DNA from: Halogeometricum rufum
GTDB lineage: Archaea > Halobacteriota > Halobacteria > Halobacteriales > Haloferacaceae
DNA: 64,000 bases
Reading direction: 5' to 3'
Assembly (NCBI RefSeq): GCF_900112175.1
Contig: NZ_FOYT01000001.1
Span: forward strand, 248,001-312,000
A program made the translations under genes and the position numbers. The number at the start of each line of letters is the position of its first letter. Positions within the stretch are counted from its first letter, which is position 1. This document shows positions 1-64,000 of this stretch, piece by piece. Under the pieces are notes generated by a model. It did not search any database and was not told where the DNA came from. It saw nothing but the letters and a program-made list of their open reading frames with translations.

Positions 1-1
1 C

Positions 2-181
2 CTCGACACCGAGTACCGCGTCCGTGAGTCGAACTTCGACTTCCCGCCGTACAAGGTCGGACTGCGCGTCCACGCACCCAACCAGTCGTTCGACGTCGCC
101 GGTACCTCCTTCTTCCGCCTCGGTCGAGCCTTCGGGGACGCCATCTCGACGGCCCAGTCTCGCCTATCGTCCCAGCCCTAG
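2..181 (+). CDS. 3' end of an unidentified gene (partial)
   Basis: An open frame enters from the left edge and ends at TAG 179-181, giving 59 C-terminal residues (starts LDTEYRVRESNF, ends AQSRLSSQP). Third codon positions are almost all G or C, as in the real genes here, so it is very likely coding. The visible part is soluble, with no membrane segment or known motif. It converges with the membrane protein at 225-1919, leaving a 43-base gap. I do not recognise the family; the missing upstream part would be needed. Confidence 0.6.
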   Translation, partial: LDTEYRVRESNFDFPPYKVGLRVHAPNQSFDVAGTSFFRLGRAFGDAISTAQSRLSSQP

Positions 182-224
182 CGGCGGCATTGCGCCCTTC
201 TCGAACCGTTCGCCGACCGCGTTC

Positions 225-1919
225 TCACTTTCGGAGTTCGTCGAGGACGCTCCGTTTGGCGATCCACTCGCCGACCTGCGAGAGCAACCAGACGGGTGTG
301 AACACGATGGCCGTCCCGACGACCAAGAGTAACCGCGCCGCGGCTTTCGCCAGGTCGTAGAGCACCAACGCCGTGTTGACGGCCACCGCGAACGCGGAGA
401 CGAGTAAGGCGATTCCGAGCACGCCCCCGACCGGTTCGGGTAGCGACTCGGGCGACCCGACGGCGATGAAGACGCCCACGCTGACGAGGAAACAGACGGT
501 GAACGCGCCCCAACTGATGGCGAGTCGTCTCATACCGCCGTCGGTACCGTACTGCGGGTCGTCTCGCCACGCGCTGAATCCCGTGACGACGACGTACGGC
601 GACATGAGCACGAACGCGACGACGGCGGCGACGCCGACCGTCTCCACTTCGTTCGGACCACCGGTGAGGGGACCGTTCACTGCGGCGAACCCGACGCCGG
701 TCGCGAGCGTCGACACGCCGACGGCCCACGGGAGAGCGTGGAAGTCGGAGAGTTCGACAGCGACGGGGAACGTTCCGAACGCGAACAACAGCGTCGACGC
801 GGCGGCGACGACAGCGACGGCCCAGAACGCGGTTTCGCCGAGCGGGATGGCCGCGGTCTGTTCCGTGAGCGACGCCAGCAGAACCAGACAGACCGGGGGG
901 AGCAGGAATCCGGGTGCACGCGTCCGTATCTCGTCGGGCGTCTCGACCCCGTGCATCGACGTGCGCATCTGTCCGGGGATTCGTTCGAGTATTCGCACGC
1001 CGTACTGTACCGCGTAGACGATGGAGGGGACGACGAGAATCAGCCCGAGTCCGACGTTCTCGGGGGAGTCGATGACGGACTGCGGGAGGCTCCATTGCGA
1101 GAAGACGTACAGGCCGAACACGACGGCGACGAAGATGACGAAGGTGACGTACAGGAGGACGAGCAACTCTCGGATTCCGCCCCACGCGGCGACCGTTCCG
1201 GTCGATATCTTCTCGGCGAGGTCCCGCCCTGCCGGCAGATAGCTCGGCGTACCGATAGACCCGCCGACGCTGTCGTAGGCCGCGAACCCGACGACGAGCA
1301 GTTCCGGTATCGGATACAGCAGCGACACCTCCGCCAGCAACACGCCGAGAGCGACAGCGACGAACGCGCCGCGGAACGTGAACTCGAAGAACGACAGTTC
1401 CGTCCGCATCCTCTTCGGGAGCACTACCATCGACTCGTCGTCGTAAGAGAGGACCCTCGTCGAGGACCCGACGTTCGGGAGAACGGTCGCCACGCCGAAC
1501 AACGGGACCGTCATCCCGACGACGACGACGGCCGACTGCACGGAGAGGGGAAACGGGGTCGTTCCGACCGAGGGGATAAGCGAGACGATCGCCTTCTCCG
1601 TCACGATACCGACGAGGATGGCGGACACCGAGAGCGCGGTTCGTACGGGGAGGCCGGCGGCCCAGTCGCTGATTCGCGTCGGAAACAGATGTGGCGCGAA
1701 GTAGAACACGAGCGAGAACAGGAACAGCCACCCGATTCCCCACCCGATCGTTGCGAGGTCTAGCACGTGGCGGCTGACGATCAACATTCCCAGCGGAACG
1801 ACGAGACTGTCGCCGATACCGACCAACTCAGCCACACCCCGAAAGAGGAGGTCCGTCACCGCGAGTCCGCCGATGCCACCGAGGAACAGCAATCGACTCT
1901 GTCCGGAACCTACTACCAT
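225..1919 (-). CDS. Large polytopic membrane protein of unknown function
   Basis: 564 residues with many hydrophobic segments spread along the whole length and no soluble domain. Loops carry charged stretches such as YDDESMVVLPKRMRTELSFFEF. I see no transporter, protease or kinase motif and cannot assign a function. Two starts are possible: ATG at 1937 and ATG at 1919. I prefer 1919 because an AATATAAC element (about 1946-1955, minus strand) lies roughly 27-36 bases upstream, the spacing of a leaderless haloarchaeal transcript. Its product probably sits in the cytoplasmic membrane. Not obviously in an operon. Confidence 0.75.
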   Translation of the reverse strand: MVVGSGQSRLLFLGGIGGLAVTDLLFRGVAELVGIGDSLVVPLGMLIVSRHVLDLATIGWGIGWLFLFSLVFYFAPHLFPTRISDWAAGLPVRTALSVSAILVGIVTEKAIVSLIPSVGTTPFPLSVQSAVVVVGMTVPLFGVATVLPNVGSSTRVLSYDDESMVVLPKRMRTELSFFEFTFRGAFVAVALGVLLAEVSLLYPIPELLVVGFAAYDSVGGSIGTPSYLPAGRDLAEKISTGTVAAWGGIRELLVLLYVTFVIFVAVVFGLYVFSQWSLPQSVIDSPENVGLGLILVVPSIVYAVQYGVRILERIPGQMRTSMHGVETPDEIRTRAPGFLLPPVCLVLLASLTEQTAAIPLGETAFWAVAVVAAASTLLFAFGTFPVAVELSDFHALPWAVGVSTLATGVGFAAVNGPLTGGPNEVETVGVAAVVAFVLMSPYVVVTGFSAWRDDPQYGTDGGMRRLAISWGAFTVCFLVSVGVFIAVGSPESLPEPVGGVLGIALLVSAFAVAVNTALVLYDLAKAAARLLLVVGTAIVFTPVWLLSQVGEWIAKRSVLDELRK

Positions 1920-2109
1920 GGCGTACTTTCTGTACATCTGTCTTGTTATATTTTAGTCGATACCGCTCCGGCCGACCGAGTGCTCCTGAGCGGCCCCGAT
2001 GGCCGTGACCGCTCCTCGCCGTCACTGTCGTTGAATTCCCGCAAAGAGAGCGAGTCGATCGGCTACGGACGGGTGCTACACGGCGTCTGACGACCGTACA
2101 GTCGCGGTT

Positions 2110-2217
2110 TCAGAGCAGTTCGAGCGTCCGTCCGCAGTCCGGGCACTCCTCGTCCACGATGCTCACCGGCGTGTCGCAGTCCGGACAGAACTCTCGGTAG
2201 CAGGCGGGGTCGCCCAT
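2110..2217 (-). CDS. Very small zinc-ribbon protein (35 aa)
   Basis: A 35-residue frame reading MGDPACYREF-CPDCDTPVSIV-DEECPDCGRTLELL. Two CPxC knuckles (CPDC near residues 11-14 and CPDC near 25-28) are spaced as in a minimal zinc ribbon. Codon third positions are G/C as in the neighbours. Such one-ribbon micro-proteins are frequent in haloarchaea; most have no known role, and protein or nucleic-acid contacts are only a guess. It is the gene next to the ABC-ATPase fragment on the same strand, 54 bases downstream of it. Confidence 0.65.
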   Translation of the reverse strand: MGDPACYREFCPDCDTPVSIVDEECPDCGRTLELL

Positions 2218-2271
2218 GTCGCCGTCTACGCGCCCCCGCCTGTTGTACGTTGTCGCCGGTGAGCCTCCGGC

Positions 2272-2718
2272 TCACTCGTCGGCCACGTCGGCCGTCTCGC
2301 GGAGCCAGTCCTGACCGAACTGCGCGCCGTAGAGGCGGGCGTACGTCCCGCGCCGCCGGACCAACGCCGCGTGCGTCCCCGCCTCGACGACGCCCCCGTC
2401 GGCGACGACGTAGATTCGGTCCGCGTCGTCGACGGTGGACGGCCGGTCCGTGACGACGACGAGTCGGCGGCGGCGCGCGAGGGCGGCGTACCGTTCCCGT
2501 TCGTCCTCCTGTCGCCCGTCGCTCCCGAGAGCGTTCCGGAGGACGCCGTCGGCGTCGAGGAGGCGGTGCGCGACGGCGGTCAGGGCGGCACCGTCCGTCG
2601 CGGTTCCGACGACGGCGACGAACGATTCGTCCGCGGCGGGCGGTTCGAGGCGGCGGGCCGTCGGTACCGCGCCGGACTTCCTCGCGTCCGTCGCCGACTC
2701 GCCGGCGTGCGGGTTCAT
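2272..2718 (-). CDS. Stand-alone C-terminal part of an ABC-exporter ATPase domain
   Basis: 148 residues. The second half (about 85-140: LVVVTDRPSTVDDADRIYVV, then GGVVEAGTHAALVRRRGTYARLYGAQFG) matches the end of MsbA-type ABC ATPases: the H-loop region, the 'D-I-V-DGG-V-EAGTH-L' strand pair and the final helix. Walker A, the signature motif and Walker B are not recognisable, and the usual switch histidine position reads T-D-R. It therefore should not hydrolyse ATP by itself. A TTATCA element at about 2741-2747 sits 27 bases before the ATG, so it may still be expressed. It could be a decayed exporter gene or a repurposed accessory domain. Confidence 0.6.
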   Translation of the reverse strand: MNPHAGESATDARKSGAVPTARRLEPPAADESFVAVVGTATDGAALTAVAHRLLDADGVLRNALGSDGRQEDERERYAALARRRRLVVVTDRPSTVDDADRIYVVADGGVVEAGTHAALVRRRGTYARLYGAQFGQDWLRETADVADE

Positions 2719-3108
2719 GGCACGGCGGTACGCCGCGTCTGGTGATAAGTAGTCACGCCGATACCCGGCGCGGCGTTCGTTTCGGTGGGACTAACCCCGC
2801 GTTTCGGGTGGAACAGTCATCCTCCCGCCGTCGATGCGGACGAACATCCGATTCGGCAGTCGGGGAGTCAGGTCCGCCGTCGGCGCGGGCGTCCGGTAGT
2901 CGGTGCGTACCGCGAGACGCGTCGCTGTCGGGCGCGGCGTCGAAAGAATGTCGGGTTCGGCGTGAAGCCGACGGTTGCGCGACGATTCAGACGGGGGTCG
3001 TGGGGGCGTACGGGTCCGGCGTCCGAAGGGGCTCGCGGGTCACGTTCGTTCCCCGCTCGCCTGTCGAGGCGGGTTTCCGCTCCCGTCGGTCGCGTTTTCC
3101 CGCCTCGC
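2719..3108. other. 390-base stretch without a convincing gene
   Basis: Apart from the TATA-like element for the ABC-ATPase fragment near 2741-2747, I see no feature. Short open frames on both strands have arginine-rich, non-acidic translations typical of wrong frames in GC-rich DNA. No tRNA-like or hairpin structure stands out. Confidence 0.5.
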
Positions 3109-4788
<1,680 letters not shown>

Positions 4789-4813
4789 ATTCGCTCCGAT
4801 GGTTGTTTGCGAT

Positions 4814-4830
4814 TCTATAAAAAAGTTTCC
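4814..4830 (-). promoter_or_regulatory. Thermosome promoter (TATA box)
   Basis: On the minus strand the sequence reads GGAAACTTTTTTATAGAAT. The TTTTTTATA core (4824 down to 4816) is 28-36 bases before the ATG at 4788, which fits a leaderless or nearly leaderless heat-shock-type haloarchaeal promoter, with a purine-rich GGAAAC BRE-like element directly upstream. A second AT-rich stretch (CTATATATACGT, 4907-4918) lies farther up and could be an additional promoter. Confidence 0.6.
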
Positions 4831-4995
4831 CATGCGGTTGGCCAAACCGGCACACGGGGCGGCTCTACGCGTGTTAGACGTTGGCATGAAACCGCCCCTA
4901 TATATACGTAACCGGTCGTCCCGACGCCGACTCGGTCCGTCCGCCGAACCAGTCGCTCCCGGTCGTTCGGAGCGGTCAGAGAGAGAAGAATCCGT

Positions 4996-5538
4996 TCAGT
5001 CGGAGGGCTGGACGTCGAAGTCTCGCGTCAGTTCGTTGTGCTTGCGTTCGAGGAACGAGTAGACCGCACCGTGGGGGGCGCCGTCGAGAATCATCCCGAC
5101 GGCGCGACGGACGGCCTCGACTTCCTCCGGTTGGCCGATGATGCCGAGCGTCGTCCCGCGGATGACGACTTCGGCGCCCGACAGTTCCTCCATCAGTTCC
5201 CGCGTCCGGCCGTTCTCGCCGATGAGTCGGCCCTTCTGTCGCTGGAGGTCGTTCTTGTTCCGCGTGTGCTCTTGCAGGTCGACGAGTTCGAACGTCCGCA
5301 TGTCGTCGTCGAGAAGCGAGAGCGCGGCTTCGGGCGTGAAACCGCGGCCGACGGCGCGGACGATGTCGGGGGCGAGCATCCCGGTCACCGGGTCGCCCAC
5401 CTCGTCGATGGCGACGGCGCCCGTCTCGGAGTCGATGTCCAGGCGAACTTCGGCCCGACGCTCTATCTCGCGCATCGTCTCGCCGCCCTCGCCGATGAGG
5501 ACGCCGATACGGTCCTGCGGGACCTTCACGTGTTGCAT
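4996..5538 (-). CDS. KH-domain protein, Pno1/Dim2-like ribosome-assembly factor
   Basis: 180 residues with two KH domains. The first GxxG loop is IGVLIGEGGETM at about residues 11-22; the second is KGRLIGENGRTREL at about 102-115. Archaeal and eukaryotic Pno1/Dim2 proteins of this size bind the 3' region of 16S/18S rRNA during small-subunit maturation and work with RIO kinases. The gene follows the RIO kinase gene by 86 bases on the same strand, matching that partnership. Start ATG at 5538. Confidence 0.9.
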   Translation of the reverse strand: MQHVKVPQDRIGVLIGEGGETMREIERRAEVRLDIDSETGAVAIDEVGDPVTGMLAPDIVRAVGRGFTPEAALSLLDDDMRTFELVDLQEHTRNKNDLQRQKGRLIGENGRTRELMEELSGAEVVIRGTTLGIIGQPEEVEAVRRAVGMILDGAPHGAVYSFLERKHNELTRDFDVQPSD

Positions 5539-5624
5539 ATACCACTCGCTATCCGGCGGAACGGTTTAAGAGTTTGTCCGGCGGTTCGGGGAGTGTGGAC
5601 GCGTCTCGTGGCGGTCTGGGTGTG

Positions 5625-6548
5625 TCACTCGTCCGTCGGTTCCGCGTCCGTCCCGGCGTCCCGTTCGTCCACGTCCGGGTCCCCCGTCGGGTCGGCGTCC
5701 ACGTCGGTGACGAACTCGTACAGGTCGTCGGCCGAGGTATCGGTTCCCTGCCGCGAGAAGAACTTCGCGACGTTGCGGCAGTCCCGTCGGAGGAACTCGC
5801 CCGCGTTCGGGTGGTGGACGGTGACGGCCTGTCCGAGGTCGATTATCACGAGTTCGCCGTCGTGGATTATCATGTTGTACTCGGAGAGGTCGCCGTGGAC
5901 CAGACCGGCCGAGTGGAGTCGTCGCATGTACTCCCGGACGACTTCGTACGCCGTCTCGGGGTTCTCGACGTTCACCTCCGCGAGACGACGCGCCCGGTCC
6001 TCGACCAACCCCACCAGTTCCATCACGAGGACGTTCCGCTCGACGGCGATGGGTTCGGGCACGCGGACGCCCGCCCGGCGGGCGCGTTCGAGGTTGGCGA
6101 ACTCCTTCTGCGTCCACGCGAGGACGACCCGCTTCTTGTCGTTACCGATGCCCTCGAAGCGCGGGTCCCCCTCGAGGTAGTCGCGCATGTGCCGGAAGTT
6201 CGACGCGTTGATGCGGTATATCTTGACCGCGACGTCGGTGTCGTCCTGACCGAGCGCTTCGTACACGTTCGCCTCCTTCCCCGTCGAGATGGGGCCACCG
6301 AACGCGTCGATGTGGCCGTCCTGAACGAGTTTGTAGATGGCGGCGAACGTCGCGTCGTCGAACACCGACTGCTCGACTTTGAACTGGTCGGCGTCCTTCA
6401 ACCGCTTTCTGAACTCGTCGAACTTTCGGTCGCGCTTTCTGGCGATGCGGTCCGCCTCGGTGTCCGTGACGTCTATCGACTCCCACTCGTCACCGGGCGT
6501 GTCCGCCTCCTCCGGCGCGACGAGGCCGAACTCTTCGCTCTCGGTCAT
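5625..6548 (-). CDS. rio1: RIO1-type serine/threonine protein kinase
   Basis: 307 residues. RIO kinase motifs are in order: nucleotide loop ISTGKEANVY (about 97-106), catalytic lysine in VAVKIYRI, the hinge VLVMELVG, catalytic loop VHGDLSEYNMII (HGD..EYN) and metal-binding IIDLGQAV. There is no activation loop of classical kinases, as usual for RIO. The N terminus is acidic and basic helical; the C-terminal 40 residues are a D/E-rich tail. RIO1 acts in late small-subunit maturation. It lies upstream of the KH-protein gene and probably shares its transcript. Confidence 0.95.
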   Translation of the reverse strand: MTESEEFGLVAPEEADTPGDEWESIDVTDTEADRIARKRDRKFDEFRKRLKDADQFKVEQSVFDDATFAAIYKLVQDGHIDAFGGPISTGKEANVYEALGQDDTDVAVKIYRINASNFRHMRDYLEGDPRFEGIGNDKKRVVLAWTQKEFANLERARRAGVRVPEPIAVERNVLVMELVGLVEDRARRLAEVNVENPETAYEVVREYMRRLHSAGLVHGDLSEYNMIIHDGELVIIDLGQAVTVHHPNAGEFLRRDCRNVAKFFSRQGTDTSADDLYEFVTDVDADPTGDPDVDERDAGTDAEPTDE

Positions 6549-6692
6549 CTCTCGGAACCTACGAGCGGCCGACGGAAAAGCGTCACAGGTCGAGCCCCGG
6601 TGATTCGGCCGCGTCGGCCGCGATTAAGTTCTCCGTTACACGGGCCGTATCCGCGGTATAACCAAGGCGGCGACACCGAACGGTACGAAGCG

Positions 6693-8336
6693 ATGAACTC
6701 CTCTCGGTCCCGTCCGGGCGACTCCTCGGCGTCCGTCCGGTCGCTCCTCGGGTCCGGCCTCGGCATCGCCCTCCTCGTGGCCGGACTCGCGGTCTGGTAC
6801 GCGACGAACCTCTCCGGCAGTTTCCACGTGGACGAGACGCTGTACGCGCAGTCCGGACTCGCCGTCTTCCGGGGGAACCCGTACACCAACCCCACGCACG
6901 CGTTCGCGCCGACGGCGAAGTACTTCGTCGGCCTCGGACAGGTGCTGTTCGGCCGGACGACCGTCGGCGCCCGCGCCTTCGTCGTCGGCTTCGGACTCGC
7001 CGCGGTGTACCTCACCTACCGACTGGCGACGACGCTCCGCGGTCCGGTCGTCGGACTCGTCGCGGCGTTCCTCCTCGGCACCTCCTACCCGTTCGCCACG
7101 CAGTCGGTGGTCGCGATGCTCGACGTCCCCCTCGCCTGCTTCGTCGTCGTCCTCACCGTCGTGACGCTCCGGTGGCACCGGACGCGCGACCGCGCGTGGC
7201 TCCCGTTCGTCGGCGTGTTCGCCGTGGCCGCGGCGACGACGAAGGCGTACGGCTTCCTCTACGTGCTCCCGCACGTCTGCTTTCTCGGCGTCGTCCTCGC
7301 CCGCCGGTACGGCGTCCGGTCGCTTCACCGACGCGCGTCGCCGTTCGTCGGCGGGTCCATCGTCGCCCTCGGCCTCGTCTACCTCCCCCTCGTCCTCTTT
7401 CGACACCCGCCGGCCCCCGCGGAGTACACCGCCGGCGTCCCCTTCGCGTCGGCGATTCTGGACCTCCCCGTCGTCGGTAACTTCGCCTACGTGTTCGGCG
7501 CCGCCCTCGTGAAGAACCTCGTCCACACCGGCGACGGACACGCCGTCGTCGTCGCCGGCTCCGTCCACCAGTACCCGCCCGTCTGGTCGTACCTCTACTG
7601 GCTCGGCACGGAGGGCGGGACGCTCCTCCTCGGCGCGTTCCTCCTCGCCGTCGCCGCCGCCGCTTTCCGAGCGACCGCCGAGCGAGACGCTCGATGGGCG
7701 CTCCTCGGGGCGGCCATCGTCGTTCCGTTCGTCGCGCTCAGCCTGCTGACGGTCAAATTCCCGCGCTACGTCCTCCCGCTGTACCCGCTCGTCTTCGCCG
7801 CCGGCGTCGTCGCCGCCCGGGACGGACTGGTCGTCGCCCGCCGACGGCTCAGAGTCAACGGCGTCCGCGTCTCCCGGTCGCAGGCCGCCGCCGCGGTGGC
7901 CGTCCTGCTCGTCGTCGCCCTCCTCGCGCCGCCGTCCGCCGCCCTCCGGTCGGCGACGCAGCCCATCGGCACCGACTCGGGCTACGACGACGCGGCCGAC
8001 TACGTCGCCGAGATGGCCGCCGACGACCCCGACGAGACGGTGACGGTGCTCACCTACAGCGGCACGATTCGAATCCCGTTCGCGTACTACCTCGGCGACG
8101 CCGAGAACGTGGAGGTACACAACTTCCAACTGAACGACGGGGTCAGCGAGCGCCAGTACGCCGAGTACCGGCGCATGATAGAAGACGACGAGATAGACGT
8201 CGTCGTCACCCGGTCCATCCAACCGCGTCTGGACGAGTCGTTCCACGAGACGGTGACGGCGCACGGCGAACGCGTGGTGTCGGTGCCGCAGGTGCCGGGG
8301 GAGAACCGGGTCGTGGTCTACCGACTGGAGGAGTGA
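6693..8336 (+). CDS. Integral-membrane glycosyltransferase of the PMT/ArnT (GT39/GT83) class
   Basis: 547 residues with about 10-12 hydrophobic segments. The first extracellular loop has FHVDETLYA (D47-E48), the acidic pair typical of GT-C enzymes that use a polyprenyl-phosphate sugar. Family-typical sequences follow (NPTHAFAPTAKYFVGLGQ; QSVVAMLDVPLACF). A soluble C-terminal domain of about 110 residues begins near SATQPIGTDSGYDDAADYVAEMA. It should transfer a sugar from a dolichol-type carrier on the outer face, perhaps to proteins or lipids. ATG at 6693 was chosen because the hydrophobic protein starts there and GGTATAAC lies about 35 bases upstream. It is inserted between eIF1A and rio1 on the opposite strand. 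Confidence 0.85.
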   Translation: MNSSRSRPGDSSASVRSLLGSGLGIALLVAGLAVWYATNLSGSFHVDETLYAQSGLAVFRGNPYTNPTHAFAPTAKYFVGLGQVLFGRTTVGARAFVVGFGLAAVYLTYRLATTLRGPVVGLVAAFLLGTSYPFATQSVVAMLDVPLACFVVVLTVVTLRWHRTRDRAWLPFVGVFAVAAATTKAYGFLYVLPHVCFLGVVLARRYGVRSLHRRASPFVGGSIVALGLVYLPLVLFRHPPAPAEYTAGVPFASAILDLPVVGNFAYVFGAALVKNLVHTGDGHAVVVAGSVHQYPPVWSYLYWLGTEGGTLLLGAFLLAVAAAAFRATAERDARWALLGAAIVVPFVALSLLTVKFPRYVLPLYPLVFAAGVVAARDGLVVARRRLRVNGVRVSRSQAAAAVAVLLVVALLAPPSAALRSATQPIGTDSGYDDAADYVAEMAADDPDETVTVLTYSGTIRIPFAYYLGDAENVEVHNFQLNDGVSERQYAEYRRMIEDDEIDVVVTRSIQPRLDESFHETVTAHGERVVSVPQVPGENRVVVYRLEE

Positions 8337-8373
8337 GTGACGAGCGAGCGCACCGTCGGCGAGAACAGTCGAT

Positions 8374-8664
8374 TCAGGCGATGTGACCTTCTTCGCGGAG
8401 CTGGTCGGCCTCGGACTTCTCGTAGCGCCACGTCACGTCGGCCTTCTCGTCCTGCCAGTCCCACGGTTCGACGAGGACCACGTCGTCCTCGCGAATCCAG
8501 ATTCGCTTCTGCATCCGGCCCGGAATCCGCGCGGTCCGCTCGACGCCGTCCGCACAGCGAACCTTGATTCGGTTCGCACCGAGCATGTTCGTCACGACGG
8601 CGAACACCTCGTCGTCGTCGGGCATTCGGAGGTCGCGTCGCCCCGCGTTCTCGTCGTCGCTCAT
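8374..8664 (-). CDS. eif1A: Translation initiation factor eIF1A
   Basis: 96 residues. The S1/OB-fold is recognisable from [20 protein letters not shown] and [20 protein letters not shown], followed by the conserved [18 protein letters not shown] and the acidic tail. aIF1A binds the A site of the small subunit and promotes initiator tRNA binding and mRNA scanning/recruitment. The C terminus [10 protein letters not shown] is typical of the archaeal family. Start ATG 8664. In many haloarchaea it neighbours rio1 and the KH gene; here the glycosyltransferase separates them. Confidence 0.97.
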
Positions 8665-8756
8665 GGGGCCGTGTTCGTTCCCGCGTCGTTTAAAACCGCC
8701 GTTCAGTTTCTTCGCCAGAGCGGTACGCTTAGGTGAGTGTCGGGGCGAGCGACGGT

Positions 8757-8936
8757 ATGTTCGACAAACTCGGTGCGAAAGGTATCGCCGGTGTCGTCTG
8801 CCTCCTCGTCGGCATCGCCGTCGTCGCCTACCAGGCTCCCATCGTCGCCGCCGGCATGGCCCTCGTCGTCGCCGGACTGGGTCTCGTCGCCTCCGGCCTC
8901 GTCCAGTCGGCGCTGGGCGCGTTCGGGATGGTCTGA
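8757..8936 (+). CDS. Small two-segment membrane protein
   Basis: 59 residues starting [20 protein letters not shown]. Two hydrophobic segments (about 9-27 and 32-52) rich in Ala, Gly and Val are joined by a short loop, with almost no soluble part. The family is common in haloarchaea and has no known role. A longer frame with a GTG start at 8733 exists, but the sequence before the ATG is not family-like, so I take the ATG at 8757. It is divergent from eIF1A. Confidence 0.7.
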
Positions 8937-8947
8937 GGGGCGACCCC

Positions 8948-9775
8948 TCACAGCACGTCTCGTAGCCACGCGAACACCGCGTCTCGAAGGTCCGGGTACC
9001 AGTACGACGAGTGCAGGTAGACGTGGTCCGCTCCGGGGTCGGTCCGGAGTTTCACCCTCGCGCCCGCCTCCGCCAGCGACGCCGCCAGCGTCTCCGAGGA
9101 TTCGACGGAGACGACGCCGTCCGCCTCGCCGTGCAGGAGGAACGTCGGCGGCGCGTCCCCGGAGACGTGCGTGAGGGGGGAGGCGGCGGCGTACCGGTCG
9201 GGGTGGTCGTCGGGCCCGCCGCCGAGGAGCGCTCGGACCTCCGCCGTCTCGTCCGCCCGCAGGTCGTACGCGCCGCTGACTCCGACGGCGGCGTCGACGG
9301 CGGGCGCGGGCCCTCCCCCGCCGAACGCGCCGTCCGGTGCCAGCGCGGCCAACAGCGAGAGGTGCGCACCCGCGGAGTGGCCGACGACGGCCACCCGGTC
9401 CCCGTCGCCGCCGAACGTCTCCGCGTTCGCTCGGACCCACGACAGACACCGTCGAACGTCGCGTATCTGCGCGGGGAACGTCGCCTCGTCGCTCGGTCGG
9501 TACTCGACTTCGACGGCGACGAACTCCTCGCTGACGTCGTCGTCGGCCGTTTCTCGGGAGTTCGCGGAGGCGCCTCCCGCGGCGTCCAGCGCCCACCGGG
9601 CGAACTGCCCGCGCGCGCCGGACTCCCACCCGCCGCCGTAGACGAAGACGACCACGGGCGCGCCCGAGACGCCCGCGCTCCGGTAGGTGTCCACCCGGAG
9701 GCGGTCGGTCACCTCGCGGCCGCGTTCGACCCGTATCTCGCCGGTCCGTCCGCCGTCGTCGCTCGCGTCGGTCAC
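8948..9775 (-). CDS. Alpha/beta-hydrolase fold esterase/lipase (BD-FAE-like)
   Basis: 275 residues. The oxyanion HGGG-type motif reads [11 protein letters not shown] near residues 43-53. The nucleophile elbow is GHSAG (about 133-137), the acid lies in [15 protein letters not shown], and the histidine in DHVYLHSSY near the C terminus, completing a Ser-Asp-His triad. The layout matches carboxylesterases of the hormone-sensitive-lipase/feruloyl-esterase-like group that act on small ester substrates; the natural substrate is unknown. No signal peptide, so it is cytoplasmic. It is 76 bases from the downstream end of the universal stress protein gene and on the same strand. Confidence 0.85.
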
Positions 9776-9851
9776 GACTCACCCGGCGTTCCGGCGGACC
9801 GAGAATCTTCTCCCGCGGGCGTCGGGGGGCGACCCGCCGCCCCCTCTCCGC

Positions 9852-10283
9852 TCACCTGATGACCGTCACCGGGACGCTCGCCTTGTCGACGACGCTCTTC
9901 GCGACGCTCCCGACGACGAGTTCCCGTTCCTCGGACAGCCCTCGGTGGCCGACGTATATCGCGTCGGCGTCCGCCTCGTCGGCGTACTCGACGACGGCGT
10001 CGGCAGGCGCCCCGGTCAGCAGACGCGTCTCGACGGGCGGACCCCCGCCCGTCGCTTCGGCGACGTCGGCCGTCAGTTCTTGCGCCTCCCGGAGCGCCTC
10101 CTCCCCCATTTTCACCGCCTTGTCGCCGCCGGGGAGGACGATTTCGCCGCCGACCAACTCCGTCTCGGGCGTCAGGACGTGGACGATTTCCAGCGTGGCG
10201 TCGAGCGCTATCGCGTGCTTCGCGGCGTATCTGACGGCCGCGTCGGCCTCCGCCGACCCGTCCGTCGCGACGAGGAATCTCAT
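9852..10283 (-). CDS. Universal stress protein (UspA family)
   Basis: 143 residues from MRFLVATDGSAEADAAVRYA. The C-terminal ATP-binding signature G-2x-G-9x-G(S/T) is complete in VGHRGLSEERELVVGSVAKS, so this is an ATP-binding Usp. It also has the usual V-DGS N-terminal strand and the VxVIR end. Family members act as cytoplasmic nucleotide-sensing stress modulators, often as dimers. I chose the ATG at 10283 over the upstream ATG at 10319 because the Usp fold begins there. Confidence 0.9.
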   Translation of the reverse strand: MRFLVATDGSAEADAAVRYAAKHAIALDATLEIVHVLTPETELVGGEIVLPGGDKAVKMGEEALREAQELTADVAEATGGGPPVETRLLTGAPADAVVEYADEADADAIYVGHRGLSEERELVVGSVAKSVVDKASVPVTVIR

Positions 10284-10355
10284 ATCCGTCAGTCCGACCG
10301 CCGTCCGGAAAAACAGCACCGCAGGTTCTCAGCCGGTGAGACCGTTCGATACCGC

Positions 10356-11351
10356 TCAGGACCGCTGCTGTCGAATCTGCTCGCGGCCGGGGGCGACGAG
10401 TTCGTTCAGGTAGTCCGCGAGCGCTCCCTTGGCGTCGGCGGGGTGGAGTTCGCCCGAGTCGAGGTCCGCGGCCAGCGACTCGTAGTCGTCGTACGTCAGG
10501 TCGCCGCCGTACTGTTCGGGGCGTTCGACCACGACGTCGCCGAACCGGGGGAAGACGTGGTACTCGAATATCTGCAGCACGGGGTTCTCCCGTTCCTCGC
10601 CGTCGTCGGTGGGGTCGGGGGTTCGCGACGGCGGGCAGTACGCCTTGTTCACCTTCTCGCGCAGTTCCTCTTCGCTGTCCTCCATCGAGATGGAGACGCC
10701 CGCCGAGGAGGACATCTTGCCGACGCCCGTCGAGAGGTCGGCGATGAGGGGGGTGTGCAGGCACGTCGGCGCGTCCGCGTCGATGCTCGGCAGGGTGTCG
10801 CGGGCGAGCATGTGGACCTTCCGCTGTTCCATCCCGCCGATGGCGAGGTCCACGTCGAGGTAGACGATGTCCAGCGCCTGCATCAGCGGGTAGACGGCCT
10901 GCGCGACGGTGACGGTGTCGCCGCTCTTTATCTCGGCCATCGCGCGTTCGGCCCGCGACAGCGACGTCTCCAGTTCGAGGGCGTGCAGGTCCAGCGCGTA
11001 CGCTTCGTCCAACTGGAACTCCGAGCCGAGGACGAACTCCGTCTGGTCCTCCGCCAACCCGTAGGCGACGAACTGCTCCTGCATCCGCGTCGCCGTCTCG
11101 CGAATCTCCTCGAACGTCCCCTTCCCGTTGAGGTAGGCGTGGACGTCCGCGAGGAGGACGACTACCTCGAAGCCGGCCTCCTGTAACTCGATGAGTTTGT
11201 TGGCCGTCAGCATGTGGCCGATGTGGAGGACGCCCGACGGTTCGTAGCCGACGTAGGCCCGCTTTCCGTCGGGGTCGTCGGCTAACGAACGTACCTCGTC
11301 CTCCGTGACCACCTCGGCGGCGTTCCGGGTGATCAGGTCGTACGCGTCCAT
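10356..11351 (-). CDS. tyrS: Tyrosyl-tRNA synthetase
   Basis: 331 residues, the size of archaeal TyrRS. Class I signatures: VLHIGHMLTANKL (HIGH, about 41-53) and VGKMSSSAGVS (KMSSS). Tyrosine-pocket sequences YVGYEPSG and VYPLMQALDIVYLDVDLAIGG are present. It charges tRNA-Tyr with tyrosine in the cytoplasm using ATP. The start MDAYDLITRNAAEV at 11351 matches the family. It is monocistronic in appearance, followed 72 bases later by usp on the same strand. Confidence 0.97.
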   Translation of the reverse strand: MDAYDLITRNAAEVVTEDEVRSLADDPDGKRAYVGYEPSGVLHIGHMLTANKLIELQEAGFEVVVLLADVHAYLNGKGTFEEIRETATRMQEQFVAYGLAEDQTEFVLGSEFQLDEAYALDLHALELETSLSRAERAMAEIKSGDTVTVAQAVYPLMQALDIVYLDVDLAIGGMEQRKVHMLARDTLPSIDADAPTCLHTPLIADLSTGVGKMSSSAGVSISMEDSEEELREKVNKAYCPPSRTPDPTDDGEERENPVLQIFEYHVFPRFGDVVVERPEQYGGDLTYDDYESLAADLDSGELHPADAKGALADYLNELVAPGREQIRQQRS

Positions 11352-11508
11352 ACGTGTTCGTGTCCGGGGGGGAGGATATGACTTCTGGAACGACTCTTCG
11401 ACGCTCGCGTCCGCGTCCCCGGGAGACGGTCCGCCAGCGGCGACCCCTCCGCCGAACTCCGGGCGGGTAAAGAAACGCTCATGCCCGTTCCACCGCTAGC
11501 GACGACCG

Positions 11509-11808
11509 ATGGCAACGCGTTCACCGCTCGTTATCCTCGCGGGACTCGTCCTCGTCGCGTTCGTCCCACTCGCGGTCATGTGGGTGACCGTCGCCGGGTG
11601 GGGCGGACTGGGCTACCTGCTCGGGTTCGCCGTCTACTTCCTCGTCTTCCACGTCCTCGTCCCGGCGCGAGTGTACGTCCACGCCCGGGACCGCGGCAGC
11701 AACTCGAAACTCGCGTGGACCGCGCTCGCGTTCGTCCTCCCGATTCTCGGCGCGGCGCTCTACTTCCTCGTCGGGATGGCGTTCGACCGGGCCGAACCGG
11801 CCGGCTGA
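11509..11808 (+). CDS. Small membrane protein, phospholipase D-nuclease N-terminal (PLDc_N)-like
   Basis: 99 residues with three hydrophobic segments (about 7-27, 33-52, 71-91). The pattern with a charged loop (ARDRGSNSKLAWTALAFVLPILGAALY) followed by YFLVGM resembles the short PLDc_N membrane module found at the N terminus of cardiolipin synthases and as free-standing proteins. No catalytic HKD motif exists, so it is not an enzyme by itself. Start ATG 11509; it converges with the next gene, stop to stop, 2 bases apart. Confidence 0.65.
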   Translation: MATRSPLVILAGLVLVAFVPLAVMWVTVAGWGGLGYLLGFAVYFLVFHVLVPARVYVHARDRGSNSKLAWTALAFVLPILGAALYFLVGMAFDRAEPAG

Positions 11809-11810
11809 GA

Positions 11811-12263
11811 CTACGCCACCAGCGACAGCACCGTCGTCGCGAGGCCGTACGTCACCCCCGTCGAGAGGAGGAGCACCGCGCCGCCGAGTCCGACCCCCCG
11901 CTGCGACTCACGCTCTGAGACCGACTGGTAGCCCCGGGCGAGGAGGGAGACGGCCGCGAACAGGGCGAGTGCGCCGCCGCTGACGAACACGAGCGCGTCT
12001 CGCTGCCCGGCCGAGACGAGCCGTATCGCGTCCGCCCACCGGAGACCGAACTGAACCGCCGCGAACGACATCCCGCCGACGGCGGCCGAGAGTAAGAGGT
12101 TGGGGAGCCACTCCGGCGTCGGCCCGACCGAGAGCGCGTCGCGAACGCGGCCGGCGGCGGCGAACGGGAGGGTGAACAGGCCGGCGACGAGGCCGACGGC
12201 GCCGCCGAAGGCGACTGCGACGACGGCGGCGAACGCGACGCCGCCGGGTGGAGAGAAGGGCAT
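11811..12263 (-). CDS. Membrane protein of unknown function
   Basis: 150 residues with four hydrophobic segments (FAAVVAVAFGGAVGLVAGLF; LLLSAAVGGMSFAAVQFGL; ALVFVSGGALALFAAVSLLA; GGAVLLLSTGVTYGLATTV). No motif points to a function. Codon use matches its neighbours. Start ATG 12263. Confidence 0.6.
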   Translation of the reverse strand: MPFSPPGGVAFAAVVAVAFGGAVGLVAGLFTLPFAAAGRVRDALSVGPTPEWLPNLLLSAAVGGMSFAAVQFGLRWADAIRLVSAGQRDALVFVSGGALALFAAVSLLARGYQSVSERESQRGVGLGGAVLLLSTGVTYGLATTVLSLVA

Positions 12264-12328
12264 AGCGCAGGGTTGCTGTCGGTCGGCTTGAACGTTCGGG
12301 AGAGACGAGTGGGCGCGCCGCCGTCGCG

Positions 12329-14308
12329 TCAGCGACTCTCGCTCCGCGTCTCGGCGCGGTGTTCGGAGATGATGCGGTCGACCATCTGCGACTGCTGTTC
12401 CTTCCGGCGGTCCGCCGCGCGGCGCTCCCAGTCGTCGATGAGTTCGGCCACGTCGGACTCGCGGGCGACGGCGAGTTCGTCTATCTCCTGCATCGTCACG
12501 CCGTCGGCCGGGCCGACCGGAATCTCGTGGTCGAACAGCACCGCGTCGGCGGCGTCGGAGAGGCCACCGGAGCGGATGACCGCCCGGGGGTCCGTCTCCG
12601 CGAGTCGCTCGGCCGTCGACCGCCCGGCACCGGAGGCGTCGCGGAGGTACACCACGTCGCCCGCGGCGAGTCCGTACGCCTCGTCGGCGCGTTCGATGGC
12701 GTCCTTCGTGAACTGCTCGACCACCTTCACGGGGACGAGGTTCTTGTTGGTGTTCACGTCGGCGAAGTTCGAGTGGTCCAGCTTCCAGAGGCGCTTCAGG
12801 CGCTCTATCTTCTCCGCGAGTTCCTCGTTCTCCTCGCGGACGGACGCCAGTTCGCGTTCGAGCCGACCGTTGTCGCGTTCGAGACGCTGCACCTCCCGTC
12901 GCTCTCTGGCCTCGCGCCGTTCCTCCCGCTTGGCCTCAGACAGTTCCTCCTTGTACTCCTCGATGGTCTCGTCTTTCTCCTCGATGGTCGCTTCGAGGCT
13001 CTCGGTGTGCGATTCGAGGCGCTCGACGCGGCGTTCCAGCCGGCGAATCTTCTTCTCCTCGTCGGTCAGTTCCCGCTCCTCGTGCGTCGACTCCTCGTTG
13101 TCGTCGCCGCCGTCGTCGCCGGTCATCTCGCGGAGGACCGCCTCGACGGACTCGTCGCCGGCGACGACGCGGGCGATGACCTCGCCGCGTTCGATGTTCG
13201 GCGGCACCTTCCGCGAGATGCGCTGGAACTGGTCCTCGTGGTCGTCGAAGGCGAACAGGGCGGCGGCCAGCGCGTCCCGTTCGTGGTCGTTCTCGTAGCC
13301 CGCGTCGCGCGTCCGGTGGAGCTTCTCGTCCACCGGGAGGTCCGACTCGGGCACCCACGCCGCGGCGTCGAAGCTCCGGCGGAACTTCTCGACTGTCTCG
13401 GGCATCGGCTCCACGTCGGCGGCGACGATGACCGGGCGCCCGCGTTCGATGAGCCACTCGATGACGTCGGCGGTGTCGGCGGTGCGCGTCGAGTGGACGT
13501 CGAGTTTGTTGCCGTCGAGGTCGACGACGGCCGTCGCGGTGGTCGTGCCGGGGTCGATGCCGACGATGACGTGGTCGCGGCGCTTCACGAGCGGTTCGAA
13601 CTCGATGCCGTCGCGGCGTTCCCGCTCGATTTCGACGCGCGTGTCCCCGGCGCGGCCGGTGGAGACGGGGATGTCGTCGGGCCGCCCCTCGACGGTGAAC
13701 ACCGCGTTCGAGTAGCCGCCGTACTTCTCTGTCGGGTCCACCTCGTACTCCAGGCCGGCCTGCTTCAGTCGGTCCGCTATCTCCCGGCTCCGACGCTTGA
13801 CGGAGCCGTGGATGCGGCGGGTGTAGCGGTCCTGACTCCACCCGCCCTTCCCGGTCGAACGTCCCCGCGACACCTTCACCGTCGTCGTGTCGGTGAACGC
13901 TGACACCTCGTAGCCGACGTTGACCGCCGCGAGTCGCGCCGCCGCCTCGGCCTCCTTCATCGGCTTCTTGCCGTAGGGGACGCCGTGGCGCGAGGCCACC
14001 CGCGACAGGGGTTCCGGTCGCTCGGCGCCGGTCACCTGCACCAGTTTCGTCTCGGTCGGGAGGGCGCGGAGGAAGTGGACGAGTTCGTCCTTGTCCGCCG
14101 CCAACTCGTACATGTTGTCCGTGGCGAGGATGGCCGGACGCTCTCGCTCGACGAGTCGTCGCAACTTCCGGTGCGAGACCACGTCGCGGTCGATGTTCTC
14201 GCCGTCGAACGCGACGACGGCGTAGGAGGGTGAGTCGCCGCGCACGTCTCCGCTCTGGATGTCCACGCCGAAGACGAGGGAGTCGAGCGCGCTCGTCCGG
14301 TCGTTCAC
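12329..14308 (-). CDS. DUF460-type protein with RNase H/RuvC-like domain and coiled coil
   Basis: About 659 residues from GTG 14308 (family-like start NDRTSALDSLVFGVDIQSG). An N-terminal region contains VFGVDIQSGD. A second nuclease-like core at roughly 245-400 has VIVGIDPGTTTATAVVD, the typical first acidic strand of RNase H/RuvC folds, and ends with YENDHERDALAAALFAF, carrying the last catalytic acidic residues. Then a long charged coiled coil (about 430-550) and a C-terminal globular part (DVVYLRDASGAGRSTAERLA). The family (COG2433) is archaeal and suspected to be a nucleic-acid-processing enzyme; the substrate is not established. An ATG at 14377 would add an unlikely Arg-rich extension. 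Confidence 0.85.
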   Translation of the reverse strand: MNDRTSALDSLVFGVDIQSGDVRGDSPSYAVVAFDGENIDRDVVSHRKLRRLVERERPAILATDNMYELAADKDELVHFLRALPTETKLVQVTGAERPEPLSRVASRHGVPYGKKPMKEAEAAARLAAVNVGYEVSAFTDTTTVKVSRGRSTGKGGWSQDRYTRRIHGSVKRRSREIADRLKQAGLEYEVDPTEKYGGYSNAVFTVEGRPDDIPVSTGRAGDTRVEIERERRDGIEFEPLVKRRDHVIVGIDPGTTTATAVVDLDGNKLDVHSTRTADTADVIEWLIERGRPVIVAADVEPMPETVEKFRRSFDAAAWVPESDLPVDEKLHRTRDAGYENDHERDALAAALFAFDDHEDQFQRISRKVPPNIERGEVIARVVAGDESVEAVLREMTGDDGGDDNEESTHEERELTDEEKKIRRLERRVERLESHTESLEATIEEKDETIEEYKEELSEAKREERREARERREVQRLERDNGRLERELASVREENEELAEKIERLKRLWKLDHSNFADVNTNKNLVPVKVVEQFTKDAIERADEAYGLAAGDVVYLRDASGAGRSTAERLAETDPRAVIRSGGLSDAADAVLFDHEIPVGPADGVTMQEIDELAVARESDVAELIDDWERRAADRRKEQQSQMVDRIISEHRAETRSESR

Positions 14309-14428
14309 ACGAGCGTTTGGTGGCGTATGGATATGAATCCCACGCCGGGGGCGAATCGACCGACAGGTTCGATTCACCGTCCCCTCGTGCTACGAAACTA
14401 ACAAATCCTCCCCCGCCTAACTCCGCCC

Positions 14429-15415
14429 GTGAGCGCAGACATCTCCCCGCCCTCCGCGTCGCCGAAGTCGCTCGCGCGGATGGCACTCACCGCCGGTATC
14501 GCCCTCCTCCTCATCGCCGCTCCGGTCGCGGGTCTCCTCGCGTGGGAACCCGTCGAAGAGGGGAACGTCAAAGTCGTGAAGAAGTGGGGCGCGACGACGG
14601 GTGAAGTGTTCCAGCCCGGCGCGCACTTCGTCAACCCCGTCTCGCAGTCCACCGCCTCCCTCTCCGTCCGCCCGCAGTCGTACACGATGTCCTCGCAGTC
14701 GGGCGAAGGGGCCGAAGGCCAACGCGACGACGCCATCACGGTCCTCACCGAGGACGGCCTCCGCACCGACATCGACGTGACCGTCCGGTACCGCATCGAC
14801 GCCGGCAACGCCGTCAAGTTCTACACCGACTACCGGACGCTCCCGACGGCCGAAGAGCGCCTGATTCGCCCCTCCATCCGGTCGGTGCTCCGCACCGAGG
14901 CGGGTCGGCTGCCCGTCACGGAGATATACACGGGCGAGGGACAGACCCGACTGAAGCAGGCCGCCGAAGAGCAGTTGTCCACCGAGTTCGCCGAAGCGGG
15001 CCTCATCCTCGAAGCCGTCCAGATTCGCAACGTCGAACTCCCCGCGCAGTACGCGCAGGCCGTCGAGCAGAAGGAGATAACCGAACAGCGTCGCCAGCAG
15101 AAGCAGGACGAACTCGCCGTCGAGAAACTGGAGGCCGACCGGAAGCGCATCGCCGCGCAGGGTGAGGCCGACGCCAACCGCATCCTCTCGAACTCGCTGG
15201 ACCAGCGCATCCTGACGCAGAAGTACATCGAGAAACTCGACCGGACGGACACGGTGTACATCCCCGTCGGCGGCGACGGCTACCCGCAGTTCGTCCGCTC
15301 GATAGAGCCGGGGTCGAACGCCGGCAACGTCTCGAACGTCACCGTCGACACGTCCGGGGCGGCGTCGTCGGGCGTCGGCGGGAACTCGTCGACGAACGGC
15401 ACCGCGGACGCCTGA
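14429..15415 (+). CDS. SPFH/band-7 (prohibitin-like) membrane protein
   Basis: 328 residues from GTG 14429. One N-terminal membrane segment (about 18-42), then the band-7 domain: NVKVVKKWGATTGEVFQPGAH, ITVLTEDGLRTDIDVTVRYR, followed by a helical, Glu/Gln/Lys-rich stretch (ITEQRRQQKQDELAVEKLEA) and a low-complexity Ser/Gly tail. Prohibitin/stomatin homologues oligomerise on membranes and scaffold proteases or other complexes. The GTG of the next gene begins two bases after the stop, so the two form an operon. Confidence 0.88.
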   Translation: MSADISPPSASPKSLARMALTAGIALLLIAAPVAGLLAWEPVEEGNVKVVKKWGATTGEVFQPGAHFVNPVSQSTASLSVRPQSYTMSSQSGEGAEGQRDDAITVLTEDGLRTDIDVTVRYRIDAGNAVKFYTDYRTLPTAEERLIRPSIRSVLRTEAGRLPVTEIYTGEGQTRLKQAAEEQLSTEFAEAGLILEAVQIRNVELPAQYAQAVEQKEITEQRRQQKQDELAVEKLEADRKRIAAQGEADANRILSNSLDQRILTQKYIEKLDRTDTVYIPVGGDGYPQFVRSIEPGSNAGNVSNVTVDTSGAASSGVGGNSSTNGTADA

Positions 15416-15417
15416 CC

Positions 15418-15795
15418 GTGCGCCTCCGGACCGAACTGCTCGTCGCAGTCGCCGTGTTCGTCGCCCTCGGCGCACTCGCCCGCACGCCCGCGGGTCGGTT
15501 CGTCCTCCCACTCGTGAGTCTCGCCGTCCTCGGCGGGATGGCGTACCTGCTGACGCGGGACCCCGCCTACGCGCGGACGACGGTGGGTGCCCGGACGCGA
15601 CTGCTCGACTCGCGCGAGGACGGCGCGGACGATGGCCGCGACGGCGGCGTCGCTCCCGGCCGCGCCGCCTGCATCGACTGCGGCGCGCCCGCGACGACGA
15701 CGCGCCGGTTCGTCCGCGAGTTCGTCGTCCTCGGCGTCCCCCTCGTCCTCCTCGACGACGGGACGAACCGCTACTGCGACGACTGCTTACCCTGA
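15418..15795 (+). CDS. Membrane protein with C-terminal zinc-ribbon-like cysteines
   Basis: 125 residues from GTG 15418. Two adjacent hydrophobic segments (about 6-22 and 27-43) are followed by a soluble tail carrying CIDCGAP and, 36 residues later, YCDDCLP: two CxxC pairs that could hold zinc. It lies two bases after the SPFH gene, so the product probably accompanies the prohibitin-like protein at the membrane. Function otherwise unknown. Confidence 0.7.
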   Translation: MRLRTELLVAVAVFVALGALARTPAGRFVLPLVSLAVLGGMAYLLTRDPAYARTTVGARTRLLDSREDGADDGRDGGVAPGRAACIDCGAPATTTRRFVREFVVLGVPLVLLDDGTNRYCDDCLP

Positions 15796-15817
15796 GGCTC
15801 CCGAATCCGGCGGCGTC

Positions 15818-16690
15818 TCACAGCAGCGCCCCCTCCGCGACGAACGCCACCTCGCCGCCGACGCGGACGGCAACCTCGTCGCCGTCCTCTGCTTCGAGGT
15901 GGAGCACCGACGGCCGGCCCATCTCGTACCCCTGTTCGACCGAGACGGCCACCTCGTCGTCGCCGAAGTAGCGGTACCGAGCGAGGTAGCCCGCCAGACA
16001 GCCGTTGGCGCTCCCCGTGGCCGGGTCCTCGGGGACGCTGTGCCCGGGCGAGAACATCCGCGCGGCGAGGTGGTGGTCCTCGGACCGGGGGTCCGCGCAG
16101 AACGGGAAGACGTTCTCGACGCCCGTCCGGTCCAGCAGACTGTCGTACGCCGCGCGGTCGACTGACACCCGTTCGAGGGCGTCGCGGTCGGTCAACGGCA
16201 CCAGCACGGCGGGCAACCCCGTCGAGACGACCTGCACGGGCCACTCGCGGTCCACGTCGGCGTCGTCCAGTCCGAGGACGCGCGCGAGGCGGCCGTGGTC
16301 GAGTTCGTCGCCGAACTCGGGGGCGTTCTGCGTCATCCAGTACGCCTCGTCGTCGCCCGCGCCGCGGACCTCCACGGGTATCTCGCCGACCGGGAGGTCC
16401 AAGACCACGTCGTCGCCGGCGTCGAACCGCTCTCTGAGGACGGCGGCCGTCCCCAGCGTCGGGTGTCCGGCGAACGGAATCTCCGCCTCCGGCGTGAAGA
16501 TGCGGACGGGCCACGCGCCGTCCTCGGAGTCGCCCTCGACGAACGTCGTCTCCGAGTAGTTCATCTCCTGCGCTATCGCCTGCATCTCCTCGTCCGTGAG
16601 CGACGCGGCGTCCTCGACGACGGCGAGTTGGTTCCCGGCGTAGCGCCGTTCGGCGAACACGTCCACGAGGTGGAACGGATTCCGCGGCAT
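15818..16690 (-). CDS. PhzF-family isomerase/epimerase-like protein
   Basis: 290 residues. PhzF fold sequences: NPFHLVDVFAERRYAGNQLAVV at the start, the catalytic-glutamate region NYSETTFV (E about residue 47), FAGHPTLGTAAVL, and in the second half DPATGSANGCLAGYL with the phosphate/anion-binding GSAN. Members catalyse proton-shift isomerisations, as in phenazine biosynthesis, but most archaeal ones have unknown substrates; no phenazine genes lie nearby. Start ATG 16690; it converges with the small membrane-protein gene at 15418-15795. Confidence 0.92.
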   Translation of the reverse strand: MPRNPFHLVDVFAERRYAGNQLAVVEDAASLTDEEMQAIAQEMNYSETTFVEGDSEDGAWPVRIFTPEAEIPFAGHPTLGTAAVLRERFDAGDDVVLDLPVGEIPVEVRGAGDDEAYWMTQNAPEFGDELDHGRLARVLGLDDADVDREWPVQVVSTGLPAVLVPLTDRDALERVSVDRAAYDSLLDRTGVENVFPFCADPRSEDHHLAARMFSPGHSVPEDPATGSANGCLAGYLARYRYFGDDEVAVSVEQGYEMGRPSVLHLEAEDGDEVAVRVGGEVAFVAEGALL

Positions 16691-16796
16691 GGGGCCGACT
16701 GCGTCGCCGTCGGAGAAAAGGCTACGGAAGGAATGTCACGTGCTACCGTACGATGGTGATGGGGAGTCGCCGCCGTCGGTCGCGCGTCGCCGACGC

Positions 16797-17732
16797 CTAC
16801 TCGTCGGCGTCGGGGTACGGCAGGTCGAGTTTCTGGCCGTCCTGCGGGACGAACGCCTCGCCGTCGAACGCCGCCCGCGCCTCGCGTTCGATGGGCGAGG
16901 CGTCGCCGGCGTACCGCGAGGAGATGTGGGTGAGCGCGAGGCGTCGCGCGCCGGCGCGGGTGGCGATTTCGGCCGCCTCCGCACCCGTCGAGTGGCCGGT
17001 CTGTCGCGCCCGGTCGGCCCTGCTCTCGTCGAACGTCGCGTCGTGAATCAGGAGGTCCGGTTCGTCCGTCACCCCGACCGTCGCGTCGACGGGACGGGTG
17101 TCGCCGGTGTAGACGAGTCGCCGGCCGGGTCGGGGGTCGCCGACGACCTGTTCGGGGCGGACGACGGTGCCGTCGTCCAGTTCGACCGCCTCGCCCTCGT
17201 GCAGGCGGCCGAAGTCGGGGCCGACGGGGACGCCGAGTTCCTCCGCTCGCTCCCGGTCGAACCGCCCCGGTCTGTCGTCCTCGACCAGCGCGTACCCCAT
17301 CGACCGGACGTTCCGGTGTTCGGTCTCGAACGTCCGGACCTCGTAGTCGTCGCCGTCGAGGGCGACGGTCCCCGGCTTGACCTCGTGGACGTTGACGGGG
17401 TACCCCGGCCGGTAGCCGCCGGCGTTCACGAGGCTCTGGAGGTGTCGCTTCGACCCCGGCGGCGCGTGGATGGCTATCGGTTCCTCGCGGTCGTTGAAGT
17501 CCCACGTCTGAATCAGGCCGGGGATGCCGAGGACGTGGTCGCCGTGGAGGTGCGTGACGAACAGGTGCGAGACGCCGAATCCGGTCCCGAAGCGCATCAT
17601 CTGTCGCTGCGTCCCCTCGCCGCAGTCGAACAGCAGTCGCTCGCCGTCGCGGTTCACGAGCAGTGCACTCGGGCCTCGTTCGGTCGTCGGCACCGCCCCG
17701 CCGGTCCCGAGGAACGTCACGCGCATCGACAT
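16797..17732 (-). CDS. rnz: Ribonuclease Z (tRNA 3'-processing endonuclease)
   Basis: 311 residues from MSMRVTFLGTGGAVPT. Metallo-beta-lactamase fold with THLHGDHVLGIPG (HxHxDH), further ligands in FETEHRNVRSMGY, LVYTGDTRP and LTHISSRYAG. It cleaves pre-tRNAs after the discriminator base to generate the 3' end for CCA addition. The histidine pattern and length are those of the short RNase Z form. A start six bases later (MRVTF, 17726) is also possible. An open extension far upstream is Arg-rich and not real. Confidence 0.95.
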   Translation of the reverse strand: MSMRVTFLGTGGAVPTTERGPSALLVNRDGERLLFDCGEGTQRQMMRFGTGFGVSHLFVTHLHGDHVLGIPGLIQTWDFNDREEPIAIHAPPGSKRHLQSLVNAGGYRPGYPVNVHEVKPGTVALDGDDYEVRTFETEHRNVRSMGYALVEDDRPGRFDRERAEELGVPVGPDFGRLHEGEAVELDDGTVVRPEQVVGDPRPGRRLVYTGDTRPVDATVGVTDEPDLLIHDATFDESRADRARQTGHSTGAEAAEIATRAGARRLALTHISSRYAGDASPIEREARAAFDGEAFVPQDGQKLDLPYPDADE

Positions 17733-17833
17733 GCTTCGACTGAATGGCGGCGGCGGTAAACCCGTGTCGAATCGGTCGGGGGTAGTCCGCCGATAGCACG
17801 CACTCTTTTGCGGTTCGGGAGTGAGTCGTACGT

Positions 17834-18319
17834 ATGAGCGACGGACGTCGACGCAGCGACGGAGACGCCCGCGGGCGGGACGCGCCGTGGGACAGTGACT
17901 GGTGGGACGACGGGAGCGGCGACTGGGCCGGAATCGCCTCGCTCCTCGTCCTCGGCCTCGGACTGGGCTCGCTGTTCGGCCTCCTCCCCATCGGGCCGTT
18001 CTGGGCCATCTTCGCCATCGGCTTCGCCGTGGTCGTCCCCCTCGTCGCCGTCCTCGAAGACCGCCTGCGCGACTCGTCGGCGGCGGAGGTCCCGCCGGAG
18101 TCGGAGGTGCGCCGCCGCGCCGACGAGGCGGCCGCGGACGACGACTCCGTGGCCGACGCCCTCGACCGACTCCGGGACCGCTACGCCCGCGGCGAACTCT
18201 CGGACGAACAGTTCGAGCACAAACTCGAAGTGCTGCTGGAGACGGAGACGCCCGAGGACGCCCGCGAACGGACCGGCCGACGGCGGCGCGAACGGGAGTC
18301 ACCCGAGACGGAGACGTAG
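17834..18319 (+). CDS. Membrane protein with C-terminal SHOCT domain
   Basis: 161 residues. Acidic, tryptophan-containing N terminus (APWDSDWWDDGSGDWAGIAS), two hydrophobic segments (about 35-52 and 58-75), then VADALDRLRDRYARGELSDEQFEHKLEVLL, a clear SHOCT (short C-terminal) motif that usually mediates oligomerisation. Many haloarchaeal paralogs exist with no defined role. It is divergent from rnz and lies 33 bases ahead of rfcC. Confidence 0.8.
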   Translation: MSDGRRRSDGDARGRDAPWDSDWWDDGSGDWAGIASLLVLGLGLGSLFGLLPIGPFWAIFAIGFAVVVPLVAVLEDRLRDSSAAEVPPESEVRRRADEAAADDDSVADALDRLRDRYARGELSDEQFEHKLEVLLETETPEDARERTGRRRRERESPETET

Positions 18320-18352
18320 GGTTTCTTACGCTCGGGATGCTACCCGAGTCCG

Positions 18353-19396
18353 ATGGACGCGCCCCTGTGGACGGAGACGCACGCGCCCTCGCTCTCGGAC
18401 CTTCCACAGTCGGAGGTCCGCGACCGACTGGGCCGGACCGTGGACGAACCGATGAACCTCGTACTGCAGGGGCCGCCGGGCGTCGGCAAGACGGCCGCCG
18501 TCCGCGCACTCGCCCGCGAGTCGCACGAGGACCCCGACAACGACCTCGTCGAGATAAACGTCGCCGACTTCTTCTCGCGGACGAAGAAGCAGATTCGCAC
18601 CGACCCCCGCTTCGAGCAGTTCCTGACGGGCCGGAGCCGGATGGCAAAGCGCGACATGATCAGCCGCGTGTTGAAGGAGTCTGCGGGCTACGCCCCCGTC
18701 TCCGGCGACTACAAGACCATCCTCTTGGACAACGCCGAGCACATCCGCGAGGACTTTCAGCAGGCTCTCCGCCGCGTGATGGAGAAGCACCACCGCACGA
18801 CCCAGTTCGTCATCACGACGCGCCAGCCGACGAAGCTCATCCCGCCGATTCGCTCCCGGTGCTTCCCCGTCCCCGTCCGGGCCCCCTCCACGGAGGAGAC
18901 GGAGGCGATTCTGGCCGACATCGCCGAGAGCGAGGACGTCGCGTCCGAGGAGATGGCGCTGAACATCGTCGCCTCGAAGGCGAACGGCGACCTCAGGGAG
19001 GCCATCCTCGCCGCCCAAAGCGCCGCCGTCGAGGGCGACGGCGAGATAACGATGGCGTCGGCGCAGGCGGCCCTCTCTGAGGTCGGTCACGACGAGACGC
19101 TGAAGGAGGTTCTGGAGACGGCGCGCGCGGGCGAGATACGCGACGCCCGGAAGACGCTCACCACTCTCCTCGACGACGAGGGGTTCGAGGGGCAGGAACT
19201 GCTGCGGGACCTCCTCGGCATCGCGGACAGATACCCCGAGGAGTTCGGCGAGGCGGACGTCGTTCGCCTCCACCGCCTCGCCGGGTCGGTCGACCTGGAC
19301 CTCGCGTCCGGCCTCGACGACCGACTCCACCTGACGCACCTCCTGTCGGCGTGGGCGACCGGACAGCACGAACTGGACGGGGAGCGACTGGCCTGA
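18353..19396 (+). CDS. rfcC: Replication factor C small subunit (RfcC-type)
   Basis: 347 residues. AAA+ clamp-loader features: Walker A LQGPPGVGKTAAV (about 37-49), a Walker B reading TILLDNAEHI instead of the usual DEAD/DE-x-x, sensor 1 VITTRQPTKLIPPI, and the SRC motif IRSRCFPVPV with the arginine finger. The Walker B Glu of standard RFC is replaced by Asn, and the next acid is one residue further on, so its ATPase role may be non-equivalent to the main small subunit. It loads PCNA (gene at 44.3-45.1 kb) on DNA together with RfcA and RfcB. TTTCTTACG about 28 bases upstream may be the TATA element. Confidence 0.93.
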   Translation: MDAPLWTETHAPSLSDLPQSEVRDRLGRTVDEPMNLVLQGPPGVGKTAAVRALARESHEDPDNDLVEINVADFFSRTKKQIRTDPRFEQFLTGRSRMAKRDMISRVLKESAGYAPVSGDYKTILLDNAEHIREDFQQALRRVMEKHHRTTQFVITTRQPTKLIPPIRSRCFPVPVRAPSTEETEAILADIAESEDVASEEMALNIVASKANGDLREAILAAQSAAVEGDGEITMASAQAALSEVGHDETLKEVLETARAGEIRDARKTLTTLLDDEGFEGQELLRDLLGIADRYPEEFGEADVVRLHRLAGSVDLDLASGLDDRLHLTHLLSAWATGQHELDGERLA

Positions 19397-20001
19397 TGCG
19401 CTACGCGCCCGGCGTCCGGCGGTTCGCGCTCCCGGCGTTCCTCGCGGCGGCCGTCTCGGCCGTCGTCGCACCGCCCTTCGCCCTCGTCTGCCTCCTCGTC
19501 GGCGGGTTCGTCCTGTGGTTCTTCCGCGACCCGGACCGCCGTCCGTCGGCGCGGGGCGTCCTCTCGCCCGCCGACGGCCGCGTCTCCGTCGTCCGCGAGG
19601 AGGGCGAACAGGTCCGCGTCGGCGTGTTCATGAACGTCACCGACGTGCACGTCAACCGCGCGCCGTTCGACGCGACGGTCGAACGCGTCACCCACCGCCC
19701 CGGGGCGCACCGGCCGGCGTTCTCGAAGGAGTCCGAGCGGAACGAACGCGTGGACGTGGACCTCTCGACGCCCGAGGGCCCGGCGGAACTGTCGCTCATC
19801 GCGGGCGCGTTCGCCCGCCGCATCCACCCCTATCTGCGGGAGGGGGACGAACTCCGCCGCGGCGAACGCGTCGGCCACATCGACTTCGGCAGTCGCGCGG
19901 ACGTGCTCTTGCCGCCTTGCTACGACCGCGACGACCTCCTCGTCGAGGAGGGTGACACGCTCCGGGCGGGCGAGTCCGTCGTCGCGCGGCGCGAGGCGTG
20001 A
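19396..20001 (+). CDS. asd: Phosphatidylserine decarboxylase (archaeal short form)
   Basis: 201 residues from MRYAPGVRRFALPAFLA. Two hydrophobic segments near the N terminus anchor it to the membrane, followed by SPADGRVSVV, VFMNVTDVHVNRAPFDATV and the self-cleavage region HIDFGSRADVLLP, in which the Gly-Ser bond is processed to yield the pyruvoyl cofactor. It makes archaetidylethanolamine-type lipid from archaetidylserine. The ATG shares one base with the TGA of rfcC (TGATG), so the genes are translationally coupled. Confidence 0.93.
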   Translation: MRYAPGVRRFALPAFLAAAVSAVVAPPFALVCLLVGGFVLWFFRDPDRRPSARGVLSPADGRVSVVREEGEQVRVGVFMNVTDVHVNRAPFDATVERVTHRPGAHRPAFSKESERNERVDVDLSTPEGPAELSLIAGAFARRIHPYLREGDELRRGERVGHIDFGSRADVLLPPCYDRDDLLVEEGDTLRAGESVVARREA

Positions 20002-20122
20002 CGCCGCCGGCCGGACGCGCACGCCCCGTGGACGACGTCGTCCGCGCTCCAGATGCGCCTGCTCCCCAGTTGCTATTACGCCCGCCGTCGAACGTCGAGT
20101 CGTATGCGCGGGGGACGGCGCG

Positions 20123-21133
20123 ATGGCTGAGGGTCGGGTGACCGAGAGCGCCGCCGACGGCTCCGATTCCGACGGGGGCGTCGACGTCGCCGCGCTTCTC
20201 GGTGGCGACGACGAAACGTTCGACGGCGCCCTGTCCGACCGCACCGGTCCCGTCGCCGTCGTCGGCGACCCCTTTGCGGGTCGAGAGACGGTTCTCGACG
20301 CCGCGGCCGAGCGACTGGACGCCGTTCGGATTCGCCTCCGACCGGACGACGACGCCGCCGACCGACTGACGGCGCTGGGCGACGGCCCGGTCGTCGTCGA
20401 CGGTTGCCAGCACCTCTACCGGCGGGCCGTCGGCGGCTTCGACCTGCTCGACCGATTCTTGAACTGGCTGGTGGGACGCGACGCCCCGGTTGTGACCGGC
20501 TGGAACCGCTACGCGTGGACGTACCTCGACTCGACGCAGGGGGTCGGACGGGAGTTCCCCGTCACCGTCGAACTCCGTCCGCTCGGCGCGAGCGAACTGG
20601 CGGACGCCATCCTCCGCCGATACGAGGACACGGCTCGATTCCTCGCGGACGACGCCGAACGAGGGAGTGTGGTCTCGATTCGCCGTCGTCCGGTCGAGTG
20701 GCGCGGAATCTCCGGGTCGATACCGTACCCCGTCGTGAACATCCCCGGCGTTGGCACCCCCGGCAGAGACGGAGACCTCGACCCGAAAGACGTGGTGTTC
20801 GAACGCCTCGCGGCAGTCTCGAACGGGAACGTCGGCGTCGCGGCCGGTATCTGGGAGCGCCAACGCGGCGACGAACTCCGGCCGAGCGACGTCGTCGCGG
20901 CCGGAGCAGACCTGACGCTCGACCGAGACGAGGCGTTCTGCCTCCGAATCGTCCTCGCGAAGGAGTCCGTCTCCCGAGCCGAACTGGCCGAAATCGTCGG
21001 TGACGGGCTCGACCGCGTGCTGGGGCGACTCGTCCGTGACGAACTCGTCACCGTCGAAGCCGACCGGGTCAACCTCGCCCCGGCGGCAGTTCCCTCCGTC
21101 GTCGCCGCGACCGAACGGGAGCGGATACTGTGA
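20123..21133 (+). CDS. Degenerate P-loop protein with C-terminal helix-turn-helix, coupled to MscS
   Basis: 336 residues from ATG 20123. VAVVGDPFAGRETVLDAA (about 44-61) has the shape of a Walker A loop but carries Arg instead of the invariant Lys, and GPVVVDGCQHLYRR (about 88-101) looks like a Walker B with an Asp and no following Glu. FPVTVELRPLGASELADAILRRYEDT resembles the sensor/arginine region of STAND/AAA ATPases. The last 70 residues (ESVSRAELAEIVGDGLDRVLGRLVRDELVTV) form a winged-helix-like module. The stop overlaps the GTG of the MscS gene by four bases. It probably binds, but may not hydrolyse, nucleotide; a regulator of the channel or its expression is an inference. Confidence 0.7.
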   Translation: MAEGRVTESAADGSDSDGGVDVAALLGGDDETFDGALSDRTGPVAVVGDPFAGRETVLDAAAERLDAVRIRLRPDDDAADRLTALGDGPVVVDGCQHLYRRAVGGFDLLDRFLNWLVGRDAPVVTGWNRYAWTYLDSTQGVGREFPVTVELRPLGASELADAILRRYEDTARFLADDAERGSVVSIRRRPVEWRGISGSIPYPVVNIPGVGTPGRDGDLDPKDVVFERLAAVSNGNVGVAAGIWERQRGDELRPSDVVAAGADLTLDRDEAFCLRIVLAKESVSRAELAEIVGDGLDRVLGRLVRDELVTVEADRVNLAPAAVPSVVAATERERIL

Positions 21134-21951
21134 CGCTCCTCCAGACCGGGGCCGAGGGGTTTCAGGTCTCGCCCAGTGTGCTCGTCAACGCTGCGGTGGT
21201 GCTGGTGGTCGCGTATCTGTTCGGGCGGTTCCTGACGTCCGTCCTCTCGGAACTCGCCGAGCGCTCTCCGCGGCGCCGTATCACGATCAAGCTGTTCATC
21301 CCGATAACGAAGTTCCTCGTCTACGGCGCGGCGACGTACCTCGTGTTCGGTCCGCTCCTCCGACTGTCCTCGGCCCAACTGCTGGCCGTCTCCGGCCTGC
21401 TCGGGGCGGCGCTCGGATTCGGACTGCGGGACCTGTTCGCGGGCGTCGTCGGCGGGTTGCTCCTCGTCACCGAACGGCCGTATCAGGTCGGCGACAAGGT
21501 CGAAATCGACGGCGACTACGGGGAGGTGACCGGTATCGGACTCTGGGCGACGACGCTGACGACGCCCGACGACACCGTGGTTCGGGTGACGAACGCGAGT
21601 CTGTTCACATCGAACGTGGCGAACGCGAACGACGGGAACCCCGAGATGATGGTCGTCGTGGACGTCGCAGTCGCCCCCGGTGCCGACATCGACCGCGCGA
21701 CGGGCATCGTCGAAGACGCCCTCGTGACCTCGCGGTACGTCTACGTCGACGACGACCACCCGGTCGTCGTCCTCGTCGAGGACGAGACCTACTACCGGAC
21801 GATTCGCGGTAAGGCCTACGTCGCGGACCTGCGCGACGAGTTCGCCTTCGCCTCCGACGTGACCGAGCGAACCCTCGCGGCGTTCGAAGCGCAGGGAATC
21901 GAGACGCCGACGTTTCCGGGTGTGGGCGTCGTCGACGACGGCGACGGTTGA
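21130..21951 (+). CDS. mscS: MscS-family mechanosensitive channel
   Basis: 273 residues from GTG 21130. Three hydrophobic segments; the pore-lining TM3 reads LLAVSGLLGAALGFGLRDLFAGVVGG, followed by the beta domain LVTERPYQVGDKVEIDGDYGEVTGIGLWATTL, the standard MscS signature, and the alpha-beta C-terminal domain. It opens under membrane tension to release solutes on hypo-osmotic shock. The start overlaps the preceding P-loop gene by GTGA, implying coupled translation. Confidence 0.93.
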   Translation: MTLLQTGAEGFQVSPSVLVNAAVVLVVAYLFGRFLTSVLSELAERSPRRRITIKLFIPITKFLVYGAATYLVFGPLLRLSSAQLLAVSGLLGAALGFGLRDLFAGVVGGLLLVTERPYQVGDKVEIDGDYGEVTGIGLWATTLTTPDDTVVRVTNASLFTSNVANANDGNPEMMVVVDVAVAPGADIDRATGIVEDALVTSRYVYVDDDHPVVVLVEDETYYRTIRGKAYVADLRDEFAFASDVTERTLAAFEAQGIETPTFPGVGVVDDGDG

Positions 21952-22165
21952 CGTGCCGTCGCACCTCTCTGCCGGAACCCCCGCGTCACACTCCGGGAAC
22001 CGGACAGGCGCGCACACGCCAGCACAGACGTGACTGGTCGGAAACGGGCCATAGAGGTCACGTTTCGATTCGCCCGGTGGCCGCGTCGTCGTCGCCTCTC
22101 ACCGCTCTACAGCGCGAGGTGGAGACGAAGTGACGTTTAACCCATCCGACCGACAAGCACACCTC

Positions 22166-22636
22166 GTGTCCAGTCCCTCCAACTGGTGGTACGGCGTCCT
22201 CGCGTTCCCCCTCGTCGCCGTCACCGCCCTCCTGACGCGGTTCGCCACGCGCCGATTCATCACCGTCTCCGCGGCCGACGGTGACCCGAACGTCGCCGTC
22301 GCCCTCGCCTCGTTCGTCCTGTCGGTCCTCGCGCAGTGGGTCGGCGTCTTCGTCGCTCTCGTCGTCCTCGTCTGCCTCGTCCTCGACGTGCGGGCACTCC
22401 GCCGTGTCGGCGACGGTGGCGAGGGCGGCACAGACGACGGCGACGGCACCGGAGACGGCGACGGCACCGACGACGGCACCGGAGACGACGGCGGATGGTC
22501 GCCCACGTGGGCGTGGACTCTCGCGGGCGTCGCGCACCTCGTCGGTGCGCTGTTCGCCCCCGCCCTCGCCGTCTCGGTGCCGTCGCTCTCGTACTACGTC
22601 TACCGGCGGTACGAGGGCGGGACGCGGGCCGTCTGA
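22166..22636 (+). CDS. Membrane protein of unknown function with Asp/Gly linker
   Basis: About 156 residues from GTG 22166. Hydrophobic segments near 8-22, 42-68 and 113-138 flank a low-complexity linker of GDGTGDGDGTDDGTGDD type. A GTTTAACC element lies about 31 bases before the GTG, favouring it over the GTG at 22130. No motif suggests a function. Confidence 0.6.
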   Translation: MSSPSNWWYGVLAFPLVAVTALLTRFATRRFITVSAADGDPNVAVALASFVLSVLAQWVGVFVALVVLVCLVLDVRALRRVGDGGEGGTDDGDGTGDGDGTDDGTGDDGGWSPTWAWTLAGVAHLVGALFAPALAVSVPSLSYYVYRRYEGGTRAV

Positions 22637-22695
22637 CGGTGCCGACGACGGGCCCGCCGTAGCTTTTCTCCCGGTCGCTCCCGTGGTCGTGGCCG

Positions 22696-23397
22696 ATGCA
22701 GGTCATCGCCCATCGCGGGTTCGGAGAGTGCTACCCGGAGAACACGGTGTTCGCGGTAGAGGAAGCGAGTCGAGACGCCGACGCCGTCGAGATCGACGTG
22801 CGACGGTGCGGGTCGGGGGAACTGGTCGCGAGCCACTTCGAGCGGCTTCGCTGGGTGACCGACGCGTCCGGCCGCGTCGACCAGCACTCGGCCGACTCGC
22901 TGGCGTCGCTGTCCGTCGCCGGGTCGGAGTGCGGCATCCCCACGCTCGACGAGGCGCTGGCGGCCGTCCCTCCGTCGGTGTCGGTGGAACTCGACCTGAA
23001 GGAACCCGGCCTCGTGGCGGACGCCCTCAACGCGACGGACGCGGTGGACAACCAGACCGTGTTCACCTCGTTCTACTCGGACACGCTGTGGGAGGCCCGG
23101 TCGGCCTCGGACGCGGCCGAACTGACGTACAACTTCGACGTGCGACTCGACAGGAACCTCCACACGGCCGGGTTGCTCGACTGCGACCGGGTGAACGTCC
23201 ACTGGGCGCTCTGTCTCGGCACCGACGTGGTCGAACGGGCGAACGCTCGCGGGATGGACGTCTACGCGTGGCCGGTCACGTCGCGCCCCGCCGCCGCGGC
23301 GGTCGGTGCGGCGGGCGTCGACGGCGTCCTCGCGACTCGACCGGGGACGCAGTCGTGGGGACGGCGCGCGCGCAGACTCCGCGACGCCGTCGTGTGA
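22696..23397 (+). CDS. Glycerophosphodiester phosphodiesterase family protein
   Basis: 233 residues. GDPD TIM-barrel motifs: IAHRGFGECYPENTVFA with catalytic HRG (H6, R7) and PENT, then AVEIDVRR (E32, D34 metal ligands), ELDLKEPG, TSFYSDTL and near the end VYAWPV and VDGVLATRP. The second catalytic site usually reads H-D-x-x-L; here it is SHFERLRW, so His47 is kept but Asp is Phe. The enzyme would split glycerophosphodiesters or lipid head groups; the altered site could narrow the substrate range. No signal peptide. Confidence 0.85.
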   Translation: MQVIAHRGFGECYPENTVFAVEEASRDADAVEIDVRRCGSGELVASHFERLRWVTDASGRVDQHSADSLASLSVAGSECGIPTLDEALAAVPPSVSVELDLKEPGLVADALNATDAVDNQTVFTSFYSDTLWEARSASDAAELTYNFDVRLDRNLHTAGLLDCDRVNVHWALCLGTDVVERANARGMDVYAWPVTSRPAAAAVGAAGVDGVLATRPGTQSWGRRARRLRDAVV

Positions 23398-23427
23398 CCC
23401 CGGCGTCGAAACCGTCGCCGCGCCGGC

Positions 23428-24417
23428 TCAGGCGCGCGAGAGGACGTGGACGTGGCGGTCCAGCGAGCGATGCACGCGGCGTTCGAACCGCGCGTCCACC
23501 GCCCACCCGGCGTCTTCGGCCTCGTCCGCCCACGGTCGGTCGGCGACGAGGACGGCCGCGGGCGCGACTCGGGCCGCCTCGGCGAGTGCGCCGCCCACCA
23601 GGTCGGCGAGTTCGTGTCGAGCTATCTTCGACTGCCGGCCGTAGGGCGCGTCGAACACCACCGCGTCGGCGGTGTCGTCGCGGAGGGGGAGGGCGGTGGC
23701 GTCGCCGCGGACCACGTCCCACTCGGCGTCGGGGAGGTACGCCCCGAGATTCTCGCGGGCGCCGCGGGACATCTTCCACTGCGCGTCGTTGCCGACGGCG
23801 CGGGCGCCGACCAGACCGGCCTCGATGAGGATGCCGCCGGTGCCGCACATCGGGTCGACCACCGTCGCGTCCGGCAGGGCGGGGCCGGCGGCGAGGTTGA
23901 CGTACGCCCGAGCGTCGAGGGGGTTCATGCTCCCCGGTTGGAAGAACGGCCGGTCGGTCGGCGCGCGAGTGCCGAAGTCGCGGACGCTCGCGGCCGCCTC
24001 CCAGCCGAGGAGGCAGGTGCCGTCCGAGAAACAGGCGCGCAGGACGTGGTCGGGGTCGTCGAGGTCGACCTCGAAGCCGCGGTCGACGAGGACGCCGCCG
24101 AGGGCGCGTTCGGCGGCCGACGCGCTCACACCCGACGAGGAGCGGACGTCGCGTCCGCGGACCGCGACGCTCCCCGTCCGGTCGACCGAGGCGGCCCGGA
24201 GGAGGGCGACGGCGCTCTCCACGTCGGCGTCGGTCCGCCCGACGAGTTCGGAGACGCGGTGGGTGTACGCGAGCGTCGGCACGCGACCGAGGCGGACGCC
24301 GCGGGCCGTCGCCAGACCGGGCGCGACGCGTTCGACGGCCGTCGCGGCGGCGCGTTCGGCTTCGAGGGCGGCGAGGGATTCGTCGTCCGCCTCGCCGGCC
24401 AGTTCGAGGCAGTACAC
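23428..24417 (-). CDS. tRNA (guanine-N2-)-methyltransferase of the Trm11/Trm-G10 family
   Basis: 329 residues from GTG 24417 (reads YCLELAGEADDESL). The N-terminal half is a THUMP-type region; the C-terminal half is a Rossmann methyltransferase with SAM motif VVDPMCGTGGILIEAGL, FQPGSMNPLDARAYVNLA, and the catalytic DAPYGRQSK, equivalent to DPPYG. Archaeal Trm-G10 makes m2G or m2,2G at position 10 of tRNA. The start is uncertain because the frame is open upstream, but the conserved N terminus begins at this GTG. Confidence 0.9.
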   Translation of the reverse strand: MYCLELAGEADDESLAALEAERAAATAVERVAPGLATARGVRLGRVPTLAYTHRVSELVGRTDADVESAVALLRAASVDRTGSVAVRGRDVRSSSGVSASAAERALGGVLVDRGFEVDLDDPDHVLRACFSDGTCLLGWEAAASVRDFGTRAPTDRPFFQPGSMNPLDARAYVNLAAGPALPDATVVDPMCGTGGILIEAGLVGARAVGNDAQWKMSRGARENLGAYLPDAEWDVVRGDATALPLRDDTADAVVFDAPYGRQSKIARHELADLVGGALAEAARVAPAAVLVADRPWADEAEDAGWAVDARFERRVHRSLDRHVHVLSRA

Positions 24418-24570
24418 GCTCGGAGCGAGTCCATCCGCGCGTATCAGCGTGTCGATGCGGCCGGTCGGTGGGTTCCCTCGCGGTCGTTCGGCCCCGTCAC
24501 GCTCGACCGGTTCACCCGGCAGAGCCGTCCGAACCGACAGTATAAGTCGCCGGCCGGTCACTCCCCGACG

Positions 24571-24948
24571 ATGGCCGACCCCGTCCCGTTCGTTTCGCTC
24601 CCCGCCGCGGTTCCCCTCCTCGACGCCGTCCTCTGGGTCGTCGCGTTCGCCTTCTACGGCCTCGGCGACTACGCCACCACCGTCGCGGCGACGACGCGCC
24701 CCGGCGCGCGCGAGCGAAACCCGGTCCTGCGCCGCCTGTTCGACGGGCTCCCCCTCCCGCCGGCGGTGACGTTCGCCGCCGCGAAACTCCTCGCGTTCGC
24801 GTTCTTCGTCGTCGGCTACCGCTCCGTCGACCCGTCGCCGCTCCGTCCGTTGATTCCGGGCGTCGTCGCCGCCATCGGCGTCCTCGTCACCGTCCAGAAC
24901 CTCCGAGTGCTCGGTCGCGACCGTTCCTCCCGTCAGCGACTGCACTAA
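24571..24948 (+). CDS. Small membrane protein with GDYATT...NPVLR motif
   Basis: 125 residues from ATG 24571. Three to four hydrophobic segments. A conserved-looking cytoplasmic/extracellular motif YGLGDYATTVAAT then GARERNPVLRRLF resembles DUF5658-type membrane proteins, of unknown role. CAGTATAAGT lies about 30 bases upstream, consistent with leaderless transcription. It sits between the tRNA methyltransferase gene (divergent) and tbp (downstream, same strand). Confidence 0.65.
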   Translation: MADPVPFVSLPAAVPLLDAVLWVVAFAFYGLGDYATTVAATTRPGARERNPVLRRLFDGLPLPPAVTFAAAKLLAFAFFVVGYRSVDPSPLRPLIPGVVAAIGVLVTVQNLRVLGRDRSSRQRLH

Positions 24949-24960
24949 CCTTTTTCAACC

Positions 24961-24978
24961 TTAAATACGTCGTTTAAG
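24961..24978 (+). promoter_or_regulatory. tbp promoter region with two TATA-like elements
   Basis: TTAAATA at 24961-24967 and TTTAAG at 24973-24978 lie 8-25 bases before the tbp ATG, with a CTTTTTC tract before them. The upstream one is the likelier TATA box. The second overlaps the expected initiation region, where TBP itself could bind and repress; that is an inference. Confidence 0.4.
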
Positions 24979-24985
24979 TCGTCGC

Positions 24986-25549
24986 ATGACCGACCCCAAG
25001 GACACTATCAACATAGAGAACGTCGTCGCCTCGACCGGTATCGGTCAGGAACTCGACCTCCAAAGCGTGGCGATGGACCTCGAGGGTGCGGACTACGACC
25101 CCGAGCAGTTTCCCGGACTCGTCTACCGGACGCAAGATCCGAAATCTGCGGCGCTCATCTTCCGCTCCGGAAAAATCGTCTGCACCGGCGCGAAATCGAC
25201 CGACGACGTGCACGAGAGCCTCGAACTCGTCTTCGAGAAACTCCGCGCGCTCCAGATTCCCGTCGAGGACGACCCCGAGATAACGGTCCAGAACATCGTC
25301 ACCTCGGCGGACCTCGGCCGCAATCTGAACCTCAACGCCATCGCCATCGGCCTCGGGCTGGAGAACATCGAGTACGAGCCCGAGCAGTTCCCCGGGTTGG
25401 TCTACCGCCTCGACGAACCGGACGTCGTCGCGCTGCTGTTCGGGTCGGGCAAACTCGTCATCACGGGCGGCAAACACCCCTCGGACGCCGAGCAGGCCGT
25501 GGACGAAATCGTCTCGCGATTGAGCGACCTCGGCCTGTACGACGGGTAA
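24986..25549 (+). CDS. tbp: TATA-box-binding protein
   Basis: 187 residues made of two direct repeats, as in all TBPs: first INIENVVASTGIG ... EQFPGLVYR ... ALIFRSGKIVCTGAKS, second VQNIVTSADLGRNLNL ... EQFPGLVYR ... ALLFGSGKLVITGGKH. It binds the TATA box and recruits TFB and RNA polymerase. Haloarchaea often have several TBPs; this is a chromosomal, canonical copy. ATG at 24986 with very short spacing to the TATA-like elements. Confidence 0.97.
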   Translation: MTDPKDTINIENVVASTGIGQELDLQSVAMDLEGADYDPEQFPGLVYRTQDPKSAALIFRSGKIVCTGAKSTDDVHESLELVFEKLRALQIPVEDDPEITVQNIVTSADLGRNLNLNAIAIGLGLENIEYEPEQFPGLVYRLDEPDVVALLFGSGKLVITGGKHPSDAEQAVDEIVSRLSDLGLYDG

Positions 25550-25612
25550 CGTGTCTCCGCTTTTCGACCGCAAACGCACGCGCCTAAGTCGTCGGCGTCT
25601 CTCAGTTCGACC

Positions 25613-25996
25613 ATGTCGCTAGCCACCACGCCGTTGCAGTCGGCGGCGACGGGGAGCCCCCTCGCCGTCGCGGGAACGTTCGCCTCGTTGGCGTTGTTCC
25701 TCTCCATCACCGCGCACGTCGCCGCGAGAAACGTCCTCGGCGACGTGCCGGTCAAGTACGCCTTCGTCGTCGGTCCCATCCCGGCGGCCGTCGCCGTCGT
25801 CTTCACCGCGTTCGAGTTGAACTCCTTCGTCGCCATCTTCCTCGCCGTCGGCCTCGACGGCGTCGCCGTGAAGTACCTCTACGGGCAGTCGAACCGCCTC
25901 TCGGCGTACGTCACGTTCGTCCACGTCGTCGTCTCCATCATCCTCGGCGCCGTCCTGTTCGGCCTCCTGTTGCTCCTGAGTTCGGCGCCCGGGTAG
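25613..25996 (+). CDS. Conserved membrane protein downstream of tbp
   Basis: 127 residues with about four hydrophobic segments (AVAGTFASLALFLSITAHVA; YAFVVGPIPAAVAVVFTAF; FVAIFLAVGLDGVAVKYLYG; YVTFVHVVVSIILGAVLFGLL). No catalytic motif. It follows tbp by 63 bases on the same strand. Function unknown. Confidence 0.65.
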   Translation: MSLATTPLQSAATGSPLAVAGTFASLALFLSITAHVAARNVLGDVPVKYAFVVGPIPAAVAVVFTAFELNSFVAIFLAVGLDGVAVKYLYGQSNRLSAYVTFVHVVVSIILGAVLFGLLLLLSSAPG

Positions 25997-26171
25997 CCGG
26001 AAACGCCCGCCGCGTTCGGTCGGCGCGTTCCGCCGGCGCGTTCCTCGCGGCGGCCGTCTCGGCCCTCGTCGCGCCGCCGTCCGGCCTCGCCGGGCGCACA
26101 CGACCCGCCGCAGTCCGCACCGGTGGCCGCAGTCGCCCACTTTCTTTGCGCCGTCGACTCGAACGACTGTC

Positions 26172-27110
26172 ATGAAGCTCCGCGAACTCGTCTGGAACGG
26201 CTCGGAACGCCGCCCGCGCGCCCCCGTTCGCCTGACCCTCGCCGTCGTCGCGCTGGTTCTCGTCGTCGTGGCCGTCGGCGTCGTCTTCAGCGTCTTCAGC
26301 GCCGCGCTGACGCTGTCGAGCGGCCTCGCCGCCTCGTTCGTCTCCATCCTCCTGCCGGGTGTTCTGGCCGTCGTCCTCGGCGTCGTCGTCGACCGTCGCC
26401 GCGTGTCGGACCTCGGACTCGGCTTCGACCGGGACTGGTGGCTGGACCTCGGCTTCGGCCTGTTCCTCGGCGCCGCTCTCATGACCGTCATCTTCCTCCT
26501 CGCCCTCGCCGTCGGTTGGGTTCGCGTCGACGGGACGTTCACCGGTGGCTCTCGGGGCTTCCTCGCCGGGTTCGCGCTCCTGACGCTCCAGTTTCTCGCC
26601 GTCGGCTTCGCCGAGGAGATACTCCTGCGGGGCTACCTCCTGACGAACGTCGCCGAGGGGTTGGCCGGCTACACCTCACGCGCCGTCGCCGCGGGCGTCG
26701 CCGTCCTCGTCTCCTCCGTCGTCTTCGGCGCCGCGCACCTTCTGAACCCGAACGCGACGCTCGTGAGTACGGCCGGCATCTCGCTGGCGGGTATCTTCCT
26801 CGCCGTCGGCTACGTGTTGACGGACGAACTCGCCATTCCTGTCGGTCTGCACGTCACGTGGAACCTGTTTCAGGGCGGCGTGTACGGCTTCCCCGTCAGC
26901 GGACTCGGCATCGGCGCGAACGTCGTCGACACCGCGGAGACGGGGCCGGACCTGTTCACCGGCGGCGCGTTCGGCCCCGAGGCGGGTCTGCTCGGCGTCC
27001 TCGGAACCGTCCTCGGAACCGCCCTCGTCGTCGCCTACGTCCGGTGGCGGTACGGCGAAGCGCGACTCGCGCCCGGCCTGTTCGAACCGGACCTGCGCTG
27101 GCGCGACTGA
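26172..27110 (+). CDS. CPBP-family intramembrane metalloprotease (Rce1/abortive-infection-like)
   Basis: 312 residues with about 8 hydrophobic segments. CPBP motifs: FAEEILLRGYLL (EExxxR), SVVFGAAHLLNPNAT (FxxxH) and GLHVTWNLFQGGVYG (HxxxN). Members cleave peptides or prenyl-modified proteins inside the membrane, or act in bacteriocin self-immunity; substrates in haloarchaea are mostly unknown. Start ATG 26172. It is followed by the convergent hisG. Confidence 0.9.
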   Translation: MKLRELVWNGSERRPRAPVRLTLAVVALVLVVVAVGVVFSVFSAALTLSSGLAASFVSILLPGVLAVVLGVVVDRRRVSDLGLGFDRDWWLDLGFGLFLGAALMTVIFLLALAVGWVRVDGTFTGGSRGFLAGFALLTLQFLAVGFAEEILLRGYLLTNVAEGLAGYTSRAVAAGVAVLVSSVVFGAAHLLNPNATLVSTAGISLAGIFLAVGYVLTDELAIPVGLHVTWNLFQGGVYGFPVSGLGIGANVVDTAETGPDLFTGGAFGPEAGLLGVLGTVLGTALVVAYVRWRYGEARLAPGLFEPDLRWRD

Positions 27111-27164
27111 GTCGGTTCGCGACCGGACGAACGGGTACTCGACGGGCCGTCACTCGCGGGACGG

Positions 27165-28010
27165 CTACTCGACGAGTCGCTCGATTTCGGTGACGAGGAT
27201 GCCCGACGCGCCCACCTGTTTCAGGTCGTTCACCACCTCGAACACGAGGCGTTCGTCCACGACGGCGTGGACGGCGACCATGTCGTCGCCCGCCACGTCC
27301 ATCACCGTCGGGCCGCCCAGTCCCGGCAGCACCTCGCGCACGTCGTCCAGACTGTCGCGGGGCGCGTTCATCATCACGTAGCGCTTGTCCTCGGCGGCGA
27401 TGACCGACTGGAACGCCGTCACCAACTGCTTCACCTTGGGGTCGTCGACCACGTCGGGTCGGGCGAACAGACGCACCGAGGAGGCGAGCACCTCGTCGAC
27501 GACGGCGAGGCGGTTCACGCGGAGCGTCGTCCCCGTGGAGGTGATGTCGATGATGGCGTCGGCCATCTCGACGTGCGGGGTGAGTTCCGTCGCGCCCGTC
27601 ACCTCGACGACGTCGGCTTCGACGCCCTTCTCCGCGAAGTAGTTCCGCGCGATGGTGGGGAACTCCGTCGCCACCGTCTTGCCGGCCACGTCCTCGACAG
27701 ACGTGATGTCGCCGTCCTCGGGGGCGGCGAGGACGAGGCGGCAGGAGCCGAACTCCAGGTCCACCAGTTCCTCGAGTTCGTGGCCCGACTCGCGCACCTG
27801 GTCGAGACCGGTGATGCCGACGGCGGCGGCGCCGTCGCGGACGTACTCGGGGATGTCGGCCGCGCGGGCGAACAGCACCGTCACGTCGGGGTCGACCGTG
27901 TCGGCGTACAGTTTGCGGTCGGCACCGCTCTCGATGTGGAGGCCGGCGCGTTCGAGGAGTTCGACGCTCGGGTCGTGCAGACGCCCCTTGTTGGGCACGG
28001 CGATGCGCAT
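27165..28010 (-). CDS. hisG: ATP phosphoribosyltransferase (long form)
   Basis: 281 residues beginning [20 protein letters not shown]. It catalyses the first step of histidine synthesis: ATP + PRPP to phosphoribosyl-ATP. The catalytic PRPP loop region reads [20 protein letters not shown] and [10 protein letters not shown]. The last 75 residues ([19 protein letters not shown] to EIERLVE) are the ACT-like regulatory domain of the long form, which gives histidine feedback inhibition. No other his gene lies next to it, normal for haloarchaea, where his genes are scattered. Confidence 0.97.
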
Positions 28011-28105
28011 ACGCGACTCTCTCGGCGGTGGAACCTACACCTTTCGCTCCCGGCGGGTCGAGGGGTCGGCGCAGACGGCCCCGGTCGGCCGCTCCGCGGA
28101 GTCCC

Positions 28106-29116
28106 TCACTCGGCCACGCGGACGACCTGCTTCCCGATGTTGTCGCCGGAGAACAGGCCGAGGAACGCGTCCGGTGCGTTCTCCAACCCCTCGACGACCG
28201 ACTCGCGGTGGTCGACCTCTCCGCTCGCGACCCAACTCGCGAGCTGTTCGCTCGCCTCTCCGAATCGGGTCGCGTAGTCGCCGACGAGAAGCCCCTGAAC
28301 TCGCGCGCGCGGCGCGATGAGAAGCGGCAGCTTTCGAGGCCCCGTCGGGACGCTCTCGTCGTTGTAGTGCGCTATCTGCCCGCAGACGGCCACGCGAGCG
28401 TCGAGGTTCAGTTTCGTGAACACCGCGTCCGTAATCGGCCCGCCGACGTTGTCGAAGTAGACGTCGACCCCGTCCGGTGCGACGTCGTCCAGCGCGGCCC
28501 CGTAGTCGTCGGTCTCCTGGTAGTTGACCGCGGCGTCGAATCCGAGTTCCTCCGTGAGCCAGCGCGTCTTCTCGTCCGTGCCAGCGAACCCGACGACGCG
28601 GCAGCCGTTCAGCTTCGCAATCTGCCCGACGACCGACCCGACTGCGCCCGCGGCCCCGGAGACGACGACGGTGTCGCCGGGCTTCGGGTCGCCGACGTCG
28701 AGCAGTCCGAAGTACGCCGTCCGGCCCGGCATCCCGAGGACGCCGAGATACGCTGGCAGGTCCGCGACGTCGGGGTCGACGGGGGCGGTGTCGTCCGCGT
28801 CGAGGACGCTGTAGTCGGCCCACGTCCCCTCACCGGTCACGAAGTCGCCCGCGTCGTACCGCTCGCTGTTGCTCTCGACGACTTCGCCGACGATTCCACC
28901 TCGCAGTACGTCGCCGACGTCCCACGGTTCCGCGTACGATTCGCTGTCTCGCATCCGGCCGCGCATGTACGGGTCGACGGAGAGATACTCGACGCGGACG
29001 AGCAGTTCTCCCGCGCCGGCCTCCGGGACGGCCTCTTCTCTGAGTTCGAAGCAGTCCGCGTCCGGTTCACCCGCTGGTCGCTCCGCGAAGTACCAACTAC
29101 GGTTCGTATCTTCCAC
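28106..29116 (-). CDS. Zinc-independent medium-chain NADPH oxidoreductase (CurA/prostaglandin-reductase type)
   Basis: 336 residues from GTG 29116. LVRVEYLSVDPYMRGRM and the absence of zinc-binding Cys mark the NADP-dependent alkenal/one oxidoreductase group. The cofactor site is VVSGAAGAVGSVVGQIAKLNG (AAGAVG), followed by VDVYFDNVGG. Relatives reduce alpha,beta-unsaturated ketones and aldehydes and can act as quinone reductases. The gene has its own upstream region of about 200 bases. Confidence 0.9.
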   Translation of the reverse strand: MEDTNRSWYFAERPAGEPDADCFELREEAVPEAGAGELLVRVEYLSVDPYMRGRMRDSESYAEPWDVGDVLRGGIVGEVVESNSERYDAGDFVTGEGTWADYSVLDADDTAPVDPDVADLPAYLGVLGMPGRTAYFGLLDVGDPKPGDTVVVSGAAGAVGSVVGQIAKLNGCRVVGFAGTDEKTRWLTEELGFDAAVNYQETDDYGAALDDVAPDGVDVYFDNVGGPITDAVFTKLNLDARVAVCGQIAHYNDESVPTGPRKLPLLIAPRARVQGLLVGDYATRFGEASEQLASWVASGEVDHRESVVEGLENAPDAFLGLFSGDNIGKQVVRVAE

Positions 29117-29315
29117 ACACTCTCTCGACTCGTCGCGTCAAAGAGGCTTCGGGACCCGGTAGGCGTATCTCCATAATTCGCCCGCCTGAGGTTCCGAATC
29201 GTTTGAACTCGGTCTGGGTTCAACGACGTTGTCTCCCCGGCGTCGGAGAGGCTTCCGGGGCGGACGAGTGATGCCTACACGTCCGGACGGCCGCGTGGCG
29301 GCCAACAAAAGCCGT
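29117..29315. other. Spacer between two minus-strand genes, with an imperfect inverted repeat
   Basis: Contains GAACTCGGTCTGGGTTC (29206-29222), whose outer GAAC/GTTC arms pair. It lacks any tRNA acceptor or anticodon structure, so it is not a tRNA. It may be a regulatory site or a terminator of the preceding wHTH gene; nothing further is visible. Confidence 0.3.
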
Positions 29316-29837
29316 TCAGTCCGCGTCCGCGGCCGTCTCCGTCCCTCGGGAACGCTCTCCCTTCGGTTCCGCCGACCCCACCGCGTCGGCGTCGAGACGC
29401 GCGAGCACCGCCGCCGTCGCCGCCGGTCGTTCGAGCACCAGCGTCACCCGGTTCCGGATGTCGCGTTGCTTCTGCAGGACGCCCTGCTCCTCTAAGTGGC
29501 CGACGTGCCACTCCAGCGTGCTCCGAGCGACGCCGAGTTCCTCGGCGAGGGCGGCGGGGCGCGCCTCCCCGTCGTCGAGCAGTCGCGTGAGGATGGCGCG
29601 GGCGGTGTCGCGGTGGTAGAGGGCGACGGTCGCTCGCTCCCACTCGGTGAGTCCGGGCGGGTAGTAGTGCGTCCGGCCGTAGAACTCCTCGCGGACGAGG
29701 CGTTCGGCGTCGACGAGGCGACGGACGTGGTGTTGGACCTGACCGGGCGCGAGGTCGAGCGAACGGACGAGGCCGTTGAAGTGGACGCCCGGGTGCGAGT
29801 CGACGTACGTTCGAATCTGGGTTCGTGTGTCGGTCAT
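29316..29837 (-). CDS. Winged helix-turn-helix regulator with two wHTH modules
   Basis: 173 residues. The first module (about 5-60) has HFNGLVRSLDLAPGQVQHHVRRL, the second (about 78-135) has RPAALAEELGVARSTLEWHVGHLEEQG. Both are ArsR/MarR-like DNA-binding folds, a two-module layout common in haloarchaeal regulators. No metal-binding or ligand domain is present. The low-complexity tail is rich in Ala, Glu and Asp. Targets unknown. Confidence 0.85.
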   Translation of the reverse strand: MTDTRTQIRTYVDSHPGVHFNGLVRSLDLAPGQVQHHVRRLVDAERLVREEFYGRTHYYPPGLTEWERATVALYHRDTARAILTRLLDDGEARPAALAEELGVARSTLEWHVGHLEEQGVLQKQRDIRNRVTLVLERPAATAAVLARLDADAVGSAEPKGERSRGTETAADAD

Positions 29838-30070
29838 CTATCGCTCCCACCGACGCGCCGATGCGTCGACGTGTTACCCTCCGTTCGGACTTCCGCGGGC
29901 GTAAGTTGGCCAGCCGATTCTCGGAATTCGGGAATCGCTCTCTCGGACGTGTCTCGGCCCTGATTTCGGCGAAATTTGAACCGTGTTCACTCGGGTCACG
30001 ACGCGACTCGCGGTCCGCGCGCACGGTCGAACCCGATGGAGTGATACGCCCGCCGGCGGAACGGGCGTGC

Positions 30071-31372
30071 ATGAACACGCTCTGTCTCGCGGGCGGTCGG
30101 GTTCTGCGCCCCGACTGCACCGTGGCCGCCGCCGACGTGGTCGTCGACAGCGACGCCGGCCGCGTCCGAGCGGTCGGCGAGGGTATCGCCGCCGACTACG
30201 ACGCCGACGAGACGTTGGACGCCGAGGGCTGTCTGGTGACGCCCGGCCTCGTCAACGCCCACACGCACGCCGCCATGACGCTCCTCCGCGGGTACGCCGA
30301 CGACAAACCGCTCGACTCGTGGCTCCGAGAGGACATCTGGCCCGCCGAGGCGGCCCTCGAACCCGAGGACGTGCGCGCCGGCACCGAACTCGGCATCCTC
30401 GAGATGATTCGCTCGGGCACGACGGCGTTCGCGGACATGTACTTCGAGGTGCCCGAGGTAGTCGCGGCAGTCGAGCGGTCGGGCGTGCGCGCCCGCCTCG
30501 GCCACGGCGTCGTCACCGTCGCGAAGGACGACGAGGACGCCGCCGCGGACGTGGAAGAGAGCCTCGCCGTCGCCCGCGAGTTCGACGGCGCGGCCGACGA
30601 CCGCGTCCGCACCGCGTTCATGCCCCACTCGCTCACCACCGTCGGCGAGGCGTTCCTCCGCGAGGCGACGGCCGAGGCCCGCGAGGACGGCATCCCGCTC
30701 CACTTCCACGCCAACGAGACGACCGACGAGGTGGACCCCATCGTCGAGGAACGCGACCAGCGACCACTCGCGTACGCCGACGAACTCGGCATGCTCACCG
30801 ACGAGGACTTCGTCGCCCACGGCGTCCACGTGACCGACGACGAGATTGCGCTCCTCGCGGAACGCGGCACCGGCGTGATTCACTGCCCCGCCTCGAACAT
30901 GAAACTCGCCTCCGGCATCGCACCCGTCCAGCGCATGCTCGACGCGGGCGTGACCGTCGGCGTCGGCACCGACGGCGCCGCCTCGAACAACGACCTCGAC
31001 CTGTTCGACGAACTGCGCGACGCCGCGATGCTCGGCAAACTCGGCGCCGAGGACGCCGCCGCCGTCCCCGCCGAAGCCGCGGTCACCGCCGCCACCGCCG
31101 GAAGCGCCGACGCCGTCGGCCTGCCCGGCGGCCGCATCGAGGAGGGGGCCGCCGCGGACTTCGCCGTCGTGGACCTCGACGCGCCCCACCTCGCTCCCGC
31201 CCACGACGAGGTGAGCCACCTCGCCTACGCCGTCCGCGGGTCCGACGTGCGCCACACCGTCTGCGACGGACAGGTGCTGATGCGGGACCGCGAGGTGCTG
31301 ACGCTGGACGAGGAACGGGTGGTCGAGACGGCGCGGGAACGGGCGGCGTCGCTGGCCGAACGGGCGGAGTGA
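30071..31372 (+). CDS. mtaD: 5-methylthioadenosine/S-adenosylhomocysteine deaminase
   Basis: 433 residues from ATG 30071. Amidohydrolase fold: VTPGLVNAHTHAAMTLLRGYADD (HxH metal ligands), then LHFHANET, VAHGVHVTDDEI, and the last metal-binding Asp in GVGTDGAASNNDLD. The SxNMKLASG sequence is typical of the MTA/SAH deaminase family. It deaminates SAH or MTA to the inosyl forms, part of the S-adenosylmethionine salvage. The frame is open upstream to 29825, but homology starts at this ATG. The SAH hydrolase gene lies about 1 kb downstream. Confidence 0.93.
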   Translation: MNTLCLAGGRVLRPDCTVAAADVVVDSDAGRVRAVGEGIAADYDADETLDAEGCLVTPGLVNAHTHAAMTLLRGYADDKPLDSWLREDIWPAEAALEPEDVRAGTELGILEMIRSGTTAFADMYFEVPEVVAAVERSGVRARLGHGVVTVAKDDEDAAADVEESLAVAREFDGAADDRVRTAFMPHSLTTVGEAFLREATAEAREDGIPLHFHANETTDEVDPIVEERDQRPLAYADELGMLTDEDFVAHGVHVTDDEIALLAERGTGVIHCPASNMKLASGIAPVQRMLDAGVTVGVGTDGAASNNDLDLFDELRDAAMLGKLGAEDAAAVPAEAAVTAATAGSADAVGLPGGRIEEGAAADFAVVDLDAPHLAPAHDEVSHLAYAVRGSDVRHTVCDGQVLMRDREVLTLDEERVVETARERAASLAERAE

Positions 31373-31507
31373 GGCTCGGTCCGCGACATCGCTCGACCCG
31401 TCGCACGTTCGACCAGTCACGGAACCCGAGTTGCACTCGCCGAAGATATTCTTTAGCTTGTCGATTAGATTAAACAACACTTCGTCTGAATCCAAGCCCG
31501 TCGCACG

Positions 31508-32269
31508 ATGACAGACGGTCCCCCTCCCGAGTCGGACTCGGGCACGAACTTCGGTCGACGGACGGTACTACAAGGTCTCGGCGCTGCCGCGGGAACGACG
31601 CTCCTCGGTTCGGGCGTCGCCTCGGCGACAGAGAGCGACGACGGCGACGGTCCCCCGTACGAACTGCCGCCGTTGCCGTACGACTACGACGCCCTGGAAC
31701 CGCACGTCGACGCGCGCATCATGGAACTCCACCACGACAGCCACCACCAGGGGTACGTCGACGGCGCGAACGCGGCCGTCGAGCGACTGGCCGAGATGCG
31801 TGCGTCCGGCGACTACGACCGCATCAAACACGTCGAGCGCGACCTGTCGTTCGACCTCTCGGGGCACGTCCTCCACTCGATATTCTGGGAGAACATGTCG
31901 CCCGACGGCGGCGGCCGACCGAGGGGGTCGCTCGGAGACCGGATTACGGCCGACTTCGGGTCGTTCGAGCGGATGCGCGAGCAGTTCTCGGCGGCCGCCT
32001 CGAGCGTCGAAGGATCGGGTTGGGGAGCGCTCCTCTACGACCACCGGTCGGACTCGCTCCTCGTCACGCAGGTCGAAGACCACAACGACCTCGCGGTGCA
32101 GGGCGGCACGCCGATTCTCGTCCTCGACGTCTGGGAGCACGCGTACTACCTCCAGTACGAGAACCGTCGCTCGGAGTACGTCGACGCGTTCTGGAACGTC
32201 GTCGACTGGGCCGACGTGAAAGAGCGGTACGAGGCGGCACGAGGGGCGACGCTCCTCGGCGAGAGCTGA
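31508..32269 (+). CDS. Tat-exported Fe/Mn superoxide dismutase
   Basis: 253 residues. Residues 1-45 are a Tat signal: twin arginine GRRTVLQGLG (R17-R18), a Gly/Ala-rich hydrophobic core and an ASA-type end. The rest is an Fe/Mn SOD: YELPPLPYDYDALEPHVDAR, metal ligands His75 (ELHHDSHHQGY), His123 (VLHSIFW), Asp207 and His211 (LVLDVWEHAYY). All four ligands are present, so the enzyme should be active. It would work outside the cytoplasm, unlike normal SodA. An AT-rich promoter (TTAGATTAAAC at 31468-31478) precedes it. Confidence 0.93.
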   Translation: MTDGPPPESDSGTNFGRRTVLQGLGAAAGTTLLGSGVASATESDDGDGPPYELPPLPYDYDALEPHVDARIMELHHDSHHQGYVDGANAAVERLAEMRASGDYDRIKHVERDLSFDLSGHVLHSIFWENMSPDGGGRPRGSLGDRITADFGSFERMREQFSAAASSVEGSGWGALLYDHRSDSLLVTQVEDHNDLAVQGGTPILVLDVWEHAYYLQYENRRSEYVDAFWNVVDWADVKERYEAARGATLLGES

Positions 32270-32299
32270 ATCGGCGAAGTTCGCGTACGTTTTGACGAG

Positions 32300-32336
32300 G
32301 GTTCCCGCAGGGCCGCCTTGCGGCCGGAGGAACCCC
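32300..32336. terminator. Strong hairpin between the exported SOD gene and ahcY
   Basis: Two nested inverted arms are perfect: GGGTTCC (32300-32306) with GGAACCC (32330-32336), and inside it GGCCGC (32312-32317) with GCGGCC (32321-32326), loop CTT. It starts 31 bases after the SOD stop and ends 58 bases before the ahcY ATG, preceded by a TTTT tract. It may terminate the SOD transcript or sit in the ahcY leader. Confidence 0.45.
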
Positions 32337-32393
32337 GAGTGTGGAAAAAGCTGGTTCGGTAGCGTTTTGCCTCGCCTCTCCGAACCGACGCCC

Positions 32394-33677
32394 ATGAGTG
32401 ACTACCCCCCCGTGAGCGAGCATCTCGACGACGTCGAGAGCGCTCGCGAAGAGGGACGACGCAAGATGGACTGGGCGCTGCAGCACATGCCCATCCTGAA
32501 CGAACTGCGCGACCAGTTCGAGGCCGAGAAACCGCTCGACGGGCAGGTCATCGGCATGGCGATGCACGTCGAAGCGAAGACGGCCAACCTCGTGGAACTG
32601 CTGGCCCTCGGCGGCGCGGAAGTCGCCATCACCGGCTGTAACCCCCTCTCGACGCACGACGACGTGAGCGCTGCCCTCGACGCCAACGACGCCATCACCT
32701 CCTACGCCGTCCGCGGCGTGGACGAGGACGACTACTACGCCGCCATCGAGTCGGTCATCGACCACGAACCGACCGTCACCGTCGACGACGGGATGGACAT
32801 GGTGTTCGCCATCCACGAGGACCACCCCGAACTCATCGACACCATCGTCGGCGGCGCCGAGGAGACGACGACGGGCGTCCACCGCCTCCGCGCGATGGAC
32901 GACGACGGCGAACTGAACTACCCCGTCTTCGCCGTCAACGACACGCCGATGAAGCGCCTGTTCGACAACGTCCACGGCACGGGCGAGTCCTCGCTGGCCA
33001 ACATCGCCATGACGACGAACGTCTCGTTCGCCTCCAAGAACGTCGTCGTCGCGGGCTACGGCTACTGCGGCAAGGGCGTCGCGAAGAAAGCGTCCGGGCA
33101 GAACGCCAACGTCGTCGTCACCGAAGTCGAACCCCGCCGCGCCCTCGAAGCCCACATGGAGGGCTACGAGGTGCTCCCGATGAAGGAAGCCGCGAAGAAG
33201 GGCGACATCTTCGTGACGACGACGGGCAACCGCGACATCATCACCGAGGAGGACTTCGAGGTGATGAAGGACGGCGCCATCCTCTCGAACGCCGGCCACT
33301 TCGACATCGAAATCGACCTCGACGCCCTCTCGGACCTCGCCGTCGAGGAGTACGAGGCGCGCGACGGCGTCCGCGCCTACGAGATGGACGACGGCCGCCG
33401 CCTGAACGTCCTCGCGGAGGGTCGCCTCGTCAACCTCGCCTCGCCCATCGCGCTGGGTCACCCCATCGAGGTGATGGACCAGTCGTTCGGCGTGCAGGCC
33501 GTCTGCGTCCGCGAACTCGTGGAGAACGGCGACGCCTACGACGCGGGCGTCCACGACGTGCCCGACGAGCTAGACAAGGAAGTCGCCGAGATAAAACTCG
33601 CCGCCGAGGGCGTCGAGATAGACGCGCTCACGGACGAACAGCGCGAGTACATGGGTAGCTGGAGTCACGGCACGTAA
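32394..33677 (+). CDS. ahcY: S-adenosylhomocysteinase
   Basis: 427 residues from MSDYPPVSEHLDDVESAREE. SAH hydrolase signatures: GMAMHVEAKTANLVELL, TGCNPLSTHDDV, the NAD-binding glycine loop VVVAGYGYCGKGVAKKA, and ILSNAGHFDIEID. It splits S-adenosylhomocysteine into adenosine and homocysteine and uses tightly bound NAD. Start ATG 32394 gives the usual archaeal length. It is next to the MTA/SAH deaminase, with only the SOD gene between, suggesting clustering of methyl-cycle functions. Confidence 0.97.
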   Translation: MSDYPPVSEHLDDVESAREEGRRKMDWALQHMPILNELRDQFEAEKPLDGQVIGMAMHVEAKTANLVELLALGGAEVAITGCNPLSTHDDVSAALDANDAITSYAVRGVDEDDYYAAIESVIDHEPTVTVDDGMDMVFAIHEDHPELIDTIVGGAEETTTGVHRLRAMDDDGELNYPVFAVNDTPMKRLFDNVHGTGESSLANIAMTTNVSFASKNVVVAGYGYCGKGVAKKASGQNANVVVTEVEPRRALEAHMEGYEVLPMKEAAKKGDIFVTTTGNRDIITEEDFEVMKDGAILSNAGHFDIEIDLDALSDLAVEEYEARDGVRAYEMDDGRRLNVLAEGRLVNLASPIALGHPIEVMDQSFGVQAVCVRELVENGDAYDAGVHDVPDELDKEVAEIKLAAEGVEIDALTDEQREYMGSWSHGT

Positions 33678-33731
33678 GCGTCCGCCGACGGGCGGAACGC
33701 CTAACCCGGAACCGCTTCATCACGGACGTAG

Positions 33732-34319
33732 ATGAGCTACGAAGAACAGCCGATCGGCGCGTTCCTCGACGCCGTCGCTTCCGAACGGGTGGTCCCCGCG
33801 GGCGGGACGTCGGCCGCGGTGGTCGGCGCGACCGGGGCCGCCCTCTGCGAGATGGTGTGCATCCACACGCTGGCGAAGTCGGAGCGGTCGGGCGAGGGGT
33901 CGGCGCTGGCGTCCGCCGGCGAGGAACTGGCGGCACTGCGGCGCCAACTGCTGACGCTGGCCGACCGGGACGCCGACGCGGTCGAGGCGTTGCTCTCGGC
34001 CGACGACGGCGAGCGCACGACGGCGGCGAAGCGCGCGACCGGGGTCCCCCTCTCGACCGCGGAGGCGTGTCTCGCCGTCGTCGAGTCCGCGGCCGTCGTC
34101 GCGGCCGAGGGGACGCCGAACGCCGTCCCGGACGCGGGAACCGGCGTCTTCCTCGCCCACGCCGCCCTGCGAGCGTCGACGTTCACCGTCCGGTGTAACC
34201 TCGACGCGATAGACGACCCGTCGGTCGTCGACCGGATGCGACGGCGAGCGACCGAACTGGAGGCGGACGCCGACCGGGCGGTCGACGAGGCGATGGCGGC
34301 CGTCCGCGACGCGTCCTGA
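33732..34319 (+). CDS. Formiminotetrahydrofolate cyclodeaminase/cyclohydrolase family protein (FchA-like)
   Basis: 195 residues, all-helical. FTCD-C signature: PIGAFLDAVASERVVPAGGTSAAVVGATGAAL near the N terminus, and VPLSTAEACLAVVE in the middle. Relatives either release ammonia from formimino-THF or hydrolyse methenyl-THF, so it works in one-carbon folate metabolism. It is 54 bases after ahcY on the same strand, which places it next to methyl-cycle genes. Confidence 0.85.
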   Translation: MSYEEQPIGAFLDAVASERVVPAGGTSAAVVGATGAALCEMVCIHTLAKSERSGEGSALASAGEELAALRRQLLTLADRDADAVEALLSADDGERTTAAKRATGVPLSTAEACLAVVESAAVVAAEGTPNAVPDAGTGVFLAHAALRASTFTVRCNLDAIDDPSVVDRMRRRATELEADADRAVDEAMAAVRDAS

Positions 34320-34351
34320 GCGCCGAGGACGCCCGCGGTCGGTCCGGTCGG

Positions 34352-34504
34352 TTACTCTATCTCGTCGAACGAGTCGAACACGTCCCAGCAGTCGCAGTCG
34401 AGGTCGTCCATCGACTCGACTTCGTCCGGGAGGCTGGAGATGGGCATCCCGCTTCCGACGGCGTCGCACTCGCGGGTGTGCACCGTGAAGTCGTCGCTCG
34501 ACAT
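34352..34504 (-). CDS. Very small acidic Cys-containing protein (50 aa)
   Basis: 50 residues starting MSSDDFTVHTRECDAVGSGM and ending DLDCDCWDVFDSFDEIE. It has an isolated N-terminal Cys, then a CDC pair close to a Trp, and a very acidic C terminus. Haloarchaea-like composition and G/C third codon positions support it as a gene. An alternative ATG at 34513 adds MFT. No known family; a regulator or a metal-binding micro-protein is possible. Confidence 0.6.
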   Translation of the reverse strand: MSSDDFTVHTRECDAVGSGMPISSLPDEVESMDDLDCDCWDVFDSFDEIE

Positions 34505-34602
34505 CGTGAACATGGATACTGTTCAGAATCCGAACAACAAAAACTTCACTCTCGCCGCCGCGCCGTGCGACCCGTTCCGTCGATCTCGCGTCTCAGACGG
34601 CG

Positions 34603-34800
34603 CTACCGGCCCGTCTCGCGCTGTTCGGCCTGCTGTTCGACGTCGGCCAGCGCCGTCTCCTGTTCGCCCCGGGTCAGTCCGCCGGACTCGACGTGTCGGC
34701 CGTCGTACTGCCAGCGCGGAATCGCCTCCCACACGGAGTCTCCCTCGCCGCGGTCGGCGGTGAGGAACGCTCGAAGTCGTTCGACGAAGCGGTGGACCAT
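34603..34800 (-). CDS. Small conserved helical protein with WxAIPRWQYDGRHVESGG motif
   Basis: 65 residues from ATG 34800 (MVHRFVERLRAFLTA). A distinctive core SVWEAIPRWQYDGRHVESGGLT is followed by a helical Glu/Gln tail. An ATG at 34827 could add nine residues. The family recurs in haloarchaea but I know no function. It lies 47 bases downstream of the Tat lipoprotein gene. Confidence 0.6.
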   Translation of the reverse strand: MVHRFVERLRAFLTADRGEGDSVWEAIPRWQYDGRHVESGGLTRGEQETALADVEQQAEQRETGR

Positions 34801-34847
34801 GTGTGTCCGTAGCGCGCCCCGGAACATAACGCTACGGCCGGCCGCGG

Positions 34848-35483
34848 TCACTCGTCGTCCGGTCGGTAGGTGAGTTCGACGCGCCCCACGAACCGGTCGC
34901 GCCGGACGCGCCAGTTCGAGACGCGCGCGTCGGTCAGCACGTCGACCACGCTGTCGCCCGGCGTCGGCGGCGTCGCGGGCCGAAACGCGCTGCGAAACCC
35001 GGGGACGACCGTACTCGACGTGGGCGGCCGGACGCGGAACGTCCACCGACACGTCGCTGGGCCCGTCTCGACGCCCAGTCGGTACGGCGTCCGCCTCGTC
35101 TCGTCCGCGCGGACGAACGCCGAGTCGTGCGACGACAGGTCGGCGTCCCCGTCGCCGTCGCTCGGCGTCCAGTCGTGCGCGACGGTCACGCCCGCCGCCT
35201 TCCAGTCGGCGTCGAGTCGCGCCGAGACGAGGTGCGGTTCCGAGAACAGGAGGAGCGTGCCGTCGTCACGTTCGTACAGCACCGACCGCGCGACGGTCCG
35301 GCCTCTGTCGCCGAAGCCGAGTCGCGTCACGTCGTAGTCGACGGGCGTCGCCGCCGTTCGCCGCGGGTCGATTGTCCCGTCGCGCGGGACGACGGCCGGG
35401 AGCGAGTCGCCGCCGAGACAGCCCGCGAGTCCGGTCGCCGCGGCGACGCCGGCACCGGCGAGGAAGTCGCGCCTGGAGGGCAT
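34848..35483 (-). CDS. Tat-type secreted lipoprotein of unknown function
   Basis: 211 residues. Signal: MPSRRDFLAGAGVAAATGLAGCLGG, with the twin arginine RRDF at residues 4-7 and a lipobox LAGC, so the mature protein would be lipid-anchored at Cys and face outside. The rest is a mixed beta-rich domain with no recognised motif (VARSVLYERDDGTLLLFSEP). It is divergent in direction to the preceding fchA region and shares the strand with the next genes. Confidence 0.75.
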   Translation of the reverse strand: MPSRRDFLAGAGVAAATGLAGCLGGDSLPAVVPRDGTIDPRRTAATPVDYDVTRLGFGDRGRTVARSVLYERDDGTLLLFSEPHLVSARLDADWKAAGVTVAHDWTPSDGDGDADLSSHDSAFVRADETRRTPYRLGVETGPATCRWTFRVRPPTSSTVVPGFRSAFRPATPPTPGDSVVDVLTDARVSNWRVRRDRFVGRVELTYRPDDE

Positions 35484-35552
35484 CGACTCCGCTTCTCACC
35501 AGCACGTGATAACTGTCCGTGACTCGCCGGCGCGTCCGCGCGCCAGCGACGC

Positions 35553-36386
35553 CTACAGGTCGGCGCTCGGCGTCGACCCGCCGCGGACGACGTGGCCGTA
35601 CTTCAGTAGTGCGACGAAGACGGTGCCGCCGACGGCGTTGCCCAGCGTCGAGGTGACGAGGAACTCGCCGAACGTCGCCAGCCCCATCGAGGGGGAGACG
35701 AGGACGGCCGCGAGCACTTCGACGATGCCGGCGATGCAGTGCGGCAGGTGGGCGATGCCGATGGTCGTGGCGACGAGCCAGACGAACAGCGTCCGACTGA
35801 CCGTCTCCTGCGCGGCGGAGACCAGCCACGACAGCAGTCCCATGAGCCACCCCGCGAGGATGGCGGCGGCGAACGTCACCTGCGGCGGATGGCCGACGAG
35901 TTGCCCGCCGATGTCCACGAACGCCTTGGGCTCGATGACGCCGAACGACGGACCGACGGTCACGACGATGACGGCGAACGCGACGGCGCCGACGGCGTTT
36001 CCGAGGTAGACGATTCCCCAGAGGCGACCGAGTTGCGTGAGCGAGGCGCGCCCGTCGAGGACGGGCAGGACGGCCAGCGCCGTGTGCTCGGTGAACAGTT
36101 CCGAGCGCCCGAGGACGACGAAGATGAACCCGACGGAGTAGAGGTTCGCGAGGACGATAGTGGTCGTCACCTCGCTCCAGATGCCCGCCGCGAGCGTCGC
36201 CACCGTCGCCATCAGGAGCGGGCCGAACCCGATGTCGAGTCCGGCCGAGAGCGCCGAGAGGAACAGACCGCCGGACGGCCGTTCCAACTCGTTCAGTCCG
36301 TCCTCTATCTCCGATTCGAGGATGGCGCTCTTCGGCGTCTGCTCGTCGGTCCGCGCCTTGCCGTTCCCGCCGTCGGTCTCGCTCAT
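35553..36386 (-). CDS. Formate/nitrite transporter (FNT) family channel
   Basis: 277 residues from [20 protein letters not shown], with six hydrophobic segments. FNT-like sequences: [52 protein letters not shown] and [24 protein letters not shown], with the conserved Asn-rich GN.VGG repeats. FNT pentamers move formate, nitrite or similar small anions. The first about 30 residues are soluble and acidic. No formate or nitrite enzyme is adjacent, so the substrate is unclear. Confidence 0.9.
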
Positions 36387-36445
36387 CCAGTCGTGTCGTG
36401 GGGCGGGGGGTTCATATGCGCTCTTGCCGATTCGACCCCGGCGAC

Positions 36446-37972
36446 TCAGCGGTCCAGAAGCGCGAACACGGCGCCGAGCGTCGCGCCCCACACGAGGTGA
36501 CCGACGAGACCAACCGCGGAGAGGTTCGGAAGCGGTGCGGGGACGCCGAGCGTGCGGAACCAGAGCGGCATCACGACGCCCGCCGCGACGAACGACAGCA
36601 CCGCGCCGTACCCCGCGCCGACGAGGGTGACGACGCTCAGGCGGTCGCGGTAGCGCGCGAGGCGCGGCGTCCCGAGGAGGGCCGCGAAGCCGACGCCGAA
36701 GACGAGGCTGTGGAACTGGTGGGTCGTCCACCCGACCAGCGGCGTCGAGACGCCGTACAGCGACCCGATGACGGGAATCGCCCCCTGCAGGGACTCCAAG
36801 AGGAGTCCCATCGCGACGCCGGCCACGGTGGCCGCGACGCCCACGTCGCGAATCCGTCGCTTCGAGACGCCGGCGTCGACGGCGGGCGACCGACCGTCGG
36901 GGGTTCGGTGCCGCCGGAACGTGAGCGACACCGCCGTGCCCTCGCCGTCGACGCCGGCGCCGAGTCCGACCGTCGCCTCCGACTCCTCGGCGAGGAGGCG
37001 CACGACGGTGAGTCCGAACCCGGCGCTCGGGTCGTCGTACTCCGGGAGCGACCCGTCGAGCAGGATGCGACGCTGCGGGGCGGGCAGTCCGGGACCGTCG
37101 TCGGCGACGGTGACGCGGACCGTGCGCCACGTCGCTTCGACGCGCACGGTCACGCGCGGGGTTCCGGCCGGGTTGTGCTCGACGGCGTTGCGGAGCAGGT
37201 GGTCGAACAGGTCGGCGACCCGGTCGGTCGCGCAGACGTCGACGCCCGTCGCGTCGCCCTCGACGGTGAACTCGGCATCGGGGTGGCGTTCGACCGCGGC
37301 CGCGACGCGCCCGTCGAGGACGGACTGCACCGCGACGGGACTGGTCCGGTCGGGCCGCGAGAGCGCCGTCACCTCGCCGACGGCGTCGCCGATGCGGTCG
37401 GCGCTCCGTTCGATGACGCGCCCCGCGTCCGGCGACTGCCCGTCGTCGGACCCCTCGCCGACGAGGCCGGCGTAGCCGCGGACGACGTTGACGCCGTTCA
37501 GGACCTCGTGTCTGAGGATGCGGTTCAGGAGCGTCAGCCGCGCCGTTCGCTCCGTCAGGTCGCGTTCCTGCGCGTGCCGGCGCGACGCCTGCACGCCGGT
37601 GAGAGCGCCGCCGACGGCGCCGGTCAGGAGCAGGTCGAACCCGAGTGCCCGCGTGGCCGTACTCGTCTGCGTCCCGGCGAGTTCGGTCCCCAACAGCGAG
37701 GCACCGATTGCGACGCCCGTCGCCGCCGTCCCGAGCAGGCACCACCGCGCGACGGTCCACCCGTGCGTGCGCCCCCACCTGCTCACCGCGAGGACGACGC
37801 CGAACAGGCTGAGACTCAGGCCGACGACGAGAAACGGCAGTTTCCCGACGAGGAACGGCGCGGACGTCCCGCCGGCCGTCGACGCGGCCGTCGCCGACCG
37901 CGTGAGCAAGAACCCGATCCCGGCGACGACGAGGCCGCCGGACGCGACGGCCCCCCGACTTTCCCCGGACAT
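36446..37972 (-). CDS. Sensor histidine kinase with membrane domains on both sides
   Basis: 508 residues. About four N-terminal hydrophobic segments (8-125), then the kinase core: H-box [13 protein letters not shown] (His155), N-box [15 protein letters not shown]1 VADDGPGLP, and G2 [16 protein letters not shown]. After the ATPase domain there is another set of four to five hydrophobic segments (about 370-505: [17 protein letters not shown] to [14 protein letters not shown]). No HAMP, PAS or receiver domain. The signal is unknown, and no response regulator is adjacent. It is divergent from hjc. Confidence 0.88.
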
Positions 37973-38041
37973 ATCAATAATAGAGACCCACGCGTGGTGG
38001 GATATGAATCCCCACGGTGTGTGCTGCGGACCCGCACGACC

Positions 38042-38095
38042 GGCCGACGACCGTCGGTCGGCCAATTTAAGAGCGGCCACGGCCGACAGTCGGCC
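38042..38095 (+). promoter_or_regulatory. hjc promoter with palindromes on both sides of the TATA box
   Basis: GGCCGAC-A-GTCGGCC (38081-38095) is a perfect 7-bp inverted repeat that ends directly at the hjc ATG. A related element GACCGTCGGTCGGCC (38049-38063; 12 of 15 bases match) ends directly before the TATA-like AATTTAAG (38064-38071). The outer GGCCGAC (38042-38048) and GTCGGCC (38057-38063) also pair. The TATA box is thus bracketed by two copies of a likely operator. Confidence 0.55.
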
Positions 38096-38527
38096 ATGTC
38101 CTCGAACCGAAAGGGCGACCGCAGGGAACGCGAACTCGTCAACAGACTCGACGAAGCCGGGTTCGCGGTCATGCGCGCCCCGGCGTCCGGAAGCGCGACG
38201 GAACGCGAACTGCCGGACGTCCTCGCGGGCAACGGCGACGTGTTCTACGCCATCGAGGCGAAGGCGAGTTCCGGGCAACCCATCTACCTCCAGGGCGAGG
38301 AGGTGGAGGCCCTCATCTACTTCGCGCAGAACTTCGGCGCGAAGTCCCGCATCGCGGTCCGGTTCGACCGGGAGGACTGGTACTTCTTCCACCCCGGCGA
38401 CCTGTACGTGACCGACGGCGGCAACTACCGCGTGAAGAAGGAGACGGCGCTGGCGGAGGGGGAACCGTTCGACTCGTTCGTCGGCGGCCCGTCGCAGAGT
38501 CGACTGACCGACGTCGAGGAGGCGTAG
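38096..38527 (+). CDS. hjc: Holliday junction resolvase
   Basis: 143 residues from [20 protein letters not shown]. Archaeal Hjc features of the nuclease fold: basic N terminus with RERELVNRL, then [25 protein letters not shown] (Glu-Leu-Pro-Asp and E-A-K, equal to the D-ExK catalytic core) and [19 protein letters not shown]. It cuts four-way junctions during recombination and repair. TATA AATTTAAG at 38064 is about 27 bases from the ATG, so the transcript is leaderless. Confidence 0.95.
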
Positions 38528-38611
38528 CGCCCCCTGCCGGCCGTTCGCGGCCGCTCCGCCGTTCCTGTCGACCCGTAGTTATTTCCGCCGCTCACGCGTC
38601 GGTTCTGCCGT

Positions 38612-38812
38612 ATGGTACACTGCCCTGACTGCGGGTCCTCCCTCGACGCGATAGACGACGTGACGTTCGAGGACGTCGATTCGAGTATCGGGTTCGTCAG
38701 AGCCGCCAAGCGCTTCTACAACGTCAGTTGCGCCGAGTGCGGCGTGACGCTCGGAAGCGGCGTCGCCGGCGCCAGAGGCAACGGCGGCGCGGCGGACGCC
38801 GGGGGTGCCTGA
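38612..38812 (+). CDS. Small zinc-ribbon protein, first of a tandem pair
   Basis: 66 residues: MVHCPDCGSSLDAIDD, then SIGFVRAAKRFYNVSCAECGVTLGSGVAGARG. Two CxxC pairs (CPDC and CAEC), separated by about 36 residues, would hold one zinc. A short Gly/Ala tail of 14 residues is absent in its twin. Its TGA is followed one base later by the ATG of the twin gene, so the two are co-transcribed. Function unknown. Confidence 0.75.
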   Translation: MVHCPDCGSSLDAIDDVTFEDVDSSIGFVRAAKRFYNVSCAECGVTLGSGVAGARGNGGAADAGGA

Positions 38813-38813
38813 G

Positions 38814-38981
38814 ATGGTCCACTGCCCGGAGTGCGACGCGACGCTGGCAGAACAGTCCGACGTGGAGTTCGTCGACCTGGGCGCCGAGACGGGCTTCTTC
38901 AAGGCGTCCAAGCGATTCTACATCGTCGGCTGCGGCGAGTGCGGTGCCGCCATCGGAAGCGGCGTCGCCGGCGCGCGGTAA
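38814..38981 (+). CDS. Small zinc-ribbon protein, second of a tandem pair
   Basis: 55 residues: MVHCPECDATLAEQSD, then ETGFFKASKRFYIVGCGECGAAIGSGVAGAR. The framework MVHCP-C, GF-A-KRFY-V-C-ECG and GSGVAGAR is shared with the upstream gene, proving a local duplication; other positions have diverged well, so it is old. Two CxxC pairs suggest zinc binding. The ATG begins one base after the upstream stop. Confidence 0.75.
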   Translation: MVHCPECDATLAEQSDVEFVDLGAETGFFKASKRFYIVGCGECGAAIGSGVAGAR

Positions 38982-39069
38982 CAGAGAACCGGCCGACCGC
39001 GTCGCCTCCGAACCCCTTCGTTTCCACTGTACGATGACGCGCGTCTGACGCGCCGATGCACCTCGCCGC

Positions 39070-39807
39070 TCAGACGAGCGACGCCTGCATCGTCTCCGAG
39101 CGCTCCGACTCCGTCGCGCCGCGGACCGTCTCGCCGTCGGCGAACGCCGACTCGACCGGTCGGAGGCGCGAGGCCGGGAAGCGGTAGCGCTTCCGCCCCG
39201 AGAGGTCGGCGACGCCGCCCGAGAGCGGCACGGAGTCGACGTAGACGGCCTCGAACACCGGTTCGTGGCGGCCGTAGTTCGCGTTCGTCTCGTAGTCGGC
39301 GACGACGGTGCCGTCCGCCGTCACCGAGTCGTCGGCGCGTTCGCCCGTCGCGCGGACGACGACGAGGAGGCTCTGCGTCTCCCTGTCGCGCACCAGGTCG
39401 CCGGGGGCGCGGTCGTGTCGCGCACAGAGAGCGGGCGCGCGGTCGAACCGCGGGACGAACGTCCGGCGGCCGCAGACGGCGCAGACCCCGGCGCGTTCGC
39501 CGGGCGCGGGGACGAGGCGTTCGGTTATCTCGATGGCGACGCGGCGCAGGTGCTTACACTGCGCGCCCCGGATGGCGTTGTCCGGGCAGGTGCAGGTTCC
39601 CGTCTCCACGTCGGCGACGTACGTTCCGCCCTCCGTCTCGACGACGTACCGGCCGTCCCGCAGGGGCCGGACGGCCATCGGTTCCTCGCGGGCGCGGCGG
39701 GCGCGGCCCGTGTACCCCTCTGCGGGGAGGACCGTCTTCCGCCGTACCGGCCTGACGGTCGGGCTGGAACGTGCTTTCGACGCGGGTGTGTTTCGAGTGT
39801 GCGTCAT
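39070..39807 (-). CDS. SWIM zinc-finger protein
   Basis: 245 residues. SWIM motif CxCx(n)CxH: TGTCTCPDNAIRGAQCKHLRR at about 77-97. Then a second cysteine cluster VCAVCGRRTFVPRFDRAPALCARH (about 119-142) that could form another zinc site. The C-terminal third is beta-rich. SWIM proteins bind DNA or protein partners; in haloarchaea this family is widespread but uncharacterised. The N-terminal 40 residues are Arg/Thr-rich; a start at the later ATG (REEP-MAVRPLRDGRY) is also possible. Confidence 0.8.
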   Translation of the reverse strand: MTHTRNTPASKARSSPTVRPVRRKTVLPAEGYTGRARRAREEPMAVRPLRDGRYVVETEGGTYVADVETGTCTCPDNAIRGAQCKHLRRVAIEITERLVPAPGERAGVCAVCGRRTFVPRFDRAPALCARHDRAPGDLVRDRETQSLLVVVRATGERADDSVTADGTVVADYETNANYGRHEPVFEAVYVDSVPLSGGVADLSGRKRYRFPASRLRPVESAFADGETVRGATESERSETMQASLV

Positions 39808-39941
39808 GGGTAATTCGGCCGAGAGAGGTGGCTCTCTCGCTATCTTTCCGTACGCTCCCGACGAACCTAAACCCTCGTTTCGTCTGCAATTCGCGAACGT
39901 TCTTCGAAGCGCTTTTAGAACGGCCGCGGGAAGGCGGGAGC

Positions 39942-40139
39942 ATGGCTATCGATGCGGAGATGCGTCAGAAGATACTCGTCTCCGTCGTCTCAGTCGGCTT
40001 CTTCATCGCACTCATCGTGGGGGTCGGCGTGGCGTACAACGAATCCGGACTCGCGGGGAACGGCGGGCTGATACTCGTCGGAACCATCGCACTGTTCGTG
40101 CTGGTGATGGGCGTCGTCGGCGTCTTGCTCGACCGGTAG
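39942..40139 (+). CDS. Small two-segment membrane protein
   Basis: 65 residues from ATG 39942: MAIDAEMRQKILVSVVSVGF. Two hydrophobic segments (about 11-30 and 42-62), joined by a short loop with YNESGLAGNGG. CTTTTAGAAC about 28 bases upstream fits a TATA box. No known function. Confidence 0.65.
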   Translation: MAIDAEMRQKILVSVVSVGFFIALIVGVGVAYNESGLAGNGGLILVGTIALFVLVMGVVGVLLDR

Positions 40140-40215
40140 GCTCCCCGCAGACTCGCTCCACTCGAAACGACGGTCTCTCACTCTCTTCGGTCCCGTTCGT
40201 CGTCGCGGACCCGCG

Positions 40216-41367
40216 CTACGTCCGGTCGTCCGCCGAGGTGCCCTCGGCGGCGGTCTCTCGCCAGTCGCGCACGTCGCCGGCGTCACGAACGGCACTCGTG
40301 TAGTACGACAGCGGGTGGGAGATGGTCTCGCAGCGTTCGTCCCTGTTCACGCAGTCGCCGTACGACTGCATGCTCGCGCAGGAGGGCGGCGCGAACTGCG
40401 CCCCGTCGGCGTCGGCGAGGTACTCGACGCGCGTGGCGATTCGCTCTGCCGTCTCGTCTTCGGCGTCCAGAAGCGTCGCCACCTCCGTCGCGTCCATGCC
40501 GAGGGCGACGAGGAAGGCGACCACGGAGAACTCGCTGTGCGACGGGAGCGACTCGCCGCCGCGCGCCCGTTGGACGAGCGCTTTCATGCAGGGCGGGAAC
40601 AGGCCGGGGACGACGGCCTCGACCTCCATCCGGCCGGTCACGTCGTGGTCGTTCAACAGGTCCCGCAGCGACGCCACCTCGTCGTCGAGGGCGTCGGCAA
40701 TCTCCTCGCCGGCGGCGCTCCCCCGAACCTCGAACGGGAGGCCGTCGGCGACGCGGCGGTGGACCGCCTCCTCCAGCAGGCGGTGGAGTTCGTCGGCCGT
40801 CACCCGCACCTCTCCGGTCGCGAGTTCGCGGTTGACGAGGCGCCAGCGCTCGCCCCAGTCGGCCGTCGAGAGCGTCAGGTACGCGCCGACGGCGACCCAG
40901 TAGTGCGTCGGGTCGCGCGACCCGCGGCGGCGGCCGTCGTCGGGCCGTTCGGGTCGAACCGCGCCCGAGAGGTCGAACTCGCGAAGCACGTCGTCCAGCG
41001 AGACGCTCCGCGCGGCCGTGCTCTGCAGACCGTCGTCGTCGCTCCGGAAGTCGGCGCGGAAGCGGTCGTGCGCCGTCGCGGCCTCCGCGGCGGCGTACTT
41101 GTCCACCGCGGCGGGCGTGTCCACGAGGGAGACGAGGATGCGGGCGATGGGGTACGACAGCAGTTCTTCGCGGTCGCTCCACCGCCGGGGCTCCTCGGCG
41201 GCGACGGTGCCCTCCATCAGGGCGCGTTCGACCCGCTCTAAGCCGCGTTCGACGGCGGGGGCGTCCTCGACGACCAGCGCCGCCGGGGAGATGTCCGCCT
41301 CGCCGACGGCGGCGCGTGCGCCGTCGAAGAACGGGTAGCGGGCGAAGTGCGGGTCCATCGGTCGCAT
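40216..41367 (-). CDS. priL: DNA primase large subunit
   Basis: 383 residues from MRPMDPHFARYPFFDGARAA. PriL N-terminal sequences: RYPFFDGARAAVGEAD and LLSYPIARILVSLVD. The C-terminal iron-sulfur domain has four cysteines: FPPCMKALV, PPSCASMQSYGDC and DERCETISHPLSYY. PriL holds the primer and partners with PriS for replication initiation. A second ATG at 41358 is possible. PriS is not in the window. The divergent neighbour at 41536 has no known role but keeps close to priL. Confidence 0.93.
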   Translation of the reverse strand: MRPMDPHFARYPFFDGARAAVGEADISPAALVVEDAPAVERGLERVERALMEGTVAAEEPRRWSDREELLSYPIARILVSLVDTPAAVDKYAAAEAATAHDRFRADFRSDDDGLQSTAARSVSLDDVLREFDLSGAVRPERPDDGRRRGSRDPTHYWVAVGAYLTLSTADWGERWRLVNRELATGEVRVTADELHRLLEEAVHRRVADGLPFEVRGSAAGEEIADALDDEVASLRDLLNDHDVTGRMEVEAVVPGLFPPCMKALVQRARGGESLPSHSEFSVVAFLVALGMDATEVATLLDAEDETAERIATRVEYLADADGAQFAPPSCASMQSYGDCVNRDERCETISHPLSYYTSAVRDAGDVRDWRETAAEGTSADDRT

Positions 41368-41535
41368 CGTCGTAACCGGTGATACCGAATAAACACGGCG
41401 ATTGTCGCAGGTGGGCCGTTCGTCCGCCGTGGTCGCGCGGTTCGCCGTCGGCGTGCAGTCCGCCGGTTCGGCCCTCCGCGGCCCCCGCGGCCGGACACCG
41501 TACCACCTAAGACGACCCATCTCGTGCACCACCAC

Positions 41536-42123
41536 GTGCCGCAGTTCGACTACCCGTGTCCCGACTGCCGGGCCACCAACAGCCTCCACGACGTGGACTG
41601 CCGCTTCGAGGGGACGCCGTGGCCGGCGGTCGAGAAGGCCTACCTCGACGTCGTCGGCCGACTCACGACCGGTCCGGTCGCGGCGGACGACCTGCAGGAG
41701 GCGAGCCACGGCGACTGGGACAACCTCCACCGCGCCGCGCTCGAACGACTGAAGCGCGACGGCCGCGTGTCGGAGGCGAACGGGACGCTCAGACTCCTCA
41801 CCGCCGAGGAGTTCCGCGAGGAGGTGTCCGAACCGACCAGAGAGCCGATGAAGACGCTCTACCGCCACGGGAGCGTGCCGGGCTGTCACGACAACGCCGT
41901 CTTCGCCATGGTCGCGTGGTACGAGATGGTCGGGCTCTCGTGGTCGGAGACGCGCGAGAAGGTCGTCTCGTGGCTGGAGGAGTCCGGCGCGTGGGACCGC
42001 GGCGGGTTCGAGGAGGCGACGCCCGCGCAACTGGTCGACAGCAAGCGCCACGTGTACGAGGCGGGCTACGGCTGGAAGGAGAAGGCCGAGTCCGCAAAGC
42101 GCGTCATCGACCGCCACCGCTGA
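41536..42123 (+). CDS. Conserved protein with N-terminal CPDC motif, divergent from priL
   Basis: 195 residues from GTG 41536 (reads PQFDYPCPDCRATNSLHDVDC). The N terminus has CPDC then a third Cys after 10 residues, followed by a winged-helix-like stretch (LEEASHG-like, LHRAALERLKRDGRVSEANGTLRLLT), and a C-terminal helical region with CHDNAVFAMVAWYEMVGLSWSETREKV. That C-terminal part resembles the helical PriCT-like module of primases, but I cannot prove it. An earlier GTG at 41524 adds His residues. Function unknown; it may be nucleic-acid-related given the zinc-like motif and priL next to it. Confidence 0.6.
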   Translation: MPQFDYPCPDCRATNSLHDVDCRFEGTPWPAVEKAYLDVVGRLTTGPVAADDLQEASHGDWDNLHRAALERLKRDGRVSEANGTLRLLTAEEFREEVSEPTREPMKTLYRHGSVPGCHDNAVFAMVAWYEMVGLSWSETREKVVSWLEESGAWDRGGFEEATPAQLVDSKRHVYEAGYGWKEKAESAKRVIDRHR

Positions 42124-42176
42124 GACGACGCTCTCCGCACCCTCATCCTTACCTCCCGTTCTACCCTCTCGACGAT

Positions 42177-43514
42177 GTGAGCGTACCAGAGTCCGCTGGC
42201 GGTCCCGACCCCGTCCCGACGGCGCCCGAGGAGACGGTGGGCGCACCGCGACGCGCCCTCGCCATCGTCGTCGGCATCGTCTTCGTGGACCTCCTCGGTT
42301 TCGGCGTCGTCGTTCCCATCCTGCCGTTCTACGTCCGGAGCTTCGCGGTGACGGACCTGCTCATCGGCCTCCTCGCGGCGTCGTACTCGCTGATGCAGTT
42401 CCTGTCGGCGCCGGTGCTCGGCCGCCTCTCGGACGCGGGCGGCCGCCGCCCGGTCCTCATGCTCTCGCTGTTCGGGAGCGCCCTCGCGTGGACCGTCTTC
42501 GGCCTCGCCACCGAGGTGGGGGCGCTGTTCGGAACGGCCGCGGCGCTGACCACGCTGTTCGCCTCGCGGATGCTCGCGGGGGCGATGGGAGGCAACATCG
42601 CCACCGCGCAGGCCTACATCGCCGACGTGACGCCGGTCGAGGGGCGCGCCGCCGCACTCGGACTCGTCGGTGCGGCGTTCGGCCTCGGCTTCGTCTTCGG
42701 TCCGGCCATCGGCGGCATCGCCGCGAGTCCGACGGCCGTCTCGTCCGCCGACGCCGTCTTCCCGGCGTTCGTGCCGGCGACGCGGTTCTCCCTCCCGAGT
42801 TTCGTCGCCGCCGGCCTCAGCCTCGTCGCCTTCGTCGCCACGTGGGCGTTCCTCCCCGAACCCGACAGACAGCGCGGGACGGCGGACCGGGTCACTCTCG
42901 TGGGGCAGTTCGTCTCGGCCCTGCGCGACCCGGCGCTCCGCGGCCTCGTCGTCGCGTTCTTCCTCGTCTCCGTGGCGTTCTCGGGCGTACAGGTCATGTT
43001 CATCCCGTACGCCGCCGACCTGTTCGGGTACGACGAGACGCAGACGGCGCTGCTCATCACCTACATCGGCGTCCTCGGCGTCGTGAACCAGGGCGTCCTC
43101 GTCGGCCGCCTCGCCCGTCGCTACCCGGAGCGCCGAATCGCCGTCGTGGGCGCGGCGATACTCGTGGTCGCCCTCGCGACGTTGCCGTTCTCCCCTCAAA
43201 TCGGCGGGCTCGTACCGCTCGCCGCCGGACCGACGTGGCTCACCGGCCCCGTCGCGGTCCTCCTCGTCGTCCTCGCCTGCCTCTCGCTCGGCAACAGCCT
43301 GCTGAACGTCTCGCTCTCGGCGCTGGTCTCCCGCGCCGTCCCCGCCGACAGGCAGGGCACCGCCTTCGGCGTCACGCAGGGTGCGGGCAGTCTCGGCCGG
43401 ACCGTCGGCCCGCCGTCGATGGCGGCGCTGTACGTCTTCGCCTACTGGTCGCCGTTCGTGGCCGGTGCGCTGTTGGCGCTGCCGGTGGTCGCCGTCCTCG
43501 CCCGCCGGCGGTGA
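42177..43514 (+). CDS. MFS transporter, DHA1/TetA-like drug exporter
   Basis: 445 residues from GTG 42177, with 12 hydrophobic segments. DHA1 signatures: VVVPILPFYVRSF, the loop 2-3 motif APVLGRLSDAGGRRPVLML (GxLSDxxGRRP), and AYIADVTPVEGRAAALGLVGAAFGLGFVFGPAIGG. A proton-driven exporter is expected; substrate unknown. The GTG lies 53 bases after the stop of the previous gene. It converges with the next gene; a hairpin lies between. Confidence 0.9.
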   Translation: MSVPESAGGPDPVPTAPEETVGAPRRALAIVVGIVFVDLLGFGVVVPILPFYVRSFAVTDLLIGLLAASYSLMQFLSAPVLGRLSDAGGRRPVLMLSLFGSALAWTVFGLATEVGALFGTAAALTTLFASRMLAGAMGGNIATAQAYIADVTPVEGRAAALGLVGAAFGLGFVFGPAIGGIAASPTAVSSADAVFPAFVPATRFSLPSFVAAGLSLVAFVATWAFLPEPDRQRGTADRVTLVGQFVSALRDPALRGLVVAFFLVSVAFSGVQVMFIPYAADLFGYDETQTALLITYIGVLGVVNQGVLVGRLARRYPERRIAVVGAAILVVALATLPFSPQIGGLVPLAAGPTWLTGPVAVLLVVLACLSLGNSLLNVSLSALVSRAVPADRQGTAFGVTQGAGSLGRTVGPPSMAALYVFAYWSPFVAGALLALPVVAVLARRR

Positions 43515-43515
43515 G

Positions 43516-43553
43516 GTCGGCCGCCGGCGACGGACACGGCCGTCGCGGCCGAC
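43516..43553. terminator. Inverted repeat between convergent genes
   Basis: GTCGGCCGC (43516-43524) and GCGGCCGAC (43545-43553) are perfect 9-bp arms spaced by 20 bases, right after the TGA of the MFS gene. Shared termination for the convergent genes is plausible. An 11-bp tandem duplication TCGTCGCTCAG (43587-43597 and 43598-43608) follows and overlaps the stop codon of the next gene. Confidence 0.45.
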
Positions 43554-43604
43554 GCTCAGCAGTCGTCGCTCCGGCGGCGGCCGATTTCGTCGCTCAGTCG
43601 TCGC

Positions 43605-44195
43605 TCAGTCGTCGGCCAGCGGTCGCGGGACGATGCGACCCGTGGCCGCGGCGACGGCCCACCAGAGAGCGACGAACTGTGCGACGACGACGGCGGCGAG
43701 GAGGACCGTCGCCTCGGCCGGGTGGACGCCCGTCGCGGCGGCGCCGACGGCACCCAGACCGACGACGGCGAACCCGACGGGGAGCCTCGCCGTCCGGTCG
43801 TCGTCGTCCCGGAGGGCGACGCCCGCGACGGCGAACAGGACGACGCCGAACGTGGCCAGCGCCTGCTTCAGCCAACGCACCGCCGTCGAGGGCGGCTCTC
43901 TGACCGTGGCGACGACGTACCGGCCGTCCCCCGTGGCCACGACCGCTCGCCCGACTTCGAACGCCGGGTCGGTCGTCCGTTCGACGACCGTGCCGTCGGC
44001 CGACTGCGCCGCGTCGAACGTCTGTCGCGCCCGCGCCGGCAGGTCGGCGTACGGGGTGGCGGTCGCCCCGCCGCCGTCCACCGGCTGAACGGTGTGGCGG
44101 TAGGCGGGACTCGACGCGTGCGGGAGGACGTAGAGGGGGGAGGTGACGAGGAGGACCGCGGCGACGAGCGAACACGCGAGCGGGAACCGGTCCAT
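43605..44195 (-). CDS. Membrane protein with exterior domain, unknown function
   Basis: 196 residues. One N-terminal hydrophobic segment (7-24), a soluble stretch of about 80 residues, then three hydrophobic segments (about 108-128, 140-156, 163-187). The soluble part (VVERTTDPAFEVGRAVVATGDGRYVVATV) is probably extracellular. An AATATTCATG element about 28 bases before the ATG is a good TATA box. No motif indicates a role. Confidence 0.65.
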   Translation of the reverse strand: MDRFPLACSLVAAVLLVTSPLYVLPHASSPAYRHTVQPVDGGGATATPYADLPARARQTFDAAQSADGTVVERTTDPAFEVGRAVVATGDGRYVVATVREPPSTAVRWLKQALATFGVVLFAVAGVALRDDDDRTARLPVGFAVVGLGAVGAAATGVHPAEATVLLAAVVVAQFVALWWAVAAATGRIVPRPLADD

Positions 44196-44323
44196 ACCGT
44201 TCCGTGTGTACGTGCTCCCATGAATATTCGGGTGGCTGACATCACGCTCGGCCGCGAGCGGTCGCTACCGGGTCGGTAGAGAGAGAGACGGGGACTGGAC
44301 GCGGATTGACGACGGCGTCCGGC

Positions 44324-45067
44324 TTACTCGCTCTGGATGCGCGGCGCGAGCATGTAGGTGACGTTCCCCTGCCCCTCGGCGAGGCGGTAGTGAAGCTTGA
44401 CGGGGAACTCCTCGCCGAGTTCGACGGTGACCTCGGCGTCCTTCGGGATGGCCTTGTTCATGTCCTTCAGGTAGTCCAGCGAGAACAGCGAGTCGGCCGT
44501 CCCCGAGGTGAGGTCGATGAGGTCCGCGGCGTCGAGTTGGAAGTCCACGTCGTCGGTGTCGCCCTGCGCCTGGATGTGGAACGCCTCCTCGGCGTCGTCC
44601 ACGCGGAGGCGGACGTGGTCGGAGACCATGTCCGCGGCCTTGATACCGCGGTCCAGTTGCGCGCCCTCGAGGACGATTTCGGCGGGGAGGTCGAGGTCCG
44701 GGATGTCGGGTTCCTGCCGGATGGAGTCGGGGTCGATGAGCGCGAGCGTCGAGGAGAGGCCGTCGATGCGGATGTTGAGTTTCCGCGTCTCCTCGTCGAG
44801 TTCGAGTTCGACGAGTTGGTCGGAGTTCGCCATGCCGACGAAGTCCTCGAGTTTCGAGAGATTGACGCCGATGACGCCGCCGTCGGCCTCGTAGGACTCG
44901 AACGCCGCCGCGTCGAGGGTCAGGTCGACCATCCCGACGTTGGCGGGGTCGACCGCTCGAATCGAGAGGTCGTCCTCGTTCAGTCGAATCTTGCACTCGT
45001 CGACGAGTACGCTCACCGAATCCAGCGCGTCCCGGAGCGTGGAGGCGCTCACGATGGCCTTGAACAT
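44324..45067 (-). CDS. pcn: PCNA sliding clamp
   Basis: 247 residues with two PCNA domains. [24 protein letters not shown] at the start, [12 protein letters not shown], the interdomain loop with [13 protein letters not shown], and the tail [12 protein letters not shown]. It forms a trimeric ring that tethers DNA polymerases, FEN1, ligase and others; RfcC from this window helps load it. The acidic content is high even for PCNA, as expected of a halophile. Confidence 0.98.
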
Positions 45068-45233
45068 GTGACCGGAGGTACGACAGCGGGCTTAAAAATA
45101 CCCGTGATTTTCGCGCTCGCTAAGTGTGTTCCCGCACGTCGCGTGAGCGTGCGTGTGCCGGTCTGACTGCGCCGACCACCGGCCTCGCCCGACGCCGAAA
45201 GTATTATCTGAACAGTTGCTCATCTAATCAGAC

Positions 45234-45632
45234 ATGGAGACAGACACGACCAGACTTCGGCGTCTCGTCGCCGACGAGGCGGGCGAGTGCTGTGAGGACG
45301 AGGTGGCGGACCGACTCGCGCGTCTGGAGGCCCTCAGCGAGGGGATTCCGGACACCGTCGACCGCGACGTGGAGATACTGAAGACGCTCGGGAGCGAGAC
45401 GCGCTACCGAATCGTCCGGCTCCTCGCCGCCGCGGAGGAGGAACTCTGCGTCTGTGAGATCACGCCGGTGTTCGAGGTGAGCGACAGCGCCGTCAGTCAC
45501 GCGCTCTCGGACCTCACGGACGCGGGTCTGCTCTCGCGTCGGAAGGAGGGGACGTGGCGTTACTACGGCACCACCGACCGGGCCGACCGACTGCTCGCCG
45601 CACTGGACGCCACGCGAGGTGCGGACGAATGA
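45234..45632 (+). CDS. arsR: ArsR-family transcriptional regulator
   Basis: 132 residues. ArsR wHTH from about 44-112: LKTLGSETRYRIVRLLAAAEEELCVCEITPVFEVSDSAVSHALSDL. The ELCVCE sequence is the metalloid-sensing cysteine pair of ArsR/SmtB proteins, and an additional CC pair (GECCEDE) is found at about 19-20. It should bind arsenite or antimonite and release its promoter. The stop overlaps the ATG of arsC (ATGA). Confidence 0.92.
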   Translation: METDTTRLRRLVADEAGECCEDEVADRLARLEALSEGIPDTVDRDVEILKTLGSETRYRIVRLLAAAEEELCVCEITPVFEVSDSAVSHALSDLTDAGLLSRRKEGTWRYYGTTDRADRLLAALDATRGADE

Positions 45633-46084
45633 GCGACGCCGACGACCGGGCCGCGGGGTCAGATTCGGTCCGCGTCGCGTTCGTCTGCGTCCAGAACGCC
45701 GGGCGCAGCCAGATGTCGACCGCGTTCGCCGAACGCGAGCGCGAACGCCGCGGACTCTCCGAGCGGGTGGAGATACTGACCGGCGGCACCCACCCCGCCG
45801 ACCACGTCCACGACGTGGTCGTCCGCATCATGGGCGAGGAGGGGTTCGACCTCTCGGACCGGGTGCCGCGGGAGGTGTCGACGACCGAGTTGGAGGCCTG
45901 CGACTACGTGGCGACGATGGGCTGTTCGACGCTCGAACTCGACACCGCCGCCGGCGTCGACGTGCGCGACTGGGCGCTGGACGACCCCGACGGGGCCGAC
46001 GACGAACGAGCGCGCGAGATTCGGGACGAAATCGAGGCGAACGTCGTCGAACTGTTCGACGAAGTCGAGGAGCGACTGTCATGA
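45629..46084 (+). CDS. arsC: Arsenate reductase, low-molecular-weight phosphatase type
   Basis: 151 residues. The P-loop CVQNAGRSQM (C-x5-R-S) is the LMW tyrosine-phosphatase/ArsC active site, reading VAFVCVQNAGRSQMSTAF; the partner catalytic acids are in DWALDDPDGAD. A further Cys in ATMGCSTLE and CDYVATM is equivalent to the thioredoxin-coupled resolving cysteines. It reduces arsenate to arsenite. Overlaps arsR and arsM by four bases each. Confidence 0.92.
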   Translation: MSDADDRAAGSDSVRVAFVCVQNAGRSQMSTAFAERERERRGLSERVEILTGGTHPADHVHDVVVRIMGEEGFDLSDRVPREVSTTELEACDYVATMGCSTLELDTAAGVDVRDWALDDPDGADDERAREIRDEIEANVVELFDEVEERLS

Positions 46085-46941
46085 GCGACTCACCGACCGA
46101 CGAGACCGGACGTATCGACCCCGACGAACAGCGACGCGCCGTCCGGAACCGGTACGCCCGCATCGCGACCGACTCGGACTCGGCGTCGAGCACCGCCGAG
46201 TCGAACTCGGACGGCGACTGCTGCGACGACGGCGACGGCTGCTGTGACGCCGACGCCGACGCGACCGACTCGACGGAACTCGGCTACACCGACGAGGACG
46301 TCGCCGCCGTCGCCGCGGGCGCGGACCTCGGCCTCGGGTGCGGCAACCCGACGGCCATCGCCTCGCTCGGCGAGGGCGAGACGGTCCTCGACCTGGGGTC
46401 GGGCGCGGGCTTCGACTGCTTCCTCGCCGCACAGGAGGTCGGCGAGGACGGCCGCGTCCTCGGCGTGGACATGACGCCGGCGATGGTCGAGAAGGCGCGC
46501 GACAACGTCCGGGAGAACGACGCGGAGAACGTCGAGTTCCGCCTCGGCGAGATAGAGCACCTCCCCGTCGCGGACGAGACGGTGGACGTGGTCATCTCCA
46601 ACTGCGTCGTCAACCTCTCGCCGGACAAACCGCAGGTGTTCCGCGAGGCGTTCCGCGCCCTCCGGCCGGGCGGCCGACTCGCCATCTCCGACGTGGTGAT
46701 GACGGCGCCCGTGCCCGAGTCGGTCCGCTCGGACCCCGAGTCCGTCGCCGCCTGCGTCGCCGGCGCCTCCACCGTGGACGAACTCGAAGCGATGCTGTCC
46801 GACGCGGGGTTCGTCGACGTGGCCATCGCGCCGAAAGAGGAGAGCGCCGAGTTCATCAGCGAGTGGGACGACTCGCTCGACCTGAGCGACTACATCGTCT
46901 CCGCGACCATCGAGGGCCGAAAGCCCGACGCCGACGCGTAG
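46081..46941 (+). CDS. arsM: Arsenite S-adenosylmethyltransferase
   Basis: 286 residues. SAM motif TVLDLGSGAGFDCFLAAQEVG preceded by GLGCGNPTAIASL, then VVISNCVVNLSPDKPQVFREAFR, a core ArsM signature. The cysteines needed to bind As(III) are in NCVVN and GLGCGN; a halophilic insertion NSDGDCCDDGDGCCDAD (four Cys at 47, 48, 54, 55) precedes the fold. It methylates arsenite to volatile or less toxic methylarsenicals. The ATG overlaps arsC by ATGA. Confidence 0.93.
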   Translation: MSDSPTDETGRIDPDEQRRAVRNRYARIATDSDSASSTAESNSDGDCCDDGDGCCDADADATDSTELGYTDEDVAAVAAGADLGLGCGNPTAIASLGEGETVLDLGSGAGFDCFLAAQEVGEDGRVLGVDMTPAMVEKARDNVRENDAENVEFRLGEIEHLPVADETVDVVISNCVVNLSPDKPQVFREAFRALRPGGRLAISDVVMTAPVPESVRSDPESVAACVAGASTVDELEAMLSDAGFVDVAIAPKEESAEFISEWDDSLDLSDYIVSATIEGRKPDADA

Positions 46942-46951
46942 TCGGTGCTAT

Positions 46952-46970
46952 CGCTCGGTGCGACCGAGCG
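46952..46970. terminator. Perfect hairpin after the ars operon
   Basis: CGCTCGGT (46952-46959), loop GCG, ACCGAGCG (46963-46970): a perfect 8-bp stem 11 bases after the arsM stop. No T-run follows, so it could be an end-stabilising hairpin instead of a classical terminator. Confidence 0.5.
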
Positions 46971-47090
46971 GTGCCGCCGAGCGCTCGCATCCGATGTGCA
47001 TTTCCGGGTCGACCCCGTCGCTTCGTGTATGAACGCGGCTTCGCCGGCGGTTCCCTCGCGGGACGCCTCGCTCAGTTCGACACCCAAGCC

Positions 47091-47864
47091 ATGACCAGAA
47101 AAGACCACTACTACAACAAGGCCAAACAGGAGGGCTACCGGACCCGGTCGGCGTACAAGCTCAAGCAGTTGGACGAGGACGCCGGTCTGTTCGGGCCCGG
47201 CAACACCGTCGTTGACCTCGGCGCCGCCCCCGGCGGGTGGTTGCAGGTCGCCTCGGAGGCAGTGGGCGACCACGGCAAAGTCGTCGGCGTCGACCTCCAG
47301 CGCATCCGCGACCTGGACCTCGACAACGTCGAGACGGTCCGCGGCGACATGACCGACGAGGAGACGAAGGCGAGCCTGCGCGACCGAATCGGGGCCGAGG
47401 GAGCGGACGTCGTCATCTCCGACATGGCGCCGAACATGACCGGCGAGTACTCGCTCGACCACGCCCGGTCCATCCACCTCGCCCGGCAGGCGTTCGAAGT
47501 CGCCCTGGACCTCCTCCCCGCGGGCGGCGACTTCGCCGTGAAGGTGTTCGACGGGCAGGACCTCGCAGACTTCCGGGCCGACGTGGAGGAGGAGTTCCAG
47601 TACGTCCGCTCCATCCGACCCGACGCCTCGCGGAACGAATCCTCCGAGCAGTATCTGGTCGGCAAACACCGCATCACCGCGCCCGTCGCCACCGGTGACG
47701 AACTCGACGTGGTCATCGACGACGTGGGGAGCGAGGGCGACGGCATCGCCAAGGTGGACGGCTACACGCTGTTCGTCCCCGGGACCGAGGCGGGCGACGA
47801 GGTTCACGTGCGCGTCACCGACCTCAAGCCGAACTTCGGCTTCGCCGAACTGGTCGAACCGTAG
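47091..47864 (+). CDS. rrmJ: 23S rRNA (uridine-2'-O-)-methyltransferase RrmJ/FtsJ with C-terminal TRAM domain
   Basis: 257 residues from MTRKDHYYNKAKQEGYRTRS. FtsJ domain with SAM motif VVDLGAAPGGWLQVAS, the catalytic tetrad K (KAKQEGYR/AYK), D (ISDMAPNMTG), K (FAVKVFDGQ) and E (SSEQYLVG). The last 60 residues form a TRAM RNA-binding domain (DDVGSEGDGIAKVDGYTLFVPG). Fusion of FtsJ with TRAM is characteristic of haloarchaea. It methylates the A-loop uridine of 23S rRNA. Confidence 0.95.
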   Translation: MTRKDHYYNKAKQEGYRTRSAYKLKQLDEDAGLFGPGNTVVDLGAAPGGWLQVASEAVGDHGKVVGVDLQRIRDLDLDNVETVRGDMTDEETKASLRDRIGAEGADVVISDMAPNMTGEYSLDHARSIHLARQAFEVALDLLPAGGDFAVKVFDGQDLADFRADVEEEFQYVRSIRPDASRNESSEQYLVGKHRITAPVATGDELDVVIDDVGSEGDGIAKVDGYTLFVPGTEAGDEVHVRVTDLKPNFGFAELVEP

Positions 47865-47918
47865 CGACGCCACCGCGGTCGGACGCCGTCGCACCGGTCG
47901 GTTCGTCCACCGCGGGAC

Positions 47919-48101
47919 TCACTCCTCGATGACCACGTCGACGTGGAGGTTGACGTCGCAGTTCCCTCGGCGACTGCCGTTTCGACACCGCCCCGTGGCG
48001 ATGATGTCAGAGAGAGTCGTGTACGTCCCGCAGGACGGGCATCGAAGCCCGCGCTCCATGCTGTCTCCCTCGGTCAGACGGACGCGCCGCTCTGCTACCA
48101 T
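47919..48101 (-). CDS. Small zinc-ribbon protein
   Basis: 60 residues from ATG 48101 with CPSCGTYTTLSDIIATGRCRNGSRRGNC: CxxC followed by a second set C-x9-C-type pair. The core begins at a later ATG (48059, MERGLRCPSC) and some annotations would take that start. TATGAG (minus strand, about 48125-48132) sits 26 bases before 48101, favouring the longer form. Function unknown. Confidence 0.6.
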   Translation of the reverse strand: MVAERRVRLTEGDSMERGLRCPSCGTYTTLSDIIATGRCRNGSRRGNCDVNLHVDVVIEE

Positions 48102-48161
48102 GCGTGTCGTACGATACCACCCCTCATAAGGTCGTTAGTCAGTTTCGCGACGCGTCGGCGT

Positions 48162-48884
48162 TCACTCCAGCGCCCACGGGTCACGTTCGTCGCGGCCGCG
48201 GCCGCCGCCGAGGGCGGCGACGACGGCGTACACGAACGGCGTGTCGACCACCGCGATGAGCAGTTTCAGGAGGTACTGCCCGACGACGAGTGAGAGGACG
48301 ACGCTCGGCGGGAACGCCTCGCCGATGCCGAGGAGTCGCGGAGCGACGTAGAACGCGACGGTGACGAAGATGACCGTATCTATCGCCTGACTCGTCGCCG
48401 TCGAGGCGACGTTGCGGAGCCACAGGTGGTCGCCGCCGGTCATCTCGCGGATGCGGTGAAATGCGAGTACGTCCCAGTTCTGGCTCACGACGTAGGCGAG
48501 GAGGCTGCCGGCGACGACGTTCGTCCCGGAGGCGAGGACGGTGCGGAACTGCCCGGCGAACTCGGGGTTCGCGGCGGGCATGAAGATGGTCCCCCAGACG
48601 AGGGCGAGGAGGACGAAGTTCATCGCGAAGCCCACGTTGACCATCACCGTCGCGGCGCGCCGGCCGTACAGTTCCGAGTAACAGTCCGAGGCGAAGAACG
48701 TGAGCGCGTACGCCAGCGCCGCCCCGGGCATCAGAACCGTCGCGCCGACGACGGGGAGGCTTCCGAGGGCGTCGGGTACCGGGATGGCGAGCAGTTTCGA
48801 GGCGGTGAGTTGCGCCGTCGTCAGCGCGGTGACGAACAGCGCGAGGATGGCCACCTGTCCCGTTCCCACTCGGGTCTCACTCAT
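48162..48884 (-). CDS. Queuosine/archaeosine precursor transporter (YhhQ/VUT family)
   Basis: 240 residues, about six hydrophobic segments. YhhQ features: LLALFVTALTTAQLTASKLL, the ALAYALTFFASDCYSELYGRRAA motif, and SQNWDVLAFHRI. It imports preQ0/preQ1-type bases; in archaea the precursor feeds archaeosine at tRNA position 15. The ATG overlaps the stop of the upstream RHH gene by eight bases, so they form an operon. Confidence 0.92.
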   Translation of the reverse strand: MSETRVGTGQVAILALFVTALTTAQLTASKLLAIPVPDALGSLPVVGATVLMPGAALAYALTFFASDCYSELYGRRAATVMVNVGFAMNFVLLALVWGTIFMPAANPEFAGQFRTVLASGTNVVAGSLLAYVVSQNWDVLAFHRIREMTGGDHLWLRNVASTATSQAIDTVIFVTVAFYVAPRLLGIGEAFPPSVVLSLVVGQYLLKLLIAVVDTPFVYAVVAALGGGRGRDERDPWALE

Positions 48885-49050
48885 CGTCGAGTCTGTCGTG
48901 CCGGTTGTCTATCTCGTCGAGGAGGTCCAGCGTCTTCCGGATGGAGGCGCGAACCGCGTCGCTCCGGTTGACGAACTTCTTGTCGTCGCCGACGTGTTCG
49001 TCGAGGTCCGCGAGTAACTCGTCGGGAATCTCGACGCTAATCTTGGACAT
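48877..49050 (-). CDS. Ribbon-helix-helix (CopG-type) DNA-binding protein
   Basis: 57 residues: MSKISVEIPDELLADLDEHV then KKFVNRSDAVRASIRKTLDLL. The N-terminal strand and two helices are typical of RHH dimers, with the DNA-contacting KISVEIP and the RSDAVRASI helix. ACATATAC (minus strand, about 49075-49082) lies 28 bases upstream. It overlaps the precursor transporter gene downstream, suggesting it may regulate queuosine/archaeosine precursor uptake; that is an inference. Confidence 0.85.
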   Translation of the reverse strand: MSKISVEIPDELLADLDEHVGDDKKFVNRSDAVRASIRKTLDLLDEIDNRHDRLDDE

Positions 49051-49251
49051 GATAGACACTATGCAATCCCGACGGGTATATGTGACTCGGTTCTTCACTC
49101 GATAAGCCGACGGGAATATCGAGGCGAGATGACTCCGCATCCGGGCGGCTCTGTCGCCGTCCGGCGCGTTCGCGTCGCGATGCCGGCGCTGGTCCGATAC
49201 TCGCAGGAGAATACGCCGTCCCTCGGGCGCTCCGCCGCGTCTCGGTCCGAT

Positions 49252-51438
49252 TCAGGCGGCGTCGCGGGCGGGCGCGAGGTTCCGTCGGCCGCCGAGGGTG
49301 ACGACGAACAGGACGCCGAGGCCGACGCCGTAGGCGGCCATCAGCGGAATCGTGACGAGGAACATCGAGACGATGCCCGCGGGGGTGAACAGGGCGGCGA
49401 ACGTCAGGATGCCGACGGTCACCTCGCGCCAGCGACCCCGGAGGGTCTGGTAGGTGACGCCCGCACCGTTGAGCAACAGCATCAGGATGGGGATGTCCGC
49501 GAGGATGCCGATGCCGCCCGTCGTGAAGAAGATGAGCCAGAAGAAGTCGGTGATGCGGTAGGAGATTATCATGTTCGCCTGCACCGCGTCGTTCACCAGC
49601 CACGAGATGACGCCGGGGGCGACGTAGAAGTACCCGAGGACGAACCCGCCGAGCAGTCCGAACACCAGCGACCCGGTCCAGAAGAAGACGGTGCGGCGGC
49701 GACGGCGGACGATCTGACGGTCCCGGAGGGCGGGCCACGCGTAGTACGCCACCACCGGGAGCGTGACGAGGACGGCGACGAGCGTCGAGAACTTCACCTG
49801 GAACAGCAGCGCCTCCATCGGGTGGAGGGCGACGACGTTCAGCACCTCCTCGGGTGTCACCGCGGCGGGGAGGCGGCCGAGGAACTGCTCGTACACCTCC
49901 TTGAAGCCGACGGTGTAGAGCCACGTGAACGTCCCCGCGAGGACGAGCATGAACAGCGCGACGATGCGGAACGCCTTCGACGTGACAGTCTCGAAGATGA
50001 ACGCGAGGTCCTTGTAGTAGCCGCCGATGTCGTCCTCGTCCGTCTCGCCGTCGGTGAGTTCGTCGAGGAACGTCCCGCCGGCGCGCGTCGCTCTGTCTTC
50101 TAGTTCGCCCTGCTGGTCGGCGTCACCGGCGTCGGCGTCGCCGTCAGACGCCTCGCGTTCTTCCTCCGCCTCGTCGAACCGGTCGACGATGGCCTGCGCC
50201 TTCTCCTTGTCGCCGTCGTCGAGTGCGTCGCCCGCGATGCCCATCGCCTCCTCCTCGCTCAGGTCGGCGAACACCTCCGGCGGCGCGGCCCGGACGCCCG
50301 CCGCGTCGAGTTCGCGCACGTCTATCTTCGAGGGGTCGCCGACGCCGCGTTCGAGCGGTCCGACGGACTCCTCGATGTCCTTGTAGACGGCGTAGCCGAG
50401 ACCGAGGAGCGCGAACGCGAGGGCACCGAGGACGGACCAGACGACGAGCGCCGTCTCCGGTGCGACGCCGAGGAGGCCCCCGAGTTCGGGGACGAAGTAG
50501 CTGCTCCCGACGCGGTCCAGGAGGGAGTTGACGGCCGCCGGCCCGCCGTAGGAGTAGTAGAGGTAGACGGCCGCGGCGCCGAGGGCGGTGCTCCCGGCGA
50601 CGAGGTTCCACCGCTTCCCGACGGCGGTCCGGAGGTCGATCTGTTCGCTGCTGCGACGGGCCGTGACGACGACCTTCGAGATGTAGAGGCTGATACCGTA
50701 CAGCGTCAGCACGGGGACGGCCCACAGAATCTGCGTGAACGGGTCCGGCGGCGTGAACATCGCGCCGGCGGCGAAGACGCCGAGCACCGCGTAGCGCCAC
50801 TGGTCGCGGAACGTCTCGTACGGGACGATTTCGGCGTACGACAGCAGCGTCATGACGAGCGGCAGTTGGCTCGCCAGCCCGAACGAGACTGTCAGGAGGA
50901 ACATGAACTGCGCCCACTTGACGATGGAGTACGTCGGCGCGAAGCCGATGTTCACCGTGTTCTGGGCGAGGAAGCGGAACGTGATGGGGAAGAAGAAGAC
51001 GTAGCCGTAGGCGACGCCGAGGCCGAACAGCGTCACCATCCCGACGACGATTAGCGCGAGTTGCCACCGGGGGACCGGCGACGACGGCCACAGGCCGCGC
51101 TCTCTGAGGGCGTCGCGGGAGAAGAAGATGAACACCGGCGCGGCGAGGATGAGTCCGGTCACGAGGCCTATCTTCGCCTGCAACAGCACCACGTCGAACG
51201 GCGTCTGCGCGATAATCTCGACCTGCTCGTTGACGGCCGCGTTCATGTTCCGTCTGGTGATGGCCTCGAGGAAGTCCCAGATGTACAGACGGAGCGCGTA
51301 GAACGTGCCGAGGAAGCCGACGAGGAAGACGATGAACACCTTTTGGAGGTCCTTCTGCGCCGCGCGGAGCATCGCACCGGCGGTCTCGCGACCGTCGTCG
51401 ATGGCGCGGCGGGTGTCCTCGTCGAGCGCGCTGGACAT
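49252..51438 (-). CDS. tatCt: TatCt: fused double TatC translocase subunit
   Basis: 728 residues from MSSALDEDTRRAIDDGRETA. Two TatC domains: the first (about 25-270) ends in FRDQWRYAVLGVFAAGAMFTPPDPFTQI, the second (about 480-728) with FFWTGSLVFGLLGGFVLGYFY, TDFFWLIFFTTGGIGILADIP and FTPAGIVSMFLVTIPL. Between them are two more hydrophobic segments and a long acidic hydrophilic linker (DRFDEAEEEREASDGDADAG). This double TatC is unique to haloarchaea, where most exported proteins fold before Tat export. An acidic linker between the two repeats is standard for the family. Confidence 0.95.
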   Translation of the reverse strand: MSSALDEDTRRAIDDGRETAGAMLRAAQKDLQKVFIVFLVGFLGTFYALRLYIWDFLEAITRRNMNAAVNEQVEIIAQTPFDVVLLQAKIGLVTGLILAAPVFIFFSRDALRERGLWPSSPVPRWQLALIVVGMVTLFGLGVAYGYVFFFPITFRFLAQNTVNIGFAPTYSIVKWAQFMFLLTVSFGLASQLPLVMTLLSYAEIVPYETFRDQWRYAVLGVFAAGAMFTPPDPFTQILWAVPVLTLYGISLYISKVVVTARRSSEQIDLRTAVGKRWNLVAGSTALGAAAVYLYYSYGGPAAVNSLLDRVGSSYFVPELGGLLGVAPETALVVWSVLGALAFALLGLGYAVYKDIEESVGPLERGVGDPSKIDVRELDAAGVRAAPPEVFADLSEEEAMGIAGDALDDGDKEKAQAIVDRFDEAEEEREASDGDADAGDADQQGELEDRATRAGGTFLDELTDGETDEDDIGGYYKDLAFIFETVTSKAFRIVALFMLVLAGTFTWLYTVGFKEVYEQFLGRLPAAVTPEEVLNVVALHPMEALLFQVKFSTLVAVLVTLPVVAYYAWPALRDRQIVRRRRRTVFFWTGSLVFGLLGGFVLGYFYVAPGVISWLVNDAVQANMIISYRITDFFWLIFFTTGGIGILADIPILMLLLNGAGVTYQTLRGRWREVTVGILTFAALFTPAGIVSMFLVTIPLMAAYGVGLGVLFVVTLGGRRNLAPARDAA

Positions 51439-51507
51439 ACCCGAGGAAAGCCATCTCGCGGTTATCAATCTTTTTCACCGCGTCGCCGCGCGCCCATCCG
51501 GAAAGGC

Positions 51508-51515
51508 CTATAAGA
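51508..51515 (+). promoter_or_regulatory. tatCo promoter
   Basis: CCTATAAG (51508-51515) lies about 28 bases before the ATG of tatCo at 51539, the spacing for leaderless transcription. The divergent tatCt starts at 51438, so both promoters share a 100-base region. Confidence 0.55.
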
Positions 51516-51538
51516 AGCGGGCAGAGAATCACTGATGA

Positions 51539-53155
51539 ATGGCCGACGATTCGGAGTCCGACCGTCCGTCATCGGACGCCGACGAGTCCGAGCGCGTCCC
51601 CTCGGACGACGCCGAGACGACCGAATCGTCCGACACGCCGACCGAGGACGCGTCTGCGCCGTCGGACGACACCGACAGCGACGCCTCCGCGGTCGACGAC
51701 GACGCGGACGATGGGGGCGACGCCGATGCGGACGATGGGGGCGACGCCGATGCGGACGATGGGGGCGACGCCGATGCGGACGACACCGACGCGGACGACA
51801 CCGCCGACGGACCCGCGGACGAAGGCGATAGCGACGCCGGCACCGACGGCGACGATACTGGCGCAGACGGCGACGATACCGGCATAGACGAGGATACCGG
51901 CATAGACGAGGATACCGGCACAGACGACGATATTGAGACGGACGGCGACGACGATACCGAGACGACGCCGCCGGAGTCGGAGCCGGACTCGGCCGACGAC
52001 CGGCCGGACGTCGCCGCCACCGCCGAGGGCCGCCCCGGCGCGGAGACCGACCCGGAGGACGTGGACGACCCCGTAGACGACGTGACGATGGAACGCGAGG
52101 GACTCGTCGAACCGCCGGACGAGTCGTCGACCGACGCCGACGCTGACGACGCCAGCGATTCCGACGACTCCGACGCGTCGACCGACGCCGACGACTCCGA
52201 CGCGGAGGACCTCTGGCCCGAGGACCACGCACCGCCGGAACCGAAGACGGCGGACGAACTCCGGTACGGCGGGGACGAGAACGGCGAGGCCGTCGCCGAC
52301 ACCGACGGCGGCGCGCCCACCGTCACCGGCGGGCCGACACCCGACCTCGGGGACGACGAACTCGACGACGGGATGTTCGGGGACGGCCCGGAGACCGACC
52401 AGGAGATGCCGCTGGCCGACCACATCGAGGAGATGGTCAACCGGCTGGCGGTGGTGTTCCTCGTCGGCGGCCTCGTCACGCTGGTTCTGTACCCCGGCGC
52501 CGACCTGGCGAATCAGGCGATGAACCTGAACCTCGTCAGTTCGACGGACGTCATCAACTTCCTCTGGAACAAGCACATCCCCGGCGCGCCGGAGATTGCC
52601 GAACGTCGCCCGCGCGTCTACGGTCCGCTCGAACTCGTCCTGACGGAACTGAAGGTGGCCGGACTGGCGGGCCTCGTCGTCGGCCTCCCGGTGTTCGTCT
52701 ACCAGACGTACCTGTTCATGCGCCCCGGTCTGTTCCCGCGGGAGCGACGCTACTACCTCGCCGCGGTGCCGACGAGCCTCGTCCTCGCGTTCGTCGGCAT
52801 CGCCTTCGCGCACTTCGTCGTCCTCCCGGCCATCTTCGCGTACTTCACGTCCTACACGCAGGGGACGGCGGTCATCGCGTTCGGCCTGAAGGAGACGTTC
52901 AACCTCATCCTCATCCTGATGGGCTACAACGCCATCATCTTCCAGATTCCGCTGTTCATCATGCTCGCCATCATGATGAACCTCGTCACCCGCGAGTGGC
53001 TGGTGGCCCGCCGGCTCATCTTCTGGGCCTCCTTCCTCGGGCTTGCGTTCTTCGTCAGCCCCGACCCCACTGGGATGGCCCCCATCATCATCGCCGCGAC
53101 GATGATAACGCTGTTCGAGGGGACGCTGTTCCTCCTGCGGTGGACCGGGAACTGA
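51539..53155 (+). CDS. tatCo: TatCo: single TatC with very long acidic N-terminal region
   Basis: 538 residues. Residues 1-280 are hydrophilic, almost all Asp, Glu, Ser, Thr, Gly and Ala, with short repeats (see separate entry). The TatC domain follows from MPLADHIEEMVNRLAVVFLV with GAPEIAERRPRVYGPLELV, VKLTELKVA-like GLAGLVVGLP, and the six hydrophobic segments ending GMAPIIIAATMITLFEG. TatCo recognises twin-arginine precursors and pairs with TatCt. The extension is far longer than in bacterial TatC and probably stays in the cytoplasm; its role is unknown. Confidence 0.93.
   Translation: MADDSESDRPSSDADESERVPSDDAETTESSDTPTEDASAPSDDTDSDASAVDDDADDGGDADADDGGDADADDGGDADADDTDADDTADGPADEGDSDAGTDGDDTGADGDDTGIDEDTGIDEDTGTDDDIETDGDDDTETTPPESEPDSADDRPDVAATAEGRPGAETDPEDVDDPVDDVTMEREGLVEPPDESSTDADADDASDSDDSDASTDADDSDAEDLWPEDHAPPEPKTADELRYGGDENGEAVADTDGGAPTVTGGPTPDLGDDELDDGMFGDGPETDQEMPLADHIEEMVNRLAVVFLVGGLVTLVLYPGADLANQAMNLNLVSSTDVINFLWNKHIPGAPEIAERRPRVYGPLELVLTELKVAGLAGLVVGLPVFVYQTYLFMRPGLFPRERRYYLAAVPTSLVLAFVGIAFAHFVVLPAIFAYFTSYTQGTAVIAFGLKETFNLILILMGYNAIIFQIPLFIMLAIMMNLVTREWLVARRLIFWASFLGLAFFVSPDPTGMAPIIIAATMITLFEGTLFLLRWTGN
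51704..51775 (+). repeat. Three 24-bp tandem repeats inside tatCo
   Basis: GCGGACGATGGGGGCGACGC followed by CGAT is repeated identically at 51704-51727, 51728-51751 and 51752-51775. It is in frame and encodes ADDGGDAD three times, starting at residue 56. The exact identity implies recent slippage. A second short repeat GATACCGGCATAGACGAG occurs near 51879-51914. Confidence 0.9.
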
Positions 53156-53250
53156 CCCCTCGCAGTCTCACTCGCCTCGGCGACGTAGTCCGGCCGTCGA
53201 CAGACGACCGATAGCGTTCGGAATCGCACGCCGACGAGTCCCCGACGGCG

Positions 53251-54153
53251 TCACCGCTCGACCGGAACGGTGGCCGCGACGCCCTCCACGAGCGAGTCGT
53301 TCGCGACGAGGAGGACCACCGCGACGGGTGCCAGTCCGAGGACGGCGGCGGCCGCTCCGAGCGTCGCCTCCGAGTACCGCAGGCCGTAGACGAACGGGGC
53401 CAGCGGTGCCCAGTGTCTGGGGTCGCCGTCGGTCATGAGGTACGAGAAGAAGAACTCGTTGTACACCTGCACGAACGTGAGGACGCCCGCGGCGGCGACA
53501 CCCGGCCGGGCGAGGGGGAGGACGACGCGCCTGAGCGCTCCCAGTCTGGTCGCGCCCTCGACGCGCGCCGCGGCCTCCAACTCGTCGGGTATCTGCGCGA
53601 AGAACACCGTCAGCACGTAGATTGCCAGCGGGAGCGTCAGCATCGACGTGGGGAGGACGACGGCCCCCGGCGTGTTGTAGAGCGTCGGCGTCGTCAGCGT
53701 CACCGGTCCGAGCGGAACCGAGACGCCGGTGAACAGTCGGAACAGCGGCACCAGAAACGCCGCGGGCGGCGTGTACGCGACGACGAGGAAGACGAGGAGC
53801 AGGGGCCTGCGGCCGGGGAACGACAGGCGGCCGAACGCGTACCCCGCGAGCGACCCGACGACGAGGACGACGGCGGTGCTGAGCGTGGCGACGACGAGGC
53901 CGTTGAGCAGGTGACGGCCGAACGAGGTGAACGCGACGACGGCGACGAAGTTCGATGCGGTCACCGTCTCGGGGAACAGGCCGAGTCCGTCGACGGCCGC
54001 CGGCGGCGTCACCGCGAGGACGAGCAGCCAGTAGAGGGGGAAGCCGAACAGGAGGAGGACGAACGCGACGAGGACGGCGAACAGGAGGCGGTAGACGACG
54101 CGCGGATGCTCGATGGCGTTGCGGACGCCGCGTCGGAGGACGTTTCGGCTCAC
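53251..54153 (-). CDS. Orphan ABC-transporter permease (MalG/carbohydrate class)
   Basis: 300 residues from GTG 54153, with six hydrophobic segments. The EAA loop reads DELEAAARVEGATRLGALRRVVLPLARPG (about 195-222), the contact site for an ATPase. MalG-like length and topology suggest a sugar or polyol permease of the CUT1 class. No partner permease, ATPase or binding protein is in the window, so it is an isolated gene; a remote cognate ATPase is needed for function. Downstream 95 bases lie between it and the convergent tatCo end. Confidence 0.8.
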   Translation of the reverse strand: MSRNVLRRGVRNAIEHPRVVYRLLFAVLVAFVLLLFGFPLYWLLVLAVTPPAAVDGLGLFPETVTASNFVAVVAFTSFGRHLLNGLVVATLSTAVVLVVGSLAGYAFGRLSFPGRRPLLLVFLVVAYTPPAAFLVPLFRLFTGVSVPLGPVTLTTPTLYNTPGAVVLPTSMLTLPLAIYVLTVFFAQIPDELEAAARVEGATRLGALRRVVLPLARPGVAAAGVLTFVQVYNEFFFSYLMTDGDPRHWAPLAPFVYGLRYSEATLGAAAAVLGLAPVAVVLLVANDSLVEGVAATVPVER

Positions 54154-54232
54154 GGTCGACGCTCCGCGTGACGGGGATACACGGTTCGTCGTGTCCGCTC
54201 AGCCACACAAAAAATGTGCGGGAATCGGCCAG

Positions 54233-54712
54233 TCACTCCGCCGATAGGTTCGGTGCCGGGTCGGCCCCGGTTTCGGCGGACGCCTCCTCAGCGCGACGCT
54301 TCAGCGCCTCGTTCATGGCGACGAAGCCCGCCTCCGTGTCGTCGCCGACGAACCGGAACAGCAGTCCGGCGAGGACGCCCGTGAACGCCTCCGAGTGGAC
54401 GAAGCGCGTTCCCGCCCCGCCGTCGAGGGGTTCCAGTTCGAACCGGTGGTCGCCGTCGAACAGACCGGGGACGAACAGGTGACCGCGCCAGCGGAACTCG
54501 CGGTTCGGGTCCGCGGCGGTCACTCTGGGCCGGAAGCTCATCCCGCGGCCGTTCGGCGGCGTCAGTCGCACGTGCGGGCGCGCCCCGACGTTCGGCTGGC
54601 CGGTGATGCGCGCGAACGGGTTCCACGCCCCGTAGTCCTCGAAGTCGGTGAGGACCTCCCACACGCGTTCGGGCGTCGCGTCGATGTCGATGGCCGTCCG
54701 AATCTCTCTCAT
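54233..54712 (-). CDS. SRPBCC/polyketide-cyclase family protein
   Basis: 159 residues. START-like fold: EIRTAIDIDATPERVWEVLTDFEDYGAWNPFAR at the N terminus, then FRWRGHLFVPGLFDGDHRFELEPLDGGAGTRFVHSEAFTGVLAGLLF. The W-E/D-Y-x-x-WNPF pattern is the family signature. These proteins bind hydrophobic ligands; the cargo is unknown. It lies on the same strand and 80 bases upstream of the permease. Confidence 0.85.
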   Translation of the reverse strand: MREIRTAIDIDATPERVWEVLTDFEDYGAWNPFARITGQPNVGARPHVRLTPPNGRGMSFRPRVTAADPNREFRWRGHLFVPGLFDGDHRFELEPLDGGAGTRFVHSEAFTGVLAGLLFRFVGDDTEAGFVAMNEALKRRAEEASAETGADPAPNLSAE

Positions 54713-54792
54713 CGAGAGTCAGACGCTGCAGAGGAGCATAACTCTCGCGTGCGACCGGGTCGCAGTTCGCTCGGCGCGCCCGAACTCGGGAC

Positions 54793-55692
54793 CTACTTCG
54801 TCGGGTAGTCGGTGGCGAACACGTCCTCGACGACGGGTTCGTCGTCGGCCTCGTCGGCCGCCGGACTGACGCTGCCGGTCTGGTAGCCGTGCAGGTCGAG
54901 GGTGACGTGGTCGAAGCCGAGGTCGGACAGTTCCTCGCGGACGGCGGCGACGAAGTCGGGGTTCAGCGCCGTCTCCAACTCCTCGGCGGCGACTTCGATG
55001 CGGGCGAGTCCGTCGTGGTCGCGGACGCGGAACTGCGAGAACCCCCACTGGCGGACGACGCGTTCGGCCCTCTCGACGCGCGTCAGGCGTTCCTCGGTCA
55101 CCTCGATGCCGGTCGGGATGCGCGAGGAGAGACAGGCCATCGACGGCTTGTCGGCGACCGAGAGTCCGTAGTCGTCGGCGATGGCGCGCACCTCCTCCTT
55201 GTCGATGTCGTGCGCGAGAAGCGGCGAGAGCACCTCTAGCTCCTCGACGGCGCGCAGTCCGGGCCGGTGGCCCTCGCCGGGGTCGGAGGCGTTCGTCCCG
55301 TCGCACACCGTCTCGATGCCGCGGTCGCGGGCGGCGTCGTACATCCGACCGAGGCGCATCGTCCGGCAGTGGTAACACCGGTCGCCGTCGTTCTCGACGA
55401 AGTCGGGGTTGTCGAGTTCGGAGAACTCCACGACTTCGTGACGGATGCCGATTTCGTCGGCGACGCGGCGAGCGTCGTCCAACTCCTCGGCGGGGAGCGT
55501 CTCTGACTTGGCCGTGCACGCGACGGCGTCGTCGCCGATGGCGTCGTGGGCGAGGGCGGCGACGACGGCGGAGTCGACGCCGCCGGAGAACGCGACGAGC
55601 ACCCCGTCCCGCTCTCCGAGCGACGCGCGCGCCGCCGCGGCCTTCTCGGTGAGCGTCGGGTCGGTGTCGGCCGGCGTGTCCGCGTCGGGCAT
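54793..55692 (-). CDS. larE: LarE-type ATP-dependent sacrificial sulfur transferase
   Basis: 299 residues from MPDADTPADTDPTLTEKAAA. PP-loop ATPase motif VAFSGGVDSAVVAAL (about 33-47), then GDRCYHCRTMRLGRM (CxxC) and DKPSMACLSSRIPTG. The CYHC pair plus the third Cys in SMACLSS suggests the cluster-forming LarE type. LarE inserts sulfur into the nickel-pincer cofactor of lactate racemase. LarA, LarB and LarC are absent from the window, so either they are elsewhere or this is a paralog for another sulfur transfer. Confidence 0.88.
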   Translation of the reverse strand: MPDADTPADTDPTLTEKAAAARASLGERDGVLVAFSGGVDSAVVAALAHDAIGDDAVACTAKSETLPAEELDDARRVADEIGIRHEVVEFSELDNPDFVENDGDRCYHCRTMRLGRMYDAARDRGIETVCDGTNASDPGEGHRPGLRAVEELEVLSPLLAHDIDKEEVRAIADDYGLSVADKPSMACLSSRIPTGIEVTEERLTRVERAERVVRQWGFSQFRVRDHDGLARIEVAAEELETALNPDFVAAVREELSDLGFDHVTLDLHGYQTGSVSPAADEADDEPVVEDVFATDYPTK

Positions 55693-56023
55693 GGTTCCCG
55701 TTTCCCGCGGAGCGGCAAAAGCGCGTTGTCCCCGGCCCGGGCCGCCGGGTTCGCTCGCACCGCCGCGCCGTCCCGCGTCGGTGCGCCTCCCGCCGCGCCG
55801 GCGTCTCGGCCCGCGGCCGCGAGACGCCCCACGACCACGAGACGCGCCGTGGCCACAAGACACAGGAACGCCACGACCGGACCTCGACGGGAGAGGTCCG
55901 ACGCTCGGCCGCACCCCGCCAGCACGGGCGTCCCGCCGTTCGGCACGCGCCGAGCGCCGTGTCTCCCCGCCGAACGGGGTTCGCGTCCGTGCTGACGGCG
56001 GCCCGCGTCGGGACACACGCACC
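55693..56023. other. 331-base GC-rich spacer without a recognisable gene
   Basis: Between larE (divergent) and the small-protein cassette. Mostly GC-rich, with no clear TATA box for either direction, no tRNA, and no convincing hairpin. It contains repeats of the type CACGACCACGAGACGCG...GACACAGG, which I cannot interpret. Short frames here are arginine-rich and not gene-like. Confidence 0.4.
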
Positions 56024-56137
56024 ATGACCCGAAGACAGCAGCCGACCGAACCGGACGAATCGCACGACGCGCCCGAGGGACTCGCCGGCGACTCCGCCGC
56101 GGCCGGCACCGCTGGCGCGCGAGGTGACCCGCGATGA
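56024..56137 (+). CDS. Possible 37-residue leading protein of an overlapping cassette
   Basis: MTRRQQPTEPDESHDAPEGL then AGDSAAAGTAGARGDPR. Very acidic and Pro/Ala/Gly-rich, with no fold signature. Its TGA (56135-56137) overlaps the ATG of the next gene by ATGA, the same four-base coupling seen further down the cassette. That architecture is the main support; by itself it could be chance. Confidence 0.35.
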   Translation: MTRRQQPTEPDESHDAPEGLAGDSAAAGTAGARGDPR

Positions 56138-56469
56138 CGGACGCCGACGACTGGGACGAGACGCCGGGGTCGGCGCTCGAACCGTTCCCGAGCGTCCGCG
56201 GCACGAGTCGGTTGCTCGGCGTGAACACCGAGGGCCAACCCGTCTACTACGACGAGGAGGCGCACGCCCGACGCGACGCGCCCGCGGACGCCGACGCCGA
56301 GGACTGGCGCGACGACCGACCGCTGGACGAGGACGCGACGGTCGGTGACCTCCTCGACGACGTCGAGGAGTCCGTCGGGTGGGACGAACTCACGGACTAC
56401 GCGAGGGACCACCTCCCCGGGATGGACGCCGACGACGGCGACGACGGGACGGGAGGTGACCGCACGTGA
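56134..56469 (+). CDS. Small acidic protein, paralog 1 of an overlapping cassette
   Basis: 111 residues. Shared core with the next gene: LLGVNTEGQPVYYDEEAHAR, then DATVGDLLDDVEESVGWDELTDYARDHLP. The PVYYDEE segment and the DVEESVGWDEL-DYARDH helix are almost identical to the paralog. No known domain; extremely acidic, no membrane segment. It overlaps both neighbours by four bases, so translation is coupled. Function unknown. Confidence 0.75.
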   Translation: MTDADDWDETPGSALEPFPSVRGTSRLLGVNTEGQPVYYDEEAHARRDAPADADAEDWRDDRPLDEDATVGDLLDDVEESVGWDELTDYARDHLPGMDADDGDDGTGGDRT

Positions 56470-56765
56470 GCGAGGACGGTCTGCAGAAACTCGGCGTCGA
56501 CGCCGAGGGGACGCCCGTCTACTACGACGCAGAACGACACAGTCGCGTCGACGGCCACGCCGGGTCCGAGAGCGTCGCCCGCGAGGACGGCGTCTCGCTG
56601 GAACAGTCCACCTCGGTCGGCCAACTGATTCGAGAGATAGAGGACGACGTCGGCTGGGACGAACTCTCCGACTACGCGCGGGACCACGCCCCCGAGGAGG
56701 GTCTCGACACCGAGGCCGACATCGGACGGAAGGGGTCGCCCGACGAGGACGGCGGCGCCGACTGA
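56466..56765 (+). CDS. Small acidic protein, paralog 2 of an overlapping cassette
   Basis: 99 residues from GTG 56466: MSEDGLQKLGVDAEGTPVYY, then STSVGQLIREIEDDVGWDELSDYARDHAP. Matches the upstream paralog in LGV-EG-PVYYD-E-H-R and VGWDEL-DYARDH, while the linker differs. Start overlaps the upstream stop (GTGA). It is followed 47 bases later by the FNR-type reductase gene on the same strand, so all may be one operon. Confidence 0.75.
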   Translation: MSEDGLQKLGVDAEGTPVYYDAERHSRVDGHAGSESVAREDGVSLEQSTSVGQLIREIEDDVGWDELSDYARDHAPEEGLDTEADIGRKGSPDEDGGAD

Positions 56766-56812
56766 CGCACCCGCCGCCAGCGTCAAAGCCGTCGCGGCCG
56801 AACCGGGGAGCG

Positions 56813-57889
56813 ATGCCGACGGACCCTTCCATCGAGTCGGACGCCGAGGCGGCGGAGATAGAGAACCACGACGCCACCGTCGTCGACGTGACGACGATGG
56901 ACGAGGACCGCACGGACGAGATAGAGGCGGCGGTCGACACCCACCGCGAGGCGATACGCGAGCGACTCGACATCGAGGAGACGCTCGGTCCTCTCGGCGA
57001 GAGCGGCGACGCGTGGGACCGCGTGACCGCCGAACTGTCGGCACAGGGCGAGGAGGAACTCAGCGGGAAGCTGGAGGCGCTGAAGAAACGGCTGGAGCGG
57101 CCGTACCCGTCGCTCGTGAGCATCAGATTCGAGATCGGGTCGGCGGCCGACGACCCCGACGACACCTCTTTCGAGTTCGTCCCCGGCCAGTACGTGCGAA
57201 TCAGCTACCAGGACGAGGAACCGCGCGTCTACTCCATCGCCAGTTCCCCCAACCGCGACGGCGTCGAACTCTGCATCCGGCGGGTGCCGGGCGGCGAACT
57301 CACGCCGGACCTGTGCGAACGGGTCCAACCGGGCGACGACCTGTTCGTCCGCGGCCCGTACGGCGACGAACTCATGCTCTCGGAACCGTCCGACCGCGAC
57401 CTGGTGTTCGTGGCGACGGGCACCGGCGTCGCGCCGTTCAAGAGCATGATAGACTACGTCTTCGAGGAGGGGATGGACGAGTGCGACGGCGAGCGCCGGG
57501 ACGTCTGGCTGTTTCTGGGCTCCTCGTGGGAGGACCACCTCCCCTATCGGGAGGCGTTCCGCGCCCGCGACGACGAACGCGACAACTTCCACTTCGTCCC
57601 CACCCTGAGCCGCGAGAACTACCTCACCGACTGGACCGGCGAGACCGACTACGTGCAGTTCTGCCTCCTCAAGTACCTCGACAGCGAGGCGACGGACCTC
57701 GACGCCCTCCCCGACGAGTTCGCCGACTACGTGGACGAAGACCCCGTGGGCGACGTCGACGCCCGCATCGACCCCGACGCGATGGAGGTGTACGTCTGCG
57801 GCATCGGCGCGATGTGCGACCGGGTGACGAACGTCGTCGAGTCCGTCGGCGTCCGCGAGGAGTACCTCGACGTGGAGAGCTACGGCTAA
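56813..57889 (+). CDS. FAD/NAD(P)-binding oxidoreductase of the ferredoxin-reductase type
   Basis: 358 residues from MPTDPSIESDAEAAEIENHD. The first about 110 residues are a helical acidic N-terminal extension. Then FAD domain FEFVPGQYVRISYQDEEPRVYSIASSP (RxYS), GGELTPDLCERVQPGDDLFVRGPYG, and NAD(P) domain LVFVATGTGVAPFKSMIDYVFEE, ending EVYVCGIGAMCDRV. It moves electrons between NAD(P)H and a redox partner that is not visible here. Located just after the small-protein cassette. Confidence 0.9.
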   Translation: MPTDPSIESDAEAAEIENHDATVVDVTTMDEDRTDEIEAAVDTHREAIRERLDIEETLGPLGESGDAWDRVTAELSAQGEEELSGKLEALKKRLERPYPSLVSIRFEIGSAADDPDDTSFEFVPGQYVRISYQDEEPRVYSIASSPNRDGVELCIRRVPGGELTPDLCERVQPGDDLFVRGPYGDELMLSEPSDRDLVFVATGTGVAPFKSMIDYVFEEGMDECDGERRDVWLFLGSSWEDHLPYREAFRARDDERDNFHFVPTLSRENYLTDWTGETDYVQFCLLKYLDSEATDLDALPDEFADYVDEDPVGDVDARIDPDAMEVYVCGIGAMCDRVTNVVESVGVREEYLDVESYG

Positions 57890-57937
57890 CCGCCCGACCC
57901 GTAACGTTTTGTCGGGGCGGGCGATACTCCACGCCGA

Positions 57938-59980
57938 ATGGAGTTCGAGGCTATCCCGGGCGTCGGGGAGAAGACGGCCGAAGCGCTGTCCCAACTCGAC
58001 GACGCCGAACGGGCGTTGGCCGACGGGGACGTGGCCGCTCTCGCCCGCGCCCCGGGCCTCACGGAGGGGCGCGCGGCCGCCATCGCGCGCGGGGCCATCC
58101 GCCGCAGGCACGACGACGACGGCGACTTCCTCGCCACGGACCGCGCCCGCGAGGTGTACCGCGACGTGCTCTCGTTGCTCCGCGAGCGAACCGTCACCGC
58201 CTACGCCGAGAAGCGACTGGAGACGTTCTACCCCACGGCCTCGGCGTCGCGCATCGAGGAGGTGCGCGCGTTCGCGGAGGCGGCCGTCGAACGCGACCCG
58301 GACCCGGCCGTCCTCGACGCACTCGACGGCGTGGCGTCGTTGGAACCCGCCGCGGGCATCCGCGTCCGCGAGCGCTGTCTCGCGACCGCCGACGCCGAAC
58401 GCTACGCCGCCGCCAAGGAGGCGTTCCCCGAACTGTCGGTCGAAGTCGTCGAGGACGCCCGCGGCCTCTCGGAACTCGCTCGCTCGTACGCCACCGTCGT
58501 CGCCCTCGACGAGGCGTTCGCGGGCGTGGACGTGGAGGGCGACGTGCGCGTGCGCCCCGACGCCGCCGACCACCCCGACGAGATAGTGCCGGAGCGAGTG
58601 CTGGCGTTCTTCGCGCAGAACCGCGAGCGAATCCGCGCCGCCGCGGACGTGCACGAGGCCGCCGGACTGGACGCGCCGTGTGACCTCGACCACCTCCGCG
58701 ACGCCCTCTCGCGACTGGACGACGACGGCACCATCGTCGGCGACGAGGAACTGGACCGCCTGACGAACGCCGTCGACGACGTCGACGCCGCCGTCTCGAC
58801 GGCCGAATCCGTCGCCAACGACCACCTCCGCGACGCCATCCGCGAACGCGACGTGACCATCGAGGGGACGGACTTCCTCTCGCTGGTCGAACAGGGCGCC
58901 CGCGTGGACTCGCTGCTGTCGCGGGAACTCGAAGACCAGTACGCCGACGCCGTCGCCACCGCCCGAGAGCATCTGGTCGAGTCGCTGTCGCTCCGCCCCG
59001 AGGAGGCGGACGTCGCCACGCGCGTCTTCTCGGACGACCCGTCGTTCCCCGTCGACTACGACGAGGAACTCCTCTCGCGCCTCCGCGCGGAACTGAAAGC
59101 CGGGCGCGACCGACGCGCCGTCCGACTGAAGCGCGAACTGGCCGCGGACCTCTCCGCCCTCCGCGACCCGGTCGGCGAGATGGTCTCGGACGCCCTCGAA
59201 CTGGACGTGGAACTTGCCGTCTCGCGGTTCGCCCGCGACTTCGACTGCTCGTTCCCGACGTTCGTCGCGGACGGCGGCGCGGCGACGACGGACGGCGGTG
59301 CGCGCGACGGCGATGGCGGTGCGCGCGGCGACGGCGCGGGCGGCGGGTTCGCCGTCGAGGCCGGGCGGTCCCCCCTGCTCGACGTGCCGTTCGAGGCGGC
59401 CGACCCGGTGGACTACGCCGTCTCGGGCGTCACCCTCCTCTCGGGCGTCAACTCCGGCGGGAAGACGTCGACGCTCGACCTGGTGGCTCTCGTCGTCGTC
59501 CTCGCGCAGATGGGCCTGCCCGTCCCCGCAGACCGCGTCGAACTCGAACGCTTCTCGGAACTGCACTACTACGCGAAGTCGCAAGGGACGCTGGACGCGG
59601 GGGCGTTCGAGAGCACCCTGCGGGACTTCCGCGAACTCGTCGACGGCGAGTCGAACCGTCTGGTCCTCGTGGACGAACTGGAGAGCATCACCGAACCCGG
59701 CGCGTCGGCGAAAATAATCGCCGGCATCCTCGAAGCCCTCGACGACCAGTCGGCGACGGCGGTGTTCGTCTCCCACCTCGCCAGCGAGATACGCGAGGCG
59801 GCCGGGTTCGACGTCGCCGTCGACGGCATCGAGGCGGTCGGACTGGCCGACGGCGAACTCGTCGTGAACCGCTCGCCCGTCAAGGACCACCTCGCGCGTT
59901 CGACGCCGGAACTCATCGTGGAGAAACTCGCGGGCGAGGACGGGTCGGGGTTCTACGACCGACTGCTGGAGAAGTTCTGA
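57938..59980 (+). CDS. mutS5: MutS-family ATPase with N-terminal helix-hairpin-helix
   Basis: 680 residues. The N-terminal region FEAIPGVGEKTAEALSQLDD and LARAPGLTEGRAAAIARGA is a pair of HhH DNA-binding motifs. Core and clamp helices follow, then the ATPase: Walker A LLSGVNSGGKTSTLDLVALV (about 500-519) and Walker B LVLVDELESITEPGASAKI (DELESITEPG in place of DEPGRGT), and switch VFVSHLASEI. No MutS I domain for mismatch recognition is evident, so it belongs to the MutS5/MutS2-like archaeal group, perhaps acting on branched DNA. Upstream of a membrane protein and the Orc1/Cdc6 gene. Confidence 0.92.
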   Translation: MEFEAIPGVGEKTAEALSQLDDAERALADGDVAALARAPGLTEGRAAAIARGAIRRRHDDDGDFLATDRAREVYRDVLSLLRERTVTAYAEKRLETFYPTASASRIEEVRAFAEAAVERDPDPAVLDALDGVASLEPAAGIRVRERCLATADAERYAAAKEAFPELSVEVVEDARGLSELARSYATVVALDEAFAGVDVEGDVRVRPDAADHPDEIVPERVLAFFAQNRERIRAAADVHEAAGLDAPCDLDHLRDALSRLDDDGTIVGDEELDRLTNAVDDVDAAVSTAESVANDHLRDAIRERDVTIEGTDFLSLVEQGARVDSLLSRELEDQYADAVATAREHLVESLSLRPEEADVATRVFSDDPSFPVDYDEELLSRLRAELKAGRDRRAVRLKRELAADLSALRDPVGEMVSDALELDVELAVSRFARDFDCSFPTFVADGGAATTDGGARDGDGGARGDGAGGGFAVEAGRSPLLDVPFEAADPVDYAVSGVTLLSGVNSGGKTSTLDLVALVVVLAQMGLPVPADRVELERFSELHYYAKSQGTLDAGAFESTLRDFRELVDGESNRLVLVDELESITEPGASAKIIAGILEALDDQSATAVFVSHLASEIREAAGFDVAVDGIEAVGLADGELVVNRSPVKDHLARSTPELIVEKLAGEDGSGFYDRLLEKF

Positions 59981-60025
59981 GCGACCCGACGGGGATTTAT
60001 CACGTTCTCGGTCGGAGCGACGGGT

Positions 60026-60454
60026 ATGGTCCCCGACGCAGACGCCGCCGACGCGAACGCCACGTCAGACGACGCGAACACTGCTTCCGACGACGCGAAC
60101 ACTGCTTCCGACGACGCGAACGTCACTCCCGACAGCGCCGAACCGCCCTTGACCGACGCGACAGTCCTCCCGGACGGCGGCACCGCCGCGGGTGGAGACG
60201 ACGCCGCCGGACCGACTCCCGAGGCGGACCCGACGTACGACGTGGTGTATCGGGCGACCCGCGACGCGATGTGGGACGTGGTGGGGACGGCGACGCTCAT
60301 CCTCTTCTACCTCGCTCTCGCGGCCGTCGGGTTCTCCGTCGCCGCGAGCGGACTGCTCGGCGGAATCGGACCGGCGACTATCGGTCTCGGTGCGGTCGGC
60401 TTGCTCGTCGGCCTGTTCAGCGCCTACCGGGTGTACGTCCTCGTGACCGAGTGA
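60026..60454 (+). CDS. Membrane protein with repetitive acidic N terminus
   Basis: 142 residues. Residues 1-75 are acidic and repetitive (DDANTASDDANTASDDANVT), followed by two hydrophobic segments (about 88-112 and 116-138). GATTTATCAC (about 59994-60003) is about 28 bases upstream, so it is likely transcribed. No known function. Confidence 0.65.
   Translation: MVPDADAADANATSDDANTASDDANTASDDANVTPDSAEPPLTDATVLPDGGTAAGGDDAAGPTPEADPTYDVVYRATRDAMWDVVGTATLILFYLALAAVGFSVAASGLLGGIGPATIGLGAVGLLVGLFSAYRVYVLVTE
60050..60121 (+). repeat. 21-bp tandem repeat inside a membrane-protein gene
   Basis: GACGCGAACACTGCTTCCGA followed by C occurs at 60071-60091 and 60092-60112. A degenerate copy precedes it (60050-60070) and a partial copy follows (60113-60121). 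In frame, each copy encodes DANTASD. Confidence 0.85.
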
Positions 60455-60607
60455 GGGGCCGCCGGACCCCCATCCGCGACCGCGCTCCCGACGAGTCGGA
60501 TTTAGTGAACGTGTGGATACGGCGCTTGCAGCCGGTTTCCGGTCCACTTTCACTTTCACTCCGCCGCTGGGGAACGGTTAAGTAGACTGCTATTCGTAAT
60601 CGAATCG

Positions 60608-61732
60608 ATGAGGGACGACCCCGAGGAGGGGATGCTATCGTGGGACGAGACGGTGTTCCGCGACGAGCACGTCTTCGAGATAGACTACGTTCCGGAGACG
60701 TTCAACCACCGCGAGACGCAACTGCAGAGCCTCAAGTACGCTCTCAGACCCGCGGTCCGCGGCTCCCGGCCGCTCAACACCATCGTCCGCGGGCCGCCGG
60801 GGACGGGCAAGACGACGGCCGTCCAGAAACTGTACGGCGAACTCGGCGCGCAGTCGGGCGTCCGGACCGTCCGCGTCAACTGTCAGGTGGACTCGACGCG
60901 CTACGCCGTCTTCTCCCGCATCTTCGAGCACATCTTCGAGTACGAACCCCCCTCCTCGGGCATCTCGTTCAAGAAGCTGTTCGGCCAGATAACCGACCGC
61001 CTCGTCGAGGACGAGGAAGTTCTCGCCGTCGCCCTCGACGACGTGAACTACCTGTTCTACGAGAACGAGGCCTCCGACACCCTCTACTCGCTGCTCCGCG
61101 CCCACGAGACGCACTCGGGGGCGCGCATCGGCGTCATCATCGTCTCCTCGGACCTCGCCTTGGACGTCATCGAGGAACTCGACGGCCGCGTGCAGAGCGT
61201 CTTCCGCCCCGAGGAGGTGTACTTCCCCGTCTACGGCGTCGACGAGATAGTCAGCATCCTCCGCGGCCGCGCCGACCGAGGGTTCCACGACGGCGTCATC
61301 GGCGACCCGGAACTGGACCGGGTGGCCGAACTCACCGCCGAGAGCGGCGACCTGCGCGTCGGCATCGACTTGCTCCGCCGCGCCGGCCTCCACGCCGAGA
61401 TGCGCGCCAGTCGGACGGTGACGCTCGACGACGTCGAGGCGGCGTACGACAAGTCGAAGTACGTCCATCTCTCGCGGTGTCTCCGCGGCCTCTCGGACTC
61501 AGAACGCGCACTGGTGCGCGTCATCGCCGAGTACGACGGCGAACAGGCCGGCACCGTCTACGAGGCGTTCCACGAGGAGACCGACCTCGGCTACACGCGC
61601 TACTCGGAGATAATCAACAAACTCGACCAACTCGGCATCATCGACACCGAGTACGCCGAGATAGAGGGTCGCGGTCGCTCCCGGTCGCTCTCCTTGGCCT
61701 ACGAGGCCGACGCCGTGTTGGACCGCCTCTGA
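60608..61732 (+). CDS. orc: Orc1/Cdc6-type replication initiator
   Basis: 374 residues. AAA+ part: Walker A IVRGPPGTGKTTAVQKL (about 60-76), Walker B VLAVALDDVNYLF (DDVN replaces DE), then sensor 1 IIVSSDLALDVIEEL, and the arginine-finger and sensor 2 region ESGDLRVGIDLLRRAG. The final 80 residues form a winged helix: LVRVIAEYDGEQAGTVYEAFHEE and YTRYSEIINKLDQLGII. It recognises origins and helps load MCM; haloarchaea have many copies. GGTTAAGTAG about 28 bases before the ATG is the likely TATA box. Confidence 0.95.
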   Translation: MRDDPEEGMLSWDETVFRDEHVFEIDYVPETFNHRETQLQSLKYALRPAVRGSRPLNTIVRGPPGTGKTTAVQKLYGELGAQSGVRTVRVNCQVDSTRYAVFSRIFEHIFEYEPPSSGISFKKLFGQITDRLVEDEEVLAVALDDVNYLFYENEASDTLYSLLRAHETHSGARIGVIIVSSDLALDVIEELDGRVQSVFRPEEVYFPVYGVDEIVSILRGRADRGFHDGVIGDPELDRVAELTAESGDLRVGIDLLRRAGLHAEMRASRTVTLDDVEAAYDKSKYVHLSRCLRGLSDSERALVRVIAEYDGEQAGTVYEAFHEETDLGYTRYSEIINKLDQLGIIDTEYAEIEGRGRSRSLSLAYEADAVLDRL

Positions 61733-61816
61733 GTCGCCGCGTCGGTGCGGCTTCCGTCCGTCTCCACACCCCGAACCGACCCGAACGTACATTCGCGTTC
61801 CCCGCGAGTCCCGTCC

Positions 61817-62530
61817 ATGGCGAGCGAAGACACCGACCGAGTCGCAATCGTGACGGCGGCGGGACGCGGAATCGGGGCGGCGTGCGCGCGACGACTGGCG
61901 GCGGACGGCTACGTGCCGGTCCTCCTCTCGAAGTCGGGGGCGGCCGTCGACGTGGCCGAGGAACTCGGCGGGGTGGGCTTCGAGGGGTCCGTCACCGACC
62001 CCGAGGACCTCGCGGCACTCGTGACGGCGGCCACCGAGCGATACGGACGCGTCGACGCCGTGGTGAACAACACCGGCCACCCCGCGACGGGTGACCTCCT
62101 CGACGTCGACGACGAGGCGTGGCACGAGGGACTGGACCTCGTCCTGTTGAACGCCGTCCGGACGGCCCGCCTCGTCACGCCGGTGATGCGTGAGGGCGAC
62201 GGCGGCGCGTTCGTGAACGTCTCGACGTTCTCGGCGTACGAACCGAGCGCCGAGTTCCCCGTCTCGTCGGTGCTCCGCGCCGGTCTCGGCGCGTTCACGA
62301 AACTGTACGCCGACCGCTACGCCGCGGACGGCATCCGGATGAACGCGGTCCTGCCGGGGTTCGTCGATAGCTACGACGTGGACGCGGAGACGCGGGACCG
62401 GATTCCGATGGGTCGCCCCGCGCGGACCGAGGAGATAGCCGACACCGTCGCGTACCTCCTCTCGCCCGCGGCGAGTTACGTCACTGGGCAGAACGTCCGC
62501 GTGGACGGGGGGCTGACCCGGAGCGTCTGA
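61817..62530 (+). CDS. Short-chain dehydrogenase-like protein without the catalytic Tyr/Lys
   Basis: 237 residues from ATG 61817 (MASEDTDRVAIVTAAGRGIG). Rossmann motif TAAGRGIGAACARRLA (TGxxxGxG-like), VVNNTGHPATG (NNAG-like) and AYLLSPAASYVTGQNVRVDGG at the end. The site that normally reads S...YxxxK is VNVSTFSAYEPSAEFPVSSVLRAGL: Ser is kept, but the Tyr position is Phe and the Lys position is Ser. It may therefore not be a normal ketoreductase. Known in a YkvO-like subgroup; cofactor binding appears intact. It faces the next SDR gene in convergent direction. Confidence 0.85.
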   Translation: MASEDTDRVAIVTAAGRGIGAACARRLAADGYVPVLLSKSGAAVDVAEELGGVGFEGSVTDPEDLAALVTAATERYGRVDAVVNNTGHPATGDLLDVDDEAWHEGLDLVLLNAVRTARLVTPVMREGDGGAFVNVSTFSAYEPSAEFPVSSVLRAGLGAFTKLYADRYAADGIRMNAVLPGFVDSYDVDAETRDRIPMGRPARTEEIADTVAYLLSPAASYVTGQNVRVDGGLTRSV

Positions 62531-62569
62531 GTTCGAGACCGACTCGGCGGACGGGGTGACGCGGGCCGC

Positions 62570-63277
62570 CTACACGAACTCGATGGGTTGCGTGCCGTTG
62601 GTGACGTGCACCTCGAACGACATCGTCTCGACCGACTGTTCGGCGAGGTGCCAGTACGTGTCGGCCACGTCGTCGGGGTCCAGATACGCCGACTCGTCCT
62701 CGACGTCTCCCTCCGGCGGGCGGACGCTCCCGTCGATGACGACGTGCGCGACGTGGACGCCCTCGGGGCCGAGTTCGCGCGCCATCGACTGCGCCATCCC
62801 GCGCACGCCGAACTTCGCCGCCGAGAAGGCCAGAGACCCCTCGCGCCCGCGGACGGCGGAGGTAGCGCCCGTGAACAGGATGGTGCCGCCGTCGCCGTCG
62901 GTCATGTCGGCGGCGGCCTCCTGCGAGCAGACGAACCCGCCGCGGACGCCGACGGCCAACGCGTCGTCGAGTTCGGCCACGGAGAGGTCGCGCAGGCCCT
63001 TCCACGCCGCGCCACTCGCGTGGTTGACCAGCGTGTCGACGGGGCCGAGGGCGTCGCGAATCTCCGCGAACGCGTCGCGGACCTCGGCGGGTCGCGTGAG
63101 GTCCGTCGGGACGGCGAGTCCCGCCCCCGGCCCCTCGTCCAGTTCGTCGGCGAGCGATTCGACGTACGACGCGGAGCGTGCCAGAAGCGCGACGGCACAG
63201 CCCTCCGCGGCGAATCGGCGGGCGATGGACGCTCCGAGTCCGGGTCCGACACCGGCGACGACGACGACGTGTGTCAT
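62570..63277 (-). CDS. Short-chain dehydrogenase-like protein with Phe in place of catalytic Tyr
   Basis: 235 residues from MTHVVVVAGVGPGLGASIAR. Rossmann loop GVGPGLGASIARRFAAEG, TLVNHASGAAWKG and the active-site region LFTGATSAVRGREGSLAFSAAKFGVRG: Ser and Lys are kept but Tyr is Phe (FSAAK). The tail EVHVTNGTQPIEFV differs from classical FabG. The ATG at 63277 is close to the 18-bp repeats, which lie upstream. Function unknown; close relatives are common in actinobacteria and haloarchaea. Confidence 0.85.
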   Translation of the reverse strand: MTHVVVVAGVGPGLGASIARRFAAEGCAVALLARSASYVESLADELDEGPGAGLAVPTDLTRPAEVRDAFAEIRDALGPVDTLVNHASGAAWKGLRDLSVAELDDALAVGVRGGFVCSQEAAADMTDGDGGTILFTGATSAVRGREGSLAFSAAKFGVRGMAQSMARELGPEGVHVAHVVIDGSVRPPEGDVEDESAYLDPDDVADTYWHLAEQSVETMSFEVHVTNGTQPIEFV

Positions 63278-63331
63278 GGCCGTCACGTGGGCCGCCGGGG
63301 GCAAAACGGTGACTGCGACCGACGCGGTGGT

Positions 63332-63403
63332 GACGAGAGCGACGGCGGCGACGAGAGCGACGGCGGCGACGAGAGCGACGGCGGCGACGAGAGCGACGGT
63401 CGG
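63332..63403 (+). repeat. Four 18-bp tandem repeats upstream of rpiA
   Basis: GACGAGAGCGACGGCGGC is repeated at 63332-63349, 63350-63367 and 63368-63385; the fourth copy (63386-63403) ends in GGTCGG. The unit would encode DESDGG and is in frame with rpiA, but a start that includes it would be a GTG at 63287, and RpiA homology begins only at 63452. It lies between the divergent SDR and rpiA starts. Confidence 0.85.
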
Positions 63404-63451
63404 CCACCGGAGAGCGCAAGGTTTGTGCGCCCCTGTCGCGACGCCACGGGT

Positions 63452-64000
63452 ATGAAGACGACGGGCGGCACGGACGACCAGAAGCGCCGTGCGGCCGAAC
63501 GCGCCGCCGAACTCGTTTCCTCGGGCGCGACGGTCGGCCTCGGCACCGGAAGCACCGCCGCGTTCGCCATCCGCGCTCTCGGCCGGGCCGTCGCCGACGG
63601 CGCCGACGTGCGCGGCGTCGCCACCTCGTTCGCCTCGCGCGAACTCGCCCGCGAGGTGGGGATTCCGCTCGTCTCGCTGGACGAGGTGTCGACGGTGGAC
63701 GTCGCCATCGACGGCGCGGACCAACTCGACGCCGACCTGAACCTGATAAAGGGTGGCGGCGCGGCCCACGCCCGCGAGAAGATAGTCGACGCGATGGCCG
63801 ACCGGTTCGTCGTCGTCGCCGACCCTTCGAAGGTGACCGAGACGCTCGACCGGACGGTGCCGCTGGAAGTGCTCCCCGACGCCCGCACCGCCGTCGCCGC
63901 GCGCGTCGAGACGCTCGGCGGCGAGGCGACGCTTCGGCGGGCCGACCGGAAGGACGGCCCCGTCGTCACCGACAACGGCAACCTCGTCCTCGACTGCGCG
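63452..64000 (+). CDS. rpiA: Ribose-5-phosphate isomerase A (5' part)
   Basis: 183 codons from ATG 63452, running off the window end with no stop. MKTTGGTDDQKRRAAERAA is followed by VGLGTGSTAAFAIRAL (phosphate-binding loop), VDVAIDGADQLDADLNLIKGGGAAHAREKI (catalytic Asp and Lys) and VVADPSKVTETL. It interconverts ribose 5-phosphate and ribulose 5-phosphate. The sequence up to the end fits the typical about 225 residues, so roughly 40 are missing. Confidence 0.96.
   Translation, partial: MKTTGGTDDQKRRAAERAAELVSSGATVGLGTGSTAAFAIRALGRAVADGADVRGVATSFASRELAREVGIPLVSLDEVSTVDVAIDGADQLDADLNLIKGGGAAHAREKIVDAMADRFVVVADPSKVTETLDRTVPLEVLPDARTAVAARVETLGGEATLRRADRKDGPVVTDNGNLVLDCA

Follow-up and report, generated by a model that had tools for sequence, protein, structure and literature searches.

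Layout of the locus

The window, that is, the whole 64,000-nucleotide stretch of DNA analyzed here, comes from a genome of 4.19 Mb and carries three short, overlapping open reading frames on its forward strand (ORF1, ORF2, and ORF3, together called the cassette below). The cassette lies in an interval, hereafter the slot, that is bounded by larE and by a gene for a protein with helix-hairpin-helix and MutS_V domains (HHH-MutS); in the genus of the window the slot also holds the gene of an FNR-type reductase (FNR). The features are the following:

54793..55692, reverse strand: larE, divergent neighbor and slot edge (TIGR00268, 290.8 bits, cut-off 150)
55853..55870, forward strand: CCACAAGA..CAGGAACG element, promoter candidate from its inferred role
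56024..56137, forward strand: ORF1, ATG start, 37 aa, matching the N-terminus of the single-copy gene of the sister genome G002
56121..56127, forward strand: Shine-Dalgarno (SD)-like GAGGTGA within ORF1, 6 nt upstream of the ORF2 ATG
56134..56469, forward strand: ORF2, ATG start, 111 aa, acidic family member (profile E 3.8e-27)
56452..56459, forward strand: SD-like GGAGGTGA within ORF2, 6 nt upstream of the ORF3 GTG
56466..56765, forward strand: ORF3, GTG start, 99 aa, acidic paralog of ORF2 (profile E 1.6e-24)
56813..57889, forward strand: FNR-type reductase gene, a neighbor judged to lie outside the cassette
57938..59980, forward strand: helix-hairpin-helix and MutS_V ATPase gene (HHH and MutS_V domains), the other slot edge

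The initial annotation had described three small acidic proteins, two of them paralogs, joined by four-base overlaps and followed by an FNR-type frame. We found the overlaps as described, ATGA at 56134-56137 (ORF1/ORF2) and GTGA at 56466-56469 (ORF2/ORF3), and the FNR-type frame (NAD_binding_1, 7.4e-14, and FAD_binding_6, 3.2e-9, in Pfam) does start 47 nt 3' of the ORF3 stop codon. An overlap of four bases is in itself common among archaeal genes (PMC10666635). The description as acidic fits ORF2 (35 aspartates and glutamates versus 8 lysines and arginines) and ORF3 (28 versus 8), but not ORF1, where the count is only 7 versus 4. ORF2 and ORF3 are paralogs beyond chance similarity, with 40 of 83 aligned residues identical (48%) in BLASTP at an E-value of 1e-22. 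Elsewhere in the window, at 49252-53155, two long divergent frames stand back to back, which we take to encode TatC-like multi-membrane sequences.

Extent, motifs, and predicted structure of the protein family

ORF2 and ORF3 matched our family profile A7 with E-values of 3.8e-27 and 1.6e-24, values that are circular on their own because both sequences are among the rows of A7; support independent of it comes from the BLASTP match between the two and from a single-sequence match of ORF3 in G002 (E 2.0e-11). As far as we searched, the family is found in haloarchaea, to which all 11 named relatives belong. A 29-member profile detected members in 48 of 391 genomes of the class at E 0.001, and an earlier 11-member profile had detected them in 49 of the 391 at E 0.01. 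With the larger profile, only G000, G255, G257, and G413 among these genomes had two adjacent members, and eight others had two members each that lie far apart. Single-copy homologs are commoner than pairs, and most homologs in the slot are single genes. The initial annotation had named separate, unlinked homologs of known function as evidence that would count against its reading; single-copy homologs were indeed found, but for none of them a known function.

Members of the family share the motif LG....G.P.YY(D/N) and a C-terminal GW..L, followed in most of them by an aromatic-A-(R/K)..H stretch that five members from a single genus (g5) lack. Across distant haloarchaeal families, the G/P/YY and GW..L motifs are retained. 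In agreement with the initial annotation, to which no known family had come to mind, ORF1, ORF2, and ORF3 matched no Pfam or NCBIfam model, and none of nine further relatives searched against Pfam or six against NCBIfam scored above the cut-off; in alignment A1, two of the 11 sequences each had a single weak Pfam match (E 0.032 and 0.037). A profile search of PDB sequences returned one match, 4hr1, which was not significant (E 0.11), and word searches of one open library found no literature on the family, a result that does not establish its absence from print. The present analysis adds a haloarchaeal family that lacks a curated model but can be described by a set of motifs and by fixed positions in the genome.

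Structure prediction for ORF2 gave a low-confidence model with a disordered N-terminus followed by three strands and a helical hairpin (pLDDT 65, pTM 0.30), and that of a Natronococcus relative, also of low confidence, has four strands and two helices (pLDDT 61, pTM 0.43). Neither low-confidence model had a Foldseek match at E ≤ 0.001, and the best VIA Z was 4.6; no structural match was reliable.

Turnover of the slot and the origin of ORF1

Within the same family as the window genome, larE is present in 136 of the 148 genomes searched, the window genome included. We fetched the 5' flanks of larE from 80 of the 135 others, a sample lacking the greater part of one large genus and some other genomes. 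The HHH-MutS gene was present in 74 of these 80 flanks, and a slot homolog in 10 (G002, G008, G063, G071, G078, G086, G095, G102, G126, and G131); the larger profile again found 10, which with the window makes 11 of 81. For the family to which G257 belongs, where 50 of 57 genomes have larE, 40 further flanks yielded one slot member (G441). Together with G255, G257, and G413 this gives 4 of 43, a biased rate since those three were fetched because they had a match.

The family also holds other fixed positions, as its members lie near a crtI-like gene at 17 and near an aIF1A-like gene at 10 of 51 loci (L106-L156, with several loci per genome in places). At L116, L121, L136, L137, and L149-L153 the member lies directly 3' of the aIF1A-like gene, mostly with the crtI-like gene also near, and at L155 it lies beside topA. 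No functional tie of the family to larE, MutS, or FNR was found in this analysis.

Comparison of related genomes showed that the content of the slot changes while its edges stay. In the genus of the window the slot holds the array (in the window), a single gene of 118 aa (in G002), or no cassette at all (in G001, G003, and G004, where larE and FNR lie about 104 nt apart and a search of the genome found no family member). In the genus g79 we found a tandem pair in three genomes, a chimeric single gene in one, and an empty slot in one. The pairs overlap by 4 nt in G255 and G257 and are separated by a 2-nt gap in G413, the single gene of G441 joins the start of an A copy to the core of a B copy (L172, 441-743, larE-first orientation), and G308 has an empty slot and no family member was found in it. 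Across all these states in both genera the larE and HHH-MutS flanks are unmoved.

The family proteins evolve fast, several times above the flanking MutS-like protein, and mostly under purifying selection. By simple counting estimates, the between-genome dN/dS of cassette proteins was 0.26-0.71 in 10 of 12 comparisons: 0.61 for ORF2 against G002, 0.54, 0.59, 0.46, and 0.71 in g79, 0.26 in g11, 0.34 in g23, and 0.40, 0.39, and 0.29 in g5. A near-identical pair of g5 gave 0.95 on few changes, and ORF3 against G002 gave 1.14, for which reason constraint on ORF3 is possibly relaxed. Between the same genomes, HHH-MutS gave 0.06-0.24.

ORF1 had been listed as a third protein in its own right. This was not supported: in a search of five congeneric genomes its one meaningful match, apart from itself, was to the first residues of the single slot gene of G002 (E 3.8e-5, next best 0.245), with a local alignment score of 88 that was equaled by none of 2,000 shuffles (mean 27, maximum 49). 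As a relative of ORF2 it was rejected, since 307 of 2,000 shuffles reached its score, and its kinship is therefore traced through the G002 gene only. The distance from the start codon to the LLGV core is 93 nt (31 codons) in G002 versus 188 nt in the window; as these lengths differ by a number not divisible by three, ORF1 and ORF2 are in different frames. From the N-terminal match and this frame offset, ORF1 is probably a stranded remnant, the start of an older copy that has collapsed. Selection acting on the peptide encoded by ORF1 is weakly supported, given that its GC content by codon position (0.81/0.68/0.76, versus 0.78/0.47/0.92 in ORF2) does not follow the pattern of neighboring genes, as those of ORF2 and ORF3 do, and that the 12 sites at which it differs from G002 in 22 codons are divided 4/3/5 among the codon positions.

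Probable translational coupling and competing explanations

The SD-like motif before ORF2 and that before ORF3 each lie six nucleotides from the start codon and inside the preceding frame, and ORF1 has none. For the gene pairs of Haloferax volcanii tested in PMC6728339, downstream translation required translation of the upstream gene, by strict termination-reinitiation, and an SD often aided reinitiation but did not support de novo initiation; according to PMC10666635, coupling requires overlaps or very short gaps. By these published rules, applied to the overlaps, the SD motifs, and the 47-nt gap, coupling would be expected among ORF1, ORF2, and ORF3 but not with FNR, and ORF1 may feed ribosomes to both ORF2 and ORF3.

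Upstream of ORF1, the CCACAAGA..CAGGAACG element is a candidate for its promoter; an element of this kind also precedes the G071 slot gene, with weaker versions in G002 and G086. A strong hairpin is predicted at 55890-56023, 5' of ORF1 (-76.2 kcal/mol, z -2.3), and its counterpart in G002 (-80.1, z -3.6) has the same outer-stem sequence, GCCAGCACGGGCG; the hairpin in the window is possibly a 5'-UTR element. A conserved inverted repeat was considered as a genome-wide element and rejected, its exact pattern being present in none of five genomes, and the frequency of its half site in the window was not above that of shuffles.

Together, the locus is a real case of paralogs, probably coupled in translation, at a site of fast turnover. 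Our full model, which we hold to be narrowly the probable one, has tandem paralogs in a turnover slot, with ORF1 as leader, coupled translation, and joint assembly, independent of the reductase. In it, ORF2 and ORF3 are copies, arranged in tandem, of a gene belonging to an unnamed haloarchaeal family of acidic proteins of about 100 residues, and the interval between larE and HHH-MutS is a fixed accessory site at which copies are quickly gained, fused, and lost. ORF1, a remnant start whose core is gone, would now serve as a ribosome-entry cistron: ribosomes would start on ORF1, stop in ATGA and restart on ORF2, then stop in GTGA and restart on ORF3, and both paralogs would be made at a fixed ratio, as the overlaps, the SD motifs, and the published Haloferax work suggest. 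Acting independently of the reductase, the two proteins would be small adaptors that most likely assemble with one another or with a shared target. To judge from the low-confidence model, each would have a disordered N-terminus, then a small beta sheet, and at the C-terminus a helical hairpin bearing the conserved GW..L.

A heteromeric ORF2/ORF3 complex, which the initial annotation had suggested, is plausible, and a fair prior for it comes from H. volcanii, where the products of 253 of 560 gene pairs with spacings of -8 to +10 nt belong to one and the same complex (PMC10666635); the family as such does not need a heteromeric pair, since most of its slot homologs are single genes. A further proposal holds that the 37-codon start of the collapsed copy was kept as the only ribosome entry for two coupled, fast-evolving paralogs, haloarchaea not starting translation at internal SD sites, and that copies in this slot are duplicated, fused, and lost in the same way in separate haloarchaeal families. 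We put this forward tentatively, as something that may well not be so.

The history of the pair could also be read the other way around, with ORF2 and ORF3 as an ancient two-gene A/B module encoding an obligate heterodimer, and differential loss leaving A-only, B-only, and empty slots. Pairs do occur in the same slot and in the same order in two haloarchaeal families, and AU tests rejected neither an A-type clade (p 0.147) nor a B-type clade (p 0.325), but the best tree of 41 cores joins ORF3 to ORF2 and G002 (support 90/73), and ORF2 and ORF3 are 47% identical whereas the A and B copies of g79 share 25-33%. Since these identities fit separate duplications at the same slot better, we favor such duplications without certainty, the tree itself being unable to tell the two histories apart, and regard the ancient module as a possible but rather unlikely reading. 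It is doubtful that a dispensable gene was simply duplicated, with the copies now decaying or nearly neutral and their coupling a by-product of tandem duplication: the patchy presence with three empty sister genomes, the high dN/dS, and the loss of the core from ORF1 would fit, but ortholog dN/dS is mostly below 1, the G/P/YY and GW..L motifs are maintained across distant families, and g79 shows the same tandem layout. Rapid evolution and turnover at one fixed site would suit a conflict system that evolves fast, such as a pair of inhibitor or antitoxin-like type or a protein directed against viruses. We consider this improbable, as PADLOC matched none of the four proteins scanned, PHROGs gave no meaningful match (best E 0.14, judged by E-value alone), two scans of viral contigs confirmed no relative, and ORF3 had no match in the plasmid collection.

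The initial annotation had also proposed the paralogs as possible partners of the reductase, and adjacency on the same strand at 47 nt speaks for this, as does a count over 81 genomes (4 genomes with both FNR and the slot cassette, 6 with only FNR, 7 with only the cassette, and 64 with neither; p 0.026 in a one-sided Fisher test). At the level of genera, however, p rises to 0.135, and each partner occurs without the other. The FNR-type gene is rare, being found at E 1e-40 in 10 of 148 genomes of the same family, including all five of the window genus; in the five outside the genus it lies away from the slot, in G071 and G086 on a different contig, and no slot homolog outside the genus has an adjacent FNR. 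Conversely, three of the other four congeneric genomes (G001, G003, and G004) retain FNR in an otherwise empty slot. An AT-richer element about 30 nt 5' of the FNR ATG is conserved in G001-G004 and less well in the window, and its retention in sister genomes with and without the cassette suggests that FNR has its own promoter. We therefore judge a partnership with FNR unlikely, and a role of the paralogs as accessory subunits or electron-transfer partners of the enzyme highly improbable.

Likeness to two known domains was weighed. The GxPxYY(D/N) hairpin look and the three predicted strands recall WW domains (PF18507 and others), but only one scanned relative had a match, to WW_1, at 15.2 bits (cut-off 25, E 0.018), and we rejected membership; the tryptophan pattern that defines WW domains is absent. 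The topoisomerase I C-terminal repeat (Toprim_C_rpt, PF13368) came up because the model of one relative weakly resembled Mtb TopI in Foldseek, and through the one relative that adjoins topA. Homology was rejected, as the profile-profile comparison did not stand out from column shuffles, 35 of 100 of which scored as high (hhalign probability 0.17%, E 0.35), other hhalign modes likewise gave no support, there was no sequence-level family match, and PF13368 was not found in the window's own genome.

One close comparison is with the haloarchaeal termination-reinitiation pairs (PMC6728339, PMC10666635), which resemble the cassette in the 4-nt ATGA or GTGA overlaps and in the SD within the upstream frame; the cassette differs in that a leftover start of 37 aa, an unusual leader, precedes two paralogs. 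Like the fast-evolving archaeal "dark matter" genes of PMC4158269, the family is poorly characterized, narrowly spread, and fast-evolving, but those genes form islands, whereas the cassette occupies a fixed slot between conserved genes. The locus offers a small natural example on which to test how arrays of translationally coupled paralogs arise, collapse, and leave leader peptides behind.
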